A stretch of 64,000 nucleotides of DNA. It comes from Sphingopyxis sp. TUF1. GTDB taxonomy: Bacteria; Pseudomonadota; Alphaproteobacteria; Sphingomonadales; Sphingomonadaceae. The notes beneath the pieces are model-generated. The model saw only the letters and a program-made list of their open reading frames with translations. It was not told the origin of the DNA and did not search any database. The stretch is from assembly GCF_036687315.1 (NCBI RefSeq), contig NZ_CP144683.1, positions 1,550,001-1,614,000 on the forward strand, in the 5' to 3' direction. The translations under genes were made by a program, and so were the position numbers. Below are positions 1 to 64,000 of the stretch, piece after piece. Positions within the stretch are counted from its first letter, which is position 1. Every line of letters starts with the position of its first letter.

Positions 1-1304
1 ACCGGCGGCGTTTCGATGAGCGCGCGCGTCAGTTCGTCGACGAGCGCGCCATGGCCGTCGAGGCCGGGCAGCAGGCGCGCCAATAAAGGGGGCAGGTCGG
101 CGCGCCGCGCGAGGCGTTCGCGCAGGCGCCGCGCGCCCTCGAGCGCGTCGCGCAGCTGCGCCAGGTCGCGCGGGCCGCCGCGCCCCGCGACGAGGCGGCC
201 GAGCGCGCGTCCGGCGTCGGGCAGCGCGCGGAGCGCCGCGCGGAGATCGCCGCGCCACAGCGCATCTTGCGCGAGACTGTCGACGAGGTCGAGCCGGTCG
301 AGGATCGCCGCGCGATCGGTGAGCGGGCTCGCGATATCGTCGGCGAGCAGGCGCGCGCCCGCCGCGGTGACGGTGCGGTCGATCGTGCCGAGCAGGCTGC
401 CCTCGCGCGTTCCCGTCATCGTGCGGACGAGTTCGAGGCTTTCGCGCGTCGCGGCGTCGATCGCCATGCGGTCCGACGCGCGGTGGTGCACCGGCGGCTG
501 GAGAAAGGTCGGGGCACCGGTGCCGACATGGTCGAGATAAGCGACCAGCGCGCCCATCGCGGCGATCTCGCTGCGCGAAAATTGGCCGAAACCTTCGAGC
601 GTCCGGACGCCGTAAAAGCTTTCGAGCCGTTTCTGGGCGCCGGTGCTGGCGAAATCCGCCGCCGGACGGCGCACGATCTGCCGCGCCGACGAGAGGGGCA
701 GGTCTTCGGCGCTTTCGCTGAGCAGCAGTTCGGACGGTGCCAGCCGCGCAAGTTCGGCATCGACCGCTTCGGCGCGCACCGCGACGACTTCGAACCGCCC
801 GGTCGAGATGTCGGCGGCGGCGATCGCCACCTCGCCCTCGCTGCCGACCTGCGCGAGCGCGGCGAGGCGGTTCGCGCTGCGCCCTTCGAGCAGGCTTTCC
901 TCGGTCAGCGTGCCCGCGGTGACGAAACGAACGATGTCGCGCGCGACAAGCGCCTTCGACCCGCCGCGCGCCTTGGCCTCGGCAGGGGTTTCGACCTGTT
1001 CGGCAATCGCGACGCGGTGCCCGGCGCGGATCAGGCGCGCGAGATAGGATTCGGCGGCGTGGACGGGGACGCCGCACATCGGAACCGGCGCTCCGTCATG
1101 TTCGCCGCGCGAGGTCAGCGCGATGTCGAGCGTCGACGCCGCCGCCTTGGCATCGTCGAAGAACAGCTCGAAAAAATCGCCCATGCGATAGAAAAGCAGG
1201 CAGTCACCGGCCTTGGCCTTCAGCGCCCAATATTGCGCCATCATCGGCGTCGCGCCCGAGGCGACGGCGTTGCTGTTGGCGGGTCGGGGAGCGGTGGCGG
1301 CCAT
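1..1304 (-). CDS. mutS: DNA mismatch repair protein MutS (N-terminal part, runs off the window)
   Basis: Mismatch-recognition ATPase of methyl-directed repair. About 434 N-terminal residues are visible; the core, ATPase and C-terminal parts lie beyond base 1. Reverse translation from the ATG at 1304 reads MAATAPRPANSNAVASG, then MMAQYWALKAKAGDCLLFYRMG and the mismatch-binding Phe-x-Glu motif (DFFELF, Phe44 and Glu46), followed by the conserved AMCGVP-like stretch (PMCGVPVHAAESYLARL) and the connector and lever regions. No stop codon interrupts the frame. The gene diverges from maeB on the other side of a 367-base spacer. Large opposite-strand open frames over this stretch are shadows. Confidence 0.95.
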   Translation of the reverse strand, partial: MAATAPRPANSNAVASGATPMMAQYWALKAKAGDCLLFYRMGDFFELFFDDAKAAASTLDIALTSRGEHDGAPVPMCGVPVHAAESYLARLIRAGHRVAIAEQVETPAEAKARGGSKALVARDIVRFVTAGTLTEESLLEGRSANRLAALAQVGSEGEVAIAAADISTGRFEVVAVRAEAVDAELARLAPSELLLSESAEDLPLSSARQIVRRPAADFASTGAQKRLESFYGVRTLEGFGQFSRSEIAAMGALVAYLDHVGTGAPTFLQPPVHHRASDRMAIDAATRESLELVRTMTGTREGSLLGTIDRTVTAAGARLLADDIASPLTDRAAILDRLDLVDSLAQDALWRGDLRAALRALPDAGRALGRLVAGRGGPRDLAQLRDALEGARRLRERLARRADLPPLLARLLPGLDGHGALVDELTRALIETPP

Positions 1305-1671
1305 CGCCCCCTGCTTAGTGATTGGGCGCGGCATGGCAAGGTCGGAGGGGGATGCGGGGTGGAATGGCGGGTGCGGGGTGGTGAGCGGATGTTCGGCGCA
1401 ACTGAAGCCCCTCCCCTTCAGGGGAGGGGTTGGGGTGGGGGCTATCGGCCTTGCGCGAGGCCGATAGCCCCCACCCCACTACGACTAGGCAGCAAGCTGC
1501 CAAGTCTTCGTTGCCCCTCCCCATGGCTTCGCCACAGGGAGGATAATCGCACTTCCAGACCTTCGCCCTCCCGTCGCCACCCACCTCCAACATTGCCGGT
1601 TACATTTTCGCGAGGCCGCGCTAGGGGAAAGCCTCGGCGCGCATCTTGGGACTTTATCGAGAGGACAGCGA
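1305..1671. other. Intergenic spacer mutS/maeB with repeat remnants
   Basis: This is a divergent spacer holding no convincing gene. It carries a long perfect hairpin (1431-1478) flanked by C/G-rich runs, and at about 1524-1546 a fragment that matches the right-hand end of repeat family B (CCTCCCCATGG...CCACAGGGAGGAT). The left half of that repeat is missing or replaced. The promoters of mutS and maeB presumably lie here, but none could be assigned with confidence. Confidence 0.6.
1431..1478. repeat. Perfect 21-bp inverted repeat (hairpin)
   Basis: Arms 1431-1451 and 1458-1478 are exact reverse complements, 21 bp each, separated by the 6-base loop TGCGCG. The outer halves are G/C runs and the inner halves read GCTATCGGCCT and AGGCCGATAGC. 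It lies in front of both divergent genes, so it is not a simple terminator for either. Confidence 0.85.
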
Positions 1672-3936
1672 ATGGACAGCGGCAACAAGGTGCAGTTTTC
1701 GGATCGCGAGGCCCTGCTCTACCACGAATATGGGCGGCCCGGGAAAATCGAGATCGTCGCATCGAAGCCGATGGCGACGCAGCGCGACCTGAGCCTGGCC
1801 TATTCGCCCGGCGTCGCGGTGCCGGTGAAGGCGATCGCCGAAGATCCCGCCAAAGCCTATGACTATACGATCAAGGGCAATCTGGTCGCCGTCATTTCGA
1901 ACGGCACCGCGATCCTGGGGCTCGGCAACCTCGGCGCGCTCGCGTCGAAGCCGGTGATGGAAGGCAAGGCGGTGCTGTTCAAGCGCTTTGCCGACGTCGA
2001 TTCGATCGATCTGGAGGTCGACACCGAAGATCCGCAGCGTTTCATCGAGGCGGTCGAACTGCTCGCGCCGAGCTTTGGCGGCATCAACCTGGAAGATATT
2101 GCCGCCCCCAATTGCTTCATCATCGAAGCCGCGCTGAAAGAGCGGATGAACATCCCGGTGTTCCACGACGACCAGCATGGCACCGCGATCATCACCGCCG
2201 CGGGGCTGATCAACGCCTGTTACCTGACCGGGCGCGACCTGGCGACGGTCAAGGTCGTCGTCAACGGCGCGGGGGCGGCGGCGATCGCGTGCACCGCGCT
2301 GATCAAGGCGATGGGCGTGCGGCACGAAAATGTCATCATGTGCGACCGCAAGGGCACGATTTACCAGGGCCGCACCGAGGGAATGGACCAGTGGAAGTCC
2401 GCCCATGCGGTGCCGACCGACGCGCGCGACCTGACCGAAGCGCTCGTCGGCGCCGATGTGTTCCTCGGCCTTTCCGCCGCGGGCGCGCTGAAGCCCGAGA
2501 TGGTGAAGGACATGGCGCCCGCGCCGATCATCTTTGCGATGGCGAACCCCGATCCCGAAATCTCGCCGCCGGATGCCCGCGCAGCAAGACCCGACGCGAT
2601 CATCGCTACCGGGCGGTCGGACTATCCGAACCAGGTCAACAATGTCCTCTGCTTCCCCTTCATCTTCCGCGGCGCGCTCGACGTCCATGCGACCGCAATC
2701 AACGAGGAGATGAAGATCGCGGCGGCCTATGCGATCGCCGACCTCGCGCGCCAGCAGGTGCCCGAGGAAGTTGCCGCCGCCTATGGCGGCCGCGCGTCGA
2801 GCTTTGGCCCCGAATATATCATCCCCTCGCCCTTCGATCCGCGGCTGATGGAAATCGTGCCCGCCGCGGTCGCCAAGGCGGCGATGGAGACAGGCGTTGC
2901 CCAGCGGCCGATCGACGATCTGGACGCCTATCGCACATCCTTGCGCGCGCGGCTCAACCCGACGACATCGGTGCTGACGCTCGCCTATGAAGCCGCGCGC
3001 AACAATCCCAAGCGCGTCGTCTTTGCCGAGGGCGAGGAAGAAACCGTGCTGCGGGCGGCGATCCAGTTTCGCGACGGCGGCTATGGCACCCCGGTGCTCG
3101 TCGGGCGCGAAGGGCTGCACGACAAATTGCGCGCGATGGGCGTCGCCGACGCCGAAAGTTTCGAGGTGCACAACAGCGTCAATTCGCCGCACGTCCCGGC
3201 GATGGTCGACATGCTGTACGAACGGCTCCAGCGGCGCGGATATTTGCGCCGCGACGTCGAGCGGATGGTCAACCGCGACCGCAACATCTTTGGCTCGCTG
3301 CTGCTCAAAATGGGCCTCGGCGATGCGATGATCACCGGCACGACGCGCACCTATTCGCAGACAATGCGCGAGATTCGCCGCGTGATCGACCATGCCGAGG
3401 GCAAGACGCCGTTCGGCATTCACGTGCTGGTCGACCAGCATCACACCATCTTCATGGCCGACACCACGGTCAACGAGCGGCCGTCGGCCGAAATGCTCGC
3501 CGACATCGCCGAACGCACCGCGCAGGTCGCGCGGCGCATGGGGCACGAACCGCGCGTCGCCTTCCTGTCCTATTCGACCTTCGGCAATCCCGAGGGGAGC
3601 TGGCTGGAGAATATCCGCGAGGCGGTCGCGATCCTCGACCGGCGCCAGCCCGGATTCGAATATGAAGGCGAGATGGCACCCGACGTCGCGCTGAACGCCA
3701 AGGTGATGAAGAATTATCCCTTCTGCCGCCTGTCGGGCCCGGCGAACGTGCTGATCATGCCGGGGCTGCAATCGGCGAACTTGTCGGCGAAGCTGCTGCG
3801 CGAACTGGGCGGCGGCGCGGTGATCGGCCCGATGCTGGTGGGCATGGAGCATCCGGTGCAGGTCGCGACGATGGCGTCGACCGCTTCGGACCTGGTCACG
3901 CTGGCGGTGCTGGCCGCGGGCGGGATTGCGCAGTAG
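1672..3936 (+). CDS. maeB: NADP-dependent malic enzyme with C-terminal phosphotransacetylase-like domain
   Basis: The 754-residue MaeB-type malic enzyme converts malate to pyruvate and CO2 with NADP, a cytosolic anaplerotic reaction. The N-terminal malic domain shows the YSPGVA motif (Tyr44), [11 protein letters not shown] and FHDDQHGTA. The nucleotide-binding domain has the [13 protein letters not shown] glycine-rich turn near residue 195. From about residue 430 ([21 protein letters not shown]) to the end it matches the phosphate acetyltransferase fold typical of long bacterial malic enzymes. In that subfamily this domain is regulatory rather than catalytic. The gene stands alone and ends opposite bamE across a family A repeat. 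Confidence 0.95.
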
Positions 3937-3946
3937 TTTAGAAGCG

Positions 3947-4024
3947 CGTCGCCCCCGCGAAGGCGGGGGCCGTTATCGGGATAGCTGTAGGCCGCCAGCG
4001 GCCCCCGCCTTCGCGGGGGCGACG
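3947..4024. repeat. Family A palindromic intergenic repeat, copy 1
   Basis: The 25-base outer arms (CGTCGCCCCCGCGAAGGCGG and on) are inverted around a variable centre of about 28 bases. It lies between the convergent 3' ends of maeB and bamE and could act as a two-way terminator. Related copies are at 18730-18806 and 48067-48155, with a collapsed copy at 27644-27676. Confidence 0.85.
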
Positions 4025-4044
4025 GATCGAATCCGTTGCCAGGC

Positions 4045-4530
4045 TTACCGCCCCGCCGGAGCCCCGGCGCCCGGCGCGCCGACCGCGCCGATATTGCCGA
4101 AAATATCCTCGAAGAAGCTGCGCTCGCGGCCGAGCGTCGGCGTCTTGTCGCCTTCGGGGCTGAGACGGCTGACAAGTTCAAGCCCGGTGCGGTCGACCGC
4201 GGCGACATTGCCCGCGGCGTCGAAGCGCACGCGCAGCACCTGCTGCGCGATCGGGCGCGGCTTGGCGAAGGCGAGCTGGCGCGTTTCGCGCGAGACATAA
4301 TAATATTCGCCCGATCCGAACTGGCCGACGAAGGTCGGGCGGCCCAGCGTGCGTTCGACCGATTCGCGGTTGTCGACGCCGGGCGTGATCGCATCGGTCA
4401 AGGTCGCGTCGGCGACATAGCCCTGCCGCCCCTTGAGCTGTGTACAGCCGCTGGTCGCGAGCGCGACGACCAGTCCCAGCAGGACGAGGCGCGCGCGGGG
4501 GGTGGAAAGGACAGGACTCGCATTCGGCAT
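4045..4530 (-). CDS. bamE: Outer membrane protein assembly factor BamE (SmpA/OmlA lipoprotein)
   Basis: This 161-residue SmpA/OmlA-family lipoprotein is the small BAM-complex subunit that helps insert beta-barrel proteins. A hydrophobic signal (residues 13-26) ends in a lipobox TSGC with lipidated Cys29. The body contains LTDAITPGVDNRESVERTLG and GEYYYVSRETRQ, the usual BamE core, and the tail is Gly/Ala/Pro-rich. It diverges from the bc1 chaperone gene starting at 4701, a neighbourhood common in alphaproteobacteria. Confidence 0.9.
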   Translation of the reverse strand: MPNASPVLSTPRARLVLLGLVVALATSGCTQLKGRQGYVADATLTDAITPGVDNRESVERTLGRPTFVGQFGSGEYYYVSRETRQLAFAKPRPIAQQVLRVRFDAAGNVAAVDRTGLELVSRLSPEGDKTPTLGRERSFFEDIFGNIGAVGAPGAGAPAGR

Positions 4531-4700
4531 AAACTATCTCCGTTGCGCCGGTCCGCCGCTTCATCGGACGGTGGCGCTGGCTCTCGCGCCTCTTAACCGC
4601 AAGCGGCGAGCGCGCACAAGCCGCTTGTGCCGCGGCAAAGCTTGCCACAAGCTGACCGGCGCCCCTTTTCGGGCGGCGCGAATGCGCCTAAGCAGCGGCG

Positions 4701-5231
4701 ATGTTCAGCTTACGCAAATTGTTCCGATCCGAACCCGACCCGCGCGAGGCGCGCCGTCCGCTGTGGCAGGCGGTGGTCGCCACCGCGCGCGCGCCGCACT
4801 GGTATGCCGAGGGCGGCGTCCCCGACACGCTCGACGGGCGGTTCGACATGGTCAGCTTGGTGATGGCGCTGGTCCTGCACCGCATCGACGACGATCCCGA
4901 TCAGGCGCTCGCCGGCGTCCAGCTCACCGAATTGTTCGTCAGCGACATGGACGGGCAGATGCGCCAGATCGGCTTTGGCGACATGGTCGTCGGCAAGCAG
5001 GTCGGGCGGATGATGGGCGCGCTCGGCGGGCGGCTCGGCGCCTATCGCGCGCCCGACGGATCGGACGAACTCGAGGCGGCGCTGGTACGCAATCTGTGGC
5101 GCGGCAAGGCGCCCGAGGCGGCGGGGCTGGCGCATGTGATGGCCGAGGTGGCGGCGCTGCGCGGTGCGCTGGCGGCGATGCCGGTCGCCGAGCTGGTCAC
5201 CGCCGACCGGCTGCCGGGAGCGCGGACGTGA
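4701..5231 (+). CDS. Ubiquinol-cytochrome c chaperone family protein
   Basis: The 176-residue protein matches the CBP3/UQCC family (ubiquinol-cytochrome c chaperone domain) needed for assembly of respiratory complex III in mitochondria and present in alphaproteobacteria. Characteristic stretches are ARAPHWYAEGGVPDTLDGRFDM near residue 30 and FVSDMDGQMRQIGFGDMVVGK near residue 77. It is the first gene of a two-gene operon; its TGA overlaps the GTG start of the DUF177 gene. The bc1-assembly role is inferred from the family. Confidence 0.88.
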   Translation: MFSLRKLFRSEPDPREARRPLWQAVVATARAPHWYAEGGVPDTLDGRFDMVSLVMALVLHRIDDDPDQALAGVQLTELFVSDMDGQMRQIGFGDMVVGKQVGRMMGALGGRLGAYRAPDGSDELEAALVRNLWRGKAPEAAGLAHVMAEVAALRGALAAMPVAELVTADRLPGART

Positions 5232-5758
5232 GCGCGGGAAACGAGTTTTCGCTGATCGTCACGCTCGTCGATGCGGCGCAGGGCCGAACGGTCGCGGTCG
5301 AGGCCGACGCTGCGGCGCGCGAACGGATCGCCACGCGGCTGGGTCTGATCGCGCTCGATCATTTTGCGCTGACCGCCGCGATCCGCGCGGTTGCGGGCGG
5401 GCTGGCGGCGACGGGCGAGGTCAAGGCCGAGGTGGTGCAGGCGTGCGCCGCGACCGGCCTACCCGTCCCCGCGCGCATCGCCGAGCGCTTCGACCTGCGC
5501 TTCCTGCGCGATGTCGATACTCCGGCGAGCGCGGACGAGGAAGTCGAGCTCGACCGCGACGCGCTCGACCTGCTGCCGCTCGAGGGCGACCGCGCCGACC
5601 TGGGCGAAGCCGCGGTGCAGACGCTGTCGCTCGCGCTCGACCCCTTTCCGCGCCACCCCGACGCGGACCGCATCCTGGCCGAAAAGGGCGTGCTGAGCGA
5701 GGAAGCGGCGGGGCCGTTCGCAGCGCTCGCCAAGCTGCGCGGCAAGCCGGGGGGTTAG
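5228..5758 (+). CDS. DUF177 (YceD-family) protein
   Basis: The protein has 176 residues from a GTG start at 5228 that overlaps the preceding stop (GTGA), indicating translational coupling. It belongs to the YceD/DUF177 family, linked in bacteria and plants to 23S rRNA processing. Visible family signs are an early beta-rich domain, AEVVQACAATGLPVPARI, and a conserved acidic central part (EEVELDRDALDLLPLEGDRADLGEAAVQTLSLALDP). The usual partner rpmF is not adjacent. The stop overlaps the stop of the convergent SRPBCC gene by four bases. Confidence 0.85.
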   Translation: MSAGNEFSLIVTLVDAAQGRTVAVEADAAARERIATRLGLIALDHFALTAAIRAVAGGLAATGEVKAEVVQACAATGLPVPARIAERFDLRFLRDVDTPASADEEVELDRDALDLLPLEGDRADLGEAAVQTLSLALDPFPRHPDADRILAEKGVLSEEAAGPFAALAKLRGKPGG

Positions 5759-6468
5759 GAGCGCTCGTCGGGTTTCGGCGCCGTTTCTTCGTCGACGAGG
5801 TCGGCGACCGCGGCGTCGAGGCCGGACTCTTGCGAAGCTTCGTCCTTCGCCGCCGGCGTCTCGCTCGTGGGGGCCTTCGCGTCGTCGTCCGCCGCCTTTT
5901 CGCCGCGCGCCGGAGGCAGCGCGCCGCCGAGCGCGTCGGCCAGCCCGCGCAACTGCTCGCCGATCACGCGGTCGACCGCGGGCGCGATGTCGGCGACCTT
6001 GAAGCGCATATAGCCGCCGACGACATAATCGAAGCGCAGCGCGCTGCCCGTCGGCGTTGCCTTGATCTGGATCGTCAGCGTGCCCGTCAGCGCCTCGCCC
6101 TGCAGCGGGCCGAAGGCCCCCGACAGGCGAAGCATCTCGTTCGGCCGCGAAAAGAGGATGCGCGCGTGCTGGACGCTGCCGACCCCGGAACCGGTGTCGG
6201 GCAGCTTTTCGCAAAAGCAGCCGCCCGCTTGCGAATCGAGCCAGAAATTCGCCGCATCGCCCGACCAGCTATGATCTTTCGACCACCAGCTTTGCGGCAT
6301 TCGCAGCATCTTCCACACGTCGGCGGGTGCCGCTGCGACCTGCGCCGTGTGCGCGACGGTGAAGCCCGTTTCGCTCTGGTCGATGACCTTGGCGGTCGCG
6401 CCGGGCGCGAGGGCCAGTCCAGCCATTGCTGAAATTGCCGCCGCCATCTTTGTTTTGAAGTTCATCAT
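5755..6468 (-). CDS. Secreted SRPBCC (START-like) protein
   Basis: The protein has 237 residues. The N-terminus (MMNFKTKMAAAISAMAGLALAPGATA) is a signal peptide with cleavage likely after residue 26. Residues 35-185 resemble the SRPBCC/polyketide-cyclase fold, with a buried ligand pocket (APADVWKMLRMPQSWWSKDHSWSG, then alternating hydrophobic beta strands). The last 55 residues are acidic, Ala/Glu/Asp-rich and low in complexity. The natural ligand is unknown. It follows adk on the same strand but is separated from it by repeat C, so co-transcription is doubtful. Confidence 0.75.
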   Translation of the reverse strand: MMNFKTKMAAAISAMAGLALAPGATAKVIDQSETGFTVAHTAQVAAAPADVWKMLRMPQSWWSKDHSWSGDAANFWLDSQAGGCFCEKLPDTGSGVGSVQHARILFSRPNEMLRLSGAFGPLQGEALTGTLTIQIKATPTGSALRFDYVVGGYMRFKVADIAPAVDRVIGEQLRGLADALGGALPPARGEKAADDDAKAPTSETPAAKDEASQESGLDAAVADLVDEETAPKPDERS

Positions 6469-6501
6469 CCGCTCCCCGCCTGGCGCAACCGACCGGGCTT
6501 A

Positions 6502-6593
6502 GTCATTGCGACCCCGGCGAACGCCGGGGGAAGCAATCCAGGGCGGCCCTGCACCGCTCTGGATTGCCACGGGCCTGCGGCCCTCGCAATGAC
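6502..6593. repeat. Family C palindromic repeat (GTCATTGCGA ends)
   Basis: A 92-bp element starts with GTCATTGCGA and ends with TCGCAATGAC, an exact 10-bp terminal inverted repeat. The interior has further pairing parts (CAATCCAG and CTGGATTG). It sits directly downstream of adk. Elements with these ends are frequent intergenic repeats in alphaproteobacteria; only one copy is in this window. Confidence 0.8.
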
Positions 6594-6608
6594 GATTAAG
6601 CGCGGGCG

Positions 6609-7268
6609 TTAGCCAGCGGTGCTGAGGATCGTTTCGATCGCGTCGTTGACCTGGTCGATCGGCGCCATGCCGTCGACGTGGGTGACGATGCCGCGCGCGT
6701 CGTAGATCGGCAGGATCGGCGCGGTCTTGGCGCGATATTCGGCCATGCGCGTGCGCACCGTTTCCTCATTGTCGTCGGGGCGGCGCTTGAAGTCGTGCGC
6801 CCCGCAGACGTCGCATGTATCGGCTGCCTTGGGCAGCTTGTAGCGGTCGTGATAACCCGCACCGCACTGGGCGCAGCTGAAGCGGCCGGTGATGCGGTCG
6901 ACGAGCGCGTCTTCCTCGACGCGCAGCTCGATGACATGGTCGAGCTTGCGACCGCGCGACGAAAGCAACTCGTCGAGCGCCTCGGCCTGCGCCGCGGTGC
7001 GCGGATAGCCGTCGAAGATCACCGACACGTCAGGGCCGAGCGCATCGAGCCGCTCGCCGATCAGTCCCGAGACGATCGCGTCGGAAACGAGCTCGCCCGC
7101 GTCCATTACCGCCTTGGCCTGAAGCCCGATGGGCGTGCCCGCCTTGACCGCCGCGCGCAGCATGTCGCCGGTCGACAGCTGGACCATGCCATGCTCATCC
7201 TCGAGCCGCGAAGCCTGCGTTCCCTTGCCCGCCCCCGGCGGTCCGAGCAATATGATATTGAGCGTCAT
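6609..7268 (-). CDS. adk: Adenylate kinase (long, zinc-type)
   Basis: The 219-residue kinase interconverts ATP+AMP and 2 ADP in the cytosol. The P-loop GPPGAGKGTQ is at residues 9-18, the AMP-site STGDMLR follows, and FDGYPRT is present. The LID domain carries four cysteines (CAQC...CDVC), so it is the long form with a structural zinc site. The start at 7268 was chosen because the protein begins MTLNIILLGPPG. It ends the ribosomal supercluster after secY, as in many bacteria. Confidence 0.97.
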   Translation of the reverse strand: MTLNIILLGPPGAGKGTQASRLEDEHGMVQLSTGDMLRAAVKAGTPIGLQAKAVMDAGELVSDAIVSGLIGERLDALGPDVSVIFDGYPRTAAQAEALDELLSSRGRKLDHVIELRVEEDALVDRITGRFSCAQCGAGYHDRYKLPKAADTCDVCGAHDFKRRPDDNEETVRTRMAEYRAKTAPILPIYDARGIVTHVDGMAPIDQVNDAIETILSTAG

Positions 7269-7315
7269 CGAAGCCCCTGTTCCCGTGCGTGTCGCAGACT
7301 GCCCTATCGAAGGCG

Positions 7316-8689
7316 TCAGCGCCGTGCAACGCCGCCCTTCAATTTCGCCTTTTTGATGAGGTCGCCATATTGGTGGGCGAGCATGTGGCTCTGGATCTGG
7401 CTGATCGTGTCGATCGTCACATTGACGATGATGAGCAGGCTGGTGCCGCCGAGATAGAAAGGCAGCCCCGACTGGGCAATGAAATATTCGGGCACAAGGC
7501 AGATGATCGTGAGATAGGCGGCGCCGATCACCGTGATGCGCGTCAGCACGAAGTCGAGGTAGGTCGCGGTGTTCTTGCCCGGACGGATGCCGGGAATGAA
7601 CCCGTTCTGCTTCTTCAGATTTTCGGCGGTCTCTTCGGGGTTGAAGACAACGGCCACGTAGAAGAAGCAGAAGAAGATGATGCCCGCGGCATAAAGCGCC
7701 ATGTAAAGCGGCTGGCCGTGCGCGAGATACTGGTTGAGCGTGATCAGGAAATCGCCCCACGCGGAATCACCCTGAACATTATTGCCCATCATCTGCGTGA
7801 CGGTGAGCGGCATCAGCAGCAACGACGAGGCAAAGATCGGCGGGATGACGCCCGCGGTGTTGACCTTCAGCGGCAGATGGCTGCGGTCGGCCTGCATCAC
7901 GCCGCGCTGCGTCGCGCGCTTCGGATATTGGACGAGAACGCGGCGCTGCGCGCGTTCCATGAAGCTGATGAAGGCGATGAGGGCGATGCCGCCCGCAATC
8001 ACCGCAATCACGGTGCCGCCGCCCATCGAACCTTCGCGCACCTGCGTGAACATCTGCGCAAAGCTGCGCGGCAGCTGCGCGAGGATGCCCGCCATGATGA
8101 TGAGCGAAACGCCGTTGCCGATGCCGCGGCTGGTGATCTGTTCGCCGAGCCACATCAGGAACAGTGTGCCGCCGACGATCGAGATGACCGCGCCGATGCG
8201 GAACATCATGCCAGGGTCGACAACCGCGGCGACCCCCTGCGACGCGCCGAGCGTTTCGAGCCCGACGGCAATGAAATAGCCCTGGACCGCGGTCAGAAGG
8301 ACCGTGCCGTAGCGCGTATATTGGTTGAGCTTCTTGCGCCCGCTTTCGCCCTCTTTCTTGAGCGCGGCGAGGCTGGGCGAGAGCGCCGCGGCCAGCTGAA
8401 CGACGATCGATGCCGTAATATAGGGCATGACGCCGAGCGCGATGATGCTCATGCGCTCCAGGCTGCCGCCCGAAAAAGTGTTGAAGATGTCGAGGACGCC
8501 GCCCGATGCGGCCTGGCTGTAAAGCGTCGCCAGCGCGACCGGATCGACGCCGGGCAACGGCACGAACGACAGGAAGCGAAAGACGATCAGCGCGCCGATC
8601 GTGAACCAGATGCGGTTCTTGAGTTCGGTCGCCTGACCGAATTTCGAGAAATTGAGGTTCGATGCAAGCTGGTCGGCGCGTGAGGCCAT
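7316..8689 (-). CDS. secY: Protein translocase subunit SecY
   Basis: The 457-residue, ten-helix channel subunit of the Sec translocase resides in the inner membrane. Family landmarks are the N-terminal MASRADQLASNLNFSKFGQATELKNR, PYITASIVVQLAAALSP (helix 2 and the plug region) and the cytosolic loop with KRATQRG. It lies 47 bases upstream of adk. It is separated from rplO by 276 bases containing a palindromic repeat and a possible terminator, unlike the tight rplO-secY linkage seen in many genomes. Confidence 0.98.
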   Translation of the reverse strand: MASRADQLASNLNFSKFGQATELKNRIWFTIGALIVFRFLSFVPLPGVDPVALATLYSQAASGGVLDIFNTFSGGSLERMSIIALGVMPYITASIVVQLAAALSPSLAALKKEGESGRKKLNQYTRYGTVLLTAVQGYFIAVGLETLGASQGVAAVVDPGMMFRIGAVISIVGGTLFLMWLGEQITSRGIGNGVSLIIMAGILAQLPRSFAQMFTQVREGSMGGGTVIAVIAGGIALIAFISFMERAQRRVLVQYPKRATQRGVMQADRSHLPLKVNTAGVIPPIFASSLLLMPLTVTQMMGNNVQGDSAWGDFLITLNQYLAHGQPLYMALYAAGIIFFCFFYVAVVFNPEETAENLKKQNGFIPGIRPGKNTATYLDFVLTRITVIGAAYLTIICLVPEYFIAQSGLPFYLGGTSLLIIVNVTIDTISQIQSHMLAHQYGDLIKKAKLKGGVARR

Positions 8690-8822
8690 GGGTAGTTTCC
8701 TCGAGGATAGTCCGGACCGCGCCCCCCGCGACCCGGCGCCTATGTGCGTTCGGCGGTCGCGAAGCGCAAGGGGAAAGGCCTATTTAGCGGTGAGCCGACG
8801 CTCCAGTCCCGCTTTCAATATC

Positions 8823-8902
8823 CGTTCGCATCGAGCGAAGTCGAGATGCCTCTCGAGCTTGCGCTGTCCCGAGAGGTGTCGCGACTTCGCTCGACACGAA
8901 CG
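8823..8902. repeat. Family D palindromic repeat between rplO and secY
   Basis: Arms 8823-8855 and 8870-8902 are inverted copies matching at 28 of 33 positions, built around the core TCGAGCGAAGTCG. It lies in the spc operon between rplO and secY. A single copy is seen in this window. Confidence 0.85.
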
Positions 8903-8919
8903 GGAAATAAAGGCTCATC

Positions 8920-8955
8920 AAAAACGACGAGGGCGACCCGTATTCGAGGCCGCCC
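8920..8955 (-). terminator. Possible rho-independent terminator after rplO
   Basis: On the minus strand the stem GGGCGGCC/GGTCGCCC (one G-U pair) is followed after a few bases by a run of five T. It lies about 10 bases past the rplO stop. If active it would separate secY-adk from the upstream ribosomal genes. Confidence 0.45.
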
Positions 8956-8965
8956 CTTGTCTGAT

Positions 8966-9490
8966 TTACTCGGCCTTGGCCTTGGCGCGGCGCTGGGCCT
9001 TCTTGCCTTCGGGCGATGCTTCCTTGGCTTCGGGCAGTTCGACCTTGCCGCCGGCCTTTTCGACCGCCTCGATCGCGCCCTTCGACGCACCGGCGACCGC
9101 GAAGGTCAGCTTGGCGGTCAGCTCGCCCTTGGCGAGGAGGCGAACGCCGTCCTTGCCGCCGCGCGCGACGCCGGCGGCCTTGAGCGCGGCGTGGTCGATC
9201 GTCGCCTTGGCGTCGAGCTTCTTCGCGTCGACCAGCTTCTGGACCATGCCCAGATTGACGATCGCGAAATCCTTGCCGAAGATATTGTTGAAGCCACGCT
9301 TCGGAATGCGCATGTGGAGCGGCATCTGGCCGCCCTCGAACCCGTTGATCGCGACGCCGCTGCGCGCCTTCTGGCCCTTCTGGCCGCGGCCGGCGGTCTT
9401 GCCCTTGCCCGAGCCAATACCGCGTCCGACGCGCATCCGGCCCTTGCGGGCGCCGTTGTTGTCACGAAGTTCGTTAAGCTTGATCGTCAT
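8966..9490 (-). CDS. rplO: 50S ribosomal protein L15
   Basis: The 174-residue large-subunit protein starts at the ATG at 9490 ([16 protein letters not shown]); a GTG nine bases upstream is less likely. Conserved parts are [24 protein letters not shown] near residue 20 and [17 protein letters not shown] near 55. The Ala/Lys-rich tail is longer than in E. coli (144 residues). The gene follows the DUF1737 gene, which separates it from its usual partner rpmD. Confidence 0.97.
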
Positions 9491-9548
9491 GTCTTGCACT
9501 CGCTTTCGCTATGTTCGCGCTGTGGACTGGCCCTCTCAGCGAAAAGGT

Positions 9549-9755
9549 CTAGTCCGGTTCGATTTCACTCGACGGCTGAAAGCCGGGATAGGGCCCGGCC
9601 TTTTCCATCACGATGGCCTGGGCAACATAGCCGCGGCCATCGACACTGGTGATCGACGGGCTGCCGTGAAGCTGCCACCCCCGGTTGAGCAATCCTTCGA
9701 CGCGCGCGCAAAATTCGCTGTCGTCGGGACCGGTCAACAGGCGGTAGAGCTTCAT
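9549..9755 (-). CDS. DUF1737 domain protein inside the spc operon
   Basis: The small 68-residue protein starts MKLYRLLTGPDDSEFCARVEGLLNRG and contains WQLHGSPS and YVAQAIVMEK, matching the DUF1737 family of short proteins of unknown function. It lies between rpmD (6 bases away) and rplO (58 bases), in the same direction, so it is very probably co-transcribed with ribosomal protein genes. Function is unknown; location suggests co-expression with ribosome synthesis, not a demonstrated ribosomal role. Confidence 0.8.
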   Translation of the reverse strand: MKLYRLLTGPDDSEFCARVEGLLNRGWQLHGSPSITSVDGRGYVAQAIVMEKAGPYPGFQPSSEIEPD

Positions 9756-9761
9756 GGCTCT

Positions 9762-9947
9762 TTAGCCCTCGACGACTTCCACCATGTGCGGAAGCTTGCG
9801 GATCATGCCGCGCACTTCCGGCGTGTCGACCAGTTCGACCTCACGGTGCATCTTGCCCAGGCCGAGGCCGGTCAGGATGGCGCGCTGGCCCTTCGGACGA
9901 CGGATCGGCGAACCGATCTGGCGGATCTTGATCTTCTTGTCGGCCAT
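9762..9947 (-). CDS. rpmD: 50S ribosomal protein L30
   Basis: This 61-residue protein matches the usual length of bacterial L30. It begins [21 protein letters not shown] and contains [25 protein letters not shown], the family signature. It sits 4 bases after rpsE in the spc operon. Confidence 0.96.
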
Positions 9948-9951
9948 GGTC

Positions 9952-10650
9952 TTACTCCGTCACCGCCGCGGCTTCGGCCTCGGCGGCGCGATCGGATGCA
10001 CCGCCACGCTTGATGAGGTCCGACACCTTCTTGCCGCGACGCTGCGCGACCGACTTGGGGCTGGTCTGTTCACCGAGCGCCTCGAAGGTCGCGCGGATCA
10101 TATTATAGGGGTTCGAGGTGCCGACCGACTTGGTCACCACATCGGCCACGCCCAGCGATTCGAACACGGCGCGCATCGGACCGCCGGCGATGATGCCCGT
10201 ACCGGCGGGCGCCGAACGCAGCGTCACATTGCCAGCACCGAACACACCGCGACCATCATGGTGCAGCGTGCGGCCGTCGCGCAGCGGAACGCGGATCATC
10301 GCCTTCTTGGCCGCCGCGGTCGCCTTCGAAATGGCTTCGGGCACTTCGCGCGCCTTGCCATGGCCGAAACCGGCGCGGCCCTTGCCGTCGCCGACGACGA
10401 CGAGCGCTGCGAAGCCGAAGCGCTTGCCGCCCTTCACGGTCTTCGAGACGCGGTTGATGTGCACGAGCTTTTCGATCAGCTCTTCGCCGCCGTCTTCATC
10501 GCGCGGGCGACGATCGTCGCGGCGGCCACGGCCACCGTCACGACCACCGCGGCCACCGTCGCGGCCGCCGCCACGGCCGCGGCGCGGAGCCTGGCCTTCG
10601 GTGGGAGCCGTTTCGGTGGCGCCTTCGACGTTCTGTACTTCGTCTGCCAT
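9952..10650 (-). CDS. rpsE: 30S ribosomal protein S5 with Arg/Gly-rich N-terminal extension
   Basis: The protein has 232 residues against about 167 in E. coli. The conserved double-stranded RNA-binding domain begins near residue 58 ([21 protein letters not shown]), and the C-terminal domain has the usual [16 protein letters not shown]. Before it, residues 22-52 form an RGG-rich, Asp/Arg-rich low-complexity segment. The tail ends [12 protein letters not shown]5 lies at the mRNA entry channel and is linked to decoding fidelity. The extension is discussed in the findings. Confidence 0.96.
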
Positions 10651-10652
10651 AA

Positions 10653-11006
10653 TCAGAACTCCAATCCGCCTTCGCGAGCCGCGTCGGCCAGCGCCTTGAT
10701 GCGCCCGTGGAACAGGAAGCCGCCGCGGTCGAACACGACCTGCGTCACGCCCGCCTTCTTGGCGGCAGCGGCGAGGCGCTTGCCGACGTCGGCGGCAGCC
10801 GCCGTGGTCGCGCCGGTCTTGCCGCGGACATCCTTGTCGAGCGTCGAAGCCGAAGCCAGCGTCGCGCCGGCAGCGTCATCGATGAGCTGCGCATAGATGT
10901 GGCGGCCCGAGCGGTGCACCGAAAGGCGCGGACGCCCGGCGGCACGTTGACGGAGCGCAGTGCGGACGCGCTGGCGGCGTTTTTCGAATTGGGTAAGATG
11001 TGCCAT
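10653..11006 (-). CDS. rplR: 50S ribosomal protein L18
   Basis: This 117-residue 5S rRNA-binding protein of the central protuberance has [20 protein letters not shown] near residue 24 and the C-terminal [28 protein letters not shown] typical of L18. It follows rplF with a 3-base gap and precedes rpsE by 2 bases. Confidence 0.97.
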
Positions 11007-11009
11007 GGC

Positions 11010-11543
11010 TTACTTCTTCTTGCCTTCTTTGCGGAAGATGTACTCGCCGCGATATTTGATGCCCTTGCCCTTATAGGGTTCGGGCTTGCGCCAGCGACGG
11101 ATTTCCGCCGCGACCTGGCCGACCTTCTGCTTGTCGATGCCGCTGATCTCGATCGTCGTATTGTCCGGCGTCTTGATCTCGATGCCCTCGGGCACCGCAT
11201 AATCGACATCATGGCTGTAGCCGAGCTGCAGCTTCAAGGTCTTGCCCTGCGAGTTGGCGCGATAGCCGACACCGGTGATTTCGAGCACCTTGGTGAAACC
11301 CTCGGTCACGCCCGTGACGAGGTTCTGCACCAGCGTCCGCTGCATGCCCCAGAAGGCGCGCGCTTCGCGGGTGTCGTTCGCGGGCTGCACCGAAATGCTG
11401 CCGTCGCCGACTTCATATTTGATGTTGTCGGACAGCGGCATCGCGAGCGTGCCCTTCGGACCCTTGACCGACAGCTGACCGCCATCGATCGCAGCGGTGA
11501 CGCCGCTCGGCATCTCCACGGCCTTTTTACCAATGCGCGACAT
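11010..11543 (-). CDS. rplF: 50S ribosomal protein L6
   Basis: The 177-residue L6 starts [15 protein letters not shown]. It has KGPKGTL near residue 33 and the C-terminal RNA-binding signature [13 protein letters not shown]. Its ATG overlaps the TGA of rpsH (ATGA), so translation of the two is probably coupled. Confidence 0.97.
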
Positions 11544-11947
11544 CAGAACACCTCCGCCAGCACTTCGCCGCCGACATTATGCTCGCGGGCTTCGGCATCC
11601 GACAGGACGCCGCGCGGGGTCGACACGATGGTGATGCCCAGGCCGTTACGCACGATCGGCAGCTCTTTCGAACCCGAATAGATGCGGCGGCCCGGCTTGG
11701 ACACGCGGGCCACGTGGCGGATCGCCGGCTGGCCCTCGAAATATTTGAGCTCGATGCGAATGCCCTTGTGCTGGCCCTTCGCGCCCAGCGCTTCTTCGCT
11801 GTAGCCGCGGATATAGCCTTCGCGCTGGAGGACATCGAGAACACGGACGCGCAGCGTCGAGGCGGGCGTCAGGACGCTGTCCTTCTTCGCCTGCTGGCCG
11901 TTGCGGATGCGGGTGAGCATATCACCCAGGGGATCGGTCATTGCCAT
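11543..11947 (-). CDS. rpsH: 30S ribosomal protein S8
   Basis: The 134-residue S8 starts [18 protein letters not shown], which lines up with the E. coli N-terminus and so supports the outer ATG. The C-terminal [26 protein letters not shown] is the usual rRNA-binding part. In E. coli S8 is the repressor of the spc operon; no target site was identified here. Confidence 0.97.
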
Positions 11948-11958
11948 CTTCTAGTCCC

Positions 11959-12264
11959 TTACCAGCTCGACTTCACAACACCGGGGATCAGGCCCTTGTT
12001 GGCCAGATCGCGGAGCTGCACGCGGCACAGCCGGAATTTGCGATAATAAGCGCGCGGGCGGCCCGTCAGCTCGCACCGGTTGCGGATGCGGGTCGGGTTT
12101 CCGTTGCGCGGAATTTCCGCCATCTTGAGGCGCGCGATCAGACGCTCGCCTTCGTCGAGCGAGGTATCCGCCGCAATCGCCTTCAGCTTCGCGTAGCGGC
12201 CGGCGTATTTCTTCACCAGCTGCTTGCGACGCTCATTCTTGTTTACCGAACTCAGTTTCGCCAT
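11959..12264 (-). CDS. rpsN: 30S ribosomal protein S14 (long, zinc-free type)
   Basis: The 101-residue long form of S14 begins [20 protein letters not shown] and ends in the conserved [20 protein letters not shown] region and [14 protein letters not shown]. The zinc-ribbon CxxC pairs of the short form are absent. It lies between rplE and rpsH as in the standard spc order. Confidence 0.97.
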
Positions 12265-12315
12265 GACTTAAGTTCTCTTTCCTTCTTGAAAGAGCCTGCC
12301 TGGTCCCTTGCGGGA

Positions 12316-12894
12316 TCAGGCGGCTTCCTTTTCCTGCGCTTCGATCGGGAAGGGGAAGCCGAACAGCTTGAGCAGTTCGCGGGCCTCTTCGTCGGTGCGA
12401 GCGGTGGTGGTGACGATCACGTCCATGCCGCGCACCTGGTCGATGCGGTCATAGTTGATCTCGGGGAAGATGATCTGCTCTTTCAGGCCCATGGCATAAT
12501 TGCCACGGCCGTCGAAGCTGGTCGCCGACACGCCGCGAAAGTCGCGGATGCGCGGCATCGCGATCGTGATCAGCCGGTCGAGGAATTCATACATGCGTTC
12601 GCGGCGCAGGGTGACCTTGCAACCGATCGGCATGCCTTCACGCAGCTTGAACTGCGCGATCGACTTCTTCGCCTTGGTGACGACCGGCTTCTGGCCGGCG
12701 ATCAGCTCCATTTCGGCTGCCGCGGCTTCGACCTTCTTCTTGTCCTGCGTGGCTTCGCCGACGCCCATGTTGAGCGTGATCTTTTCGATCTTCGGCACTT
12801 CCATCGCATTTTTGTAACCGAATTTCTCGGTCATCGCCTTGACGATCTTGTCGTCATACAGCTTGCGCATGCGCGGCGTGTATTTGTCAGCCAT
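12316..12894 (-). CDS. rplE: 50S ribosomal protein L5
   Basis: The 192-residue L5 contacts 5S rRNA and the P-site tRNA. It contains [22 protein letters not shown] near residue 26 and the C-terminal [26 protein letters not shown]. The tail is about a dozen residues longer than in E. coli. Its start overlaps the end of rplX by 8 bases. Confidence 0.97.
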
Positions 12895-13204
12895 TGATCG
12901 TCTCCCCGGACTTCACGGCCACGCGGACCTTCTTGCCGTCCTTGGTTTCAAAACGAACGCGCGTCGGCTTGCCGGTCTTGGGATCGGCCAGCGCGACCTT
13001 GCTCGCGAACAGCGGCGCTTCCTTGCGTTCCAGACCGCCCTGCGGGTTGGTCTGGGTCGGCTTGCGGTGACGCGTGATGATGTTGACGCCCGCGACGACG
13101 ACCTTGCCGTCCTTCGGCAGGCTCTGCGTCACTTCGCCGGTCTTGCCCTTGTCCTTGCCGGACAGGATGACAACCGTGTCGCCCTTCTTGATCTTGTTCG
13201 CCAT
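12887..13204 (-). CDS. rplX: 50S ribosomal protein L24
   Basis: The 105-residue assembly-initiating L24 has the KOW motif [20 protein letters not shown] at residues 6-25, followed by [13 protein letters not shown]. It lies 2 bases after rplN and overlaps rplE by 8 bases. Confidence 0.97.
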
Positions 13205-13206
13205 GG

Positions 13207-13575
13207 TCAGAGCACCTCCGGCGCCAGGCTGATGATCTTCATATAGCCGCGGCCGCGCAGTTCGCGGACGACGGGGCCGAAGATACGCGTGCCGATGGGC
13301 TCTTCATTCTTGTTGACGAGCACGGCGGCGTTGCTGTCGAAACGGATCACCGAACCGTCGGCGCGGCGCACATCCTTGGCGGTGCGGACGATGACGGCGC
13401 GATGGACGTCGCCCTTCTTCACCTTGCCGCGCGGCTGCGCTTCCTTGATCGACACGACGATGACGTCGCCCACGCCGGCGGTACGACGCTTCGAGCCGCC
13501 GAGCACCTTGATGCACTGGACGCGCTTCGCGCCGCTGTTGTCGGCGACTTCCAATTGTGACTGCATCTGGATCAT
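13207..13575 (-). CDS. rplN: 50S ribosomal protein L14
   Basis: The 122-residue L14 has the standard length and begins [27 protein letters not shown], with the signature [29 protein letters not shown]14 forms an inter-subunit bridge and is the docking site for silencing factor RsfS. It lies between rpsQ and rplX. Confidence 0.98.
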
Positions 13576-13633
13576 CGATGCATTTCCTTCTTCCTTGGCC
13601 TACCGGGACACCCCGGCGGTTCCGTGAAACTCT

Positions 13634-13924
13634 TTAGCCTTCGGCCGCGGCGGGAGCAGCCGGAGCGGCGCCCTTGGGCTTGCTGTGGGTGTCGACCTTG
13701 TCGAGCACCTTCCAGGTCTTCAGCTTCGAAATCGGCTTCGTTTCCTCGATGCGGACGGTTTCGCCGGCCTTGATGGCGTTGTCCTCATCGTGGGCGTGGT
13801 ATTTTTTCGAACGACGGATGATCTTGCCGTACAGAGGGTGCTTCACCTTCCGTTCGACCTTGACCACGACGGTCTTGTCGCCCTTGTCGGACACCACCGT
13901 GCCGGTCAGAATGCGCTTCGGCAT
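13634..13924 (-). CDS. rpsQ: 30S ribosomal protein S17
   Basis: The 96-residue S17 starts [25 protein letters not shown], an OB-fold rRNA-binding protein. An Ala/Pro-rich tail (residues 83-96) makes it about 12 residues longer than the E. coli form. It sits 11 bases after rpmC. Confidence 0.97.
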
Positions 13925-13935
13925 GACGTGTCTCC

Positions 13936-14139
13936 TTACTTCGCGGCCGAGCGCGCACGCTCGGTCTGCTGCGTCTTGATGCGGGCGATCGAGCGCCGCA
14001 CTTCCTTGACGCGCGAGGCCTTTTCAAGCTGGCCGGTTGCCGCCTGGAAGCGGAGGTTGAACGCCTCACGCTTCAGTTCGCCGAGCTGTTCGGCAAGCTG
14101 ATCGTCGGTCTTGGCCTTGAAATCTTCGGTCTTGGCCAT
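13936..14139 (-). CDS. rpmC: 50S ribosomal protein L29
   Basis: The 67-residue L29 starts at the ATG at 14139 ([19 protein letters not shown]). An open frame extends further upstream, but that part overlaps rplP and does not resemble L29. It has the two-helix pattern with [36 protein letters not shown]29 lies near the exit tunnel, where nascent-chain factors dock. Confidence 0.96.
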
Positions 14140-14143
14140 GTCC

Positions 14144-14575
14144 TTAACCCTCCAGGTGGGTCGTGTCGCCGAGGCGGGCAACGACTTTGGTCTTGATCGG
14201 CAGCTTCATCGCCGCACGTTCGAACGCCAGCGCGGCCACGGGGCCGGGGACGCCGTCGAGTTCGAACAGGATGCGGCCGGGCTTGACGCGGGCGGCCCAG
14301 AATTCGGGCGAACCCTTGCCCTTACCCATACGGACTTCGGCGGGCTTCGACGACACGGGGACGTCGGGGAAGATACGGATCCACAGGCGGCCCTGACGCT
14401 TGATCGCACGGCTGATCGCGCGGCGCGCGGCCTCGATCTGGCGCGCGGTAATGCGCTCGGGTTCCATCGCCTTCAGGCCATAGGAGCCGAAGTTCAGGCT
14501 GGTTCCGCCCTTGGCATTGCCATGGATACGGCCCTTGAAAGCCTTGCGGAACTTGGTTTTTTTCGGTTGCAGCAT
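14144..14575 (-). CDS. rplP: 50S ribosomal protein L16
   Basis: The 143-residue L16 begins [19 protein letters not shown]. It contains the family signatures near residues 60-75 ([26 protein letters not shown]) and the Arg81-region loop [18 protein letters not shown]. It is located between rpsC and rpmC. Confidence 0.98.
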
Positions 14576-14586
14576 GTCAGCGTTCC

Positions 14587-15294
14587 TTAACGGCGATCTT
14601 CACGCGCCGGACGGACGCCGGTCGTCTGTGCATCGAGCATCAGACGGTCGGTCGCCATCGGGTCGTGACCCAGGATCTCGCCCTTGAAGATCCAGACCTT
14701 GATCCCGCACACGCCATAGGCGGTGTGGGCTTCGGCCTCGGCATAGTCGACATTGGCGCGCAGCGTGTGCAGCGGCACCCGGCCTTCGCGATACCATTCG
14801 GTGCGCGCGATTTCCGCGCCGCCCAGACGGCCGGCGCAGTTGATGCGGATGCCCTCGGCGCCGAGACGCATCGCCGACTGCACCGCGCGCTTCATCGCAC
14901 GGCGGAACGCGACGCGGCGTTCGAGCTGGTCGGCAATGCCCTGGCCGACGAGCTTGGCGTCAACTTCGGGCTTGCGGATTTCGACGATGTTCAGCGACAC
15001 GTCGCTGCCCGTCATCTCACCCAGCTTCTTGCGCAGCTTTTCGATGTCCGCGCCCTTCTTGCCGATGATGACGCCCGGACGGGCGGCATAGATCGACACG
15101 CGGCACAGCTTCGCCGGACGCTCGATCACGACCTTCGAGATCGCGGCCTGCGGCAGCGCCTTGAACACATATTGGCGGATCTTCAGATCCTCGACCAGCA
15201 TGCGGCCATAGTCCTGCCCTTCGGCGAACCAGCGGCTGTCCCAGGTGCGGTTGACCTGCAGGCGCAGGCCGATCGGATTGCTCTTCTGGCCCAT
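14587..15294 (-). CDS. rpsC: 30S ribosomal protein S3
   Basis: The 235-residue S3 starts at 15294 ([23 protein letters not shown]). The frame is open further upstream, but the conserved N-terminus fixes this start. The KH domain has [21 protein letters not shown] around residue 70. S3 helps form the mRNA entry tunnel and has helicase-related function with S4 and S5. It lies 1 base after rplV. Confidence 0.97.
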
Positions 15295-15295
15295 C

Positions 15296-15676
15296 TTACG
15301 CCTCTTCTTCCTGTTCGCGCACGACGATGCGGATGCGGCTGAACGGCTTGACGATCCGGGTCGACTTGCCGCGGCCACGCGCATGCCAGCGCTTCATCGA
15401 GAGCGACTTGCCGACGCTCGCTTCCTTGACGACGAGCGCATCGACGTCGAGGTTGTGGTTGTTTTCCGCGTTGGCGACGGCGCTGGCGAGAACCTTGCGC
15501 ACGTCGACGGCCATCGCCTTCTTCGAGAAAGCGAGGACGTTCATCGCGTCTTCGACCTTGCGGCCGCGGATCAGCGCAGCAACGAGGTTGAGCTTCTGCG
15601 CCGAGCCGCGAATCTGCGTGCCGACCGAAAGCGCCTCATTGTCCGCAACGCGGCGGGGGGACTTTTCCTTGCCCAT
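15296..15676 (-). CDS. rplV: 50S ribosomal protein L22
   Basis: The 126-residue L22 has a long beta hairpin that lines the exit tunnel. It shows [30 protein letters not shown] and the C-terminal [25 protein letters not shown]. An N-terminal extension of about 15 residues ([15 protein letters not shown]) precedes the core. Its ATG overlaps the stop of rpsS by one base. Confidence 0.97.
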
Positions 15677-15951
15677 TAGCGTTTGCCCTTCTTGTCGGCC
15701 GCGTGGCCGGGGAAGAAGCGCGTCGGCGCAAATTCACCCAGCTTCATGCCGACCATGTCTTCGTTCACCGACACCGGCACGAACTTGCGGCCGTTGTAGA
15801 CGTTGAAGGTCAGCCCGACGAACTGCGGCAGGATGGTGGACCGGCGCGACCAAGTCTTGATCGGGGCAGAGCTGCCGCCGTCCTGGGCCGTTTCGGCTTT
15901 CTTGAGGAGATGAAGGTCCACGAACGGACCCTTCCAGACCGAGCGAGCCAT
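15676..15951 (-). CDS. rpsS: 30S ribosomal protein S19
   Basis: The 91-residue S19 starts [20 protein letters not shown]. It contains [30 protein letters not shown] and [12 protein letters not shown], the standard rRNA-binding signature in the 30S head. It lies 3 bases after rplB. Confidence 0.98.
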
Positions 15952-15954
15952 GGC

Positions 15955-16791
15955 TTACCTCTTCTTCTTCGCGTGACGCGACCGGATGATCATCTTGTCG
16001 GTCGACTTGTTGTGACGGGTACGAGCACCCTTGGTCGGCTTGCCCCACGGGGTCACCGGATGACGGCCGCCCGAGGTGCGGCCTTCACCACCGCCGTGCG
16101 GGTGATCGACCGGGTTTTTCGCGACACCGCGCGTCAGCGGACGCTTGCCGAGCCAGCGGCCGCGACCGGCCTTGCCGAGGTTGGTGTTCTGGTTGTCGGG
16201 GTTCGACACCGCACCCACCGTGCCCATGCACTCGCCGCGGATATAACGCTGCTCGCCCGAACCGAGACGCACGATCACGAGGCCGCGGTCACGACCGACG
16301 ACCTGCGCATAGGTGCCCGCCGAACGGGCGATCTGGCCGCCCTTGCCCGGCTTCATCTCGATATTGTGGACGATCGTGCCGACCGGCATCTGCGACAATT
16401 CCATCGCATTGCCCGGCTTCACGTCGGTCTTCTTGCCCGCAACGACGGTGTCGCCGACGGCCAGACGCTGCGGCGCGAGGATGTAGGCGAGCTCGCCGTC
16501 CTCATATTTCACCAGCGCGATGAACGCCGTGCGGTTGGGGTCATATTCCAGCCGCTCGACGGTGGCCGGCATGTCCCACTTCCGACGCTTGAAGTCGATG
16601 AAGCGGTACTTCTGCTTGTGACCGCCGGCGATGCCGCGCGAGGTCACATGCCCCTTGTTGTTGCGGCCGCCGGTCTTGCGCTTGCCTTCGGTCAGCGCCT
16701 TGACGGGCTTGCCCTTCCACAGCGCCGACTTGTCGACGAGGATCAGGCCGCGCTGGCCGGGGCTGGTCGGATTATAGGATTTAAGTGCCAT
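15955..16791 (-). CDS. rplB: 50S ribosomal protein L2
   Basis: The 278-residue L2 is required near the peptidyl-transferase centre and for subunit association. It starts [22 protein letters not shown]. Conserved parts are [26 protein letters not shown] and the C-terminal [30 protein letters not shown], which includes the key histidine of the PHGGGEG motif. Confidence 0.98.
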
Positions 16792-16813
16792 TTTCTCTGC
16801 CTTCCCCTATCCG

Positions 16814-17122
16814 TCAGACGCCGGTGGTGACGTCGATCGACTGGCCTTCGGCCAGGCGAACGATCGCCTTCTTCACGTCGCTGCGGGTATAGGGCTTGCC
16901 CTTCCAGCGCTTGGTCTTGCCCTTGGTAATGAGCGTGTTCACGCCGATCACCTTGACATCGAACAGCGCCTCGACGGCGGCCTTGATCGCGGGCTTGGTC
17001 GCGTCGCCCGCAACCTTGAACACCACGGCGTTGTTTTCGCTGAGCAGCGTCGACTTTTCGGTGATCACCGGAGCGAGGATCACGTCATAGTGACGCGCGT
17101 CGACTGTTTTTGCCTTAGCCAT
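16814..17122 (-). CDS. rplW: 50S ribosomal protein L23
   Basis: The 102-residue L23 is the tunnel-exit protein that docks trigger factor and SRP. It contains [16 protein letters not shown], then [31 protein letters not shown] and the loop [22 protein letters not shown]. Its start overlaps the end of rplD by 8 bases. Confidence 0.97.
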
Positions 17123-17741
17123 TGCAGCGTGCCTCCAGCTTTTCGACCGCCGCGCGGGTCAGGACCAGCGTGTCGGCACGGACGATGTCATAGACATTGG
17201 CACCGATCGCAGGCAGCGCATCGACACCGATCAGGTTGGCCGAAGCCATGGCGAAGCTTTCGTGCACCGCGTCCCCGTCGATGAAGAGCGCGCGATTGCC
17301 AAGCTCCAGCTTGCCGAGCTTGCCGGCGAGCGCCTTGGTCTTCGCGTCCTTGAGCTCGAGCGTGTCGATGACGACGAGCTTGCCGCCCTTCGCCTTGTCG
17401 CTCAGCGCCATCTTGAGGCCGAGGGTGCGGATCTTCTTGTTCAGCGAGTGGCCGAAGGTGCGGGCACGCGGGCCATGCGCCTTGCCGCCGCCAATGAAGA
17501 TCGGCGCCTTGCGGTCGCCGTGGCGAGCCGTACCGCCGCCCTTCTGGCGACCGAACTTCTTGCCGGTGCGGGCGACGTCGCTGCGCTCGCGGGCGGCGCG
17601 GGCGGGGCCGCGGCGCTTTTCGAGCTGCCAGGCGACGACGCGGTGCAGAATGTCTGCGCGGGCGTCGACGCCGAAGACGTCGTCGTTAAGGTCGATGTCG
17701 GCGCCAGCCTTGCCATCGAGGGTCTGAACCTTGACCTTCAT
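17115..17741 (-). CDS. rplD: 50S ribosomal protein L4
   Basis: The 208-residue L4 lines the exit tunnel and in E. coli is the S10-operon repressor. It contains the tunnel-loop signature [35 protein letters not shown] around residues 57-93. It is separated from rplC by 2 bases. An L4 control leader could not be recognised upstream of rpsJ. Confidence 0.97.
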
Positions 17742-17743
17742 GA

Positions 17744-18517
17744 TCAGGACTCCTGTGCGCCGTCGGTCGCCGCGGTGTCGACGACGGTCTCTTCGACCGG
17801 CGTTTCGACCGGCGCGTCAGCCGGGGCTTCGTTGCTGTTGGCCGCGCTCTTGATGCCCGCCGGATAGGGGGCCTCGGGATGACGCGGCAGCTTCACCGCA
17901 TCGCGGACGAGCAGCCAGCCGCCCTTCGAGCCAGGGACCGAGCCCTTGACGAAGAGAAGACCGCGCTCGGCGTCGGTGCGGACGATTTCGAGATTCTGCT
18001 GGGTGCGATTGCGCGCGCCCATATGGCCGGCCATCTTCTTGTTCTTGAAGACGCGGCCCGGATCCTGGCGGTTACCCGTCGAACCATGCGCGCGGTGGCT
18101 GATCGAAACACCGTGGGTCGCGCGCATACCGCCGAAACCCCAGCGCTTCATCGCGCCGGCAAAACCCTTGCCCTGCGTGACGCCCTGGATGTCGACGATC
18201 TGGCCCGCGACGAAATGGTCGGCCGAGAGCTCGGCGCCGACGTCGAGCGTCGCGTCGTCAGCGACGCGGAATTCGACGAGCTTCGCCTTGGGCTCGACTT
18301 CGGCCTTGCCATAGGCGCCGCGCTGCGGCTTGGCGACATTCTTCGCCTTCGCCGATCCGGCACCCAGTTGAACGGCCACATAGCCGTCGCGTTCCTTATC
18401 GCGCACGGAGACGACCTGACAGCCTTCGAGGCTCAGGACGGTGACGGGCACGTGGCGGCCATCATCCTGAAACAGGCGGGTCATCCCCATTTTCTTCGCG
18501 ATCACGCCAGTCCGCAT
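17744..18517 (-). CDS. rplC: 50S ribosomal protein L3
   Basis: The 257-residue L3 starts at 18517 ([20 protein letters not shown]), which matches the family N-terminus. The core signature is [33 protein letters not shown] with the methylated-Gln region downstream ([19 protein letters not shown]). The last 30 residues are an acidic Ala/Glu/Thr tail ([15 protein letters not shown] and on) absent from the shorter E. coli protein. It is preceded by a 294-base gap carrying a family A repeat instead of following rpsJ directly. Confidence 0.97.
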
Positions 18518-18811
18518 GATCCATACTCCTAAACAGAGGCCGGGCGGACCATTCCGCACGGCTTGCGGGACCCATTGAGCCAAGCTCAACGGAACCCTCC
18601 CAGCCCGAAATTTCGATGCATCGCCCCGTCCGGGCTGAGGTGCCGCCATCCCGAAGGATCAGCGGCGAGACGGGGGACGCAGCCCGGTCTGTGTGTTTCC
18701 GAAGAAACGACCGGCGGTATCCCTTATATCGTCGCCCCCGCGAAGGCGGGGGCCGCTATAAGGCTGGAGCTGATCTCCAGCGGCCCCCGCCTTCGCGGGG
18801 GCGACGTTGAC
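18518..18811. other. Spacer between rpsJ and rplC
   Basis: This 294-base gap lies inside the otherwise compact S10 operon. It holds the family A palindrome (18730-18806) immediately after rpsJ and then about 200 bases without a recognisable gene. A promoter for rplC onward may lie here, but no clear -35/-10 pair was found. Confidence 0.6.
18730..18806. repeat. Family A palindromic intergenic repeat, copy 2 (inside the S10 operon)
   Basis: The outer inverted arms are the same as in the copy after maeB (CGTCGCCCCCGCGAAGGCGG and on), with a different centre. The element begins 5 bases after the rpsJ stop and can form a very stable hairpin within the transcript. Confidence 0.85.
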
Positions 18812-19123
18812 TTACGCCAACTTGATTTCAACATTCACACCCGCGGCAAGGTCGAGCTTCATCAGCGCGTCGACGGTCTGCGGGGTGGGCTGCACGATGT
18901 CGAGCAGCCGCTTGTGGGTGCGCACCTCGAACTGCTCGCGCGACTTTTTGTCGATGTGCGGGCCGCGGTTCACGGTGAATTTTTCAATGCGCGTCGGAAG
19001 CGGGATCGGACCGCGAATTAGGGCGCCCGTGCGACGTGCCGTGTCGGCGATGTCGGTGGTGGCCTGATCGAGCACGCGGTGATCAAAGGCCTTCAGGCGA
19101 ATGCGAATATTCTGCGTTTCCAT
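18812..19123 (-). CDS. rpsJ: 30S ribosomal protein S10 / NusE
   Basis: The 103-residue S10 begins [25 protein letters not shown]. It contains the family signature [48 protein letters not shown]10 also acts as transcription factor NusE, linking NusG and the ribosome. It lies downstream of tuf and upstream of rplC. Confidence 0.98.
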
Positions 19124-19225
19124 GACTGTTCCAGTCGAATCCCGTCTAACGATGCGAAAGAGCCGAAATGGCCTGTTCCGGCCCCCAAGTGGAAGCCGGA
19201 TCGGCCATCAAAAACCTTTAAGCTA

Positions 19226-19260
19226 CGAGCCGCGCGAATCGGTCCGAATCGCGCGGCTCG
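19226..19260 (-). terminator. Hairpin between tuf and rpsJ (possible terminator or attenuator)
   Basis: The arms CGAGCCGCGCGA (19226-19237) and TCGCGCGGCTCG (19249-19260) are exact reverse complements. On the minus strand the hairpin starts 10 bases past the tuf stop and is followed about 10 bases later by TTTTT. It may reduce read-through from tuf into rpsJ. Confidence 0.5.
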
Positions 19261-19270
19261 CGGCCCTATA

Positions 19271-20464
19271 TTACTTTGTGACGGTCGCCACAACCCCTGC
19301 GCCGACCGTGCGGCCGCCTTCGCGAATCGCGAAGCGCAGACCCGGGTCCATGGCGATCGGGGCGATCAGCTTGACCGACAGCTGCACGTTGTCGCCCGGC
19401 ATGACCATCTCGGTGCCCTCGGGGAGGATGACCTCGCCGGTGACGTCGGTGGTGCGGAAGTAGAACTGCGGACGATAGTTCGCAAAGAACGGCGTGTGAC
19501 GGCCGCCTTCGTCCTTCGACAGGACGTACACTTCCGAGGTGAACTCGGTGTGCGGCGTGATCGAGCCGGGCTTCGCCAGAACCTGGCCACGCTCGACTTC
19601 TTCACGACCGACGCCGCGGATCAGCGCGCCGATGTTGTCGCCGGCCTGGCCCTGGTCGAGCAGCTTGCGGAACATTTCGACGCCGGTGACGACGGTCTTC
19701 TTGGTGTCCTTGATGCCGACGATCTCGACTTCTTCGCCAACCTTGACGACGCCGGTTTCGACACGGCCGGTGACGACGGTGCCGCGGCCCGAGATCGAGA
19801 ACACGTCTTCGATCGGCATCAGGAAAGGCTTGTCGAGCGGACGTTCCGGCTGCGGGATCCATTCATCGACGGCAGCCATCAGCTTCAGGATCGCGTCCTT
19901 GCCGATGTTGTCGTCGCGGCCTTCGAGCGCGGCGAGCGCCGAACCGGCGATGATCGGAATATTATCACCGTCGAAGTCGCGTTTCGAAAGTTCTTCGCGG
20001 ATTTCGAGTTCGACGAGCTCGAGCAGCTCGGGATCGTCAAGCTGGTCGACCTTGTTGAGGAAGACGACCATCGTCGGAACGCCGACCTGCTTCGCGAGCA
20101 GGATGTGCTCCTTGGTCTGCGGCATCGGGCCGTCGGCGGCCGACACGACGAGGATCGCGCCGTCCATCTGGGCGGCACCGGTGATCATGTTCTTCACATA
20201 GTCGGCGTGGCCCGGGCAGTCGACGTGCGCATAGTGGCGGCCTTCGGTTTCATATTCGACGTGCGCGGTCGAAATGGTGATGCCGCGCTCGCGCTCTTCG
20301 GGCGCCTTGTCGATGTTCGCGAAGTCGACGGCGGCGTTACCCGCGACGTTTTCGGCGAGCACCTTGGTGATCGCTGCGGTCAGCGAGGTCTTGCCATGGT
20401 CGACGTGACCGATGGTACCGATGTTGCAGTGCGGCTTCGTCCGCTCAAATTTAGCCTTGGCCAT
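19271..20464 (-). CDS. tuf: Elongation factor Tu
   Basis: The 397-residue GTPase delivers aminoacyl-tRNA. The G motifs are [10 protein letters not shown] near residue 18, DCPGHADY near 81 and NKVD near 136. It starts [24 protein letters not shown] and ends [20 protein letters not shown]. It lies 118 bases after fusA. Many proteobacteria carry a second tuf copy elsewhere; only one is in this window. Confidence 0.98.
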
Positions 20465-20582
20465 GATAGTGAACCTTCTTGTTCGATGTGTTTGGTTGAT
20501 CAGTCGTGGACGAGCCTGCTGAATCAGGCGCCGCCCTTAGAGGGCTTTGCCGCGCGGTGCAAGCCCGCGCGGCTTAGACCCG

Positions 20583-22676
<2,094 letters not shown>

Positions 22677-22778
22677 GGTCTTTTCCTTGGATTTGGGGGG
22701 AGGCCTTTAAAGCCGCCCCCGATATAGGAAGTTTTGTTGCGATTGCGAGACGCCCCCCGTGCGGAGAACGTCCGGCAA

Positions 22779-23249
22779 TTACCAGCGATAGTGGCTGAAA
22801 GCGCGGTTGGCTTCGGCCATGCGGTGAGTGTCTTCGCGCTTCTTCACTGCGTTGCCGCGGTTGTTCGAGGCGTCGAGCAGTTCGCCCGACAGGCGCGCGG
22901 CCATCGTCGTTTCGCTGCGGTTGCGCGCGGCGGTGATCAGCCAGCGGATCGCAAGCGCCTGCGCACGATCGGGGCGGACTTCGACCGGAACCTGATAGGT
23001 CGCACCGCCGACGCGGCGGCTGCGCACTTCGATGTTCGGGCGGATGTTCGCCAGCGCTTCGTGGAACACGCCGAGCGGTTCCTTCTTCGCGCGGGCTTCG
23101 ACCGATTCCAATGCACCGTAAACGATGTTTTCGGCGACCGACTTTTTCCCGTCCAGCATGACGCTGTTCATGAATTTCGACAGCACGACATCCCCGAAAC
23201 GGGGATCGGGCAGGATTTCGCGGCGTTCAGGACGACGACGACGAGCCAT
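22779..23249 (-). CDS. rpsG: 30S ribosomal protein S7
   Basis: The 156-residue S7 starts [28 protein letters not shown], the conserved N-terminus. It also shows [24 protein letters not shown] and the C-terminal [21 protein letters not shown]7 nucleates 30S head assembly and in E. coli represses the str operon. It lies 73 bases after rpsL. Confidence 0.98.
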
Positions 23250-23322
23250 GGGTAATTCCTTTTACAACAGCATCCCGGCACATGGGTGCTCTGGGATGAT
23301 CAAATAGCCGAAAAAGCGGTCC

Positions 23323-23694
23323 TTATTTCGGACGCTTTGCGCCGTACTTCGAACGGCTCTGCTTGCGGTCCTTCACACCCTGCGTATCGAGAACGCCGCG
23401 CAGGACGTGGTAACGCACACCGGGAAGGTCGCGGACACGGCCGCCGCGGATCAGCACGACGCTGTGTTCCTGCAGGTTGTGGCCTTCGCCGGGGATATAG
23501 GTGATGACTTCGCGCTGGTTGGTCAGGCGGACCTTCGCAACCTTGCGGAGCGCCGAGTTCGGCTTTTTCGGGGTCGTCGTATAGACACGGGTGCAAACGC
23601 CGCGCTTTTGCGGGTTTGCGTCCATCGCCGGGACCTTGGACTTCACCTTCTGGGGAGTCCGGCCCTTGCGGACCAGCTGGTTGATCGTGGGCAT
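23323..23694 (-). CDS. rpsL: 30S ribosomal protein S12 with Arg at position 88
   Basis: The 123-residue decoding-centre protein starts at 23694 ([20 protein letters not shown]). It retains Lys43 in [13 protein letters not shown], and [11 protein letters not shown]. In the second conserved loop the sequence is [13 protein letters not shown], so codon 88 (23431-23433, CGC) encodes Arg where E. coli has Lys (K87 in mature numbering). Arg here is a known streptomycin-resistance substitution. It is the first gene of the str operon. Confidence 0.98.
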
Positions 23695-24013
23695 GAATGC
23701 TTCACCTTTATGTGTTCGCCCATCAAAGCGAACGGTTACTGTACCGCGGTGGATGAAGCATCGGTCCGAACCCCACGGAAAACCGCGAGAAACGGGCAAC
23801 CTTGTAACAGCAAAAGACCCCGGCCGATCGTCGCGATCTTCCGGAGGCTCCATCCGCGCCAGCAATGTTCAAGCGCTGTTGCAACCGGAAGAGGCGGATA
23901 AACGCCGCTTTCGGTCGTCGCGGCCCCTAGCGGCGATTCCTCGCGTGGTCAAGGCCAGGGGTCAAGGGGCAAGCAAGATTGTTGCGTCGCTACCGCCCGG
24001 CTATTGGTGACGG
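23695..24013. other. Divergent control region of the str operon
   Basis: The 319 bases between rpsL (minus) and the glycosylase gene (plus) contain no gene. A candidate promoter for rpsL is marked at 23924-23952, which would leave a leader of more than 200 bases. No promoter for the glycosylase gene was assigned. Confidence 0.6.
23924..23952 (-). promoter_or_regulatory. Candidate sigma-70-type promoter for rpsL-rpsG-fusA-tuf
   Basis: On the minus strand TTGACC (23947-23952) is followed after 17 bases by TAGGGG (23924-23929). The -35 is near consensus and the spacing is right; the -10 matches poorly, as is common in GC-rich alphaproteobacteria. A second TTGACC lies just upstream. The assignment is tentative. 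Confidence 0.35.
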
Positions 24014-24517
24014 ATGGCCGCCCTTCGTCACGCCAGCTTCGCGCCCCATGTCGCCCCCGACACCCGGCTGCTGATCCTCGGCAGCCTGCCGGGTGCGCGG
24101 TCGCTCGCCGAACGCCAATATTATGCGCATCCGACGAACCAGTTCTGGCGGCTGGTCGGCGCGGTAATCGATCGGCCGCTCGCGGAGCTTCCTTATAGCG
24201 AGAGACTTGCCTCTCTTCGCGCGGCGAAAATCGGCCTGTGGGACGTGATTCGCTCCGCCGAGCGGCGAACGAGCAGCGACTCGCATATCCGCGACGCCGA
24301 AGCACACGACCTCGCCGCGCTCGTCGCCGCCCTGCCCGACCTGCGGATGATCGCGTTCAACGGCGGCAAGGCTGCGGCGATCGGGCGAAGGCAGCTGCCG
24401 GTTCTGGATAGCGTCGAGGTCGTCGACCTGCCGTCGAGTAGCGCGGCGAATACGATCGGCTATGCGTTGAAATGGAAACAATGGCAGCGTTTGGCCGCGG
24501 CACTGGATGACAACTGA
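24014..24517 (+). CDS. Hypoxanthine/uracil DNA glycosylase (UDG superfamily, family 6)
   Basis: The 167-residue protein matches the small DNA-deoxyinosine glycosylase group. Motif 1 is GSLPGARSLAERQYYAHPTNQFW (residues 23-45), with the Asn of the TNQFW segment that family members use; motif 3-like parts are FNGGKAA and LPSSSAAN. It would remove deaminated purines from DNA in the cytosol. It is transcribed alone and its stop codon touches repeat B copy 1. Exact substrate preference cannot be read from sequence. Confidence 0.82.
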   Translation: MAALRHASFAPHVAPDTRLLILGSLPGARSLAERQYYAHPTNQFWRLVGAVIDRPLAELPYSERLASLRAAKIGLWDVIRSAERRTSSDSHIRDAEAHDLAALVAALPDLRMIAFNGGKAAAIGRRQLPVLDSVEVVDLPSSSAANTIGYALKWKQWQRLAAALDDN

Positions 24518-24653
24518 TCCTCCCTGTGGCGCAGCCATGGGGAGGTGGCAGCGCGAAGCGCTGACGGAGGGGCAATGGTGCCGACGTCGCTGCCGCTCCA
24601 CCACGCCCTTCGGGCGCGGTCCCCCTCCCCATCGCTTCGCGGCAGGGAGGATT
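24517..24653. repeat. Family B repeat, copy 1
   Basis: The 137-bp element starts ATCCTCCCTGTGGCGCAGCC and ends GGCAGGGAGGAT, giving imperfect terminal inversion (ATCCTCCCTG with CAGGGAGGAT). The inner parts include GAGGTGGCAGCGCGAAGCGC and TGACGGAGGGG. It lies between two convergent genes. Other copies are at 39248-39383, 48192-48326 (reversed) and 62012-62147, with a fragment near 1524-1546. Confidence 0.88.
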
Positions 24654-24660
24654 GATGGCC

Positions 24661-25959
24661 TCACTCGACCACTTCCCCCCGCGCCATCACAAAATCGACC
24701 TTCTTCAGCACGCGGACATCGGCGATCGGATCGCTGGCGACCGCGATGATGTCGGCGCTCTTGCCCGGCGCGATGCTGCCGATCTGGTCCGACAGGCCGA
24801 GCAGGTCGGCGGCGTTCACCGTCGCGGCCTTCAGCGCCTCGACCGGGGTCATGCCGTGCTGGACCATCAGTTCGAACTCGTCGCCGTTGCGGCCGTGCTT
24901 CGACACGCCGGCGTCGGTCCCGAACGCGATCTTCACTCCGCGCGGGACGAGTTGTTCGAGGCTCTTGCCGGTGATCGAGATGCGCCACCGGATCTTGGCG
25001 AGCACATCGGGTTCATAGGCGTCCGGGTTGGCGGCGAGCCGTTCCTTATATCCGTTCACGGTCGAGAGCGTCGGGACATAATAAGCTTTCGACTTCGCCC
25101 ACTGGCTGATCGTCGCTTCGTCGAGGATCGTCCCATGCTCGATCGAATCGGCACCCGCGGTCAGCGCGAGGCGGATGCCGTCGGCCCCGTGCGCGTGGAC
25201 GGCGACCTTCTTGCCGAACATATGCGCGGTCTCGACGATCGCCTGCGCCTCGTCGTCGAACATTTGTTTGCCCAGCCCTGCCCCGATCCGGCTGTTTACC
25301 CCGCCCGTCGAGGCGAATTTGATGACATCTGCGCCGCGCCCGATCTGGAGCCGCACCGCGCGGCGGCAATCGTCGGCGCCGTTGCAGGTGTTGCCGGCGC
25401 CCGCGAAGAAGGGCCGCAGCTCGTCGCGATAGCCGAGCGAGCCGTCCATATGCCCGGCGCTGCCCGAAATGCTCGCCCCCGCATCGACGATGCGCGGCCC
25501 CTGCACCTTGCCCGCGAGGATCGCATCCCTGAGTGCGAGCGTCGCGCCATCACCATCGCCGAGGTTGCGCACCGTCGTGAAACCCGCGCGCAGCGTCTTC
25601 ATTCCGTTGACCTCGGCGTTGAAGGCCTGCGCCGCCGGGCTCAGCGTCATTTCTTCGAGCTGCCCCGCGAGACCGCCCGCATCACTGGTCAGATGGACAT
25701 GGCTGTCGATCAGGCCGGGGAGGACATATTTGTCCTTGAGGTCGATCAGCGTCGCGCCGGGGTCGACGGGCTGGTGGCCGTCGGCGATCGAAACGATGCG
25801 CCCGTTCTCGACGATGATCGTCGAGGCGCCTTTGACGGGTTTGCCGGGCTCGGCGATCAGATGGCCGGCGTGGATGACGGTGCGCGTCGCCTGCCCCGCG
25901 GCGGGCGTGGCGAACGCGGCGCCAAGGAGGAGGAGCGGGAGGAAGGTCGTTGGTTTCAT
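24661..25959 (-). CDS. Secreted metal-dependent amidohydrolase (imidazolonepropionase/prolidase-like)
   Basis: The 432-residue protein starts at 25959. An N-terminal signal peptide (MKPTTFLPLLLLGAAFATPAAG) directs export. The amidohydrolase fold shows the metal motif DSHVHL near residue 86, a Lys in DVIKFAS, HAHG, SIEHGT and the catalytic Asp in GTDAG. This matches the group of dipeptidase-like and Xaa-Pro-type amidohydrolases often misnamed imidazolonepropionase. The substrate is unknown. The open frame upstream of 25959 crosses repeat E and is not coding. Confidence 0.85.
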   Translation of the reverse strand: MKPTTFLPLLLLGAAFATPAAGQATRTVIHAGHLIAEPGKPVKGASTIIVENGRIVSIADGHQPVDPGATLIDLKDKYVLPGLIDSHVHLTSDAGGLAGQLEEMTLSPAAQAFNAEVNGMKTLRAGFTTVRNLGDGDGATLALRDAILAGKVQGPRIVDAGASISGSAGHMDGSLGYRDELRPFFAGAGNTCNGADDCRRAVRLQIGRGADVIKFASTGGVNSRIGAGLGKQMFDDEAQAIVETAHMFGKKVAVHAHGADGIRLALTAGADSIEHGTILDEATISQWAKSKAYYVPTLSTVNGYKERLAANPDAYEPDVLAKIRWRISITGKSLEQLVPRGVKIAFGTDAGVSKHGRNGDEFELMVQHGMTPVEALKAATVNAADLLGLSDQIGSIAPGKSADIIAVASDPIADVRVLKKVDFVMARGEVVE

Positions 25960-25989
25960 GAAAAGGCGTCCCCTGTCGTTTCTATATTT

Positions 25990-26064
25990 CGTCGCCCCGG
26001 ACTTGATCCGGGGTCTGCCTGTTTTGAAGTGCAAGCGGGACCCCGGGTCAAGCCCGGGGTGACG
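25990..26064. repeat. Family E palindromic repeat
   Basis: The element starts CGTCGCCCCGGACTTGATCC and ends in the near-inverse, GGGTCAAGCCCGGGGTGACG. It sits between the divergent amidohydrolase and HAD genes, so it is in a promoter region rather than at gene ends. It is a single copy here. Confidence 0.8.
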
Positions 26065-26118
26065 AAGCGCATATCTATGCAACTTGCCCATCCCGCACGC
26101 CGCCGGTAAGCGCCGCGC

Positions 26119-26796
26119 ATGCCCCAGCGCCTCGCCGATATCGATACGTGGATCTTCGATCTCGACAACACGCTCTATCCGCCGTCGTCGAAGCTGTTCG
26201 ACCTGATCGACGAACGCATGGGCGCCTTCATCATGCGGCTGCTCGATGTCGATGCGGTCGAGGCGCGGCGCGTGCAGAAGAAATATTTCCACGACCATGG
26301 CACGACGATGGCCGGGCTGATGCGCCATCATGACGTCGCGCCGGAAGAATTTCTGGTCGACGTCCATGCCATCGACCTCGACCGGCTGACCCCCGATAAG
26401 CGGCTCCGCGCAGGGCTCGAGCGGCTGCCGGGACGCCGTTTGGTCTTCACCAACGCCGACGCCGATTATGCGGCGCGCGTGCTCGAAGCGCGCGGGATCG
26501 CCGATTTGTTCGACGGCATCTGCGATATTCGTATCACCCGCTATACGCCCAAGCCCGATGCGGCAGCCTATGCCATGATGGTCGAACACCTCGGCATCGA
26601 TCCCGCAAAGAGCCTGTTCGTCGAGGATATGGCGCGCAACCTGACCCCGGCAAAGGCCCTCGGCATGACGACCGTGTGGCTGGACAATGGCAGCGAAAGC
26701 GGCCATCGCGACCACCTGCCGGACCATGTCGATTTTCACGCGACCGACATTGCCGACTGGCTCGACAATCTGCCTTTGCCCTGGGGAGTTTCATGA
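26119..26796 (+). CDS. HAD-family pyrimidine 5'-nucleotidase
   Basis: The 225-residue HAD hydrolase has the nucleophile motif [10 protein letters not shown] (Asp14 and Asp16), motif II FTNAD and motif [26 protein letters not shown]. The DNTLYP form is typical of the SDT1/pyrimidine 5'-nucleotidase subgroup, which dephosphorylates UMP/CMP-like substrates. Its TGA overlaps the ATG of dapD (ATGA), so the two are an operon. Substrate is inferred from subgroup only. Confidence 0.85.
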
Positions 26797-27635
26797 CCGC
26801 CGACCTTCAAGCCACGATCGACGCCGCGTGGGACGCGCGCGACACGCTCGGCCTCACGACGACCGGCGCGGTGCGCGGGGCGGTCGATGCCGCGATTGCA
26901 GGGCTCGACGACGGCCGCTTTCGTGTTGCCGAGCGTGGTGCCGACGGCACGTGGCAGGTCAACCAGTGGCTCAAGAAGGCGGTTCTGCTGTCGTTCCGCC
27001 TCAATGACATGGAAATCATCGAAGGCGGCGCCGGCGGCGCGACCTGGTGGGACAAGGTGCCGTCGAAGTTCGCAGGCTGGGGCGAGAATCGCTTTCGCGA
27101 GGCGGGTTTCCGCGCGGTCCCGGGTTCGATCGTCCGCCGCGGCGCCTTCATCAGCAAGGGCGCGGTGCTGATGCCGAGCTTCGTCAATATCGGCGCCTAT
27201 GTCGGCGAAGGGTCGATGGTCGACGCCTGGGCCACCGTCGGCAGCTGCGCGCAGATCGGCGCGAACGTTCACCTGTCGGGCGGCGCCGGGATCGGCGGCG
27301 TGTTGGAGCCTTTGCAGGCGGGCCCCGTCGTCATCGAGGATGGCGCCTTCATCGGCGCGCGCGCCGAAGTCGCCGAGGGGGTGATCGTCCGCGAGGGAGC
27401 GGTGCTGTCGATGGGCGTCTATCTCGGCGCCTCGACCAAGATCATCGACCGCGCGACAGGCGAGGTCTTCATCGGCGAAGTCCCCGCTTACTCGGTCGTC
27501 GTTCCGGGGTCGCTGCCGGGCAAGCCGCTGCCCGACGGGATGCCGGGGCCGTCACTCTATTGCGCGGTGATCGTCAAGCGCGTCGACGCGCAGACGCGCG
27601 CGAAGACGGGCATCAACGAGCTGCTGCGCGATTGA
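26793..27635 (+). CDS. dapD: 2,3,4,5-tetrahydropyridine-2,6-dicarboxylate N-succinyltransferase
   Basis: The 280-residue left-handed beta-helix enzyme uses succinyl-CoA in the lysine/diaminopimelate pathway that feeds peptidoglycan. The N-terminal helical part is followed by hexapeptide repeats ([22 protein letters not shown], and [19 protein letters not shown]). Conserved [11 protein letters not shown] and [10 protein letters not shown] are present. The start at 26793 overlaps the previous stop. Confidence 0.96.
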
Positions 27636-27643
27636 TCGTCCAT

Positions 27644-27676
27644 CGTCGCCCCGCGAAGGCGGGGGCGGGGGCGACG
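27644..27676. repeat. Collapsed family A repeat
   Basis: A 33-base remnant CGTCGCCCCGCGAAGGCGGG... ends GGGGGCGACG. It looks like family A with the centre and most of one arm deleted. It lies between convergent dapD and gpmA. Confidence 0.65.
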
Positions 27677-27680
27677 GGCG

Positions 27681-28367
27681 TTACCGCTCGCTGAGATAAT
27701 AACGCTCGCGCGCGCTCAGATCATCGTTCAGTTCATAGACGATCGGCTGGCCGGTCGGGATTTCGAGGCCGGTGATGTCGGCATCCGAAATGCCCGACAG
27801 ATGCTTGACCAGCGCGCGCAGGCTGTTGCCGTGCGCCGAGATCAGCACCGTCTTGCCCGCGGCAAGCTCGGGCGCGATCGCGGTTTCATAATAGGGCAGC
27901 ACGCGCTCGATCGTGTCCTTCAGGCTTTCGGCCGAGGGGATCGCGATGCCGGCGTAGCGCGGGTCGGCGGATAAATCCCATTCGGAACCGGCTTCGAGCG
28001 GCGGCGGCGGGATGTCGAAGCTGCGGCGCCAGATCTTGACCTGTTCATCGCCATGCTTCGCCGCGGTCTCGGCCTTGTCGAGCCCGGTGAGCCCGCCATA
28101 ATGGCGTTCGTTGAGGCGCCAGTCCTTCGTCACCGGCAGCCACAGGCGCCCCATCGCCTCGAGCGCAAGATTGAGCGTCTTGATCGCGCGCGTCTGGACC
28201 GAGGTGAAGCACGTGTTGGGCGCAAGGCCCCTCGCCTTCATCAGTTCGCCCGCGGCCCATGCCTCGGCCGCGCCCTTTTCAGTGACATCGACATCCCACC
28301 AGCCGGTGAAGCGGTTTTCGAGATTCCACTGCGACTGGCCGTGACGGATGAGGATGAGCTGCGGCAT
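27681..28367 (-). CDS. gpmA: 2,3-bisphosphoglycerate-dependent phosphoglycerate mutase
   Basis: The 228-residue glycolytic enzyme interconverts 3- and 2-phosphoglycerate. The catalytic RHGQSQWN motif has His9; further signatures are [29 protein letters not shown] and the second histidine in [15 protein letters not shown]. The length fits the short cofactor-dependent group. It is a single-gene unit. Confidence 0.96.
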
Positions 28368-28436
28368 TTCATATCCTTTGGATGGAGCGGTTTCGCCGCC
28401 CTTTAGCGTGGCTTTTCCGCAAAGGCCAACGCCCCT

Positions 28437-28465
28437 CTTGAAATGGTTTCGGGGGTTACCAGATT
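28437..28465 (+). promoter_or_regulatory. Possible RpoH (heat-shock) promoter of hsp20
   Basis: CTTGAAA (28437-28443) is followed after 14 bases by ACCAGATT (28458-28465), which fits the heat-shock sigma pattern CTTGAAA-N13/14-CCCCATNT only partly in the -10. The site lies about 90 bases before the hsp20 start. Confidence 0.4.
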
Positions 28466-28498
28466 GGCACTATCCGGCCGCCGACATGGGGCCGGGTG

Positions 28499-28556
28499 GC
28501 GATCGCGGCCAGGTCCGCGGTCCCTTTGCTTCGCTTTGTAAAGGAAGGAATGATCC
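28499..28556 (+). promoter_or_regulatory. Possible ROSE-like RNA thermometer in the hsp20 leader
   Basis: The last leader hairpin pairs CCTTT (28523-28527) with AAAGG (28540-28544), partly covering the ribosome-binding site AAGGAAGG (28541-28548) that lies 8 bases before the ATG. The UUUGCU element opposite the purine-rich site resembles the 3' stem of ROSE elements known before ibpA-type genes in alphaproteobacteria. This is judged by eye only. Confidence 0.4.
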
Positions 28557-29015
28557 ATGCGTAACAGCTTTGACTGGACCCCCTATCGCCGTTCGACCGT
28601 CGGTTTCGACCGGCTCTTCGATTTCCTCGAAACCGGCGCTTCGGGCGCGGAAAACTATCCGCCGTTCGACATTGAAAAGATCGCCGACGACCATTTCCGC
28701 ATCACCGTCGCGGTCGCCGGTTTCAAGTCGGACGAAATCGACATCACCGCGCAGCAGAATATGCTGACCGTGAGCGGCCGCAAAGCGCCCGCTGCCGAGG
28801 GCGAGGGGCGCCAGCTTCTCTATAGCGGCATCGCGACGCGCGCGTTCGAGCGTCGCTTCCAGCTCGCCGACTTTGTCCGCGTGCAAAGCGCCGACCTCGC
28901 CGACGGGCTGCTGACGATCGACCTGGTGCGCGAAGTGCCCGAGGCGATGAAGCCGCACAAGATCGCCATCGGCGCCAACGCCGCGCCCGTGATCGAGAAC
29001 AAGAAGGCCGCCTGA
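28557..29015 (+). CDS. Small heat shock protein (Hsp20/IbpA)
   Basis: The 152-residue alpha-crystallin-type chaperone holds unfolding proteins in the cytosol. The N-terminal MRNSFDWTPYRRSTVGFDRLFDFLE matches the IbpA group. The alpha-crystallin domain spans about residues 38-132 with AVAGFKSDEIDITAQQNMLTVSG and ATRAFERRFQLADFVRV. It ends with a Lys-rich tail. The leader suggests heat-shock control at both transcription and translation. A clear terminator follows. Confidence 0.95.
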   Translation: MRNSFDWTPYRRSTVGFDRLFDFLETGASGAENYPPFDIEKIADDHFRITVAVAGFKSDEIDITAQQNMLTVSGRKAPAAEGEGRQLLYSGIATRAFERRFQLADFVRVQSADLADGLLTIDLVREVPEAMKPHKIAIGANAAPVIENKKAA

Positions 29016-29042
29016 GCGCCGCCTTCCGGCTTCGGCCAGATC

Positions 29043-29080
29043 GGGGTCCGGAGTCCCTTCCGGGCCCCGTTTCTGTTTCT
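29043..29080 (+). terminator. Rho-independent terminator of hsp20
   Basis: The 10-bp stem GGGGTCCGGA/TCCGGGCCCC (one G-U pair) has a 6-base loop and is followed by GTTTCTGTTTCT. It lies 27 bases past the hsp20 stop. Confidence 0.75.
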
Positions 29081-29546
29081 AGAGCGCGCGCGTCATGAAC
29101 CGGCTGAACGGGTCGGGCCGGTAGTCGGCAAAGGGCTCGCAATCCTCGAAACCATAGCGGCGATATAGCGCGATGGCCGGTTCGAAGGCCGCGCCCCGCC
29201 CGGTTTCGAGGCTGAGGCGGTCGAGGCCGCGGGTCCGTGCTTCGGCGATGATATGGCCCAGCATCCGCGCGGCAACGCCCTGGCGCAGGAAATCTTCCGC
29301 GGTGCGCATCGATTTGATCTCGCCGTGCCCGCCGCCCAGCATCTTGAGCGCGCCGCAGCCCGCAAGATCGTCGCCGCGATGGATCGACCAGAAGGTCACG
29401 CCATCGCTGCGCAGCCCGTCGAAATCGAGAAAGTGACAGCTGCCCGCGGGCGAGTTCGCGAGCATCCCCGCAAAATGCACCTCGAGCAGCGCGCGGATCG
29501 CGGCGCCCGACAAATCGTCTTCGACGATCCGCCAGGCGTCGCTCAC
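29079..29546 (-). CDS. GNAT-family N-acetyltransferase
   Basis: The 155-residue protein shows the GNAT core. The acetyl-CoA binding stretch is in [25 protein letters not shown] (the R/Q-x-x-G-x-G/A loop reads RQGVAA), and the C-terminal [17 protein letters not shown] is the usual motif B region. The acceptor is unknown. It is the last gene of a three-gene operon; its ATG overlaps the stop of the M14 peptidase gene. Confidence 0.85.
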
Positions 29547-30652
29547 AGCAGATGGTCCAGCGTCTGCAGACAGGCGTGCGCAAGGCGTTTCGACCGCTCG
29601 GGCGACCAGCCCTGAACGGGATCGGGCAAATCGCGATTATCCTTGAACGGCATTTCGAGCGTCATCGACACTGCGCCGAAGCGTTCGGCGAGCTGCGTCG
29701 TCGACATTGAGAGGTTGGCTTTTCCCGGTGCCGATTCGGCATAGCCCAGATCGAGCTGGAAATCGGGGGTGTTCGCGGCGAGCGCCGCCTCGAACGCCTT
29801 ATATTTGTCCATCTGCTCGGGCTTGAGCGATGGGATGCCCTCGAAACCCGCCAGGAACACTGCCGGAATCGCCTCGTCGCCATGGACGTCCATCGCCCAG
29901 TCGACGCCGCTTTCGTCCATCGCATTCCGCACGCACAGCACTTCGGGACTGCGTTCGGCAGTCGGTTGGTGCCATTCGCGGTTGAGGTTCACGCCCGCAA
30001 AATTGGTGCGCAAATGGCCGCGGCGCGAGCCGTCGGGATTCATGTTTGGCACGATGTGAAAGCGGCATTTCTGGCGGAGCGCGCGCGCGTGCGGATCAGC
30101 GGGATCGGTGAGCATTTCGAGCGCACCCTCCATCCACCATTCAGCCATGCTTTCGCCCGGGTGCTGGCGCGCATAGAGCCAGACCTGCGTGTCGCCGCTG
30201 CCCATTTCTAGGCAGTCGATCGGCTGACCCTCAAGGCTGGTGCCGAGGCAGCGATAGGTCACGCCCTCGCATTCGGCGACCGATGCGATCAGGTCGTGGT
30301 GCCGTTCCATCGAATAGGGCGCGAAATAGGCGACCCACAGGAGCGGGCCTTCGGCATTATGGCGGATCGTCAGCGTTCCGGCCTGATAGCTGGTGTCGAG
30401 GCGAAACCAGGTTTCGCGGTCATAGCTCGCGCACGCGGCATAGCCCGGCCAGCCGTCGGGATAAGCCGACGCATCGAGCCCGGTGATCGCCAGATCGAGC
30501 GCGTCGCCAACCGAGCAGGCGACGCGAAAGTGGAACCACTGGAAGAAGTCCGATTCGCGATCCTTGCGGATCGACAAGCGGGCGGACGTGCCGTCGATGG
30601 CGTCCACGACGATGTTGCCGCTGTCGAAAGCGGCGTTGATGGATATGGTCAT
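29543..30652 (-). CDS. M14-family metallocarboxypeptidase (cytosolic carboxypeptidase-like)
   Basis: The 369-residue protein has an N-terminal beta domain (residues 1-120) and then a zinc carboxypeptidase domain. The zinc ligands are His and Glu in RQHPGES near residue 165, with the third His in the DVHGDE segment. [23 protein letters not shown] carries the substrate-binding Asn-Arg pair. The two-domain layout matches the AGBL/CCP subgroup, whose eukaryotic members trim glutamate from tubulin. Bacterial roles are unknown. It overlaps neighbours on both sides by 4 bases. Confidence 0.87.
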
Positions 30653-31275
30653 GGGACGCTGATAGTGCGTCCCGATTCACCGGGGAAGTCCTTGAATAAA
30701 GCTTCGGCCAATTTCGCGGCGGCAAGGCTCGGCTGGTTGGCCGGCGCCTTGACCGGCACCGCGGTCAGCGCGCGGCCTTCCCACAGGGCCTGACCGGTGG
30801 CAGCATCGTCGATGCGCACCGACAGCTGGAGATCGGCCATGCGCTTTGGACCGCCGCCAAGATTGATCCCGACGCCAAGGCCGACGCCCGATCCATAGCT
30901 GCCGGTCGAGCCGCCGACGCCGACCGACACGGGCGATCGCTTGCCGATGCTTTCGTGGTTCGCACGGTCGAAGCCGATCCGGACCTTGAGCGGCGCGCGC
31001 GTCCCGTCGGGGGCAGCGACGAGGCCCTGCAGCTGCAACTGACGTTCGACCGCGCTGCGATAGCTCGACCATTCGAGCGAGGGGGCGGTCGTGCCCGGCA
31101 TCGCCGCGGCGTCGCCAAGCGGCGCGGTATCGACGGTGTAGCGCGTCCCCGGCGCCCAGCCGGCGACGGCATTGCTGTGGAAACGGGTAACTTCGACGGG
31201 CGGGACCGCCGTGGCGCAGCCGCCAAGCGCAAGCGCTGCTGCGAAAGGCAGGGCGACGGAAAGATGACGCATCAT
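30649..31275 (-). CDS. DUF4136 lipoprotein
   Basis: The 208-residue lipoprotein starts [20 protein letters not shown], with the lipobox LGGC and lipidated Cys20. The remainder matches the DUF4136 pattern ([11 protein letters not shown] start, Gly-rich centre [24 protein letters not shown], and [14 protein letters not shown]). It is first in the operon with the M14 peptidase and GNAT genes. Function is unknown; an envelope role is inferred. One further ATG lies 7 codons upstream. Confidence 0.78.
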
Positions 31276-31357
31276 ATGCGCATCATGCGCCAGCAATTAT
31301 GGCTTGGCAATGAACAGCATGGCCGACGCGAACTATCGCGCGTCGGGCCCGGCCGGA

Positions 31358-32035
31358 TCAACGATAGAAGATGTGATTGTCGATCTGCGCGATCCGCGTC
31401 TTGCGCCAACCGGGCGAGACATAGCGCGCATGGAAGAAGAGCGCGCCGGGCGCGTGATTTTTCCAGCTGCCGTCGAGCGCGATCTGCGCGATCGCCACGG
31501 CATTGTCCCACTGGGCGCCCTCGCGGATCGCGGGCATCCGGCCACCACGCACAAAGCTGAACTGACTCTTTTGATGAACGACGCCGCACAGGCTTGTCGG
31601 GAAACGTCCCGACTGGGCACGGTTGATCACGACATGCGCGACCGCAAGCTGCCCGGGAAGCGATTCCCCGCGCGATTCGAAATAGACCGCACCGGCGAGG
31701 CAGCGCAGTTCACGATCGATCGTGGCGGGCTTAGGCGTCGCAGCGACGAGCGCCGCGAGCGACGCGGCGGTTACCGGAGGCGCCGCTTCGGTTTGGGGGG
31801 CGCCTTCATCCTGAAGGTCTTTTTGCTGGGCGACCGGCAACTGGGTCCCGGTCGGCAAATCCGCCTTCTGCACCTCGGGCGCATCGGCGCCGGGCAGGGT
31901 GATGGCGGGAAGATTGGCGTCGGCGGCAAGATCGCTTGCAAAACCGGGTTCCGCCAGAAACAGCATGGCGGCGGCAGTCATGCCGACGGCAGCCACGCTG
32001 GCCACGTTCAAAATGCGACTCATATTGTCCGTCAA
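31358..32035 (-). CDS. SleB-type cell wall hydrolase
   Basis: The 225-residue protein has an N-terminal hydrophobic signal or anchor (VASVAAVGMTAAAMLFLAEPGFA), a Pro/Ala-rich linker to about residue 100, and a Hydrolase_2 (SleB/CwlJ) domain with the catalytic glutamate in CLAGAVYFESRGES and AVAHVVINRAQSGRFP. It likely cuts peptidoglycan glycan strands in the periplasm during growth. It is a single-gene unit. Confidence 0.85.
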   Translation of the reverse strand: MTDNMSRILNVASVAAVGMTAAAMLFLAEPGFASDLAADANLPAITLPGADAPEVQKADLPTGTQLPVAQQKDLQDEGAPQTEAAPPVTAASLAALVAATPKPATIDRELRCLAGAVYFESRGESLPGQLAVAHVVINRAQSGRFPTSLCGVVHQKSQFSFVRGGRMPAIREGAQWDNAVAIAQIALDGSWKNHAPGALFFHARYVSPGWRKTRIAQIDNHIFYR

Positions 32036-32218
32036 AAGTGCGGCCGATGAACCGAAACTCTCAGAACAGGCGGGGGACTATGGTCCAATACCGCCTGCGG
32101 TCATCGTCCGACTGCGTGTCCAACCCGTTTCTCGCTGGATGCACCACCAGGCAGTGCAACCCGCAGGTCGACCTACGCGTTGTCGAATGGGCGCCAGCTA
32201 TTGTGCGCCGCAACAGAG

Positions 32219-32557
32219 TCAAGTTAACGCGGCCCACTCCGCGACGAGTTGTGCGGCATCTGCGATGTCCAGTTCAACGATCCATAGGTCAGGATCGGCG
32301 CGCTGCCGCCGCTCGCGATAGTTTGCGCGGGATTCACCATCTTTTGTGCCATCTGGTCCGACCGCCTCCCAGATATAGGTGCCATCGGCCGAAAATCGCC
32401 GTTCGAGCAGCAGGCCCGGTTCGCCGCGGTCGCTGCACTGGACAAGGATTATGCCCGACGTGTCGTCGCCTTTGGCGAGCACGGTTGCGAATCCCCCCGC
32501 CGCTTCGGTGCGGCGCAGCAGCAGGTCGACGAGGAAGCGGCTTTTCAGCCGGGGCAT
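32219..32557 (-). CDS. DUF1491 family protein
   Basis: The 112-residue protein of unknown function starts MPRLKSRFLVDLLLRRTEAAGG and contains GDDTSGIILVQ, then a conserved RRQRADPDLWIVELDIAD end, the DUF1491 pattern restricted to alphaproteobacteria. It lies 21 bases after ptsN on the same strand, suggesting co-transcription. Confidence 0.75.
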   Translation of the reverse strand: MPRLKSRFLVDLLLRRTEAAGGFATVLAKGDDTSGIILVQCSDRGEPGLLLERRFSADGTYIWEAVGPDGTKDGESRANYRERRQRADPDLWIVELDIADAAQLVAEWAALT

Positions 32558-32578
32558 GAAAAAATCCGCAGCGGCGGG

Positions 32579-33043
32579 TTACGCCGCGTCACGCGTTTCG
32601 GTGTCGGCGAGCAGCGCATACAGCGCCTCGTCGTTCTTGGCGCCGCGCAGTCGTTCAGCGATTGCTTCATTGCGAAGCATCCGCGAAACGCCCGCGAGTG
32701 CTTTGAGATGGTCGGCACCGGCATCGAGCGGCGAAAGCAGCACGAAGAGCAGGTCGACCGGCAAGCCATCGACCGCGTTGAAATCGATCGGCCGTGCGAG
32801 CTGAAGGAACAGGCCGCGCACGCCGCCGAGATCGGCCATCTTGGCGTGCGGCAGCGCAATGCCGCGGCCGAAGCCGGTCGATCCGAGCCGTTCGCGTTCG
32901 AGCAGGGCTTCGGCGACTTCGCCGGCATCGAGGCCGAGTGAGCGGCTGGCGAGATCGCCGACGAAGGGGAAAAGCGCTTTTTTCGAATCGATCTGCACAT
33001 GCGCGCGCACGGTCGCCGGATAAAGAAGGGAAGAAAGATTCAT
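32579..33043 (-). CDS. ptsN: PTS IIA-like nitrogen regulatory protein PtsN
   Basis: The 154-residue EIIA-Ntr domain protein is the last carrier of the nitrogen phosphotransferase relay. The phosphorylated His66 is in GRGIALPHAKM. LLERERLGSTGFG precedes it and the helical end matches the family. It lies 149 bases after hpf, the linkage seen downstream of rpoN in many proteobacteria, although rpoN itself is not here. Confidence 0.93.
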   Translation of the reverse strand: MNLSSLLYPATVRAHVQIDSKKALFPFVGDLASRSLGLDAGEVAEALLERERLGSTGFGRGIALPHAKMADLGGVRGLFLQLARPIDFNAVDGLPVDLLFVLLSPLDAGADHLKALAGVSRMLRNEAIAERLRGAKNDEALYALLADTETRDAA

Positions 33044-33192
33044 CGTCGGGTCAAATCTTGTTCAATGCCGGCCGCTGCCAGGAACATAGGCCGGCAGGCG
33101 GTCGCGGATCTGTCGTGGCAGCGCCCGCGCCATCCGGGCTTAGGGCATCGTTGGGCGCGGCCCTTAAGCCGGATGGCGAAGAAAATCCAGCC

Positions 33193-33768
33193 CTATCGTG
33201 GCTCGACCCAGCCGATCGTCCCGTCGTCGCGGCGATAGACCATATTATGCGCGCCGGTCTTGCTGTTGACGAACAGCAGCGCGTTGGTGTTGCGCAGATC
33301 GAGCATCATCACCGCGTCGGAGACGCTGCTGCTCGGAATATCAACGCGCGTTTCGGCGATGATCGCCGGCGCATCGCCCGCATCTTCCTCTTCGGCACCC
33401 GGATCAAAGACGGTGTAACTGGCGTTTTCCTCGATCTCGTCGACGGTCGGCGACGGCGCTCCGCCGCCATTATTATGATCCTTCAGCCGCCGCATATAGC
33501 GCCTGAGCTGCTTTTCGATGCGGTCGGCCGCGCCCTCGAACGCGACATGCGCGTCCTGCGCCTGGCCGTGCCCCTTCAGCACCAGTCCCTGCATGACATG
33601 CGCAACGATGTCGCATTGAAAACTGTCGTGCGGACCCTTGCCGAAGGTCGCGTGCGCGCCGATCGCACGCGAAAAATATTTGTCGGCAATCGCGTTCATC
33701 CGGTCCGCGACATGCGCCTGCAGCGCTTCGCCGGTTTCGATCTGGTGGCCAGAGACGCGGATTTCCAT
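33193..33768 (-). CDS. hpf: Ribosome hibernation promoting factor, long form
   Basis: The 191-residue long HPF dimerises 70S ribosomes into inactive 100S particles. Residues 1-100 form the S30AE domain (MEIRVSGHQIETGEALQAHVADRM...FEGAADRIEKQLRRYMRRLKDH), a linker follows, and the C-terminal dimerisation domain has MMLDLRNTNALLFVNSKTGAHNMVYRRDDGTIGWVEP. It is expected to be induced on slow growth. It is followed by ptsN. Confidence 0.95.
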   Translation of the reverse strand: MEIRVSGHQIETGEALQAHVADRMNAIADKYFSRAIGAHATFGKGPHDSFQCDIVAHVMQGLVLKGHGQAQDAHVAFEGAADRIEKQLRRYMRRLKDHNNGGGAPSPTVDEIEENASYTVFDPGAEEEDAGDAPAIIAETRVDIPSSSVSDAVMMLDLRNTNALLFVNSKTGAHNMVYRRDDGTIGWVEPR

Positions 33769-33813
33769 TTTTCTTCTCCTTCTATGGCCGGTGCGACGAC
33801 AATGGGAGAGTCG

Positions 33814-34512
33814 TCACACCGTATCGAGCCACAGCGGCTGGTTCAGCCCTGCGACAAATTCGGCGTGGCGCGCAAGTTCGGCGGCCGACGCCATATGCGG
33901 CCGCGGTTCGCGAAACGGCCGCGCGGGACCGCGCGGAATAACCGGGCCAGCCTCGGGCGAAACGGTCGCCGCGGCCGATGCGGCGAGGCCAAGCCCGATC
34001 TGCCGCCCGCCGGTCATCTCGATGTAAAGATGCGCGAGCAGCTCGGCATCGAGCAGCGCGCCATGCTTGACGCGGTGGCTGCGATCGATGCCGTAGCGGG
34101 TGCAGAGCGCATCGAGACTGTGCTTCGCGCCGGGATGAAGTTTCCGCGCCATCTGCACCGTGCAGCACATGCGCGCCATGTCGAGCGCGGGACGGCCGAT
34201 GCGCGCGAGCTCGGCATTGACGAAGCCGAAGTCGAACGCGGCATTGTGCGCGATCAGCGGCGCATCGCCGAAAAATTCGAGCAGCTCGTCGACGCGCGAG
34301 GCAAAGAGCGGCTTGTCGGACAGGAACTGGATCGATAGCCCGTGGACGGCCTCAGCTGCCGCAGGCATGTCGCGTTCGGGGTTGAAATAGGCGTGAAAGG
34401 TGACGCCGGTCTCGCGGCGGTCGATCAGTTCGACACATCCGATTTCGACCAGCCGGTCCCCGGTTTTGGGATCGAAACCCGTGGTTTCGGTATCGAAAAT
34501 AATCTCACGCAT
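33814..34512 (-). CDS. dnaQ: DNA polymerase III epsilon subunit (proofreading exonuclease)
   Basis: The 232-residue 3'-5' exonuclease of the replicative polymerase core has Exo I IIFDTETTGFDP (Asp7 and Glu9), Exo II LIAHNAAFDFGFVNAEL and Exo III HGALLDAELLAHLY. The C-terminal region holds the tail that binds the alpha subunit. It lies 19 bases after coaE, about 3 kb left of oriC. Confidence 0.96.
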   Translation of the reverse strand: MREIIFDTETTGFDPKTGDRLVEIGCVELIDRRETGVTFHAYFNPERDMPAAAEAVHGLSIQFLSDKPLFASRVDELLEFFGDAPLIAHNAAFDFGFVNAELARIGRPALDMARMCCTVQMARKLHPGAKHSLDALCTRYGIDRSHRVKHGALLDAELLAHLYIEMTGGRQIGLGLAASAAATVSPEAGPVIPRGPARPFREPRPHMASAAELARHAEFVAGLNQPLWLDTV

Positions 34513-34531
34513 CGAAGGGATAATCTGGACC

Positions 34532-35155
34532 CTATCGGGCGCGGAAACAAGAGGCGATGAAGCGAATCTGGCGGTGCGTTTCGCTTTTCGGGCGGCCCGT
34601 TTCGATGATGAAATCGGCGCGCGCGCGCTTGACGCGGTCGGGCACCTGGAGGCGGCGGATTGCCTTGAGCTTCGCGGCGGTCATACCCGGCCGGCGCATC
34701 ACGCGCCTGCGCTGCATCCACGCGGGCGCCGACACGACGGCGATCGCGCCGACGCGCCGCCAGCCGCCCTTTTCGAACAGCAGCGGAATATCGAGCACGA
34801 CGACGTCGCGCGCGCGGTGCTTGGCCAGAAAGCGTTTCTGGGCGCGGAAAACCGCCGGATGGACGATCGCTTCGAGCGCGGCGAGTTCGTGCGTGTTGCC
34901 GAGTACCCGCGCGCCGAGCTTCTGCCGATCAACGCCCTTTGGCCCCGTCGTGCCCGGAAAGCGCGCCTCGATCGCCGCGACCAGCGCGCCGCCCGGACCC
35001 TGTAATCGGTGCACCGCGGCATCGGCGTCGAAGACCGGAACACCCTCGCGCTCGAACATTGCCGCTGCGGTCGATTTGCCCATGCCGATCGAGCCGGTGA
35101 GGCCGAGCAGGAAGGGGCGGCGGAGCGGCAGGTGCGGGCGCTTGAAGTGACTCAT
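34532..35155 (-). CDS. coaE: Dephospho-CoA kinase
   Basis: The 207-residue enzyme performs the last step of coenzyme A synthesis. The P-loop LTGSIGMGKSTAAAMF is near residues 18-33, and VFDADAAVHRL and VVLDIPLLFEKG are family signatures. An N-terminal extension of about 12 residues precedes the core; a later start is not available. It overlaps aroE by 4 bases. Confidence 0.95.
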   Translation of the reverse strand: MSHFKRPHLPLRRPFLLGLTGSIGMGKSTAAAMFEREGVPVFDADAAVHRLQGPGGALVAAIEARFPGTTGPKGVDRQKLGARVLGNTHELAALEAIVHPAVFRAQKRFLAKHRARDVVVLDIPLLFEKGGWRRVGAIAVVSAPAWMQRRRVMRRPGMTAAKLKAIRRLQVPDRVKRARADFIIETGRPKSETHRQIRFIASCFRAR

Positions 35156-35964
35156 GCCGCCAGCAGTGCGCGAAGCTCGTCGTCGCGGCCTTCAGGCGGT
35201 GACATGCCGAAGAACAGCTCGAAGGCGAGCGCCGCCTGCCCGATCAGCATGTCGAGCCCATCGACGGTATCGAGCCCGCGCGCCTCGGCGGCCTTGAGGA
35301 GGCCCGTCCGGAGCGGCGAATAGACAAGGTCATAGACGATCGCATCGTCCGGAAGCGACGGCAGGTCGAGGTCGAGCGGCGGCTGACCCGTCATGCCGAG
35401 ACTGCTCGAATTGACGAGCAGATGCACTGGCGGCAGCGCGGCGTCGAGCGCGACGACGTCGCCCTTGAGCCCGAAAGTCGCGAGCAGGCCCATCGCCTTC
35501 AAGGGCGAGCGATTGAAGATCGTCACCTTGCCGACATTGGCCCGCGCCAGCGCGAACAGCACGGCGCGCGCCGCGCCGCCGGCGCCGACGACCGCGACCG
35601 GCGCATCCTCAAGGTCGAGTTCGGCCAGCGGGGAATAGAATCCCGCGGCGTCGGTGTTGGTCCCGATCAGCACCCCGTCGGGCTGGCGCACGATCGTGTT
35701 CATCGCGCCGATCGTGCCGCGAATGTCGCCCGGATCGTCGACCAGATCCATGACCGCGGCCTTGTGCGGCATGGTGACGTTGCATCCGCGCCAGTCGGGA
35801 TCGGCGCGGCGTTCGGCGATATAGGAAGCGAGGTCGTCGGACTTTACATGCGCGCGGCGATAATCGCCGTCGATGCCGAGCGCATCGAGCCAGAATTTAT
35901 GAATCAACGGCGATTTCGATTGCGCGATCGGATCGCCGATCACTTCCGCATAGGGCCTGCTCAT
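35152..35964 (-). CDS. aroE: Shikimate dehydrogenase (NADP)
   Basis: The 270-residue enzyme reduces 3-dehydroshikimate in aromatic amino acid synthesis. The start at 35964 gives MSRPYAEVIGDPIAQSKSPLIHKFW, the standard N-terminus. CNVTMPHKAAVMDLVD carries the catalytic Lys, NTDAAGFYSPL follows, and VVGAGGAARAVLFAL is the NADP-binding loop. It overlaps both maf and coaE by 4 bases. Confidence 0.95.
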   Translation of the reverse strand: MSRPYAEVIGDPIAQSKSPLIHKFWLDALGIDGDYRRAHVKSDDLASYIAERRADPDWRGCNVTMPHKAAVMDLVDDPGDIRGTIGAMNTIVRQPDGVLIGTNTDAAGFYSPLAELDLEDAPVAVVGAGGAARAVLFALARANVGKVTIFNRSPLKAMGLLATFGLKGDVVALDAALPPVHLLVNSSSLGMTGQPPLDLDLPSLPDDAIVYDLVYSPLRTGLLKAAEARGLDTVDGLDMLIGQAALAFELFFGMSPPEGRDDELRALLAA

Positions 35965-36557
35965 TGCGGCGCCAGTCCGATAGTGCGCAGCCACGCCAAC
36001 AGGAGAAGCATCGGCATTCCGACGATGGTCCAGGGGTCGCCCTCGACCCGGTCGAACAATTGCACGCCCGCTCCCTCGATTTCGTAACAGCCCACCGTCC
36101 AGCGGATGCTATCCCAGTTTTGCGCGACATAGTCGGTAATGAAGCCATCGGACAAGGGCCGCATCCACAGCTTCGCCTCACCGATCGCCCGCCACACCGG
36201 CGCCCCGTCGCGCGCGGCGACCACCGCGCTGAACAGCCGGTGGCGCGTGCCCGCCATGCGCCGGAGATGGTCGGCGGCGTCCTCCGGGCTTTCGGGCTTC
36301 GTCAGCATCGTCCCATCGTCGAGCACGAGCGTCGAGTCCGCGCCGAGCACTGTCACGCCGGGAAGCCGCGACGAGATTTTGACCGCCTTGGCTTCGGCAA
36401 GCGCGTCCGCAATGTTGCGCGGCGTCTGCCCGGCGGCGAGCAGCGACGCGGTGAGCGCTTCCTCGTCGACATGCGCTGCGGTCGCCTCGAACACCAGCCC
36501 GGCGGCACGGAGCATTGCGGCGCGGCCACTGCTTTGCGAGGCGAGGACCAGGCTCAT
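35961..36557 (-). CDS. maf: Maf-family nucleotide pyrophosphatase
   Basis: The 198-residue Maf protein starts at 36557 (MSLVLASQSSGRAAMLRAAGL). Members hydrolyse non-canonical or specific NTPs and affect septation. VLGADSTLVLDDGTMLTKP carries the catalytic Asp region and RFL-like LWMRPLSDGFITDYV follows. The second Pro-Arg of the usual S-P-R-R motif reads Ser-Gly-Arg here. It overlaps ppsR and aroE by 4 bases each. Confidence 0.9.
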   Translation of the reverse strand: MSLVLASQSSGRAAMLRAAGLVFEATAAHVDEEALTASLLAAGQTPRNIADALAEAKAVKISSRLPGVTVLGADSTLVLDDGTMLTKPESPEDAADHLRRMAGTRHRLFSAVVAARDGAPVWRAIGEAKLWMRPLSDGFITDYVAQNWDSIRWTVGCYEIEGAGVQLFDRVEGDPWTIVGMPMLLLLAWLRTIGLAPQ

Positions 36558-37366
36558 GCGCTCGCGCGATCCTCGACGAGCTTGATCACCGCCGCCGCGG
36601 TTTCCTCGATCGAGCGGCGCGTCACGTCGATTACCGGCCATCCGTTGTCGGCGAACATCCGCCGCGCATAGGCCAGCTCGGCCTTGACGCGTTCTTCATC
36701 GACATAGCTCGTCTCGGGCGCCTGGTTTAATGAAAGCAGACGATTGCGGCGGACCTGAACGAGGCGATCGAGCCCCGTGGTAAGCCCGACCACCATCGGG
36801 CGCTTCAGGTCGAACAGCGCGGCGGGCGGCGGCGATTCGGGAACGATCGGAATATTCGCGGTCTTGAACCCGCGGTTGGCGAGATAGATGCTCGTCGGGG
36901 TTTTCGACGTGCGCGATACGCCCGCAAGAATGATGTCCGCCTGCTCCCAATTCTCCCAGCCGATGCCATCGTCGTGCGCAACGGTGAACTGGATCGCCTC
37001 GACCCGGGCGAAATAGGCGGCGTCGAGAGCATGTTGTCGTCCCGGGCGGCCCTTCGCTTCCTGCCCGAGCATCCGCGAGAGTGCGTCGGTCACCGCATCG
37101 AGCGCGGCCACGGTCGGCAGGTTGAGTATTCCCGCACGACGTTCGAGGCTGCTGCGCAGCTCACCGTTGACGAGCGTGAAAAGGATCATGCCGGGACTCG
37201 CCTGCACTTCGGCCATGATGCGGTCGAGATGCGATTCGGATCGCACCATCGGCCAGAAATGGCGCACGACCTCGACATCGTCGAACTGCGCGATGGCCGC
37301 CTTGGCGATATTTTCCAGCGTTTCGCCCGTGGAGTCGGATATAAGGTGCAAGTGGAGGCGGCCCAT
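36554..37366 (-). CDS. ppsR: Pyruvate, water dikinase (PEP synthase) regulatory protein, DUF299
   Basis: The 270-residue bifunctional kinase/pyrophosphorylase starts MGRLHLHLISDSTGETLENIAKA. Its P-loop-like motif is GVSRTSKTPTSIYLANRG. Family members regulate PEP synthase or pyruvate phosphate dikinase by Thr phosphorylation. The target gene is not in the window. It is the first gene left of oriC, and the start is inferred from the conserved N-terminus; the frame is open into the origin. Confidence 0.9.
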   Translation of the reverse strand: MGRLHLHLISDSTGETLENIAKAAIAQFDDVEVVRHFWPMVRSESHLDRIMAEVQASPGMILFTLVNGELRSSLERRAGILNLPTVAALDAVTDALSRMLGQEAKGRPGRQHALDAAYFARVEAIQFTVAHDDGIGWENWEQADIILAGVSRTSKTPTSIYLANRGFKTANIPIVPESPPPAALFDLKRPMVVGLTTGLDRLVQVRRNRLLSLNQAPETSYVDEERVKAELAYARRMFADNGWPVIDVTRRSIEETAAAVIKLVEDRASA

Positions 37367-37445
37367 CGCCCCGCTTTCGGGCGCAGCGGAAAAAAAGGCA
37401 ATAGGTCCGCAACCTCTCCAGCATCTCGGGGACGACCACAGAGCC

Positions 37446-37454
37446 TGTGGATAA
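37446..37454 (-). promoter_or_regulatory. DnaA box 1
   Basis: The plus strand reads TGTGGATAA, the exact reverse complement of the consensus TTATCCACA. Confidence 0.85.
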
Positions 37455-37526
37455 GTTTGGCAAAAGCGTCGGGATGATTTCGGCACGCGCAATTCATCCC
37501 CCGCCGCGCCGATTCCGCTCCCGTGC

Positions 37527-37535
37527 TTATCCACA
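37527..37535 (+). promoter_or_regulatory. DnaA box 2
   Basis: A perfect TTATCCACA. Its start is exactly 20 bases from that of box 3, so both lie on about the same face of the helix. Confidence 0.87.
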
Positions 37536-37546
37536 TGGGATGAATC

Positions 37547-37555
37547 TTATCCACA
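37547..37555 (+). promoter_or_regulatory. DnaA box 3
   Basis: A perfect TTATCCACA in the same orientation as box 2, followed by the degenerate reverse box TGTGAATTA at 37559-37567. Confidence 0.87.
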
Positions 37556-37681
37556 TGCTGTGAATTAGGGGGAAAGCGGCCGACGACTCTGCGGACGATG
37601 GCAACTGACGGCGAGTCAAGCTGTTGGCAAAGTGGGCGCCCCGGCCTAAAGCCGCCTTGTCCGCCGACCTACAAACCACCA

Positions 37682-37704
37682 CAATATTATTAAATATTAT
37701 ATGA
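37682..37704. other. AT-rich candidate DNA unwinding element
   Basis: This stretch (CAATATTATTAAATATTATATG) is almost free of G and C in a GC-rich genome. It ends about 20 bases before the hemE start codon, so it may also overlap the hemE promoter. Confidence 0.7.
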
Positions 37705-37723
37705 TGAGAGAAAGAGGGGCCGC

Positions 37724-38752
37724 GTGAAGGCGTCACCGAAGAACCTCCTCGCGGCGCTGCGCGGGGTGCGACACGAGCGGCCCCCGCTCTGGCTCATGCG
37801 GCAGGCGGGTCGTTATCTTCCCGAATATCGCGCCCTTCGCGAGACCAAGGGCGGTTTCCTCGAACTATGCTACGATCCCGAAGCCGCGGCTGAAGTCACT
37901 TTGCAACCCATCCGGCGTTTCGGGTTCGACGGTTCGATTCTCTTTTCGGACATTCTTGTGATCCCGCACGCGCTCGGCCAGCATCTGTGGTTCGAGGCGG
38001 GCGAAGGTCCGCGACTGGCGCCGCCGCTCGTCGACAGCGCCTTGACGTCCCTCGAAGCCGCGCCGCAGCGGCTCGACCCGGTCTATGCGACCGTCGCGCG
38101 CGTCGCAGCGTCGCTGCCATCCGAAACGACCTTTCTCGGCTTTGCGGGAAGCCCGTGGACCGTCGCCACCTATATGGTCGCGGGGCAGGGATCGAAGGAC
38201 CAGGCGGCGGCGCGGCGTATGGCCTATGGCGATCCCGCGGCGTTCCAGGCGATCATCGATGCGATCGTCGATTTGACCGTCACCTATTTATCCGGCCAGA
38301 TCGAACATGGCGTCGATGCGGTGCAGCTTTTCGACAGCTGGGCGGGCAGCCTCAGCCCGGCGCAGTTCGAACAATGGGTGATCGCCCCCAACGCCGAGAT
38401 CGTCCGCCGTCTCAAGGCGCTGCACCCCGACACGCCGATCATCGGCTTTCCGAAGGGCGCGGGGGGCAAGCTTCGCGCCTATGCCGACGAAACCCGCGTC
38501 GATGCGATCGGCCTCGACGAAACGGTCGATCCCGCCTGGGCCGATGCCGCCTTGCCGCCACATCTTCCAGTACAGGGCAATCTCGACCCGCTCGCGCTCG
38601 TCGCAGGCGGGTCCGCACTCGACGCCGCCATCGACCGCATCCTTGCAGCATTCCCGGTGCGTCCCCATATCTTCAACCTGGGCCACGGGATCGTTCCCGA
38701 CACCCCGATCGCCCATGTCGAACATCTGATCAAACGCGTTCGCGGCGGATAA
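37724..38752 (+). CDS. hemE: Uroporphyrinogen decarboxylase
   Basis: The 342-residue heme-pathway enzyme converts uroporphyrinogen III to coproporphyrinogen III. The GTG start at 37724 has AGAGGGG just upstream. Signatures are PLWLMRQAGRYLPEYR (residues 21-36), GSILFSDILVIP with the catalytic Asp, and GFAGSPWTVATYM. It is the first gene right of oriC, with hemJ one base downstream. Confidence 0.97.
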   Translation: MKASPKNLLAALRGVRHERPPLWLMRQAGRYLPEYRALRETKGGFLELCYDPEAAAEVTLQPIRRFGFDGSILFSDILVIPHALGQHLWFEAGEGPRLAPPLVDSALTSLEAAPQRLDPVYATVARVAASLPSETTFLGFAGSPWTVATYMVAGQGSKDQAAARRMAYGDPAAFQAIIDAIVDLTVTYLSGQIEHGVDAVQLFDSWAGSLSPAQFEQWVIAPNAEIVRRLKALHPDTPIIGFPKGAGGKLRAYADETRVDAIGLDETVDPAWADAALPPHLPVQGNLDPLALVAGGSALDAAIDRILAAFPVRPHIFNLGHGIVPDTPIAHVEHLIKRVRGG

Positions 38753-38753
38753 T

Positions 38754-39203
38754 ATGGCAGACTGGGCAGGATTTTTGGGGGCGACGATGCTTTGGGTCAA
38801 AGCCGCGCATATTATTTTCGTGATCTTTCTGATGGCCGGCCTTTTCATGATGCCACGCTTCTTCGTCTATCACCAGCAGGCCGCGGTCGGGTCCGACGAA
38901 GACAAGAAATGGATCGAGCGCGAGGACCGGCTGCGGCGGATCATTTTGAACCCGTCGTTGACCATCGTCTGGATTCTTGGGCTGACGCTTGCCTTCAACG
39001 GCAATTATTGGGGCGAGACCTGGTTCATCGCCAAATTCATCCTCGTATTCGCGCTGTCGGGCTATCACGGCTGGTTGATCGGTTATTTCAAGAAGCTCCG
39101 TCAGGGCGAGCGGCCGCTCACCGAAAAGCAGCTGCGGATGCTCAACGAGGTTCCCGGCGTCGCCGCGGCGATCATCGTCATCCTCGCGGTCGTCCGGCCC
39201 TGA
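38754..39203 (+). CDS. hemJ: Protoporphyrinogen IX oxidase HemJ
   Basis: The 149-residue integral membrane protein of the HemJ (UPF0093) family oxidises protoporphyrinogen in organisms lacking HemG/HemY. Conserved histidines lie in WVKAAHIIFVIFLMAGLFMMPRFFVYH (His19 and His40), and SGYHGWLIGYFKKL follows with a conserved Lys. Four membrane segments are visible. It starts 1 base after hemE, so two heme genes form an operon at the origin. Some members begin at the internal MLWVKA. Confidence 0.9.
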   Translation: MADWAGFLGATMLWVKAAHIIFVIFLMAGLFMMPRFFVYHQQAAVGSDEDKKWIEREDRLRRIILNPSLTIVWILGLTLAFNGNYWGETWFIAKFILVFALSGYHGWLIGYFKKLRQGERPLTEKQLRMLNEVPGVAAAIIVILAVVRP

Positions 39204-39247
39204 ACGGCTTGGCGGATTGGCCGCTGGCGAGCGTTAGCGGACATAGT

Positions 39248-39383
39248 ATCCTCCCTGTGGCGCAGCCATGGGGAGGTGGCAGCGCGAAGCGCTGACGGAG
39301 GGGCTATGGCGCTGACGTTTCAGCCCCTCCACCACCGCCTGCGGCGGCGGTCCCCCTCCCCATCGCTACGCGACAGGGAGGAT
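39248..39383. repeat. Family B repeat, copy 2
   Basis: The 136-bp element has the same ends as copy 1 (ATCCTCCCTGTGG and CAGGGAGGAT) and nearly the same left half, while the centre is diverged (CCACCGCCTGCGGCGGCGG). It lies between hemJ and rho, both plus strand. Confidence 0.88.
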
Positions 39384-39679
39384 TTAACATCCGCTCACCA
39401 CCCCAAACCGGGCGCCCAAAGAAGACGCTGTCCTACATGGTCTGACTGTGCCACCCTTTGGTCTCTGCTCTTTCAAAATGCCGATTAACGCCGTCGCTAC
39501 GGCGCGTGAGGATGTGGACAATGATCGAGCGCAACCGGTCGGGCGACAGTGGCAAATCGCCGGCGCGCAAGGCTGACCTTTCCTGACCTTTGGAAGGATT
39601 GGCGATCGCAAACCCGTCCAGCATAGCCGCAGAAGGTAAGCTGCGCACCACTGCGGCCCCGCCGACAAAGGAGACAGAT

Positions 39680-39778
39680 TTGATCCGTACATCCGTATCT
39701 TTTGTCGCTTTCGCGACCGTCCCGGCCCCATCCCCGCCTGTCGCAGCCGCGATTGACTTGGCGTGCGGCGGGTTATAG
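39680..39778 (+). CDS. Possible rho leader peptide (32 residues)
   Basis: A strong ribosome-binding site AAAGGAG (39667-39673) is followed after 6 bases by TTG ATC CGT, giving an open frame that reads MIRTSVSFVAFATVPAPSPP and ends in TAG. The product is hydrophobic with no known relative. The TTG start and small size make this uncertain; it could be a leader peptide or chance. Confidence 0.25.
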   Translation: MIRTSVSFVAFATVPAPSPPVAAAIDLACGGL

Positions 39779-39924
39779 GGGCCGGTCAATCCCGCATTCC
39801 AAGCGGGAGGCGCGGCCTCCGCGCCGAAGCTATCGTGAACGGTCGTCCCCCGGCCGGATAGGCACCCGATGGTGCGACGAATTTAAGTCCGATTATCTCC
39901 CGACTATTGACCCGGAATCCATCC

Positions 39925-41181
39925 ATGCATCTGAAAGAACTCAAAACAAAATCGCCCGCACAACTCGTCGAAATGGCCGAGGAGCTGGGCGTCGAGGGCG
40001 CATCGACGCTGCGCAAGCAGGATCTGATGTTCTCGATCCTGAAAGAACTTGCCGAAGAGGGCGAGGAGATCATCGGGTCCGGAACGATCGAGGTTCTGCC
40101 CGACAGCTTCGGTTTCCTGCGCTCGTCCGAGGCGAATTATCTTGCCGGTCCCGACGACATTTATGTCTCGCCGAACCAGGTCCGCAAATATGGCCTGCGT
40201 ACCGGCGACACGGTCGAGGGCGAGATTCGCGCGCCGCGCGACGGCGAACGCTATTTCGCGCTGACCAGGCTGATCAGTGTCAATTTTGACGATCCCGATG
40301 TCGTGCGCCACCGCGTCAATTTCGACAATCTGACGCCGCTCTATCCAAACCAGAAACTCTCGCTCGACACCGTCGATCCGACGGTCAAGGACAAGTCGGC
40401 GCGCGTGATTGACCTCGTGAGTCCGCAGGGCAAAGGCCAGCGCGCGCTGATCGTCGCGCCGCCGCGCACCGGCAAGACGGTGCTGCTGCAGAATATCGCC
40501 AAGGCGATCACCGACAATCATCCGGAGGTTTATCTTATCGTGCTGCTCGTCGACGAGCGGCCTGAGGAAGTCACCGACATGCAGCGCAGCGTGAAGGGCG
40601 AGGTTGTCTCCTCGACCTTCGACGAACCCGCGACGCGTCACGTCCAGGTCGCCGAAATGGTGATCGAAAAGGCCAAGCGTCTCGTCGAGCACAAGAAGGA
40701 TGTCGTCATCCTGCTCGATTCGATCACGCGCCTCGGGCGTGCCTACAACACCGTTGTTCCGTCGTCGGGCAAAGTGCTGACCGGCGGTGTCGATGCCAAT
40801 GCGCTCCAGCGTCCGAAGCGCTTTTTCGGCGCCGCGCGCAATATCGAGGAAGGCGGCTCGCTGTCGATTATCGCCACCGCGCTGATCGATACCGGCAGCC
40901 GGATGGATGAAGTGATCTTCGAAGAGTTCAAGGGCACGGGTAACAGCGAAATCGTCCTCGACCGCAAGGTCGCCGACAAGCGCATCTTCCCGTCGCTCGA
41001 CGTCGGCAAGTCGGGCACCCGCAAGGAAGAGTTGCTCGTCGAGAAAGACAAGCTGTCGAAAATGTGGGTGCTGCGCCGCATCCTCATGCAGATGGGCACC
41101 GTTGATGCGATGGAATTCCTGCTCGACAAGATCAAGGATTCGAAGACCAATGAAGATTTCTTCGACTCGATGAACCAATAA
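39925..41181 (+). CDS. rho: Transcription termination factor Rho
   Basis: The 418-residue hexameric RNA-dependent ATPase starts at the ATG at 39925 ([25 protein letters not shown]). The OB-fold RNA-binding part has [33 protein letters not shown]. The P-loop is [15 protein letters not shown] near residue 175, and [13 protein letters not shown] carries the Q-loop region. It is a typical short Rho without insertions. Confidence 0.98.
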
Positions 41182-41203
41182 GCATAGGGCGGGTTAAGCG
41201 ATC

Positions 41204-41926
41204 ATGCTGGACATATTGATGCAGGCCGGCGCGCACGCCGGCGGATTTGGCGGACCCGCGGGCATGTGGGACGCGATCGTTCACGATTTTTCGAACATCA
41301 CGCAGCCCGCGGCTTTCGCAGCCTTCCTGCAGGTGCTGATGATCGACATCGTGCTCGCGGGCGACAACGCGATCGTCGTGGGTGCGCTTGCCGCGGGGCT
41401 TCCCGCCGATCAGCGCCGCAAGGTGATCCTGATCGGCGTGCTCGCCGCGCTGGTGCTGCGTATCGCCTTCGCCCTTGTCGTGACGCAGCTGATGCAGATC
41501 GTCGGGCTGATCTTTATCGGCGGACTGTTGCTCGTCTGGGTGGCATGGAAGATGTGGCGCGAGCTGCGTGACGGCGCGCATTCGGCGGGTTCGCCGGAGA
41601 TTGCAGGCGACGAGCATTCGGGTCTGAAACCCGCGAAGAGCTTTGCTGCTGCGGCGTGGGCCGTGGCCGTCGCCGACGTCAGCATGAGCCTTGACAATGT
41701 GCTCGCGGTCGCAGGCGCGGCGCGCGACCATCCCGGCATCCTGATCGTAGGCCTGATCTTTGCGGTCGCGCTAATGGGGATCGCGGCGAACATCATCGCC
41801 AAATATATCGAGCGTTATCGTTGGATCGCATACATCGGCCTTGCGGTGATCGTCTATGTCGCGGTCAAGATGATCTACGAAGGCTGGATCGACCCCAGCG
41901 TCGGCCTCGGCACACTTTTCGGCTGA
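41204..41926 (+). CDS. TerC-family integral membrane protein
   Basis: The 240-residue protein has about seven membrane segments. It shows the TerC pattern with two acidic repeats: QVLMIDIVLAGDNAIVVGALAAGLP in the first half and VADVSMSLDNVLAVAGAA in the second. These acidic residues are expected to bind metal; TerC relatives export Mn or protect against tellurite and calcium stress. It begins 22 bases after rho and may be co-transcribed. A hairpin terminator follows. Confidence 0.85.
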   Translation: MLDILMQAGAHAGGFGGPAGMWDAIVHDFSNITQPAAFAAFLQVLMIDIVLAGDNAIVVGALAAGLPADQRRKVILIGVLAALVLRIAFALVVTQLMQIVGLIFIGGLLLVWVAWKMWRELRDGAHSAGSPEIAGDEHSGLKPAKSFAAAAWAVAVADVSMSLDNVLAVAGAARDHPGILIVGLIFAVALMGIAANIIAKYIERYRWIAYIGLAVIVYVAVKMIYEGWIDPSVGLGTLFG

Positions 41927-41933
41927 ATGCAAA

Positions 41934-41962
41934 AAGGGGCGGGTTGATATAGCCCGCCCCTT
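41934..41962 (+). terminator. Bidirectional terminator after the TerC gene
   Basis: The arms AAGGGGCGGG and CCCGCCCCTT are exact inverses around a 9-base loop, with an A run before the left arm and TTCATTG after the right. It lies between convergent genes and can serve both. Confidence 0.65.
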
Positions 41963-41984
41963 CATTGTAGGCTGCAAGCGCTCG

Positions 41985-42152
41985 CTAGAGCTTGCGGACC
42001 GGTGTTGCACTGGTCGTGCCTTTCACGAGATTGATCGCGTGGTCGCAGTCGGTCTCATTCCAGTAAGACTCGCCCGATGCGACGATCTCGTGATTGGCGG
42101 CTTTCAGGCGCCAACGCCATTGGCCACCCTGTGTGTATTTCTCAAAGTACAT
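41985..42152 (-). CDS. YegP-family DUF1508 protein
   Basis: This 55-residue gene is easily missed because of its length. Translation from the ATG at 42152 begins MYFEKYTQGGQWRWRLKAAN, continues HEIVASGESYWNETDCDHAI and ends PVRKL. It matches one DUF1508 unit (E. coli YegP has two). A strong AAAGGAG ribosome-binding site precedes it by 7 bases. Function is unknown. It converges with the TerC gene and diverges from the AT-rich MerR-like gene. Confidence 0.85.
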   Translation of the reverse strand: MYFEKYTQGGQWRWRLKAANHEIVASGESYWNETDCDHAINLVKGTTSATPVRKL

Positions 42153-42328
42153 GGATTTTTCTCCTTTCTAGTCGCGCCTAAAAACTGTGCGGTAGCGACG
42201 AGGTAGAAGCTCGCACACTATATCATGTGTCACAAACAGAAAATGACCACAATTTATTGATCTTCTTTACGAAGAGAGCGCTTTTTGTTGATTTTACTGC
42301 GAATATATTACAAGTTCTGAGCAGAACT

Positions 42329-42799
42329 ATGATTATTGAAGATCATGATGCTCGAAATGCTGCGCGGCTTGCCGGCCTAAGGTCGGTGGCAATGATCGAC
42401 TATCTAGAACGATCAGGCGTTTTTTTTCCGACAAGGAAGAGAGAGAAAAACAGAGGAAAAAGAAGAAGATATACGTTTAGAGACGTGCTCGTTTTAAAAA
42501 CAATCGCTGTTCTTCTAAGTAACGGTGCATCGGTAGCAAACCTAAAACACGCGCTTGAAGGACTACAACGTATTAAATGGAACGCTGACGAGACTGTCTT
42601 GGAAGACAGCGCCGGAGCGTTACGGCATTTAGTTGTCAGCTCTCAAAGAATATATTTTGCGAGGAGTAGGGATGAGCTGCTCGATTTGGCAGCAGGCGGC
42701 CAACTATCGTTTTCATTTTTGATAGATCTCGATTCTATCCATCGAGAACTTTCTCAGTCTTGGCGCCAGGGGAATCTCAGCTTGGCCCAAAGCGGTTGA
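42329..42799 (+). CDS. MerR-like DNA-binding protein on AT-rich DNA
   Basis: The 156-residue protein starts at an ATG at 42329; a GTG at 42227 would add 34 residues but has no clear ribosome-binding site. RLAGLRSVAMIDYLERSGVF followed by RRRYTFRDVLVLKTIAVLLSNGASVANLKHAL resembles a winged MerR helix-turn-helix with a basic wing (KREKNRGKRRRY). The C-terminal half has no recognised fold. Its DNA has about 33% GC in two counted 60-base rows, far below its neighbours, with AAA, AGA, TTA and ATA codons. It is probably acquired. Target unknown. Confidence 0.65.
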   Translation: MIIEDHDARNAARLAGLRSVAMIDYLERSGVFFPTRKREKNRGKRRRYTFRDVLVLKTIAVLLSNGASVANLKHALEGLQRIKWNADETVLEDSAGALRHLVVSSQRIYFARSRDELLDLAAGGQLSFSFLIDLDSIHRELSQSWRQGNLSLAQSG

Positions 42800-42830
42800 A
42801 TTTCTGGGACTAAGCTCCATCTGGCGTGGG

Positions 42831-43232
42831 ATGTCCGAGCTTCATATGACCCGCGTCGCCGTCGGCTGTTCCGACTATCCGGCGCTGGAGGCGCGTATCG
42901 CCACCTATGCGAGGGATGGCGAGATCCGCTTCACGACGCGTTTCAAGCCCAAGCGCGCCGACGAGCTGATCGGTGGCCGGCTGCATTTCATTGTCAAACA
43001 TATGCTCGTCGCGCGCGTGCAAATCCTGCGTTTCGACGATCGCAGTGACGGGAGGATCGATATCGTCTGCGTTGCCAACCTCGAGCGCGTGCACCCGCAG
43101 CCCAAGCGCGCGCATCAGGGGTGGCGCTATCTGGCCGAAGCCGATGCGCCCAGAGGGCTTGACGAAACAAGCGGCGTCGGCGACCTGCCGCCCGAACTCT
43201 ATCGCGAACTCGCCGAACTCAGCCTGATCTAG
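42831..43232 (+). CDS. DUF1489 family protein
   Basis: The 133-residue protein has the DUF1489 pattern of alphaproteobacteria: MTRVAVGCSDYPALEARI, TTRFKPKRADELIGG, and HQGWRYLAEADAPRGL. Function is unknown. Codon use is back to the GC-rich norm, so the AT-rich patch ends before it. Its stop overlaps the stop of the convergent gene by 3 bases. Confidence 0.82.
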   Translation: MSELHMTRVAVGCSDYPALEARIATYARDGEIRFTTRFKPKRADELIGGRLHFIVKHMLVARVQILRFDDRSDGRIDIVCVANLERVHPQPKRAHQGWRYLAEADAPRGLDETSGVGDLPPELYRELAELSLI

Positions 43233-43627
43233 CCCGCCTGCGCTGCGAGCATCGCCGCCATTTTTTCCCAGACCTTGTTGATGGCCTTGAGCGGTCGCAC
43301 CATTACCTTGAAATCGCTGATTTTTCCTTCATCATTCCAGCGGATAATGTCGACGCCGTTGACCTGGATTCCGTCGAGCTCGGTCTGAAATTCGAGGACT
43401 GCTTGATCGCCATCGACGATTTCGCGCAAATAGCGGAAATGCTCCCCGCCAAGCACATGGCTTGCCGCGTGGAGATAGGCGAAGACCTTGTCGGCGCCTT
43501 CCTGCGGTGTGTGGACGACGGGCGAGTGAAATACGGCATCGTCGGCGAGCAAACTCCGCAAACGCTGCGGGTCGCCACCGTCCGCCATATAGGCGTGCCA
43601 CGCGGCGAGTCCGGGATGCGCGCTCAT
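43229..43627 (-). CDS. NTF2-like/SnoaL-like protein
   Basis: The 132-residue protein has the cone-shaped NTF2-like fold pattern: MADGGDPQRLRSLLADDAVFHSPVVHTP near the start and ELDGIQVNGVDIIRWNDEGKISDFKVMVRP in the second half. Such proteins are small hydrolases, isomerases or binding proteins; the substrate is unknown. It follows the dienelactone hydrolase gene with a 4-base overlap, which suggests a linked function. Confidence 0.8.
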   Translation of the reverse strand: MSAHPGLAAWHAYMADGGDPQRLRSLLADDAVFHSPVVHTPQEGADKVFAYLHAASHVLGGEHFRYLREIVDGDQAVLEFQTELDGIQVNGVDIIRWNDEGKISDFKVMVRPLKAINKVWEKMAAMLAAQAG

Positions 43628-44322
43628 GCCAGATGCTCGGCGAAAAAGGCCCGGGTGCGGCCATCGGCAAGCCTGGCGCCTTCGTCGTTGCGACGATTGC
43701 CCATCGTTGCCGCAAAGCCATGATCGAGGCCGGAATAATCGTGGAGCGTCACCTTCGGATGCGAATCGAGCCCTTCGTGAATCCGCTTCTGCGCTTCATG
43801 GTCGACCAGATGATCCTCGGTCGGGATGTGGAGCATCAGCGGATTGGCGATCGCGTGGCTTTCGTTCAGCATCTGGTCGATCATCACGCCATAATAGCCG
43901 ACCGACGCATCGACGTCGGTGCGCGCCGCCGCCATATAGGCAAGGCGGCCGCCAAGGCAGAAGCCGACGCAGCCAACCTTGCTGGCCCCCTGGCTGTGGA
44001 GCCAGCGGATCGCCGCTTCGATATCCTTCACTCCGTCGTTGGCGTCATATTGACCGAAATAGCCGAACGCTTCCTGGAGTTCGGTCTCGACGTCGGGATT
44101 GAGTTCGACTCCGGGCGCGAAGCGCCAGAAAATATCGGGGGCGATCGCCAGATAGCCTTCGGCTGCCCAATCGTCGCATTTCTGTCGAATGCCCGCGTTC
44201 ACGCCGAAGATTTCCGGGATGACGATGATCGCGCGCGAACTGTCGGCGTCGGGGCGTGCGACATAGGCGGGTATTACGTCCGTCCCGTCGAGCGCGGGGA
44301 TGGTTATGTTCGTCGCGGGCAT
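43624..44322 (-). CDS. Dienelactone hydrolase family protein
   Basis: The 232-residue alpha/beta hydrolase has the nucleophile Cys in VGCVGFCLGGRLAYMAA and the other catalytic residues in HIPTEDHLVD and SGLDHGF. The start at 44322 (MPATNITIPALDGTDVIPAYVA) has AGGAGAG upstream. An upstream frame extension is not needed. The C-x-x-GG signature fits the DLH group that opens lactones. It forms an operon with the NTF2-like gene. Confidence 0.88.
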   Translation of the reverse strand: MPATNITIPALDGTDVIPAYVARPDADSSRAIIVIPEIFGVNAGIRQKCDDWAAEGYLAIAPDIFWRFAPGVELNPDVETELQEAFGYFGQYDANDGVKDIEAAIRWLHSQGASKVGCVGFCLGGRLAYMAAARTDVDASVGYYGVMIDQMLNESHAIANPLMLHIPTEDHLVDHEAQKRIHEGLDSHPKVTLHDYSGLDHGFAATMGNRRNDEGARLADGRTRAFFAEHLA

Positions 44323-44427
44323 GGCGGGAGCTCTCCTGACTCTTGCTTCTTGGCAATGAAAGCGCAAAGCTAGCGGTGCCGCGGTCATGGCTCAAGCGGC
44401 ATAGCATCAGCGGGGCGGAGACAGGCG

Positions 44428-44721
44428 ATGAAATTCAATATCGAGATCGATTGCACCCCCGAAGAGGCGCGGCGGTTGTTCGGCCTTCCTGACCTTGAGC
44501 CGCTCCACGATATTTATCTCGATCGCGTCAAGGAGCTGATGGCAAAGGGCATCACGCCCGAGATGGTGCAGGCGATGGTCAAGACCTGGGTGCCGATGGG
44601 TGAGAGCGGATTGGGGCTCGTCCAGTCGCTGCTCGGCCAATTCGGCGGCGGGCTGATGGGCGGGGCATCGAGGAGCAGCGATGCGACCGACGACAAACCG
44701 GCCAAAGGGCGCAAAAGCTGA
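44428..44721 (+). CDS. DUF6489 family protein
   Basis: The 97-residue protein starts MKFNIEIDCTPEEARRLFGLPDLEPLHD and has a helical middle and a Gly-rich end, a pattern annotated as DUF6489 in alphaproteobacteria. Function is unknown. It directly precedes mnmE and its TGA overlaps the probable non-ATG start of that gene. Confidence 0.75.
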   Translation: MKFNIEIDCTPEEARRLFGLPDLEPLHDIYLDRVKELMAKGITPEMVQAMVKTWVPMGESGLGLVQSLLGQFGGGLMGGASRSSDATDDKPAKGRKS

Positions 44722-46049
44722 TCCAGGCGCCTGCAAGCGATACGATTTTCGCGCTGTCGAGCGGGATGCCGCCCGCGGCGATTGCGGTCGTGCGGATAAG
44801 CGGGGCCCAGGCTGCGAAGGTGTTGCAGGTGCTGGCTGGACGATTGCCCGCGCCCCGCCATGCTTCATTCGCCCGGCTGAGGGATGCCAGGGGCGGGGTG
44901 CTCGATCATGCGCTGATCCTGTGGTTCCCTGGACCAGCGACAGCGACCGGCGACGACCTTGTCGAACTGCACCTGCACGGCGGGCGGGCGGTTGTCGCGG
45001 CGGTCGAAGCGGCGCTGGCGGCGATGCCGGGACTACGGCGCGCCGTACCGGGCGAATTTACGCGGCGCGCGTTCGAAAATGGACGGATCGATCTGGCCGA
45101 GGCCGAGGGGCTGGCGGACCTGCTCGCCGCCGAAACCGAAAGCCAGCGGGTGCAGGCGCTTGGCCTCGCGAGCGGGCATGTGTCGCGTATGGTGGCGGCG
45201 TGGCAGGAGCGGCTACTCGCGCTGATGGCGGCGGCCGAGGCCGAACTCAATTTCGCGGATGAGGATGACGTCGAAGTTGGCGAAGGTGTCGCGCAGCGCG
45301 TGTCGGGGGGGATGGCGGCGCTGGCGGGAGAGCTCGGCGAGTGGCTGGCGCGGCCCGCGGCGGAGGTGATTGCCGAGGGGTTGTCGGTGGTGATCGCAGG
45401 GCCGCCGAACGCAGGTAAATCCACTCTTATCAATGCTTTAGCGCAGAGGGAGCTGGCGATCGTGTCGCCGGTCGCGGGGACGACGCGCGATGTGATCGAA
45501 ACGCCGCTGGCGCTGGACGGGATTGCGATGCGCTTTTCGGATACTGCCGGCCTGCGCGGCGAAAGTGCCGATACGATCGAAATGATCGGAATCGATCGTG
45601 CGAAGGCGGCGGTGGAGGGCGCGGACCTCCTGTTGTGGCTGGGCGCGCCGAAGGAGGCGCCCGAGCATCCTCGCACGATCCTGATCGCCGCACAGGCCGA
45701 CCGCTGGCGCGGCGACGCCGCGGCCGAAGCCGAGGCCGCGCGTTGCGATCTTATATTGTCCGCCGCCACGGGGGAGGGGATGGACCGGTTGCACAGCATG
45801 ATCGTCGAGATGGCGCGAACCTTATTGCCGCGCGAGGGCGAAGCCACGCTCCGGCAGCGACAGCGCGATGCGCTCGACGAGGCAAAGGGGTGGCTGGAGG
45901 TTGAGACGGGATCGCGCGAGGCGGGCGATCTGATCCTGCTTGCCGAACGGCTGCGGCTTGCCGCAACGGCGCTGGACCGTATCACCGGGCGCGCGGGCGT
46001 TGAAGATATGCTCGACACGCTGTTCGGGCGCTTCTGCATCGGCAAATGA
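44718..46049 (+). CDS. mnmE: tRNA modification GTPase MnmE (start uncertain)
   Basis: MnmE and MnmG together make cmnm5U34 in tRNA. The first ATG is at 44766, giving 427 residues, but the conserved family N-terminus (DTIFALSSG before MPPAAIAVVRISG) is encoded upstream. The only plausible upstream start is CTG at 44718, which overlaps the previous TGA and has AAAGGG 8 bases ahead. The G1 motif is GPPNAGKST, G2 GTTRD and G3 DTAG; G4 reads AAQAD, not NKxD. The C-terminal FCIGK supplies the methylene-THF-site cysteine. Confidence 0.92.
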   Translation: MIQAPASDTIFALSSGMPPAAIAVVRISGAQAAKVLQVLAGRLPAPRHASFARLRDARGGVLDHALILWFPGPATATGDDLVELHLHGGRAVVAAVEAALAAMPGLRRAVPGEFTRRAFENGRIDLAEAEGLADLLAAETESQRVQALGLASGHVSRMVAAWQERLLALMAAAEAELNFADEDDVEVGEGVAQRVSGGMAALAGELGEWLARPAAEVIAEGLSVVIAGPPNAGKSTLINALAQRELAIVSPVAGTTRDVIETPLALDGIAMRFSDTAGLRGESADTIEMIGIDRAKAAVEGADLLLWLGAPKEAPEHPRTILIAAQADRWRGDAAAEAEAARCDLILSAATGEGMDRLHSMIVEMARTLLPREGEATLRQRQRDALDEAKGWLEVETGSREAGDLILLAERLRLAATALDRITGRAGVEDMLDTLFGRFCIGK

Positions 46050-46065
46050 CGTTCCACGTGAAACA
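46050..46065. promoter_or_regulatory. parS: parS-like site 1
   Basis: CGTTCCACGTGAAACA matches the consensus TGTTTCACGTGAAACA at 14 of 16 positions. It starts on the base after the mnmE stop. Confidence 0.85.
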
Positions 46066-46124
46066 TCCTCCCGTCGCGCCGCGGTGGATTTACCAAAGGC
46101 TTTGCGCTATGCGCGCCGCCGATC

Positions 46125-47996
46125 ATGAATAGCAGCAGCACAACTTTCGATGTCATCGTCGTCGGCGGTGGCCATGCCGGGACCGAGGCCGCCGCGGCCG
46201 CGGCGCGGCTCGGCGCGCGGGTGGCGCTGGTCAGTTTCGATCCGGCGTTGATCGGCACGATGTCGTGCAACCCGGCGATTGGAGGGCTGGGCAAAGGCCA
46301 TCTGATGCGCGAGGTCGATGCGCTCGACGGGTGGATGGCGCGCGCGGCCGATGCCGCGGCGATCCATTACCGGATGCTCAACGCGTCGAAGGGTGCGGCG
46401 GTGCAGGGGCCGCGCATCCAGGCCGATCGGAAGCTGTACCGCGACGCGATCCAAACTTTGCTCGCCGCCGAAGACGCTATCATCGTCGTTGCGGGCGAAG
46501 CGGCCGGCCTGCGCCTGTCGAGCGAAGGACAGATCGAGGGACTCGATCTGGCTGACGGCACCGCGCTGACCGCGCGCGCGGTGGTACTCGCGACGGGCAC
46601 CTTCCTTGGCGGGCGGCTGTTTCGCGGCGAGGAACGCATGGCGGGCGGGCGCATCGGCGAGGCGGGCGCGCACCGGCTTGCCGGGCAGCTTCGCGGCGCC
46701 GACCTGCCGATGGCACGGCTCAAGACGGGCACGCCGCCGCGACTCGACGGGCGAACGATCGACTGGGCGCGGCTGAGTGAGCAGCCGTCGGATAGCGCCG
46801 AGGGCGCCAACTGGACCTGTTCCACGTGGAACAATGAACGGACGGTTCCCCAGATTTTCTGCGCGATCACGCGTACAAACGCCGAATCGCACCGGATCAT
46901 CGCCGACAATCTGCACCGCTCGCCGCTGTTCACCGGCGCAATCGGCGCAGCGGGACCGCGCTATTGCCCGTCGATCGAGGACAAGATCCACCGCTTTGCC
47001 GACCGCGACGGGCATCAGGTGTTTCTCGAGCCAGAGGGGCTCGATACGCATCTTGTCTATCCCAACGGCATTTCGACGTCGCTGCCCGCCGATGTCCAGC
47101 TGGCAATGCTGCGCACGATGGAGGGGCTCGAAGCGGTTGAAATGGTCGTTCCTGGCTATGCCGTCGAATATGATCATATCGACCCGCGCGCGCTCGACCG
47201 GACATTGCAAGTGCGCGCGATGCCTGGTCTTTATTGCGCAGGGCAGATCAACGGGACGACGGGATATGAGGAAGCGGCGGCGCAAGGGCTCGTCGCGGGC
47301 GCCAACGCCGCGCTGGCGGTGCAGGGGCGCGAGCCGCTGATCCTCGATCGCAGCCTGTCCTATATCGGGGTGATGGTCGACGATCTGGTGCTGCAGGGGG
47401 TGAGCGAGCCGTACCGGATGCTCACCGCGCGCGCCGAATATCGCCTGCGGCTGCGCGCCGACAATGCTGCGACGCGGCTGACGCCGAAGGGGATCGCGCT
47501 GGGGCTGGTGCGACCCGCGACTGCGGCGTTGTTCGCCGCGCGGATGGACGAGCGCGCGCGCGCCGAGGCGCTGCTCGAAGTGCCGGTGACAACCGCCGAT
47601 TATGCGGCGATCGGCCTGCCGCTGCCCGGCGACGGGATCGCGCGGCGGCGAATCGACCTGTTGCGCTTCCCCGATATGGCGATCGAGCGGCTGACTATAT
47701 TGGCGCCCGAGTTGTGCGCCATCGACGCAGCGATTCTCGCCGAGGTCGTCGAAGATGCGCATTATGCGCCCTATATCGCGCGGCACGAGGCCGAGCTCCG
47801 CGCGCTGGCGGCAAATGAAGCGATCCTCCTCGACCCCGCGCTTGATTATGCGGCGATAGGCGGCCTGTCGCGCGAAATGGTCGAGCGATTGAGCAAGGCG
47901 CGGCCCGAGACATTGGGGCAGGCGGCGCGGATCGATGGCGTGACTCCCGCGGCGCTGACTGCGATTATGGTTCATAGCCGGCGGCGGGCGGCTTGA
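46125..47996 (+). CDS. mnmG: tRNA uridine 5-carboxymethylaminomethyl modification enzyme MnmG (GidA)
   Basis: The 623-residue FAD enzyme is the partner of MnmE. The dinucleotide fold is [24 protein letters not shown] at residues 8-31. Other signatures are [28 protein letters not shown] and [19 protein letters not shown] parS palindrome is embedded near residue 232 (CSTWN). It lies 75 bases after mnmE with parS-like site 1 between. A long opposite-strand frame is a shadow. Confidence 0.97.
46818..46833. promoter_or_regulatory. parS: parS-like site 2 (inside mnmG)
   Basis: TGTTCCACGTGGAACA, a perfect 16-bp palindrome and a known variant of the ParB-binding consensus, sits in the coding frame of mnmG where it specifies Cys-Ser-Thr-Trp-Asn. 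Confidence 0.88.
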
Positions 47997-48066
47997 AGCT
48001 GAGGCAATCGGGTTGGCGAAAGTGTAGGGTGGCAGCTTTGAGTGGGGAGCGGAAGTCTCAATAAAC

Positions 48067-48155
48067 CGTCGCCCCCGCGAAGGCGGGGGCCGCCATCAAT
48101 CTTTCCTGCGTCGCTGCGTAAACCGATAGCGGCCCCCGCCTTCGCGGGGGCGACG
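48067..48155. repeat. Family A palindromic intergenic repeat, copy 3
   Basis: The same arms as the copies after maeB and rpsJ (CGTCGCCCCCGCGAAGGCGG... and its inverse) flank a different and longer centre, so arms are conserved and the centre is variable. Confidence 0.85.
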
Positions 48156-48191
48156 GCTAGTTTCGGTCGTTTCAGAGTCTTGCGATTTACG

Positions 48192-48326
48192 ATCCTCCCT
48201 GTCGCGTCGCGATGGGGAGGGGGACCGCCGCCGTAGGCGGTGGTGGAGGGGCCGCGACGTCGGCGTCCTAGCCCCTCCGTCAGCGCTTCGCGCTGCCACC
48301 TCCCCATCGCTGCGCGACAGGGAGGA
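48192..48326. repeat. Family B repeat, reversed copy
   Basis: The element is in opposite orientation to the other family B copies; the GAAGCGC/GCGCTTCGC half lies on the right. Its ends are ATCCTCCCTGTCGCG and GCGCGACAGGGAGG. It begins 36 bases after family A copy 3. Confidence 0.87.
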
Positions 48327-48471
48327 AAAAATATCCGCTTCCGGTGGCGGTTGCGACTGTTCTTCCCAGACTCCTCCCAGGAACCATTTCTTCAGCGCAA
48401 CCCAACGTCCGGAGGAGTTCGAAGTAAAGCGGCTCTGTTTCGAGATGTTCGTTCGGCGCCACCTGCTTCTT

Positions 48472-48520
48472 CTTTGCGCCTTTGCGCGAGGCTTTCAAAA
48501 TCTCGCGCAAAGGCGCAAAG
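48472..48520. repeat. Perfect 19-bp inverted repeat (family F)
   Basis: The arms CTTTGCGCCTTTGCGCGAG (48472-48490) and their exact reverse complement (48502-48520) surround an 11-base loop. The CTTTGCGCCTTTGCG unit resembles a widespread bacterial repeat. It is a single copy here. Confidence 0.85.
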
Positions 48521-48600
48521 GCACGAAGAGGAAGCCGTTCCGCTTTGGTGAAATGACAAAATAGAATGGGCGTTTGGTGAGTTTCGACAGCGGCTTATTG

Positions 48601-49239
48601 ATGAGCGAAGATGAGGCACGCGCCTGGATTGAGGCTGCGTTTTCCCCGACGTCGGCGCAATGGACAAAGCTTGAACGCTTCGTCGCGATGCTTATCGCCG
48701 AAAATGCGCAGCAGAATCTGATCGCGGCGTCGACGATTCCGGCGATCTGGGTGCGGCATATCGCTGACAGCGCGCAGCTGTTGGCGCTTGATTCCGAAGG
48801 CGAAGGGCTTTGGATCGACCTTGGAAGTGGGCCGGGGTTGCCGGGGCTGGTCGTCGCGATTCTGGCCGAGCGGCCGATGCTGCTCGTCGAATCGCGGCGG
48901 CGGCGGTGTGATTTCCTGCGCGCGGTCGCGGCCGAGCTGGGGCTGGATCACGTCGAGGTTGCCGAAGCGCCGCTCGAGCGCGTCGCGACGCGCCGCGCCG
49001 CGACGATCAGCGCGCGCGCCTTTGCTCCGCTCGATCGGTTGATCGACTTATCCGCGCGTTTTTCCACCGAATCGACGCGTTGGCTGCTGCCAAAGGGCCG
49101 AAATGCCGTTAAGGAACTGGCGTTGCTGCCCGAGGCATGGCAGAGAATGTTCCACGTGGAACAGAGCCGCACCGACGCCGAAAGCGGCATCTTGGTCGGC
49201 ACGGGGCGTATCGCGCCGAAAAAGCGAGGGAAAGCATGA
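48601..49239 (+). CDS. rsmG: 16S rRNA (guanine527-N7)-methyltransferase RsmG (GidB)
   Basis: The 212-residue SAM-dependent enzyme methylates G527 of 16S rRNA; loss gives low-level streptomycin resistance in E. coli. The start at the ATG 48601 (MSEDEARAWIEAAF) fits, though TTG/GTG starts 24-27 bases upstream are possible. WVRHIADSAQLLAL and the SAM motif WIDLGSGPGLPGLVVAI are present. parS-like site 3 lies near residue 183 (MFHVEQ). Its TGA overlaps the parA ATG. Confidence 0.95.
   Translation: MSEDEARAWIEAAFSPTSAQWTKLERFVAMLIAENAQQNLIAASTIPAIWVRHIADSAQLLALDSEGEGLWIDLGSGPGLPGLVVAILAERPMLLVESRRRRCDFLRAVAAELGLDHVEVAEAPLERVATRRAATISARAFAPLDRLIDLSARFSTESTRWLLPKGRNAVKELALLPEAWQRMFHVEQSRTDAESGILVGTGRIAPKKRGKA
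49148..49163. promoter_or_regulatory. parS: parS-like site 3 (inside rsmG)
   Basis: TGTTCCACGTGGAACA, identical to site 2, encodes part of the RsmG C-terminus (Met-Phe-His-Val-Glu-Gln). It lies about 90 bases before parA. Confidence 0.88.
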
Positions 49240-50018
49240 TCCGGATCGCGGTGGCAAACCAGAAGGGTGGGGTTGGAAAGACGACGACCGCGATCAATCT
49301 GGCCACCGCGCTCGCGGCGACGGGATGGCGCACGCTGATCATCGACCTCGATCCGCAAGGCAATGCGTCGACCGGCCTCGGCATCAAACAGTCGCAGCGC
49401 GAATATTCGAGTTACGAACTGCTGCGCGGCGACGCGGGAATCGCCGAATGTGCGATCCCGACCGCGGTGCCGCGGCTCGACATCATACCCGCGACGGTCG
49501 ATCTGTCGGGCGCCGAGATCGAGCTGATCGAATATCAGGATCGGCTCAACCGGCTACAGCAAGCCTTGTCAGGCGCCGAAGCGGGGCAGTGGGACATCTG
49601 CCTGATCGATTGCCCGCCGTCGCTGGGAATGCTGACGCTGAACGCGCTGATCGCCGCCGAATCGCTGATCGTGCCGCTGCAATGCGAATTTTTCGCGCTC
49701 GAGGGGCTGAGCCAGCTACTGACGACGGTCGAGCGCGTGCGCGAGCGGTTCAACCAGAAACTGTCGATCCTTGGCGTCGCGCTGACGATGTTCGACCGGC
49801 GCAACCGGCTGACCGACCAGGTTTCCGACGATGTGCGCGAGGTGCTGGGGCCGGTGGTGTTCGACACGGTGATCCCGCGCAATGTCCGCCTGTCCGAAGC
49901 GCCGAGCCACGGGCTTCCCGCGCTGATCTATGACCATCGCTGCGCCGGGTCGGCGGCCTATATTGCGCTCGCGCGCGAGTTGATCGACCGGCTTCCGGCG
50001 ATTCGCAAGGCGGCATAA
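49236..50018 (+). CDS. parA: Chromosome partitioning ATPase ParA
   Basis: The 260-residue ATPase segregates the origin region. It starts MIRIAVANQKGGVGKTTTAINLA, so the deviant Walker A motif (KGGVGKTT) is at residues 10-17. LIIDLDPQGNASTGLG, CLIDCPPSLGMLTLNAL and the DNA-binding part VIPRNVRLSEAPSHG follow. The start overlaps the rsmG stop; an upstream in-frame extension is not homologous. Confidence 0.97.
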   Translation: MIRIAVANQKGGVGKTTTAINLATALAATGWRTLIIDLDPQGNASTGLGIKQSQREYSSYELLRGDAGIAECAIPTAVPRLDIIPATVDLSGAEIELIEYQDRLNRLQQALSGAEAGQWDICLIDCPPSLGMLTLNALIAAESLIVPLQCEFFALEGLSQLLTTVERVRERFNQKLSILGVALTMFDRRNRLTDQVSDDVREVLGPVVFDTVIPRNVRLSEAPSHGLPALIYDHRCAGSAAYIALARELIDRLPAIRKAA

Positions 50019-50975
50019 ATGACTGACAATAAAGAAGAAAAAAGTGGATCGTCGCCGCGTAAGCGTCCGTCGGGGCTGGGCCGCGGGTTGAACGCGCTGT
50101 TCGGCGACGCCGCGGTCGAGGCGCCGGTGCTCGCGACCCCCGGCGCGGCTGCGCGTGCTGCGCCGGTGTCGGGCGATTCGGTTCAGCATGTGCCGGTCGG
50201 ATCGATCCGGCCGCTTCCCGGCCAGCCGCGGCGCCATTTCGACGAGGTCGCGATCACCGAGCTTGCCGATTCGATTGCCTTGCGCGGCTTGCTGCAACCG
50301 GTCATCGTGCGCCGATCGCCCGATGGTGACGGGTATCAGCTCGTCGCGGGCGAGCGTCGCTGGCGCGCGGCGCAGCGCGCGGGGCTGCACCAGATTCCGG
50401 CGCTGGTGCGCGAGCTTGACGATGCCGCGACCTATGAGATCGCGCTCGTCGAGAATATCCAGCGCCAGGATTTGAACGCGATCGAGGAAGCGGGCGCCTA
50501 TCGCCGCCTGATCGACGATTTCGGGCATAATCAGGAGGCGCTGGCAAAGCTGGTCGGCAAGTCGCGCAGCCATGTCGCGAATCTGATGCGCCTGCTCGAC
50601 CTGCCCGAGGCGGTGCAGGCGCTGGTCGGCGACGGATCGCTCGCGATGGGCCATGCCCGCGCGCTCATCGGCGCCGACGACGCCGAAGCGATCGCGCGGC
50701 GGGTGGTCAAGGAAGGCCTGTCGGTGCGCGCGGTCGAGGCGCTGGTGCGCGACGGGAAGGGCGGCGGGCGCAAGGCGCCGCTCGAATATAAAAGCATGGA
50801 CGGCGTGGGCCGCGACCCCGACATCGTCGCGGTCGAACGCCATCTGTCCGAACTGCTCGGGATCGGCGTCGCGATCCAATATACGGGCGGAGGCAAGGGT
50901 GCGCTGACGCTGAAATTCGCGTCGCTCGACCAGCTCGACATGATCTGCCAGCGATTGTCGGGCGAGGGGATTTAG
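50019..50975 (+). CDS. parB: Chromosome partitioning protein ParB
   Basis: The 318-residue CTPase/DNA-binding protein loads on parS and spreads. The N-terminus has RPSGLGRGLNALFGD. Its CTP-binding box region is GERRWRAAQRAGLHQIP, followed by EIALVENIQRQDLNAIEEA, and the helix-turn-helix is NQEALAKLVGKSRSHVANLMRLL. The C-terminal end is the dimerisation domain. It begins on the base after the parA stop. Confidence 0.97.
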   Translation: MTDNKEEKSGSSPRKRPSGLGRGLNALFGDAAVEAPVLATPGAAARAAPVSGDSVQHVPVGSIRPLPGQPRRHFDEVAITELADSIALRGLLQPVIVRRSPDGDGYQLVAGERRWRAAQRAGLHQIPALVRELDDAATYEIALVENIQRQDLNAIEEAGAYRRLIDDFGHNQEALAKLVGKSRSHVANLMRLLDLPEAVQALVGDGSLAMGHARALIGADDAEAIARRVVKEGLSVRAVEALVRDGKGGGRKAPLEYKSMDGVGRDPDIVAVERHLSELLGIGVAIQYTGGGKGALTLKFASLDQLDMICQRLSGEGI

Positions 50976-50998
50976 CGCCGGCGCCGGTTCAAACCGCG

Positions 50999-52768
50999 CT
51001 ATAGCCGGTCCATGCGCAGCCAGCTTTTGCGGCCCAGCCATGCCTTGCCGAGCGCCTGCCGGGCGGCAGCCGCTTCGAGTTTCTTGCCTTGCGCGGCTTC
51101 GCTGCGGGCGAGGCCGTAGAGCGCCCAGCCGTTGTTTGGCGCCTGCGCGAGCGCAGCGCGGAAGGCTTCGCTCGCCTCGGCGGGACGACCGGCCCGGAAC
51201 AGGACGCCGCCGAGCGACTGGCGCACCGGATAATACCAGTAGGTCGGCTCCTGATACGGAAGCGCGGCCTCGATCTCGATCGCCTGGCGATAGAAGCCGA
51301 TCGCTTCCTCATAGCGGCGCTGATGCGCGGCGAAGCGGCCGCGCGCGACGAATTCGGCGAGCCGGACAAGATCGGGGCCGGGAACACCCTGCGCGACCAT
51401 ATCGGCGAAGGCGTCCGACGTGCGGAGGCTTTGCATCGCGGCGAGTTCGCGGTCGAAGCCGGCGCGGTCGCCGCGCTGCGCCTGCGCCACCGCGCGGGCA
51501 TAGTGGCGCATCGCGGTGGGGTAGGGCAGGCGCGCGTCGGGGGCGGGCATCGCGAGGATTGCCTTGGGATCGGCAAATTGGGCCATCGCGAAATAGGGCG
51601 CCGCGTCGATCGACTGGATCCAGGCGATACGCGCCGAGGTCGCGGGGTCGAGCACCGCGCCAAGCCGTTTCGCCTCGCGCACCGCGGTCGTCATGTCGCC
51701 CGCCATCTGCGCCGAGGTGACGATGAAATGGATATTGTGCGGATAATAGCCGTAGCGGACGAGCCCCTGGTCGCCTGCGCCAAGAATATAGGCCTCGTCG
51801 GCGCGCGCCGCGGCGATGTTGACGCGAATCGAATCGGCGTGGCGGCCGCGCAACTGGTAGATGTGGCCGGGCATATGGACGAGATGCGCGGCGCTGGGCG
51901 CGCGCGGATCGGCGAGGCGGTCGGCGGCGGCCTCGGCGCGTGCCGGATCGACCGATTCCATCAGGTGGATATAGAGATGATTGGCCTGGACATGCGCTGG
52001 ATTGCGCGCGAGCACCGTCTCGACCAGCCGCACCGCCTCGCCGCTGCGCCCAATCGGGGTTTTTTTGTCGCCCTGCCAATAATTCCATGGGCTGGCGTTC
52101 ATCGCCGCTTCGGCGGCGAGCACGGCGACATCGTCGTCGCCGGGGAAGCGGCGCGCAACGTTCAGCATCGCGTCGGCATAGGCGGCGTCGAGCGCGGCGC
52201 GGTCGGCGGCGGGGTCGCGCGAATAGCGCAGGGCCACCGCCTCGATCAGCGCGCGCTCGACCGGGCTCGCGGCCCCGCGCAGCGCCATCGCGCGGTCCAT
52301 CGCATTCAGTGCGGCCTCGCGGTCGCGGTCGTCCATGGGCGCGTTGATGTTCGGGCCCAGCGCGAGCGCCTCGCCCCACCAGCACGACGCGCAGCCGGGC
52401 TCGCGGCGCTGCGCCTCGCGGAACGAGCGCACGGCGCCAGCGTGGTTGAAGCCGTAAGTTAGGAGCAGCCCCTGGCTGAAAAAGGCGCGCGCCTGCGCGT
52501 CTTGCGCCGAGACGGGAAAGGGGGAGGCGGTGAGGTCGGAGTAGAGCGGGATGGTGCCGCCCGCGCCCGCCGGGGCGGCGTGGGCACTGGCGATCAGCAA
52601 CTGGCTCGCGAGGGCGGTGCCCGCGCGGCGGGCGCCGCAAAAGGCCTTTGCCAGACGCGTGGGATCAAGCGCGTCAAGCGCCGCGGTGGAAAAGACTGGC
52701 TCGGCGGGCAGGCTGGCGAGCGCAAAGCCCATGGCGGCAGCGGCGGCGGCTTTGAAACTGTGGTGCAT
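50999..52768 (-). CDS. Exported tetratricopeptide-repeat protein
   Basis: The 589-residue protein starts at 52768 (MHHSFKAAAAAAMGFALASLPAEP), a signal peptide. The body is helical with TPR-like units, for example AQARAFFSQGLLLTYGFNHAGAVRSFREAQRREPGCASCWWGEAL near residues 92-136 and ALAQAPNNGWALYGLARSEAAQGKKLEAA near the end. HLVHMPGHIYQLRGRHADSI is a conserved stretch of this family of large TPR proteins. Function is unknown. It points toward oriC, against most neighbours, and ends 23 bases from parB. Confidence 0.75.
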   Translation of the reverse strand: MHHSFKAAAAAAMGFALASLPAEPVFSTAALDALDPTRLAKAFCGARRAGTALASQLLIASAHAAPAGAGGTIPLYSDLTASPFPVSAQDAQARAFFSQGLLLTYGFNHAGAVRSFREAQRREPGCASCWWGEALALGPNINAPMDDRDREAALNAMDRAMALRGAASPVERALIEAVALRYSRDPAADRAALDAAYADAMLNVARRFPGDDDVAVLAAEAAMNASPWNYWQGDKKTPIGRSGEAVRLVETVLARNPAHVQANHLYIHLMESVDPARAEAAADRLADPRAPSAAHLVHMPGHIYQLRGRHADSIRVNIAAARADEAYILGAGDQGLVRYGYYPHNIHFIVTSAQMAGDMTTAVREAKRLGAVLDPATSARIAWIQSIDAAPYFAMAQFADPKAILAMPAPDARLPYPTAMRHYARAVAQAQRGDRAGFDRELAAMQSLRTSDAFADMVAQGVPGPDLVRLAEFVARGRFAAHQRRYEEAIGFYRQAIEIEAALPYQEPTYWYYPVRQSLGGVLFRAGRPAEASEAFRAALAQAPNNGWALYGLARSEAAQGKKLEAAAARQALGKAWLGRKSWLRMDRL

Positions 52769-52934
52769 CGCAACCCTCCCCAAGGTGCGGAACGACCCGG
52801 ACAGCCTATCATAAAAAGGGCGCGCTCCCAAGCCGAGGCGACGATCGGCTGAAAGGCGGACAGTATTAACCCTTATTTATCCATATTTGCGCACAGCGGA
52901 CGGCGAGCAATTTTTTGCCTGTGGGGAGTCCGAA

Positions 52935-54470
52935 ATGCCGAACATGTCCGGTTCGAAGAACCGTTCGACCAGCGCCGATGTCGCGATCATCGGTGCGGGG
53001 CCGGCCGGGCTGACCGCAGCCTATCTGCTGACCAGAGAGGGCTATTCGGTCACGGTGATCGAAAAGGATCCGACCTATGTCGGCGGGATCAGCCGCACGG
53101 TGGAGCATGAGGGCTTTCGGTTCGACATCGGCGGGCACCGCTTTTTCTCGAAGAGCCGCGAAGTCGTCGACCTGTGGACCGAGATTTTGCCCGACGACTT
53201 CATCGAGCGTCCGCGGATGAGCCGCATCTATTATGAGGGCAAATTCTACAGCTATCCGCTGCGCGCGTTCGAGGCGCTGTGGAACCTCGGCGTCGTGCGT
53301 TCGACTTTGTGCATGATGAGCTATGCCAAGGCGAAGCTGCTGCCGAAGAAAAAGGTGCGCAGTTTCGAGGACTGGACGATCAACCAGTTCGGGCGGAAGC
53401 TTTATTCGATCTTTTTCAAGACCTACACCGAGAAGGTGTGGGGGATGCCGTGCGACGAAATGTCGGCCGACTGGGCGGCGCAGCGCATCAAGGGGCTGTC
53501 GCTCGGCGGCGCGGTGATCGATGGGTTGAAACGCAGCCTGGGGCTCAACAAGAAGCCCAACGACGGCATGGCGACCAAGACGTTGCTCGAAACCTTCCGC
53601 TATCCGCGGCTCGGCCCCGGCATGATGTGGGACGCCGCGCGCGACAAGATCGTGGCGGGCGGCAATCATGTATTGATGGGTCACAGCTTCAAACAGCTGA
53701 CGCAGGATCAGGTGAGCGGCCGCTGGCGGCTGACCGCCAACGGCCCCGATGGGGATGTCGTGATCGACGCGGGCCATGTCATCAGCTCGGCGCCGATGCG
53801 CGAGCTCGCGGCGCGCATTCATCCGCTGCCCGCGTGCGCGCTCACCGCAGCACCGAAGCTCAATTACCGCGACTTCCTGACCGTCGCGCTCAAGATCCGG
53901 TCGGCAGATCTGTTCCCCGACAACTGGATTTATATCCACGACAGCCAGGTGCAGGTCGGCCGTGTGCAGAATTTCCGCAGCTGGTCGCCCGAAATGGTTC
54001 CCGACCCCGACCTTGCGTGCGTCGGCCTCGAATATTTCTGTTTCGAGGGCGACGGCCTCTGGGCGTCGAGCGACGACGAGCTGGTGGCGCTCGCGACGAA
54101 GGAAATGGCGATCCTTGGTCTGTGTAACCCCGACGATGTGGTCGGCGGCGCAGTGGTGCGGCAGGAAAAGGCCTATCCCGTCTATGATGATGATTATGCC
54201 GCGCATGTCGAGACGATGCGGTCCGAACTGGAGGCGCGCTATCCGACGCTGCACATGGTCGGGCGCAACGGGATGCACCGCTATAACAACCAGGATCATG
54301 CGATGATGACCGCGATGCTGACCGTGCGCAACATCGTCGCCGGCGAAAAACGCTATGACATCTGGGGCGTCAACGAAGACGCCGAATATCATGAAAGCGG
54401 CACCGAGGGCGAGCAGGCCGCGCTCGCGTCGGTGCGCGATGTGCCGGCGCGCGTCGCCAAGGCCGCCTGA
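52935..54470 (+). CDS. FAD-dependent oxidoreductase, protoporphyrinogen oxidase/UDP-galactopyranose mutase-like
   Basis: The 511-residue flavoprotein starts [32 protein letters not shown], with GGGGACC-like ribosome-binding bases (GGGGAG) upstream. The FAD fold is at residues 14-45 and [25 protein letters not shown] follows. It ends [26 protein letters not shown]. The family is often coded with glycosyltransferases, consistent with GtrA and a GT-C protein next in the operon. It may modify a lipid-linked sugar; the reaction is unknown. Confidence 0.75.
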
Positions 54471-54493
54471 GCTTTAGGCGGGGGAGAAGCGCG

Positions 54494-54925
54494 ATGCAGC
54501 CCGCGCTCAAACTGATCGAATCGATACGCCGCGGCGAGCTCCGCTGGCTCAACTATCTGCTCGCGAGCGCGCTGGCGCTCGGCAGCGATGCCGGACTGTT
54601 CCTGTTGCTGCTCGACGCGGGGCTCGCGCCGGTGCCGGCGTCGGCAACGGGCTACTGCGCCGGCATCCTCGTCCACTGGTTGATTTCGAGCCGCCTCGTA
54701 TTCGCCGACGGCGCCGCCGCGCGCGGCACGGGTGAGCGGCATCGGCAGAAGCTGCTGTTCGTCGGATCGGCCGTCGTCGGGCTGGCGGTCACGACCGCGA
54801 TCGTCGGCGGCGGCAGTGCGCTGGGGCTTGACCCCCGCCTTGCCAAGCTCGCGGCGATCGTCGTCAGTTTTCAGACCACCTATCTGCTCCGCCGTCATAT
54901 CGTCTTCCGGGCCGCCGCGGTATGA
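54494..54925 (+). CDS. GtrA-like membrane protein
   Basis: The 143-residue protein has four hydrophobic segments and the GtrA/DPMS-flippase pattern (RWLNYLLASALALGSDAGLFLLLLDAGL, ATGYCAGILVHWLISSRLVF, and KLAAIVVSFQTTYLLRRHIVF). GtrA relatives move lipid-linked sugars across the inner membrane. It is 23 bases after the oxidoreductase and its TGA overlaps the next ATG (ATGA). Confidence 0.85.
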   Translation: MQPALKLIESIRRGELRWLNYLLASALALGSDAGLFLLLLDAGLAPVPASATGYCAGILVHWLISSRLVFADGAAARGTGERHRQKLLFVGSAVVGLAVTTAIVGGGSALGLDPRLAKLAAIVVSFQTTYLLRRHIVFRAAAV

Positions 54926-56760
54926 GTGAGCCCGCTCCGCCCGCGCCGGGCGTCATCTCGCGCGGCGCCTGGTTCAACCCGGCGCGTATCGCGCTGATCG
55001 TCTGGGGCCTGCTGAGCCTGGTGGCGATTGTCACCCACTGGCAGGCAATCGGCGCGCTCACCCTTCGCGATACCGACGATGCAATGCGCATGGCGCAGGT
55101 GCGCGATCTGCTCGCCGGGCAGGGTTGGTGGGACCTGACCCAATATCGCGTCAATCCGGCAGGCGGCGGCGTGCTGATGCACTGGTCGCGCCTCGTCGAT
55201 GCGCCGCTGGCGGCGGGTATCCTGCTGCTCGAACCCCTGTTCGGGCAGGCGATGGCCGAGAGGATCGTGATGACGGCGTGGCCGCTGCTGCTCGGTGCAG
55301 CGCTGAGCGTCGCCTGCGCGCTCGGCTATCGTAACCTGTCGGACCGCCGCATCGCCTATGTCGTGCCGCTGTTCCTGATCATGTCGGGCTATATTATCGT
55401 CCAGTTCCGCCCCTTGCGCGTCGATCACCATGGCTGGCAGATTTTGCTGGCGATGCTGGTGATGGCGCAGGCGCTGCGCCCCGCGTCATGGCAGGCAGGG
55501 CTGCTCGGCGGGCTGTTCGCCGCGGCGCTGCTCGCGGTATCGATCGAGGGGCTGCCGGTGGCGGCGCTGTTCGCGGGGCTTGCGGCGCTGCGCTGGGCGT
55601 TGCACGGCCGCGGCGACGATCGCGCGCGGCTGTGCGGTTATATGGGTGCGCTCGCCGGCGGCGCGATCCTGCTTCAGTTCGCAACGCGCGGGCCGATGGG
55701 CCTCGTCGGCACCTGGTGCGATTCGCTTTCGGCTCCCTATTTGGCGGCGTTCGTCGCGACGGCGGCCATCATATGCGCATCGGCGCGCGCCAACCCTGCC
55801 GCGTTATGGGCCCGCTTGGTTTTGCTCGCGCTGGCGGGTGCGGCCGCGACGGGCGCGCTGGTGTGGACCGAACCACAATGCGCGAAGGGCCCTTTTGCGA
55901 CGCTTGACCCGATTGTGATCGAATATTGGTACCGAAACGTCCTTGAAGGCCAGCCGCTTTGGCGGGCGAGTCCGCACGACATGATTCATGTGCTCGTGCC
56001 GTCGCTCATCGGCCTTGCGGGTTCAATGCTGGCGTGGCGCCATTCGGATAATGCGGTCGACCGGCGGAACTGGGCGACGGTGATCGCTGCGCTGGTCGGC
56101 GCGGCCGCGCTATCGCTGCTCGTGTTTCGTAGCGTGTCGACCGCGCATCTTTTCGCGCTGCCCGGCTGCGCCTGGCTGGGCCTCCGCGCCTGGACATGGG
56201 CGCGGACGATCCGGGCGATGCTGCCGCGCATTCTCGCCTCGGCGATGGCGGCGCTCACGCTGCCGCTGATCGGCGGGATGACGGTGGCGGCGCTGCTCAG
56301 TCTGGTCGTCCCGGCGCTGCGGGCCGAAGAGGAAAGGGCGAAGGCCGAGGCGGCCGACGCCAATCGCTATCGCGCGAACTGCCTTGACCCCGCGGCGATC
56401 GCCGACCTCAACCGCCTGCCGCGCACAACGTTGCTGACCCCGATCGACCTGGGCGCGCCGCTCGTTTTCTGGACGCGGCACGGGCTGGTCGCGACGCCGC
56501 ATCATCGCAACAAGGACGCGATGGCCGACACGATCCGCGCATTTGCGGGCGATCCCGCGCGCGCCGAGGCGCTGGTGCAGCGGCAGCAGGCGACGTTGAT
56601 CGTTGCCTGTCGCACCGCCAACGACTTCACTAAATATCGCCGCGCGCGCCGGGATTCGCTAGCGGCGCAGCTTTATGCCAGGGCGCCGCCCGACTGGCTC
56701 GAGCCCGTACCGATCACGTCGCGGGCGGGGTTGGCGATATGGCGGGTAAAGCCCGACTGA
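54922..56760 (+). CDS. Putative GT-C-type membrane glycosyltransferase
   Basis: The 612-residue protein has about 12 membrane segments and a soluble C-terminal third. The first loop carries RDTDDAMRMAQVRDLLAGQGWWDLTQYRVN, an acidic pattern like the first extracytoplasmic loop of GT-C/STT3-type enzymes, and a later loop has RPLRVDHHGWQ. Residues 480-612 are soluble. It would transfer lipid-linked sugar in the periplasm. It is coupled to gtrA-like gene by a 4-base overlap. The assignment rests on pattern only. Confidence 0.6.
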   Translation: MSEPAPPAPGVISRGAWFNPARIALIVWGLLSLVAIVTHWQAIGALTLRDTDDAMRMAQVRDLLAGQGWWDLTQYRVNPAGGGVLMHWSRLVDAPLAAGILLLEPLFGQAMAERIVMTAWPLLLGAALSVACALGYRNLSDRRIAYVVPLFLIMSGYIIVQFRPLRVDHHGWQILLAMLVMAQALRPASWQAGLLGGLFAAALLAVSIEGLPVAALFAGLAALRWALHGRGDDRARLCGYMGALAGGAILLQFATRGPMGLVGTWCDSLSAPYLAAFVATAAIICASARANPAALWARLVLLALAGAAATGALVWTEPQCAKGPFATLDPIVIEYWYRNVLEGQPLWRASPHDMIHVLVPSLIGLAGSMLAWRHSDNAVDRRNWATVIAALVGAAALSLLVFRSVSTAHLFALPGCAWLGLRAWTWARTIRAMLPRILASAMAALTLPLIGGMTVAALLSLVVPALRAEEERAKAEAADANRYRANCLDPAAIADLNRLPRTTLLTPIDLGAPLVFWTRHGLVATPHHRNKDAMADTIRAFAGDPARAEALVQRQQATLIVACRTANDFTKYRRARRDSLAAQLYARAPPDWLEPVPITSRAGLAIWRVKPD

Positions 56761-56767
56761 GCCCGCG

Positions 56768-57253
56768 TCAGGCGGCGCGAAAACGCAGCGCCGCGCCGTT
56801 CATGCAATAACGCTTGCCCGTCGGTTTCGGCCCGTCGTTGAAGACATGGCCGAGGTGACCGCCGCAACGCCGACAATGCACTTCGGTGCGCGGATAGCCG
56901 AGGTCGTAATCGGTCGCGGTGCCGATCGCGCCCCTCAGCGGCGCCCAGAAACTTGGCCAGCCCGTGCCGCTGTCATATTTGGTTTTGCTCGAATAAAGCG
57001 GCAGTGCGCAGCCCGCACAGACGAACGTGCCGGCGCGCTTTTCCTTGTCGAGCGGACTGGTGAAGGCCCGCTCGGTCGCCGCTTCGCGCAGCACGCGATA
57101 TTCGAGCGGCGACAGGCGCTTTTTCCATTCGGCTTCGGACAGGCGCCAGCCGGCTTCCGCCTTTGGCCGTGCCGATTTGGCGAACAGCATTGGCGCGGCG
57201 ACGATGCCGCCGCCGAGTGCCAGTCCGCCGAGAAGATGACGTCGCGCAATCAT
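56768..57253 (-). CDS. msrB: Exported peptide-methionine (R)-S-oxide reductase MsrB
   Basis: The 161-residue reductase repairs methionine-R-sulfoxide. The N-terminus MIARRHLLGGLALGGGIVAAP has a twin-arginine-like signal. Zinc cysteines are CAGC and CRRC; the catalytic Cys is in RYCMNGAALRF. SGTGWPSFW is the substrate-binding part. Most MsrB are cytosolic; this one appears to be periplasmic. It converges with the GT-C gene 7 bases away. Confidence 0.9.
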   Translation of the reverse strand: MIARRHLLGGLALGGGIVAAPMLFAKSARPKAEAGWRLSEAEWKKRLSPLEYRVLREAATERAFTSPLDKEKRAGTFVCAGCALPLYSSKTKYDSGTGWPSFWAPLRGAIGTATDYDLGYPRTEVHCRRCGGHLGHVFNDGPKPTGKRYCMNGAALRFRAA

Positions 57254-57308
57254 ATCGAGCCTCCTGCCCCCTTATATGGCGGAAACAGGCGCGCGGTTTC
57301 CGCCGCGG

Positions 57309-58568
57309 TCAATATTGTTCGAGTTCGACCGGCAGGTGGCGATAGCCGTGGACGAAACTCGCGTGGACGCGCTCGGGCTCGCCCACGACGTTGACGCGCA
57401 GGCGGCGCTTCTGCATTTCCGAAATCAGCGTGGTGAGCTGAAGCTCGGCGACGCGCGCGCCGACGCAGCGGTGGATGCCGTAACCGAAGGCGAGGTGGCG
57501 GCGCGCATTCTCGCGGTCCACGATGATGCGGTCGCCGTCGGGAAAGACGCTTTCGTCGCGGTTTGCCGACGCATACCAAAGCGCGATCTTGTCGCGCTTC
57601 TTGATCTGGTGGCCGAACAGCTCGGTATCCTCCATGGCGGTGCGGCGCATATGCGCGAGCGGAGTCTGCCAGCGGATGATCTCGTGCATCGCATTGACCG
57701 CAAGTTCGGGATCGTGATTCGCCTCGAGCTTGGCGCGTTCTTCAGGGAAGCAGTGGAGGCCATAGGCATAGGCCGACATCGAATTGCGCGTCGTGTCGTT
57801 GCCGCCGACGATCAGCAGGATCAGATTCCCCATGAATTCATGCTCGCTCATATGCTTCATCGCATCGGATTGCAGCATGATCGAGATGAGGTCGTGCTTG
57901 CCGGGATTAAGCGCCTTGCGGTCCCACAGCTCCTTGAACGCGGCGCCCATTTCAAAGGCTTTGGCGGTGCGCGCCTGGCGCAGTTCGGTCGTGTCGAACG
58001 ATTCGATGTCGCCCAGCGCGTCGGACCAGGCGGTGAGCCGGTGGCGTTCCTCCCACGGAAAGTCGAACAGGATCGCGAGCATGTCGGTGGTGAGCTCGAT
58101 CGACACTTTTTCGACCCAGTCGAACGTCTGGCCGATGGGCAGCGTGTCGATCAGCGCCGCGGTGCGCGCGACCGTGTCGGCGCGCATCCGCTCAATCTCC
58201 GACGGGCCGAAGGCGGGGGCAACGGTGCGGCGCTGCGCGGTGTGCTGCGGCGGATCCATGGCGATGAACATCGGCATGGGAATTTCGCCCTCTTTCAGAT
58301 GTTCGACGCCGTCGCCCGCGACGGTGATGCCGCCATATTCCCAGCTCGACGAGAAAATCTTGGGCAGCGCCTCGATATGCTGGATCGGCTTGTAGGTCGT
58401 TACCGACCAATAGGCGCCGAATTTCGATTCGGGACAGTAATAGATCGGCGATTCGGCGCGCAGCTGGCGCATCGGTCCCTGCCAGCGATCCTCGCTCCAC
58501 AGCTCGGCGCGGCTGACATCGAGCGGATTGACGGCGGATTCGGGCGCGGGGCGAATTTGGGTGGCCAC
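57309..58568 (-). CDS. Cytochrome P450, CYP153-type
   Basis: The 419-residue P450 has I-helix GGNDTTRNSM, ExxR motif EIIRWQTP and the heme-binding loop FGYGIHRCVGARVAELQL with the Cys ligand. The stretch QTFDWVEKVSIELTTDMLAILFDFPWEERHRLTAWSD and MRRTAMEDTELFGHQI fit the CYP153 family, whose members hydroxylate alkane ends. No ferredoxin or reductase gene is adjacent, so electron supply must come from elsewhere. Substrate is inferred from family. Confidence 0.88.
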   Translation of the reverse strand: MATQIRPAPESAVNPLDVSRAELWSEDRWQGPMRQLRAESPIYYCPESKFGAYWSVTTYKPIQHIEALPKIFSSSWEYGGITVAGDGVEHLKEGEIPMPMFIAMDPPQHTAQRRTVAPAFGPSEIERMRADTVARTAALIDTLPIGQTFDWVEKVSIELTTDMLAILFDFPWEERHRLTAWSDALGDIESFDTTELRQARTAKAFEMGAAFKELWDRKALNPGKHDLISIMLQSDAMKHMSEHEFMGNLILLIVGGNDTTRNSMSAYAYGLHCFPEERAKLEANHDPELAVNAMHEIIRWQTPLAHMRRTAMEDTELFGHQIKKRDKIALWYASANRDESVFPDGDRIIVDRENARRHLAFGYGIHRCVGARVAELQLTTLISEMQKRRLRVNVVGEPERVHASFVHGYRHLPVELEQY

Positions 58569-58663
58569 GGGGCATTTCCTCTCAAATGGCCGTCTCGGCG
58601 CGGCCGATTCAGTTGCAGAATGCCACTATTTACAGCTTTGTCAACGGGAGCGCGGCAATGGTG

Positions 58664-59917
58664 TCAGGCGCGTTTGCCGCGCGCCCAGAATTTCCAGTTG
58701 CCACCGCCGCTTAGCACGCCCGCGCGGAACAGCTGCACCGCGATCCAGATCACCAGCGCGACCCACAGCGCCTGCCAGCCGAGCGCGAGCAAGTGGACCG
58801 CCTTGTCGTCGTCGGTCGCGGCGCGCGCCGCCATCGCCAGCGGCGAGGAGAAGGGGAAGATCTGCGCAAAACGGGCAAGCCCGGTGTCGGGCGCGCTCGC
58901 CGCGGCGGCCGACAGGCTGAACATGCCGACCTGGAAAATGGTGATCGGCAGGCTGAGCATCTGAATCTCGCGAACCGTCGCCGCCTGCGCGCCGATGCCG
59001 AGGAAGACGGCGCCGAGCAGGAGGAAGGACGTGATGAAATAGGCAAAGCCGATGCCGAGGAAAAAGGGCCAGCCGGTCGCGGGGGTCGAGGCGAGCGCGC
59101 CCGCGGCCTGGCCCGCCTTGCCCGCCGCGGCGACGCTTGAGGGATCGGCTTGCACCGCGGCGACCAGCCCGGCACCCGTCGCCATGACCAGCCAGAAGGC
59201 GATGAACAGTACTGCGACGCCGAGGAAGCCGAGCAGCTTGCCGAGAAAGACGCTTTCGAGCGGCACCGCGGCGGCGAGAATCTCGATCACCTTGTTGCCT
59301 TTTTCTTCGGCGAGCGAACTGACCGTTTGCCCGGCGAGGAGCAGCGTCAGCAAGAAGATGACGAACACCGCACCGAAACCGAGCGATTGCTGCGCGGCGA
59401 TGCTCGTCCCGCCGTTTTGCAGGCTTTCGAATCGCGGCTGGGCCGCAGCGACCGGCCCGGCGGCGCGGTCGCGCAACACCTCGCCCGCCAGGAGCGCCAG
59501 ATAGCGGCCCGAACTGCCGTCGGCATTGCGCTCGACGATGCGCGGTGCCGCAAGCGGCCCGCTCATCACGGCATATGTATCGGCGCCCTTTTCGCGCGCG
59601 ACGGTGCGCGGATCGGGCGCCGCCGGGCCGGCGAGGCGGATGTCGAGGAGCGGCGGCGCATCGGGTCCGCGGAATGTGTCGCGCAGACGGCGGTCGGCGG
59701 CGCGCAGCGCCTCGACATCGGCGGCATCGGCGATCACGACGATCCGCTCGGCGCCGCGGGCGCTGTCGGCAAGCTGCGACGCGCCCATGCCGCCCGCGAG
59801 CCCCATCGCGACCATGAACAGCGGCGCAAGCAGGAACAGAAGGAAGGTGGGGGTCGCGACGATCGCCAGAAAGTCGCGCCGCGCAACTACGAGGATATTG
59901 CGGAGGAACGGAATCAT
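58664..59917 (-). CDS. ABC transporter permease (NatB/ABC-2 type)
   Basis: The 417-residue permease starts [27 protein letters not shown]. It has one N-terminal membrane segment, a long periplasmic domain (residues 40-175), then five or six segments (LGFGAVFVIFLLTLLLAGQTVSSLAEEKGNKVIEILAAAVPLES is the family signature). Relatives include NatB sodium exporters and other multidrug or peptide exporters. It overlaps the ATPase gene by 4 bases. Confidence 0.87.
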   Translation of the reverse strand: MIPFLRNILVVARRDFLAIVATPTFLLFLLAPLFMVAMGLAGGMGASQLADSARGAERIVVIADAADVEALRAADRRLRDTFRGPDAPPLLDIRLAGPAAPDPRTVAREKGADTYAVMSGPLAAPRIVERNADGSSGRYLALLAGEVLRDRAAGPVAAAQPRFESLQNGGTSIAAQQSLGFGAVFVIFLLTLLLAGQTVSSLAEEKGNKVIEILAAAVPLESVFLGKLLGFLGVAVLFIAFWLVMATGAGLVAAVQADPSSVAAAGKAGQAAGALASTPATGWPFFLGIGFAYFITSFLLLGAVFLGIGAQAATVREIQMLSLPITIFQVGMFSLSAAAASAPDTGLARFAQIFPFSSPLAMAARAATDDDKAVHLLALGWQALWVALVIWIAVQLFRAGVLSGGGNWKFWARGKRA

Positions 59918-60870
59918 GCGCTGGCCTCCTCGATCGCGTCTTCGGTGGCGTCGGCTTCGAAGCCGGCGTCGACCTGCCGGACGATATGGACAAAGGCATC
60001 GTGCAGCGCGGGGCGGCTGATCGACAGGGTGCTGACGCCATGGCCGCTCGCGGTGATCCGCGCGAGCAGCGGTTCGACATCGCCGTCCTCGATCGCAAAA
60101 TGCCAGGCGTCGCCGCGAAGCTCGGCCCCCGCGGGCAGGCTGGCGGCGATCGCGGCGGTGTCGCCCCGCTCGCGCGGCGTGTAGCGCACCTGCATCGGCA
60201 GCAGCGCGCGCGCTTCGTCGACGGTGCCTTCGAACCGCCGCGCCGACCGCGCGATGATCGCGATGCGGTCGCACAGCCGCTCGGCGTGCGCCATCACATG
60301 CGTCGAAAACAGGATCGTCGCGCCGCGCGCCTGTTCGCGCCGCACGATCATCTCCAGCCGCTCCTGATTGACGGGGTCGAGCCCCGAAAAGGGTTCGTCG
60401 AGGACGATGAGGTCGGGGGCGTGGACGATCGACCCGATCAGCTGGACCATCTGCGCCATGCCCTTCGACATCTTGCGGATCTTTTCGTCGATCACGCGCT
60501 CGAGCCCGAGTTCGGTCATGAACGTGGCGGCGCGGCGGCGACCCTCCGACCAGTCGAGCCCGCGCAGCGCGCCCATAAAGGCGATCGCCTCGCGCGCTTT
60601 CATGCCGGGATAAAGCCCGCGTTCCTCGGGCAGATAGCCGATGCGGCTGCGCACGCTTTGCGGTTTCAGCCCGCCGAGCAGGCGGCTCGTCCCTTCGTCG
60701 GGGTCGATGATGCCCAGCGTCATCCTGAGGCTGGTCGTCTTGCCCGCGCCATTGGGGCCGAGCACGCCATAGATGCTGCCCGCCGGCACCGCCAGGCTGA
60801 CGTCATCGACCGCCTTGAAGTCGCCGAAATATTTGGTGAGGCCGGTCGCCTCGACGTTGAAATCGCTCAA
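59914..60870 (-). CDS. ABC transporter ATP-binding protein (NatA-like)
   Basis: The 318-residue ATPase has Walker [14 protein letters not shown] at residues 39-51, the signature [18 protein letters not shown] (LSKG-type, as in NatA) and Walker [14 protein letters not shown]. The extra C-terminal 100 residues are typical of this exporter group. It is coded upstream of its permease. The substrate is unknown. Confidence 0.9.
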
Positions 60871-60937
60871 ACCCTCGCCCCCAATCGTCCGTCCAGCTAA
60901 CTATGGCACGGCGCGGTGGCTCGCGTATAGAGCGCCA

Positions 60938-62002
60938 ATGGTTGCCGAAGCCTTGCCTCCCCCCGAAGACCGATTGGAAACGCGCCTGGAGGCGGCCGCG
61001 CGCGCGCAGGGTTTCGTCGCCTTCGGCATCGCCGCCGCCGACGCCGCGCCGCAGACGGCCGCGCGTTTGCAGCAATGGCTGGCCGAGGGGCGGCACGGCG
61101 GCATGATCTGGATGGAAAACCGCGCCGAGCAACGCGGATCGCCGAGGGGACTTTGGCCCGAGGTGCGGTCGGTGATTGCCCTCGGTATGAGCTATGCCCC
61201 TTCGCTCGATCCGCTCGCGCTTGCCAATCAGGGCGATCGCGGCCGCATTTCGGTTTATGCGCAGGGCGCCGACTATCATGACGTCGTCAAAAAGGCGCTG
61301 AAGGCGACTGCGCGCTGGCTGGTCGCCGAGGCACCCGATTGCGCAGTGAAAGTGTTCGTCGACACCGCGCCGGTGATGGAAAAGCCGCTGGCGGCGGCGG
61401 CGGGGCTCGGCTGGCAGGGTAAGCACAGCAACCTCGTCAGCCGTGACCATGGGAGCTGGTTGTTCCTCGGCGCCATCTATACGACGCTCGATCTGACGCC
61501 CTCGGCGCCCGGCCGTGACCGCTGCGGCAGCTGTACGGCGTGCCAGGCGGCGTGCCCCACCGACGCCTTTCCCGCACCCTACCGGCTCGATGCGCGGCGC
61601 TGCATCTCCTATCTCACGATCGAGCATGATGGCCCCATTCCCGCCGAGTTCCGGCGGGCGATCGGTAATCGCATCTATGGCTGCGACGATTGCCTCGCCG
61701 TCTGTCCGTGGAACAAATTTGCTGATAGCGCCCACCGGCACCGCGCTTTCCTGCCGCGCGCCGAGCTGGCGGCGCCGTCGCTTGGCGATCTGCTCGCGCT
61801 CGACGATGCCGAGTTTCGACAGGTGTTCGCGGGGTCGCCGATCAAGCGGATCGGACGCGGACGCATGGTGCGCAACGCGGCGATCGCGGCAGGGAACAGC
61901 GGTAATGTGCGCTTTGTGCCCGCGCTCCAAAGGCTCGCGGACGATGAAACACCGATGGTCGCCGACGCCGCGCGCTGGGCGCTGGGCGAACTGGTGCCGT
62001 GA
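60938..62002 (+). CDS. queG: Epoxyqueuosine reductase
   Basis: The 354-residue cobalamin-dependent iron-sulfur enzyme reduces epoxyqueuosine to queuosine in tRNA. It starts [26 protein letters not shown]; the further-upstream frame crosses a promoter region. Two 4Fe-4S motifs are [12 protein letters not shown] and [34 protein letters not shown] is the family signature. The C-terminal part has HEAT-like helices. It is a single gene. Confidence 0.95.
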
Positions 62003-62011
62003 CGTCGATTC

Positions 62012-62147
62012 ATCCTCCCTGTCGCGCAGCGATGGGGAGGTGGCAGCGCGAAGCGCTGACGGAGGGGCTATTACGCCAACGTCGCGGCCCCTCCACCACT
62101 CGCTGCGCGAGCGGTCCCCCTCCCCATGGCTAGGCCACAGGGAGGAT
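62012..62147. repeat. Family B repeat, copy 4
   Basis: The 136-bp copy (ATCCTCCCTGTCGCGCAGCG start, CCACAGGGAGGAT end) lies between convergent queG and the lipoprotein gene, 10 bases past the queG stop. Confidence 0.88.
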
Positions 62148-62150
62148 ATT

Positions 62151-62525
62151 TCAGCGCCGTAACGCCTCGGCGCAGCTGTTCACTTCGGCGTTGCGGCCAT
62201 CGGGCGTGCGCGCGTCGACATGCGTCGCGACCGGGTTCGCGCCCGCGCGCGGCGCATAGAAATAGATGTCGAGGACGCAGCGCGACCCCGCGAACTGGAG
62301 CTTGCGCCCCGCGCCTTCGGTGACGTCGATCCGCGGCTTGCCGAACATCCGGCCCACCGCATCGACGCTGTTCCCGATCAGCGCATTGTTCTGAACCGGC
62401 CGGACGGCGGTCGGCGGCGGCGCGGAGGGTGGGATCGCGGCGGGGCGCGGAATCGCGGGGCCTGCGCAAGCGCCGAGCGTCAGTGCCAGGCCCGCAATGG
62501 CGGCCAGGCGGGGGTTGTCGATCAT
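62151..62525 (-). CDS. Small putative lipoprotein
   Basis: The 124-residue protein starts MIDNPRLAAIAGLALTLGAC, with a lipobox LGAC and Cys20. A Pro-rich stretch follows. The remainder (ALIGNSVDAVGRMFGKPRIDVTEGAGRKLQF...CVLDIYFY) resembles small SmpA/OmlA-like beta domains but is not a clear member. It overlaps the EI24 gene by 4 bases. Function is unknown. Confidence 0.7.
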   Translation of the reverse strand: MIDNPRLAAIAGLALTLGACAGPAIPRPAAIPPSAPPPTAVRPVQNNALIGNSVDAVGRMFGKPRIDVTEGAGRKLQFAGSRCVLDIYFYAPRAGANPVATHVDARTPDGRNAEVNSCAEALRR

Positions 62526-63199
62526 TCTTCTGTGTTCCCGAGGTGCAGCATGTGGACGGCCATAGCCGCGCTGAGCAAGGGGGCCAACAAATTGGCGACG
62601 GGCACGACGAAGCTTGCGGCGGACAGCAGGCCGAGCGGCCAGCGATCACTGCGGCCGAGGCGTGGGCGATCCGGATGGCGCGCGAGCGCCATCGCCTCCA
62701 GATCGCGGCCGAGCAGCAGCGCGTTGACGATCAGCGCGAGGACCGGCGTGCCGATTCCGGTGACGAGCAGCAGGATATAGAGCGGCAGCGCGAGCAGATT
62801 GCCGCCGACCAGCCGCCCGAGCGACGCCAGCGCAAGCCGGATGCTCTGCCCCCAGCCGACGTCGATCGCGCGCAACGCCGCGGCGGGATAATGGCGTCCC
62901 TCTACCTCGGCGACGAGGCCATCGGCGAACAGGCCGATGACGACGATCGCCACCGCGCGAAAGAGCAGCCAGCTTCCCGCGATCAGCGCAAGGATGACGA
63001 GCACGCTCGCCATGTCGCGCGTCGCGGCATCGAGCCAGCCCCATTCCGCCAGCGCCCAGCGCGCGCCGAAAAAGATCGCCGCGCCCGAAAGCGCGAGCAG
63101 CAGCAGCGTGAGCGCAAGGCTTTGCGCGAGAATGGCAAGCACACGCGGGCTGGAAAGGTCGCGGATCGCGAGCAGGAAAGCGTGGAGCGCGCGGGGCAT
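62522..63199 (-). CDS. EI24-domain membrane protein (CysZ-like)
   Basis: The 225-residue protein has about five hydrophobic segments and the EI24/CysZ pattern (LLALSGAAIFFGARWALAEWGWLD, GLFADGLVAEVEGRHYP, and PLYILLLVTGIGTPVLALIVNALLLGRDLEAMAL). Relatives are sulfate transporters in enteric bacteria; here the substrate is unknown. It is upstream of the lipoprotein gene. Confidence 0.8.
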   Translation of the reverse strand: MPRALHAFLLAIRDLSSPRVLAILAQSLALTLLLLALSGAAIFFGARWALAEWGWLDAATRDMASVLVILALIAGSWLLFRAVAIVVIGLFADGLVAEVEGRHYPAAALRAIDVGWGQSIRLALASLGRLVGGNLLALPLYILLLVTGIGTPVLALIVNALLLGRDLEAMALARHPDRPRLGRSDRWPLGLLSAASFVVPVANLLAPLLSAAMAVHMLHLGNTEE

Positions 63200-63308
63200 C
63201 GCCGCTGGATGGTCGGCGCGGCCCTGTGCGTCAAGCGTTCCGCTTGCCTTGAGGCGCCCCGGTCCCTAAAGGCGCGCGCAGCTTTTCCCATTCAGAACAG
63301 GATTTTTC

Positions 63309-64000
63309 ATGGCCGCCACCGCCCGTTTCGATGTCGTTGCCATCGGCAATGCGATCGTCGATGTTATCGCCCGCGCCGACGATGCGCTGATCGACGCCGA
63401 GGGGCTGACCAAGGGGTCGATGCGGCTGATCGACGGCGTCGAGGCCGAACGGCTCTATGCGGCGATGGGGCCGGCGATCGAAATGTCGGGCGGGTCGGCG
63501 GCGAACACGCTGGCGGGCATGGCGGCGCTGGGCGAACGCTGCGCCTTCATCGGTCAGGTCGCCGACGATCAGCTCGGCGCCGTGTTCACGCACGATCTGC
63601 GCGCGCTCGGCGTCGCTTATGAAACCCCCGCGCTGAAGGAAGGCGCGCCGACCGCGCGCTGCCTGATCCTCGTCACTCCCGACGGGCAGCGGACGATGAA
63701 CACCTTTCTGGGCGCGAGCCATCTGCTCGACCAGGCGATGATCGACGAGACGTGGATCGCCGACGCCGAAATCCTCTATCTCGAAGGCTATTTGTGGGAT
63801 CCGCCGCTGTCGCGCGCGGCGATGCGGCGCGCGATCGACGTGTCGCGCGCGGCAGGGCGCAAGGTCGCCTTCACCCTGTCCGACGCCTTCATCATCGATC
63901 GTCACGGTCCCGATTTCCGCGCGCTGATCGCCGAAGGGCTGTTCGACATCCTCTTTGCCAACGAGGTCGAGATCCGCGCGCTCGCCGAAACCGACGATTT
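63309..64000 (+). CDS. PfkB-family carbohydrate/adenosine kinase (runs off the window)
   Basis: The first 230 residues are seen. It starts MAATARFDVVAIGNAIVDVIARADD, and MSGGSAANTLAGMAALGERCAFIGQVADDQLG is the PfkB sugar-binding motif 1. The sequence continues open at base 64000 before the ATP-binding Asp motif. The N-terminus is closest to the adenosine kinase-like group. The product would act on a nucleoside or sugar in the cytosol. Confidence 0.88.
   Translation, partial: MAATARFDVVAIGNAIVDVIARADDALIDAEGLTKGSMRLIDGVEAERLYAAMGPAIEMSGGSAANTLAGMAALGERCAFIGQVADDQLGAVFTHDLRALGVAYETPALKEGAPTARCLILVTPDGQRTMNTFLGASHLLDQAMIDETWIADAEILYLEGYLWDPPLSRAAMRRAIDVSRAAGRKVAFTLSDAFIIDRHGPDFRALIAEGLFDILFANEVEIRALAETDD

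Follow-up and report, generated by a model that had tools for sequence, protein, structure and literature searches.

We find that the 357-base gap between ppsR and hemE is, to judge from its sequence and that of its relatives, almost certainly the chromosomal origin of replication (oriC) of this Sphingopyxis-like sphingomonad, and that it is of the alphaproteobacterial hemE type. The gap lies at 1.5875 Mb of a genome assembled as one contig (3,470,982 bases), inside the 64,000-nucleotide window that we analysed (contig positions 1,550,001-1,614,000; positions below are those of the window unless the genome is named), whereas dnaA lies at 1.23 Mb, 356 kb away. The assignment, which an original prediction had made from the letters of the window, is supported by DnaA boxes, an AT run, gene order, conservation, chromosome polarity fitted with the terminus fixed at dif, the dif site and parS. 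As an origin it is sound but ordinary, being of a well-described type already predicted in Sphingopyxis. For Sphingopyxis granuli TFA, a different genome, and for most Sphingomonadaceae in DoriC, PMC4741004 gives a predicted oriC near hemE which, as here, has a conserved order of genes around it and holds a putative duplex-unwinding element (DUE) together with several DnaA boxes; that assignment follows Brassinga et al. 2001.

DnaA boxes and an AT-only run lie between divergent ppsR and hemE

The genes on both sides of the gap face outward, as predicted (first codons at 37366 on the minus strand and 37724 on the plus strand), which sets the gap between divergent hemE and ppsR (COG1806/RP001), the position of alphaproteobacterial hemE-type origins; ppsR represents the RP001/CC0001-type flank of these origins. 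All further neighbours that had been named were identified as well: maf, aroE, coaE and dnaQ beyond ppsR, and hemJ, rho, mnmE, mnmG, rsmG, parA and parB beyond hemE. Between rho and mnmE, at about 41200-44400, the G+C content drops to 0.55 from about 0.65 around it, over genes that are TerC-like, MerR-like, DUF1489, SnoaL-like and dienelactone-hydrolase-like. This stretch may be partly a later insertion or merely a local stretch of low G+C.

Three perfect DnaA boxes (TTATCCACA) are present in the gap (Table 1), the window count being exactly 3 against 0.09 expected in shuffles, and two of them stand in tandem, 20 bases apart on the plus strand. To these we add a weak box, TAATTCACA; in some relatives a perfect or nearly perfect box occupies this place on the minus strand. 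The word itself is not enriched in the contig (11 copies, against 14 for a backwards-read control); it is the clustering that exceeds chance, as befits a DnaA-dependent bacterial oriC. The ppsR-hemE gap is the only place in the contig where several perfect boxes cluster, and from 11 random sites only about 5e-7 triples within 110 bases would be expected. Inspection by eye of the bases following the boxes revealed no convincing run of DnaA-trio repeats.

Table 1. Features of the putative origin and its surroundings (window positions, except where the genome is named)
Feature	Position	Strand	Evidence or remark
ppsR, PEP synthase regulator (DUF299/COG1806)	36554..37366	-	NCBIfam PRK05339, E=4.3e-97
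Putative oriC, entire ppsR-hemE gap	37367..37723		DnaA boxes, conservation, chromosome polarity
Perfect DnaA box 1	37446..37454	-	box at same place and strand recurs in relatives
GANTC (GATTC)	37511..37515		same sequence in 4 closest relatives
Perfect DnaA box 2	37527..37535	+	TTGTCCACA in 4 closest relatives
GANTC (GAATC)	37542..37546		motif match
Perfect DnaA box 3	37547..37555	+	perfect in 4 closest relatives as well
Weak DnaA box	37559..37567	-	2 mismatches; absent from the original prediction
GANTC (GACTC)	37585..37589		column of the alignment where GANTC is most frequent (50 of 74 rows, counting the window)
GANTC (GAGTC)	37613..37617		block GAGTCAA..TGTTGGCAAA conserved in 4 closest relatives
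Possible IHF site	37614..37626	+	1 mismatch to WATCAANNNNTTR; match also in 23% of shuffles
AT-only run, likely duplex-unwinding element	37683..37702		sequence only
hemE, uroporphyrinogen decarboxylase	37724..38752	+	TIGR01464, E=3.3e-120
parS-like site, 1 mismatch	46050..46065		palindrome match
parS, perfect	46818..46833		palindrome match
parS, perfect	49148..49163		palindrome match
parA, partition ATPase (start approximate)	49137..50018	+	PF13614, E=1.1e-60
parB	50019..50975	+	ParB_N, HTH_ParB and ParB_C domains
dif-like site	genome 3,292,889-3,292,911		3 mismatches to pattern used

Near the boxes lies the AT-rich element expected of such an origin: an AT-only run of 20 bases, likely the duplex-unwinding element. 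It is the window's sole AT-only run of at least 14 bases, and just one run of at least 20 bases occurs in the 795,000 bases sampled from this genome. Some relatives, though not all, likewise show AT runs at about this place. Many Sphingomonas loci carry GAATCTT/GACTCTT-like words in the last 75 bases before hemE instead of a pure AT run, and these are reminiscent of the GATC-led 13-mers in the unwinding element of E. coli. An IHF-like site is found at -140 to -80 in 22 of 75 relatives; the single one-mismatch site in the window is not significant alone.

These features might also be read as those of a divergent promoter region only, in which DnaA regulates the transcription of hemE or ppsR; the true origin would then lie elsewhere near 1.5 Mb. 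Divergent genes do need promoters in the gap, the bases directly 5' of hemE (AGAGAAAGAGGG, identical in the four closest relatives) resemble a ribosome-binding region, and the polarity fits described below cannot alone distinguish the gap from other sites within 100 kb of it. Against this, the whole contig holds no second cluster of perfect DnaA boxes, an AT-only run of such length is nearly unique in the sample, and chromosome polarity, dif and parS converge on the neighbourhood of the gap. We therefore consider a promoter-only gap very improbable and retain the gap as the origin.

The divergent gap and its DnaA boxes are kept in relatives

The relatives compared were the best 80 of 593 confirmed stretches from a hemE search. 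The hemE of the window is 90-92% identical (best segment) to those of Sphingopyxis panaciterrae, two other Sphingopyxis records and one Sphingomonadales MAG (L063-L066), which points to Sphingopyxis or a near sister of it as the probable host. In the four nearest relatives, boxes 1-3 stand at the same places, box 1 being perfect in two and having 1 mismatch in the other two.

A divergent ppsR-hemE gap of 271-539 bases is kept in 75 of the 80 best relatives' loci; in the remaining 5, ppsR was not found within the piece of the locus examined. Seventy of the 75 gaps contain a DnaA box with at most 1 mismatch and 37 a perfect one, while no box within that limit was found in five (L107, L111, L138, L140 and L141). 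The core word TCCACA/TGTGGA occurs 219 times in the 75 gaps, against 11.6 +/- 3.4 in shuffles. A class-wide search of 190 genomes gave a hemE match in 148, and among the best 30 of these loci the divergent gap is present in 29, with no ppsR found in the other one; here TCCACA/TGTGGA occurs 56 times, against 7.2 +/- 2.7 in shuffles.

Box arrangement is less general. The exact tandem spacing, allowing at most 2 mismatches, is rare: counted at any position in the genome, it occurs in 8 of 119 family genomes, our own included. Tandem boxes at this spacing were accordingly rejected as a family-wide mark. In 12 of the 75 relatives a plus-strand box is present at -85 to -58 before hemE; at that place (37657-37665) the window has only TTGTCCGCC, which with its 3 mismatches proves nothing.

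Chromosome polarity, dif and parS point to an origin at the gap or close to it

We sampled 60 stretches in addition to the window, 812,000 distinct bases in all or 23.4% of the chromosome. The dif-like site listed in Table 1 lies almost opposite the gap, giving arms of 1.705 and 1.766 Mb. In the 20 kb stretch around it, all five plus-strand KOPS-like octamers come before dif and all three minus-strand octamers after it, so that KOPS converge on dif between 3,291,578 and 3,294,042. Another dif-like match, at 2,610,595, is closer to the pattern (2 mismatches) and was rejected, since the sampled octamers there and in both adjoining samples run plus, while at 3,292,889 their direction turns.

When 40 evenly spaced 10-kb samples are split into arms at the gap and dif, 13 of 19 right-arm samples have positive GC skew (mean +0.023) and 17 of 21 left-arm samples negative GC skew (mean -0.020), and 73 of 81 KOPS-like GGGNAGGG octamers point in the expected direction. 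Fits with the terminus fixed at dif were then scored as log-likelihoods (lnL), which overstate certainty because neighbouring bins are correlated yet treated as independent, and which resolve about 100 kb. For GC skew (84 bins) the best origin is at 1.54-1.58 Mb, with deficits of 1.3 units at 1.59 Mb, 6.0 at 1.85 Mb and 13.3 at 1.23 Mb (dnaA). For KOPS-like octamers (181 sites) it is at 1.485-1.52 Mb, with 1.48-1.525 and 1.575-1.595 Mb within 2 units; the deficit is 2.0 at the gap, where 131 of the 181 sites agree, 5.6 at dnaA and 9.6 at 1.85 Mb. Both signals are G-rich and so not fully independent, and the best origins in these dense fits are displaced from the gap, to one side, by up to 100 kb.

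The GC-skew check attached to the original prediction, which asked whether the minimum lies at the gap or elsewhere, for instance at dnaA, came out in support of the assignment, with some results against it. What held, on 23% of the chromosome and with the terminus fixed at dif, is that the origin fits 1.54-1.58 Mb and not dnaA. What did not hold is an exact minimum: cumulative skew inside the window has its minimum near 18-20 kb, dips again near 40 kb and climbs steeply from about 44 kb, and an unconstrained fit to the 40 sparse samples switches at 1.82-1.91 Mb, about 250 kb off the gap. That last switch, the one ground for an origin at about 1.85 Mb, moved to 1.54-1.58 Mb once 20 further stretches were added and dif was fixed; 1.85 Mb then falls below the best origin by the deficits given above for both signals, and no cluster of perfect boxes occurs there, which leaves such an origin a negligible chance. 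Around 1.65-1.95 Mb of the genome, GC skew is near zero or slightly negative in parts, on the arm where it is expected to be positive, perhaps through past rearrangement or acquired DNA.

An origin at dnaA, as in many bacteria, could draw on one perfect DnaA box just behind the dnaA frame, a box with 1 mismatch at the frame's end and five GANTC sites within 203 bases upstream. We judge it extremely unlikely, for the locus lies 13.3 (GC skew) and 5.6 (KOPS) lnL units below the best origin and 356 kb from the gap, and according to PMC8116508 dnaA is not conserved near ori in Sphingomonadales.

The neighbourhood of the gap also has the partition elements that accompany alphaproteobacterial hemE-type origins. 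The three parS sites of Table 1, close to parAB, are 8.3-11.4 kb distant from the gap, and the sole other match in the genome (at most 1 mismatch) is at 2,372,114. Skew, KOPS-like octamers, dif and parS jointly place the origin at or near the gap and speak against the dnaA locus. A composition switch with the terminus opposite, as in DnaA-dependent bacterial origins, is present on 23% of the chromosome with dif fixed, at a resolution of about 100 kb and with the sparse-only fit 250 kb off.

GANTC sites are enriched in sphingomonad origin gaps

Four GANTC sites, the target of CcrM, lie within 107 bases of the gap and go beyond the inventory of the original prediction. Their number in this one gap is modest (shuffle P 0.04) and is reached by 1.6% of the window's 357-base stretches, those overlapping the gap included; the 812 kb sampled also contain four other clusters of 4 GANTC within 104 bases. 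Because the count in the window is weak and other clusters are equally tight, the claim of enrichment rests on the comparison across relatives.

This comparison gave the following picture. First, the 75 relatives' gaps contain 337 GANTC sites, against 106.8 +/- 10.3 in shuffles that ignore shared ancestry and hence overstate the number of independent cases, whereas the controls GATC, GTNAC and CTNAG are not raised over shuffles in the same gaps. Second, the enrichment is local: density is 13.5 per kb in the gaps, whereas whole loci (74 of 75, with their gaps) have 2.3 per kb, about half of what shuffles predict for them. The 330 bases before rho (65 loci) have 2.9 per kb, or 63 sites against 89 in shuffles. 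Third, measured from hemE, the sites gather at about -240 to -201, -160 to -101 and -60 to -21, and 55 of the 75 relatives have one in the last 75 bases before the gene. Fourth, at several shared GANTC columns GA-TC stays constant and the middle base changes (the column at 37587 has 26 C and 24 A), the pattern that conservation of the methylation site itself would produce. Class-wide, in 29 loci, the enrichment is weaker: 99 sites against 56.8 +/- 6.7, or 7.3 per kb, where the loci outside the gaps have 1.4.

The genome encodes a candidate enzyme for these sites. Its one match to the N6/N4-methylase Pfam family carries a RAMA domain and scores E=1.3e-153 against the CcrM structure 6pbd, so that enriched GANTC and a CcrM gene, the marks of a methylation-marked origin, occur together. 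GcrA likewise has one match in the genome, in a family whose control search also matched a Sulfolobus.

Two further groups of sites were noted. Upstream of dnaA (taken as the 500 bases before the dnaA frame, with a presumed start codon), five GANTC fall within 203 bases at genome 1,229,866-1,230,068; three clusters of this kind, this one included, occur in the 812 kb sampled. Five more lie close together at 48714-48893 of the window, inside rsmG just before parAB and a parS site.

Two CtrA motifs have no match in the gap

The experimentally located hemE/COG1806 origin of Caulobacter crescentus (Cori) shares with our gap the flanking genes, DnaA boxes and an AT-rich stretch (PMC1914354), and several GANTC motifs are likewise reported from the origins of C. 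crescentus and close relatives (PMC3973325). Cori, however, has five CtrA sites and one IHF site beside its five DnaA boxes (PMC1914354), whereas our gap has 0 and 0 exact matches to the two CtrA motifs tested, TTAAN7TTAA and TTAACC/GGTTAA, and an IHF site is just possible. By these two motifs the gap does not belong to the Caulobacter Cori subtype. In the 75 relatives' gaps, TTAAN7TTAA occurs 3 times, against 0.2 in shuffles, and TTAACC/GGTTAA 3 times, against 8.2. A CtrA-controlled origin was rejected on the lack of matches in the gap, though CtrA may act indirectly or through degenerate sites. For Sphingomonas melonis, the review PMC8116508 reports both that growth and viability do not suffer when ctrA is lost and that CtrA has an influence on replication.

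Discussion

We propose that DnaA-ATP would bind box 1 on the minus strand and the tandem boxes 2 and 3 on the plus strand and then fill the weaker sites. The resulting complex, perhaps bent by IHF near 37620, would melt the AT run, where the helicase would be loaded. Once the fork passes, the four CcrM sites would be hemimethylated, which may tie re-initiation to the cell cycle, and the nearby parS sites with ParAB would then separate the sister origins.

The E. coli oriC, with its Dam/SeqA sites, is dense in the target (GATC) of the Dam adenine methylase. Our origin is similarly dense in adenine-methylase sites, as is the region upstream of dnaA; it differs in having CcrM/GANTC in place of Dam/GATC, with 0 GATC in the gap of the window. 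Sphingomonad origins might thus carry a selected cluster of CcrM sites, extending in many relatives into the unwinding region, which together with the GANTC-dense dnaA upstream region would form a CcrM-based counterpart of the Dam/SeqA sequestration of E. coli in a lineage mostly without the tested CtrA motifs; hemimethylation would block re-firing until CcrM acts. This is a speculative proposal to which we attach rather low credence. According to the review PMC6090056, CcrM differs from Dam in that initiation in C. crescentus does not require it, and because of this a strict SeqA-like role is disfavoured there. The same review describes repABC origins as rich in GANTC, and PMC11514494 compares methylation control of the RepC-dependent ori2 of Agrobacterium with Dam/SeqA, a published analogue of the proposal for a second origin; for a sphingomonad DnaA origin we found none in the literature covered. 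PMC8067484 reports GANTC as the most abundant methylated motif in a Sphingomonas and describes the motif as over-represented in intergenic regions. Titles and abstract openings of literature on GANTC with Sphingomonas/Sphingomonadales, or on oriC with CcrM, contained no statement of GANTC enrichment at sphingomonad origins, most subscription journals lying outside this coverage. The cluster of CcrM sites with the missing CtrA motifs, whose role is inferred, could be the sole part of these results with specialist interest.

The location of oriC fixes the replichore arms and gene dosage in this genome. Since dnaA lies 356 kb from oriC, numbering the chromosome from dnaA would misplace the origin. 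Dense CcrM sites with few or no CtrA motifs at sphingomonad origins raise a testable question: how initiation is limited to once per cycle.
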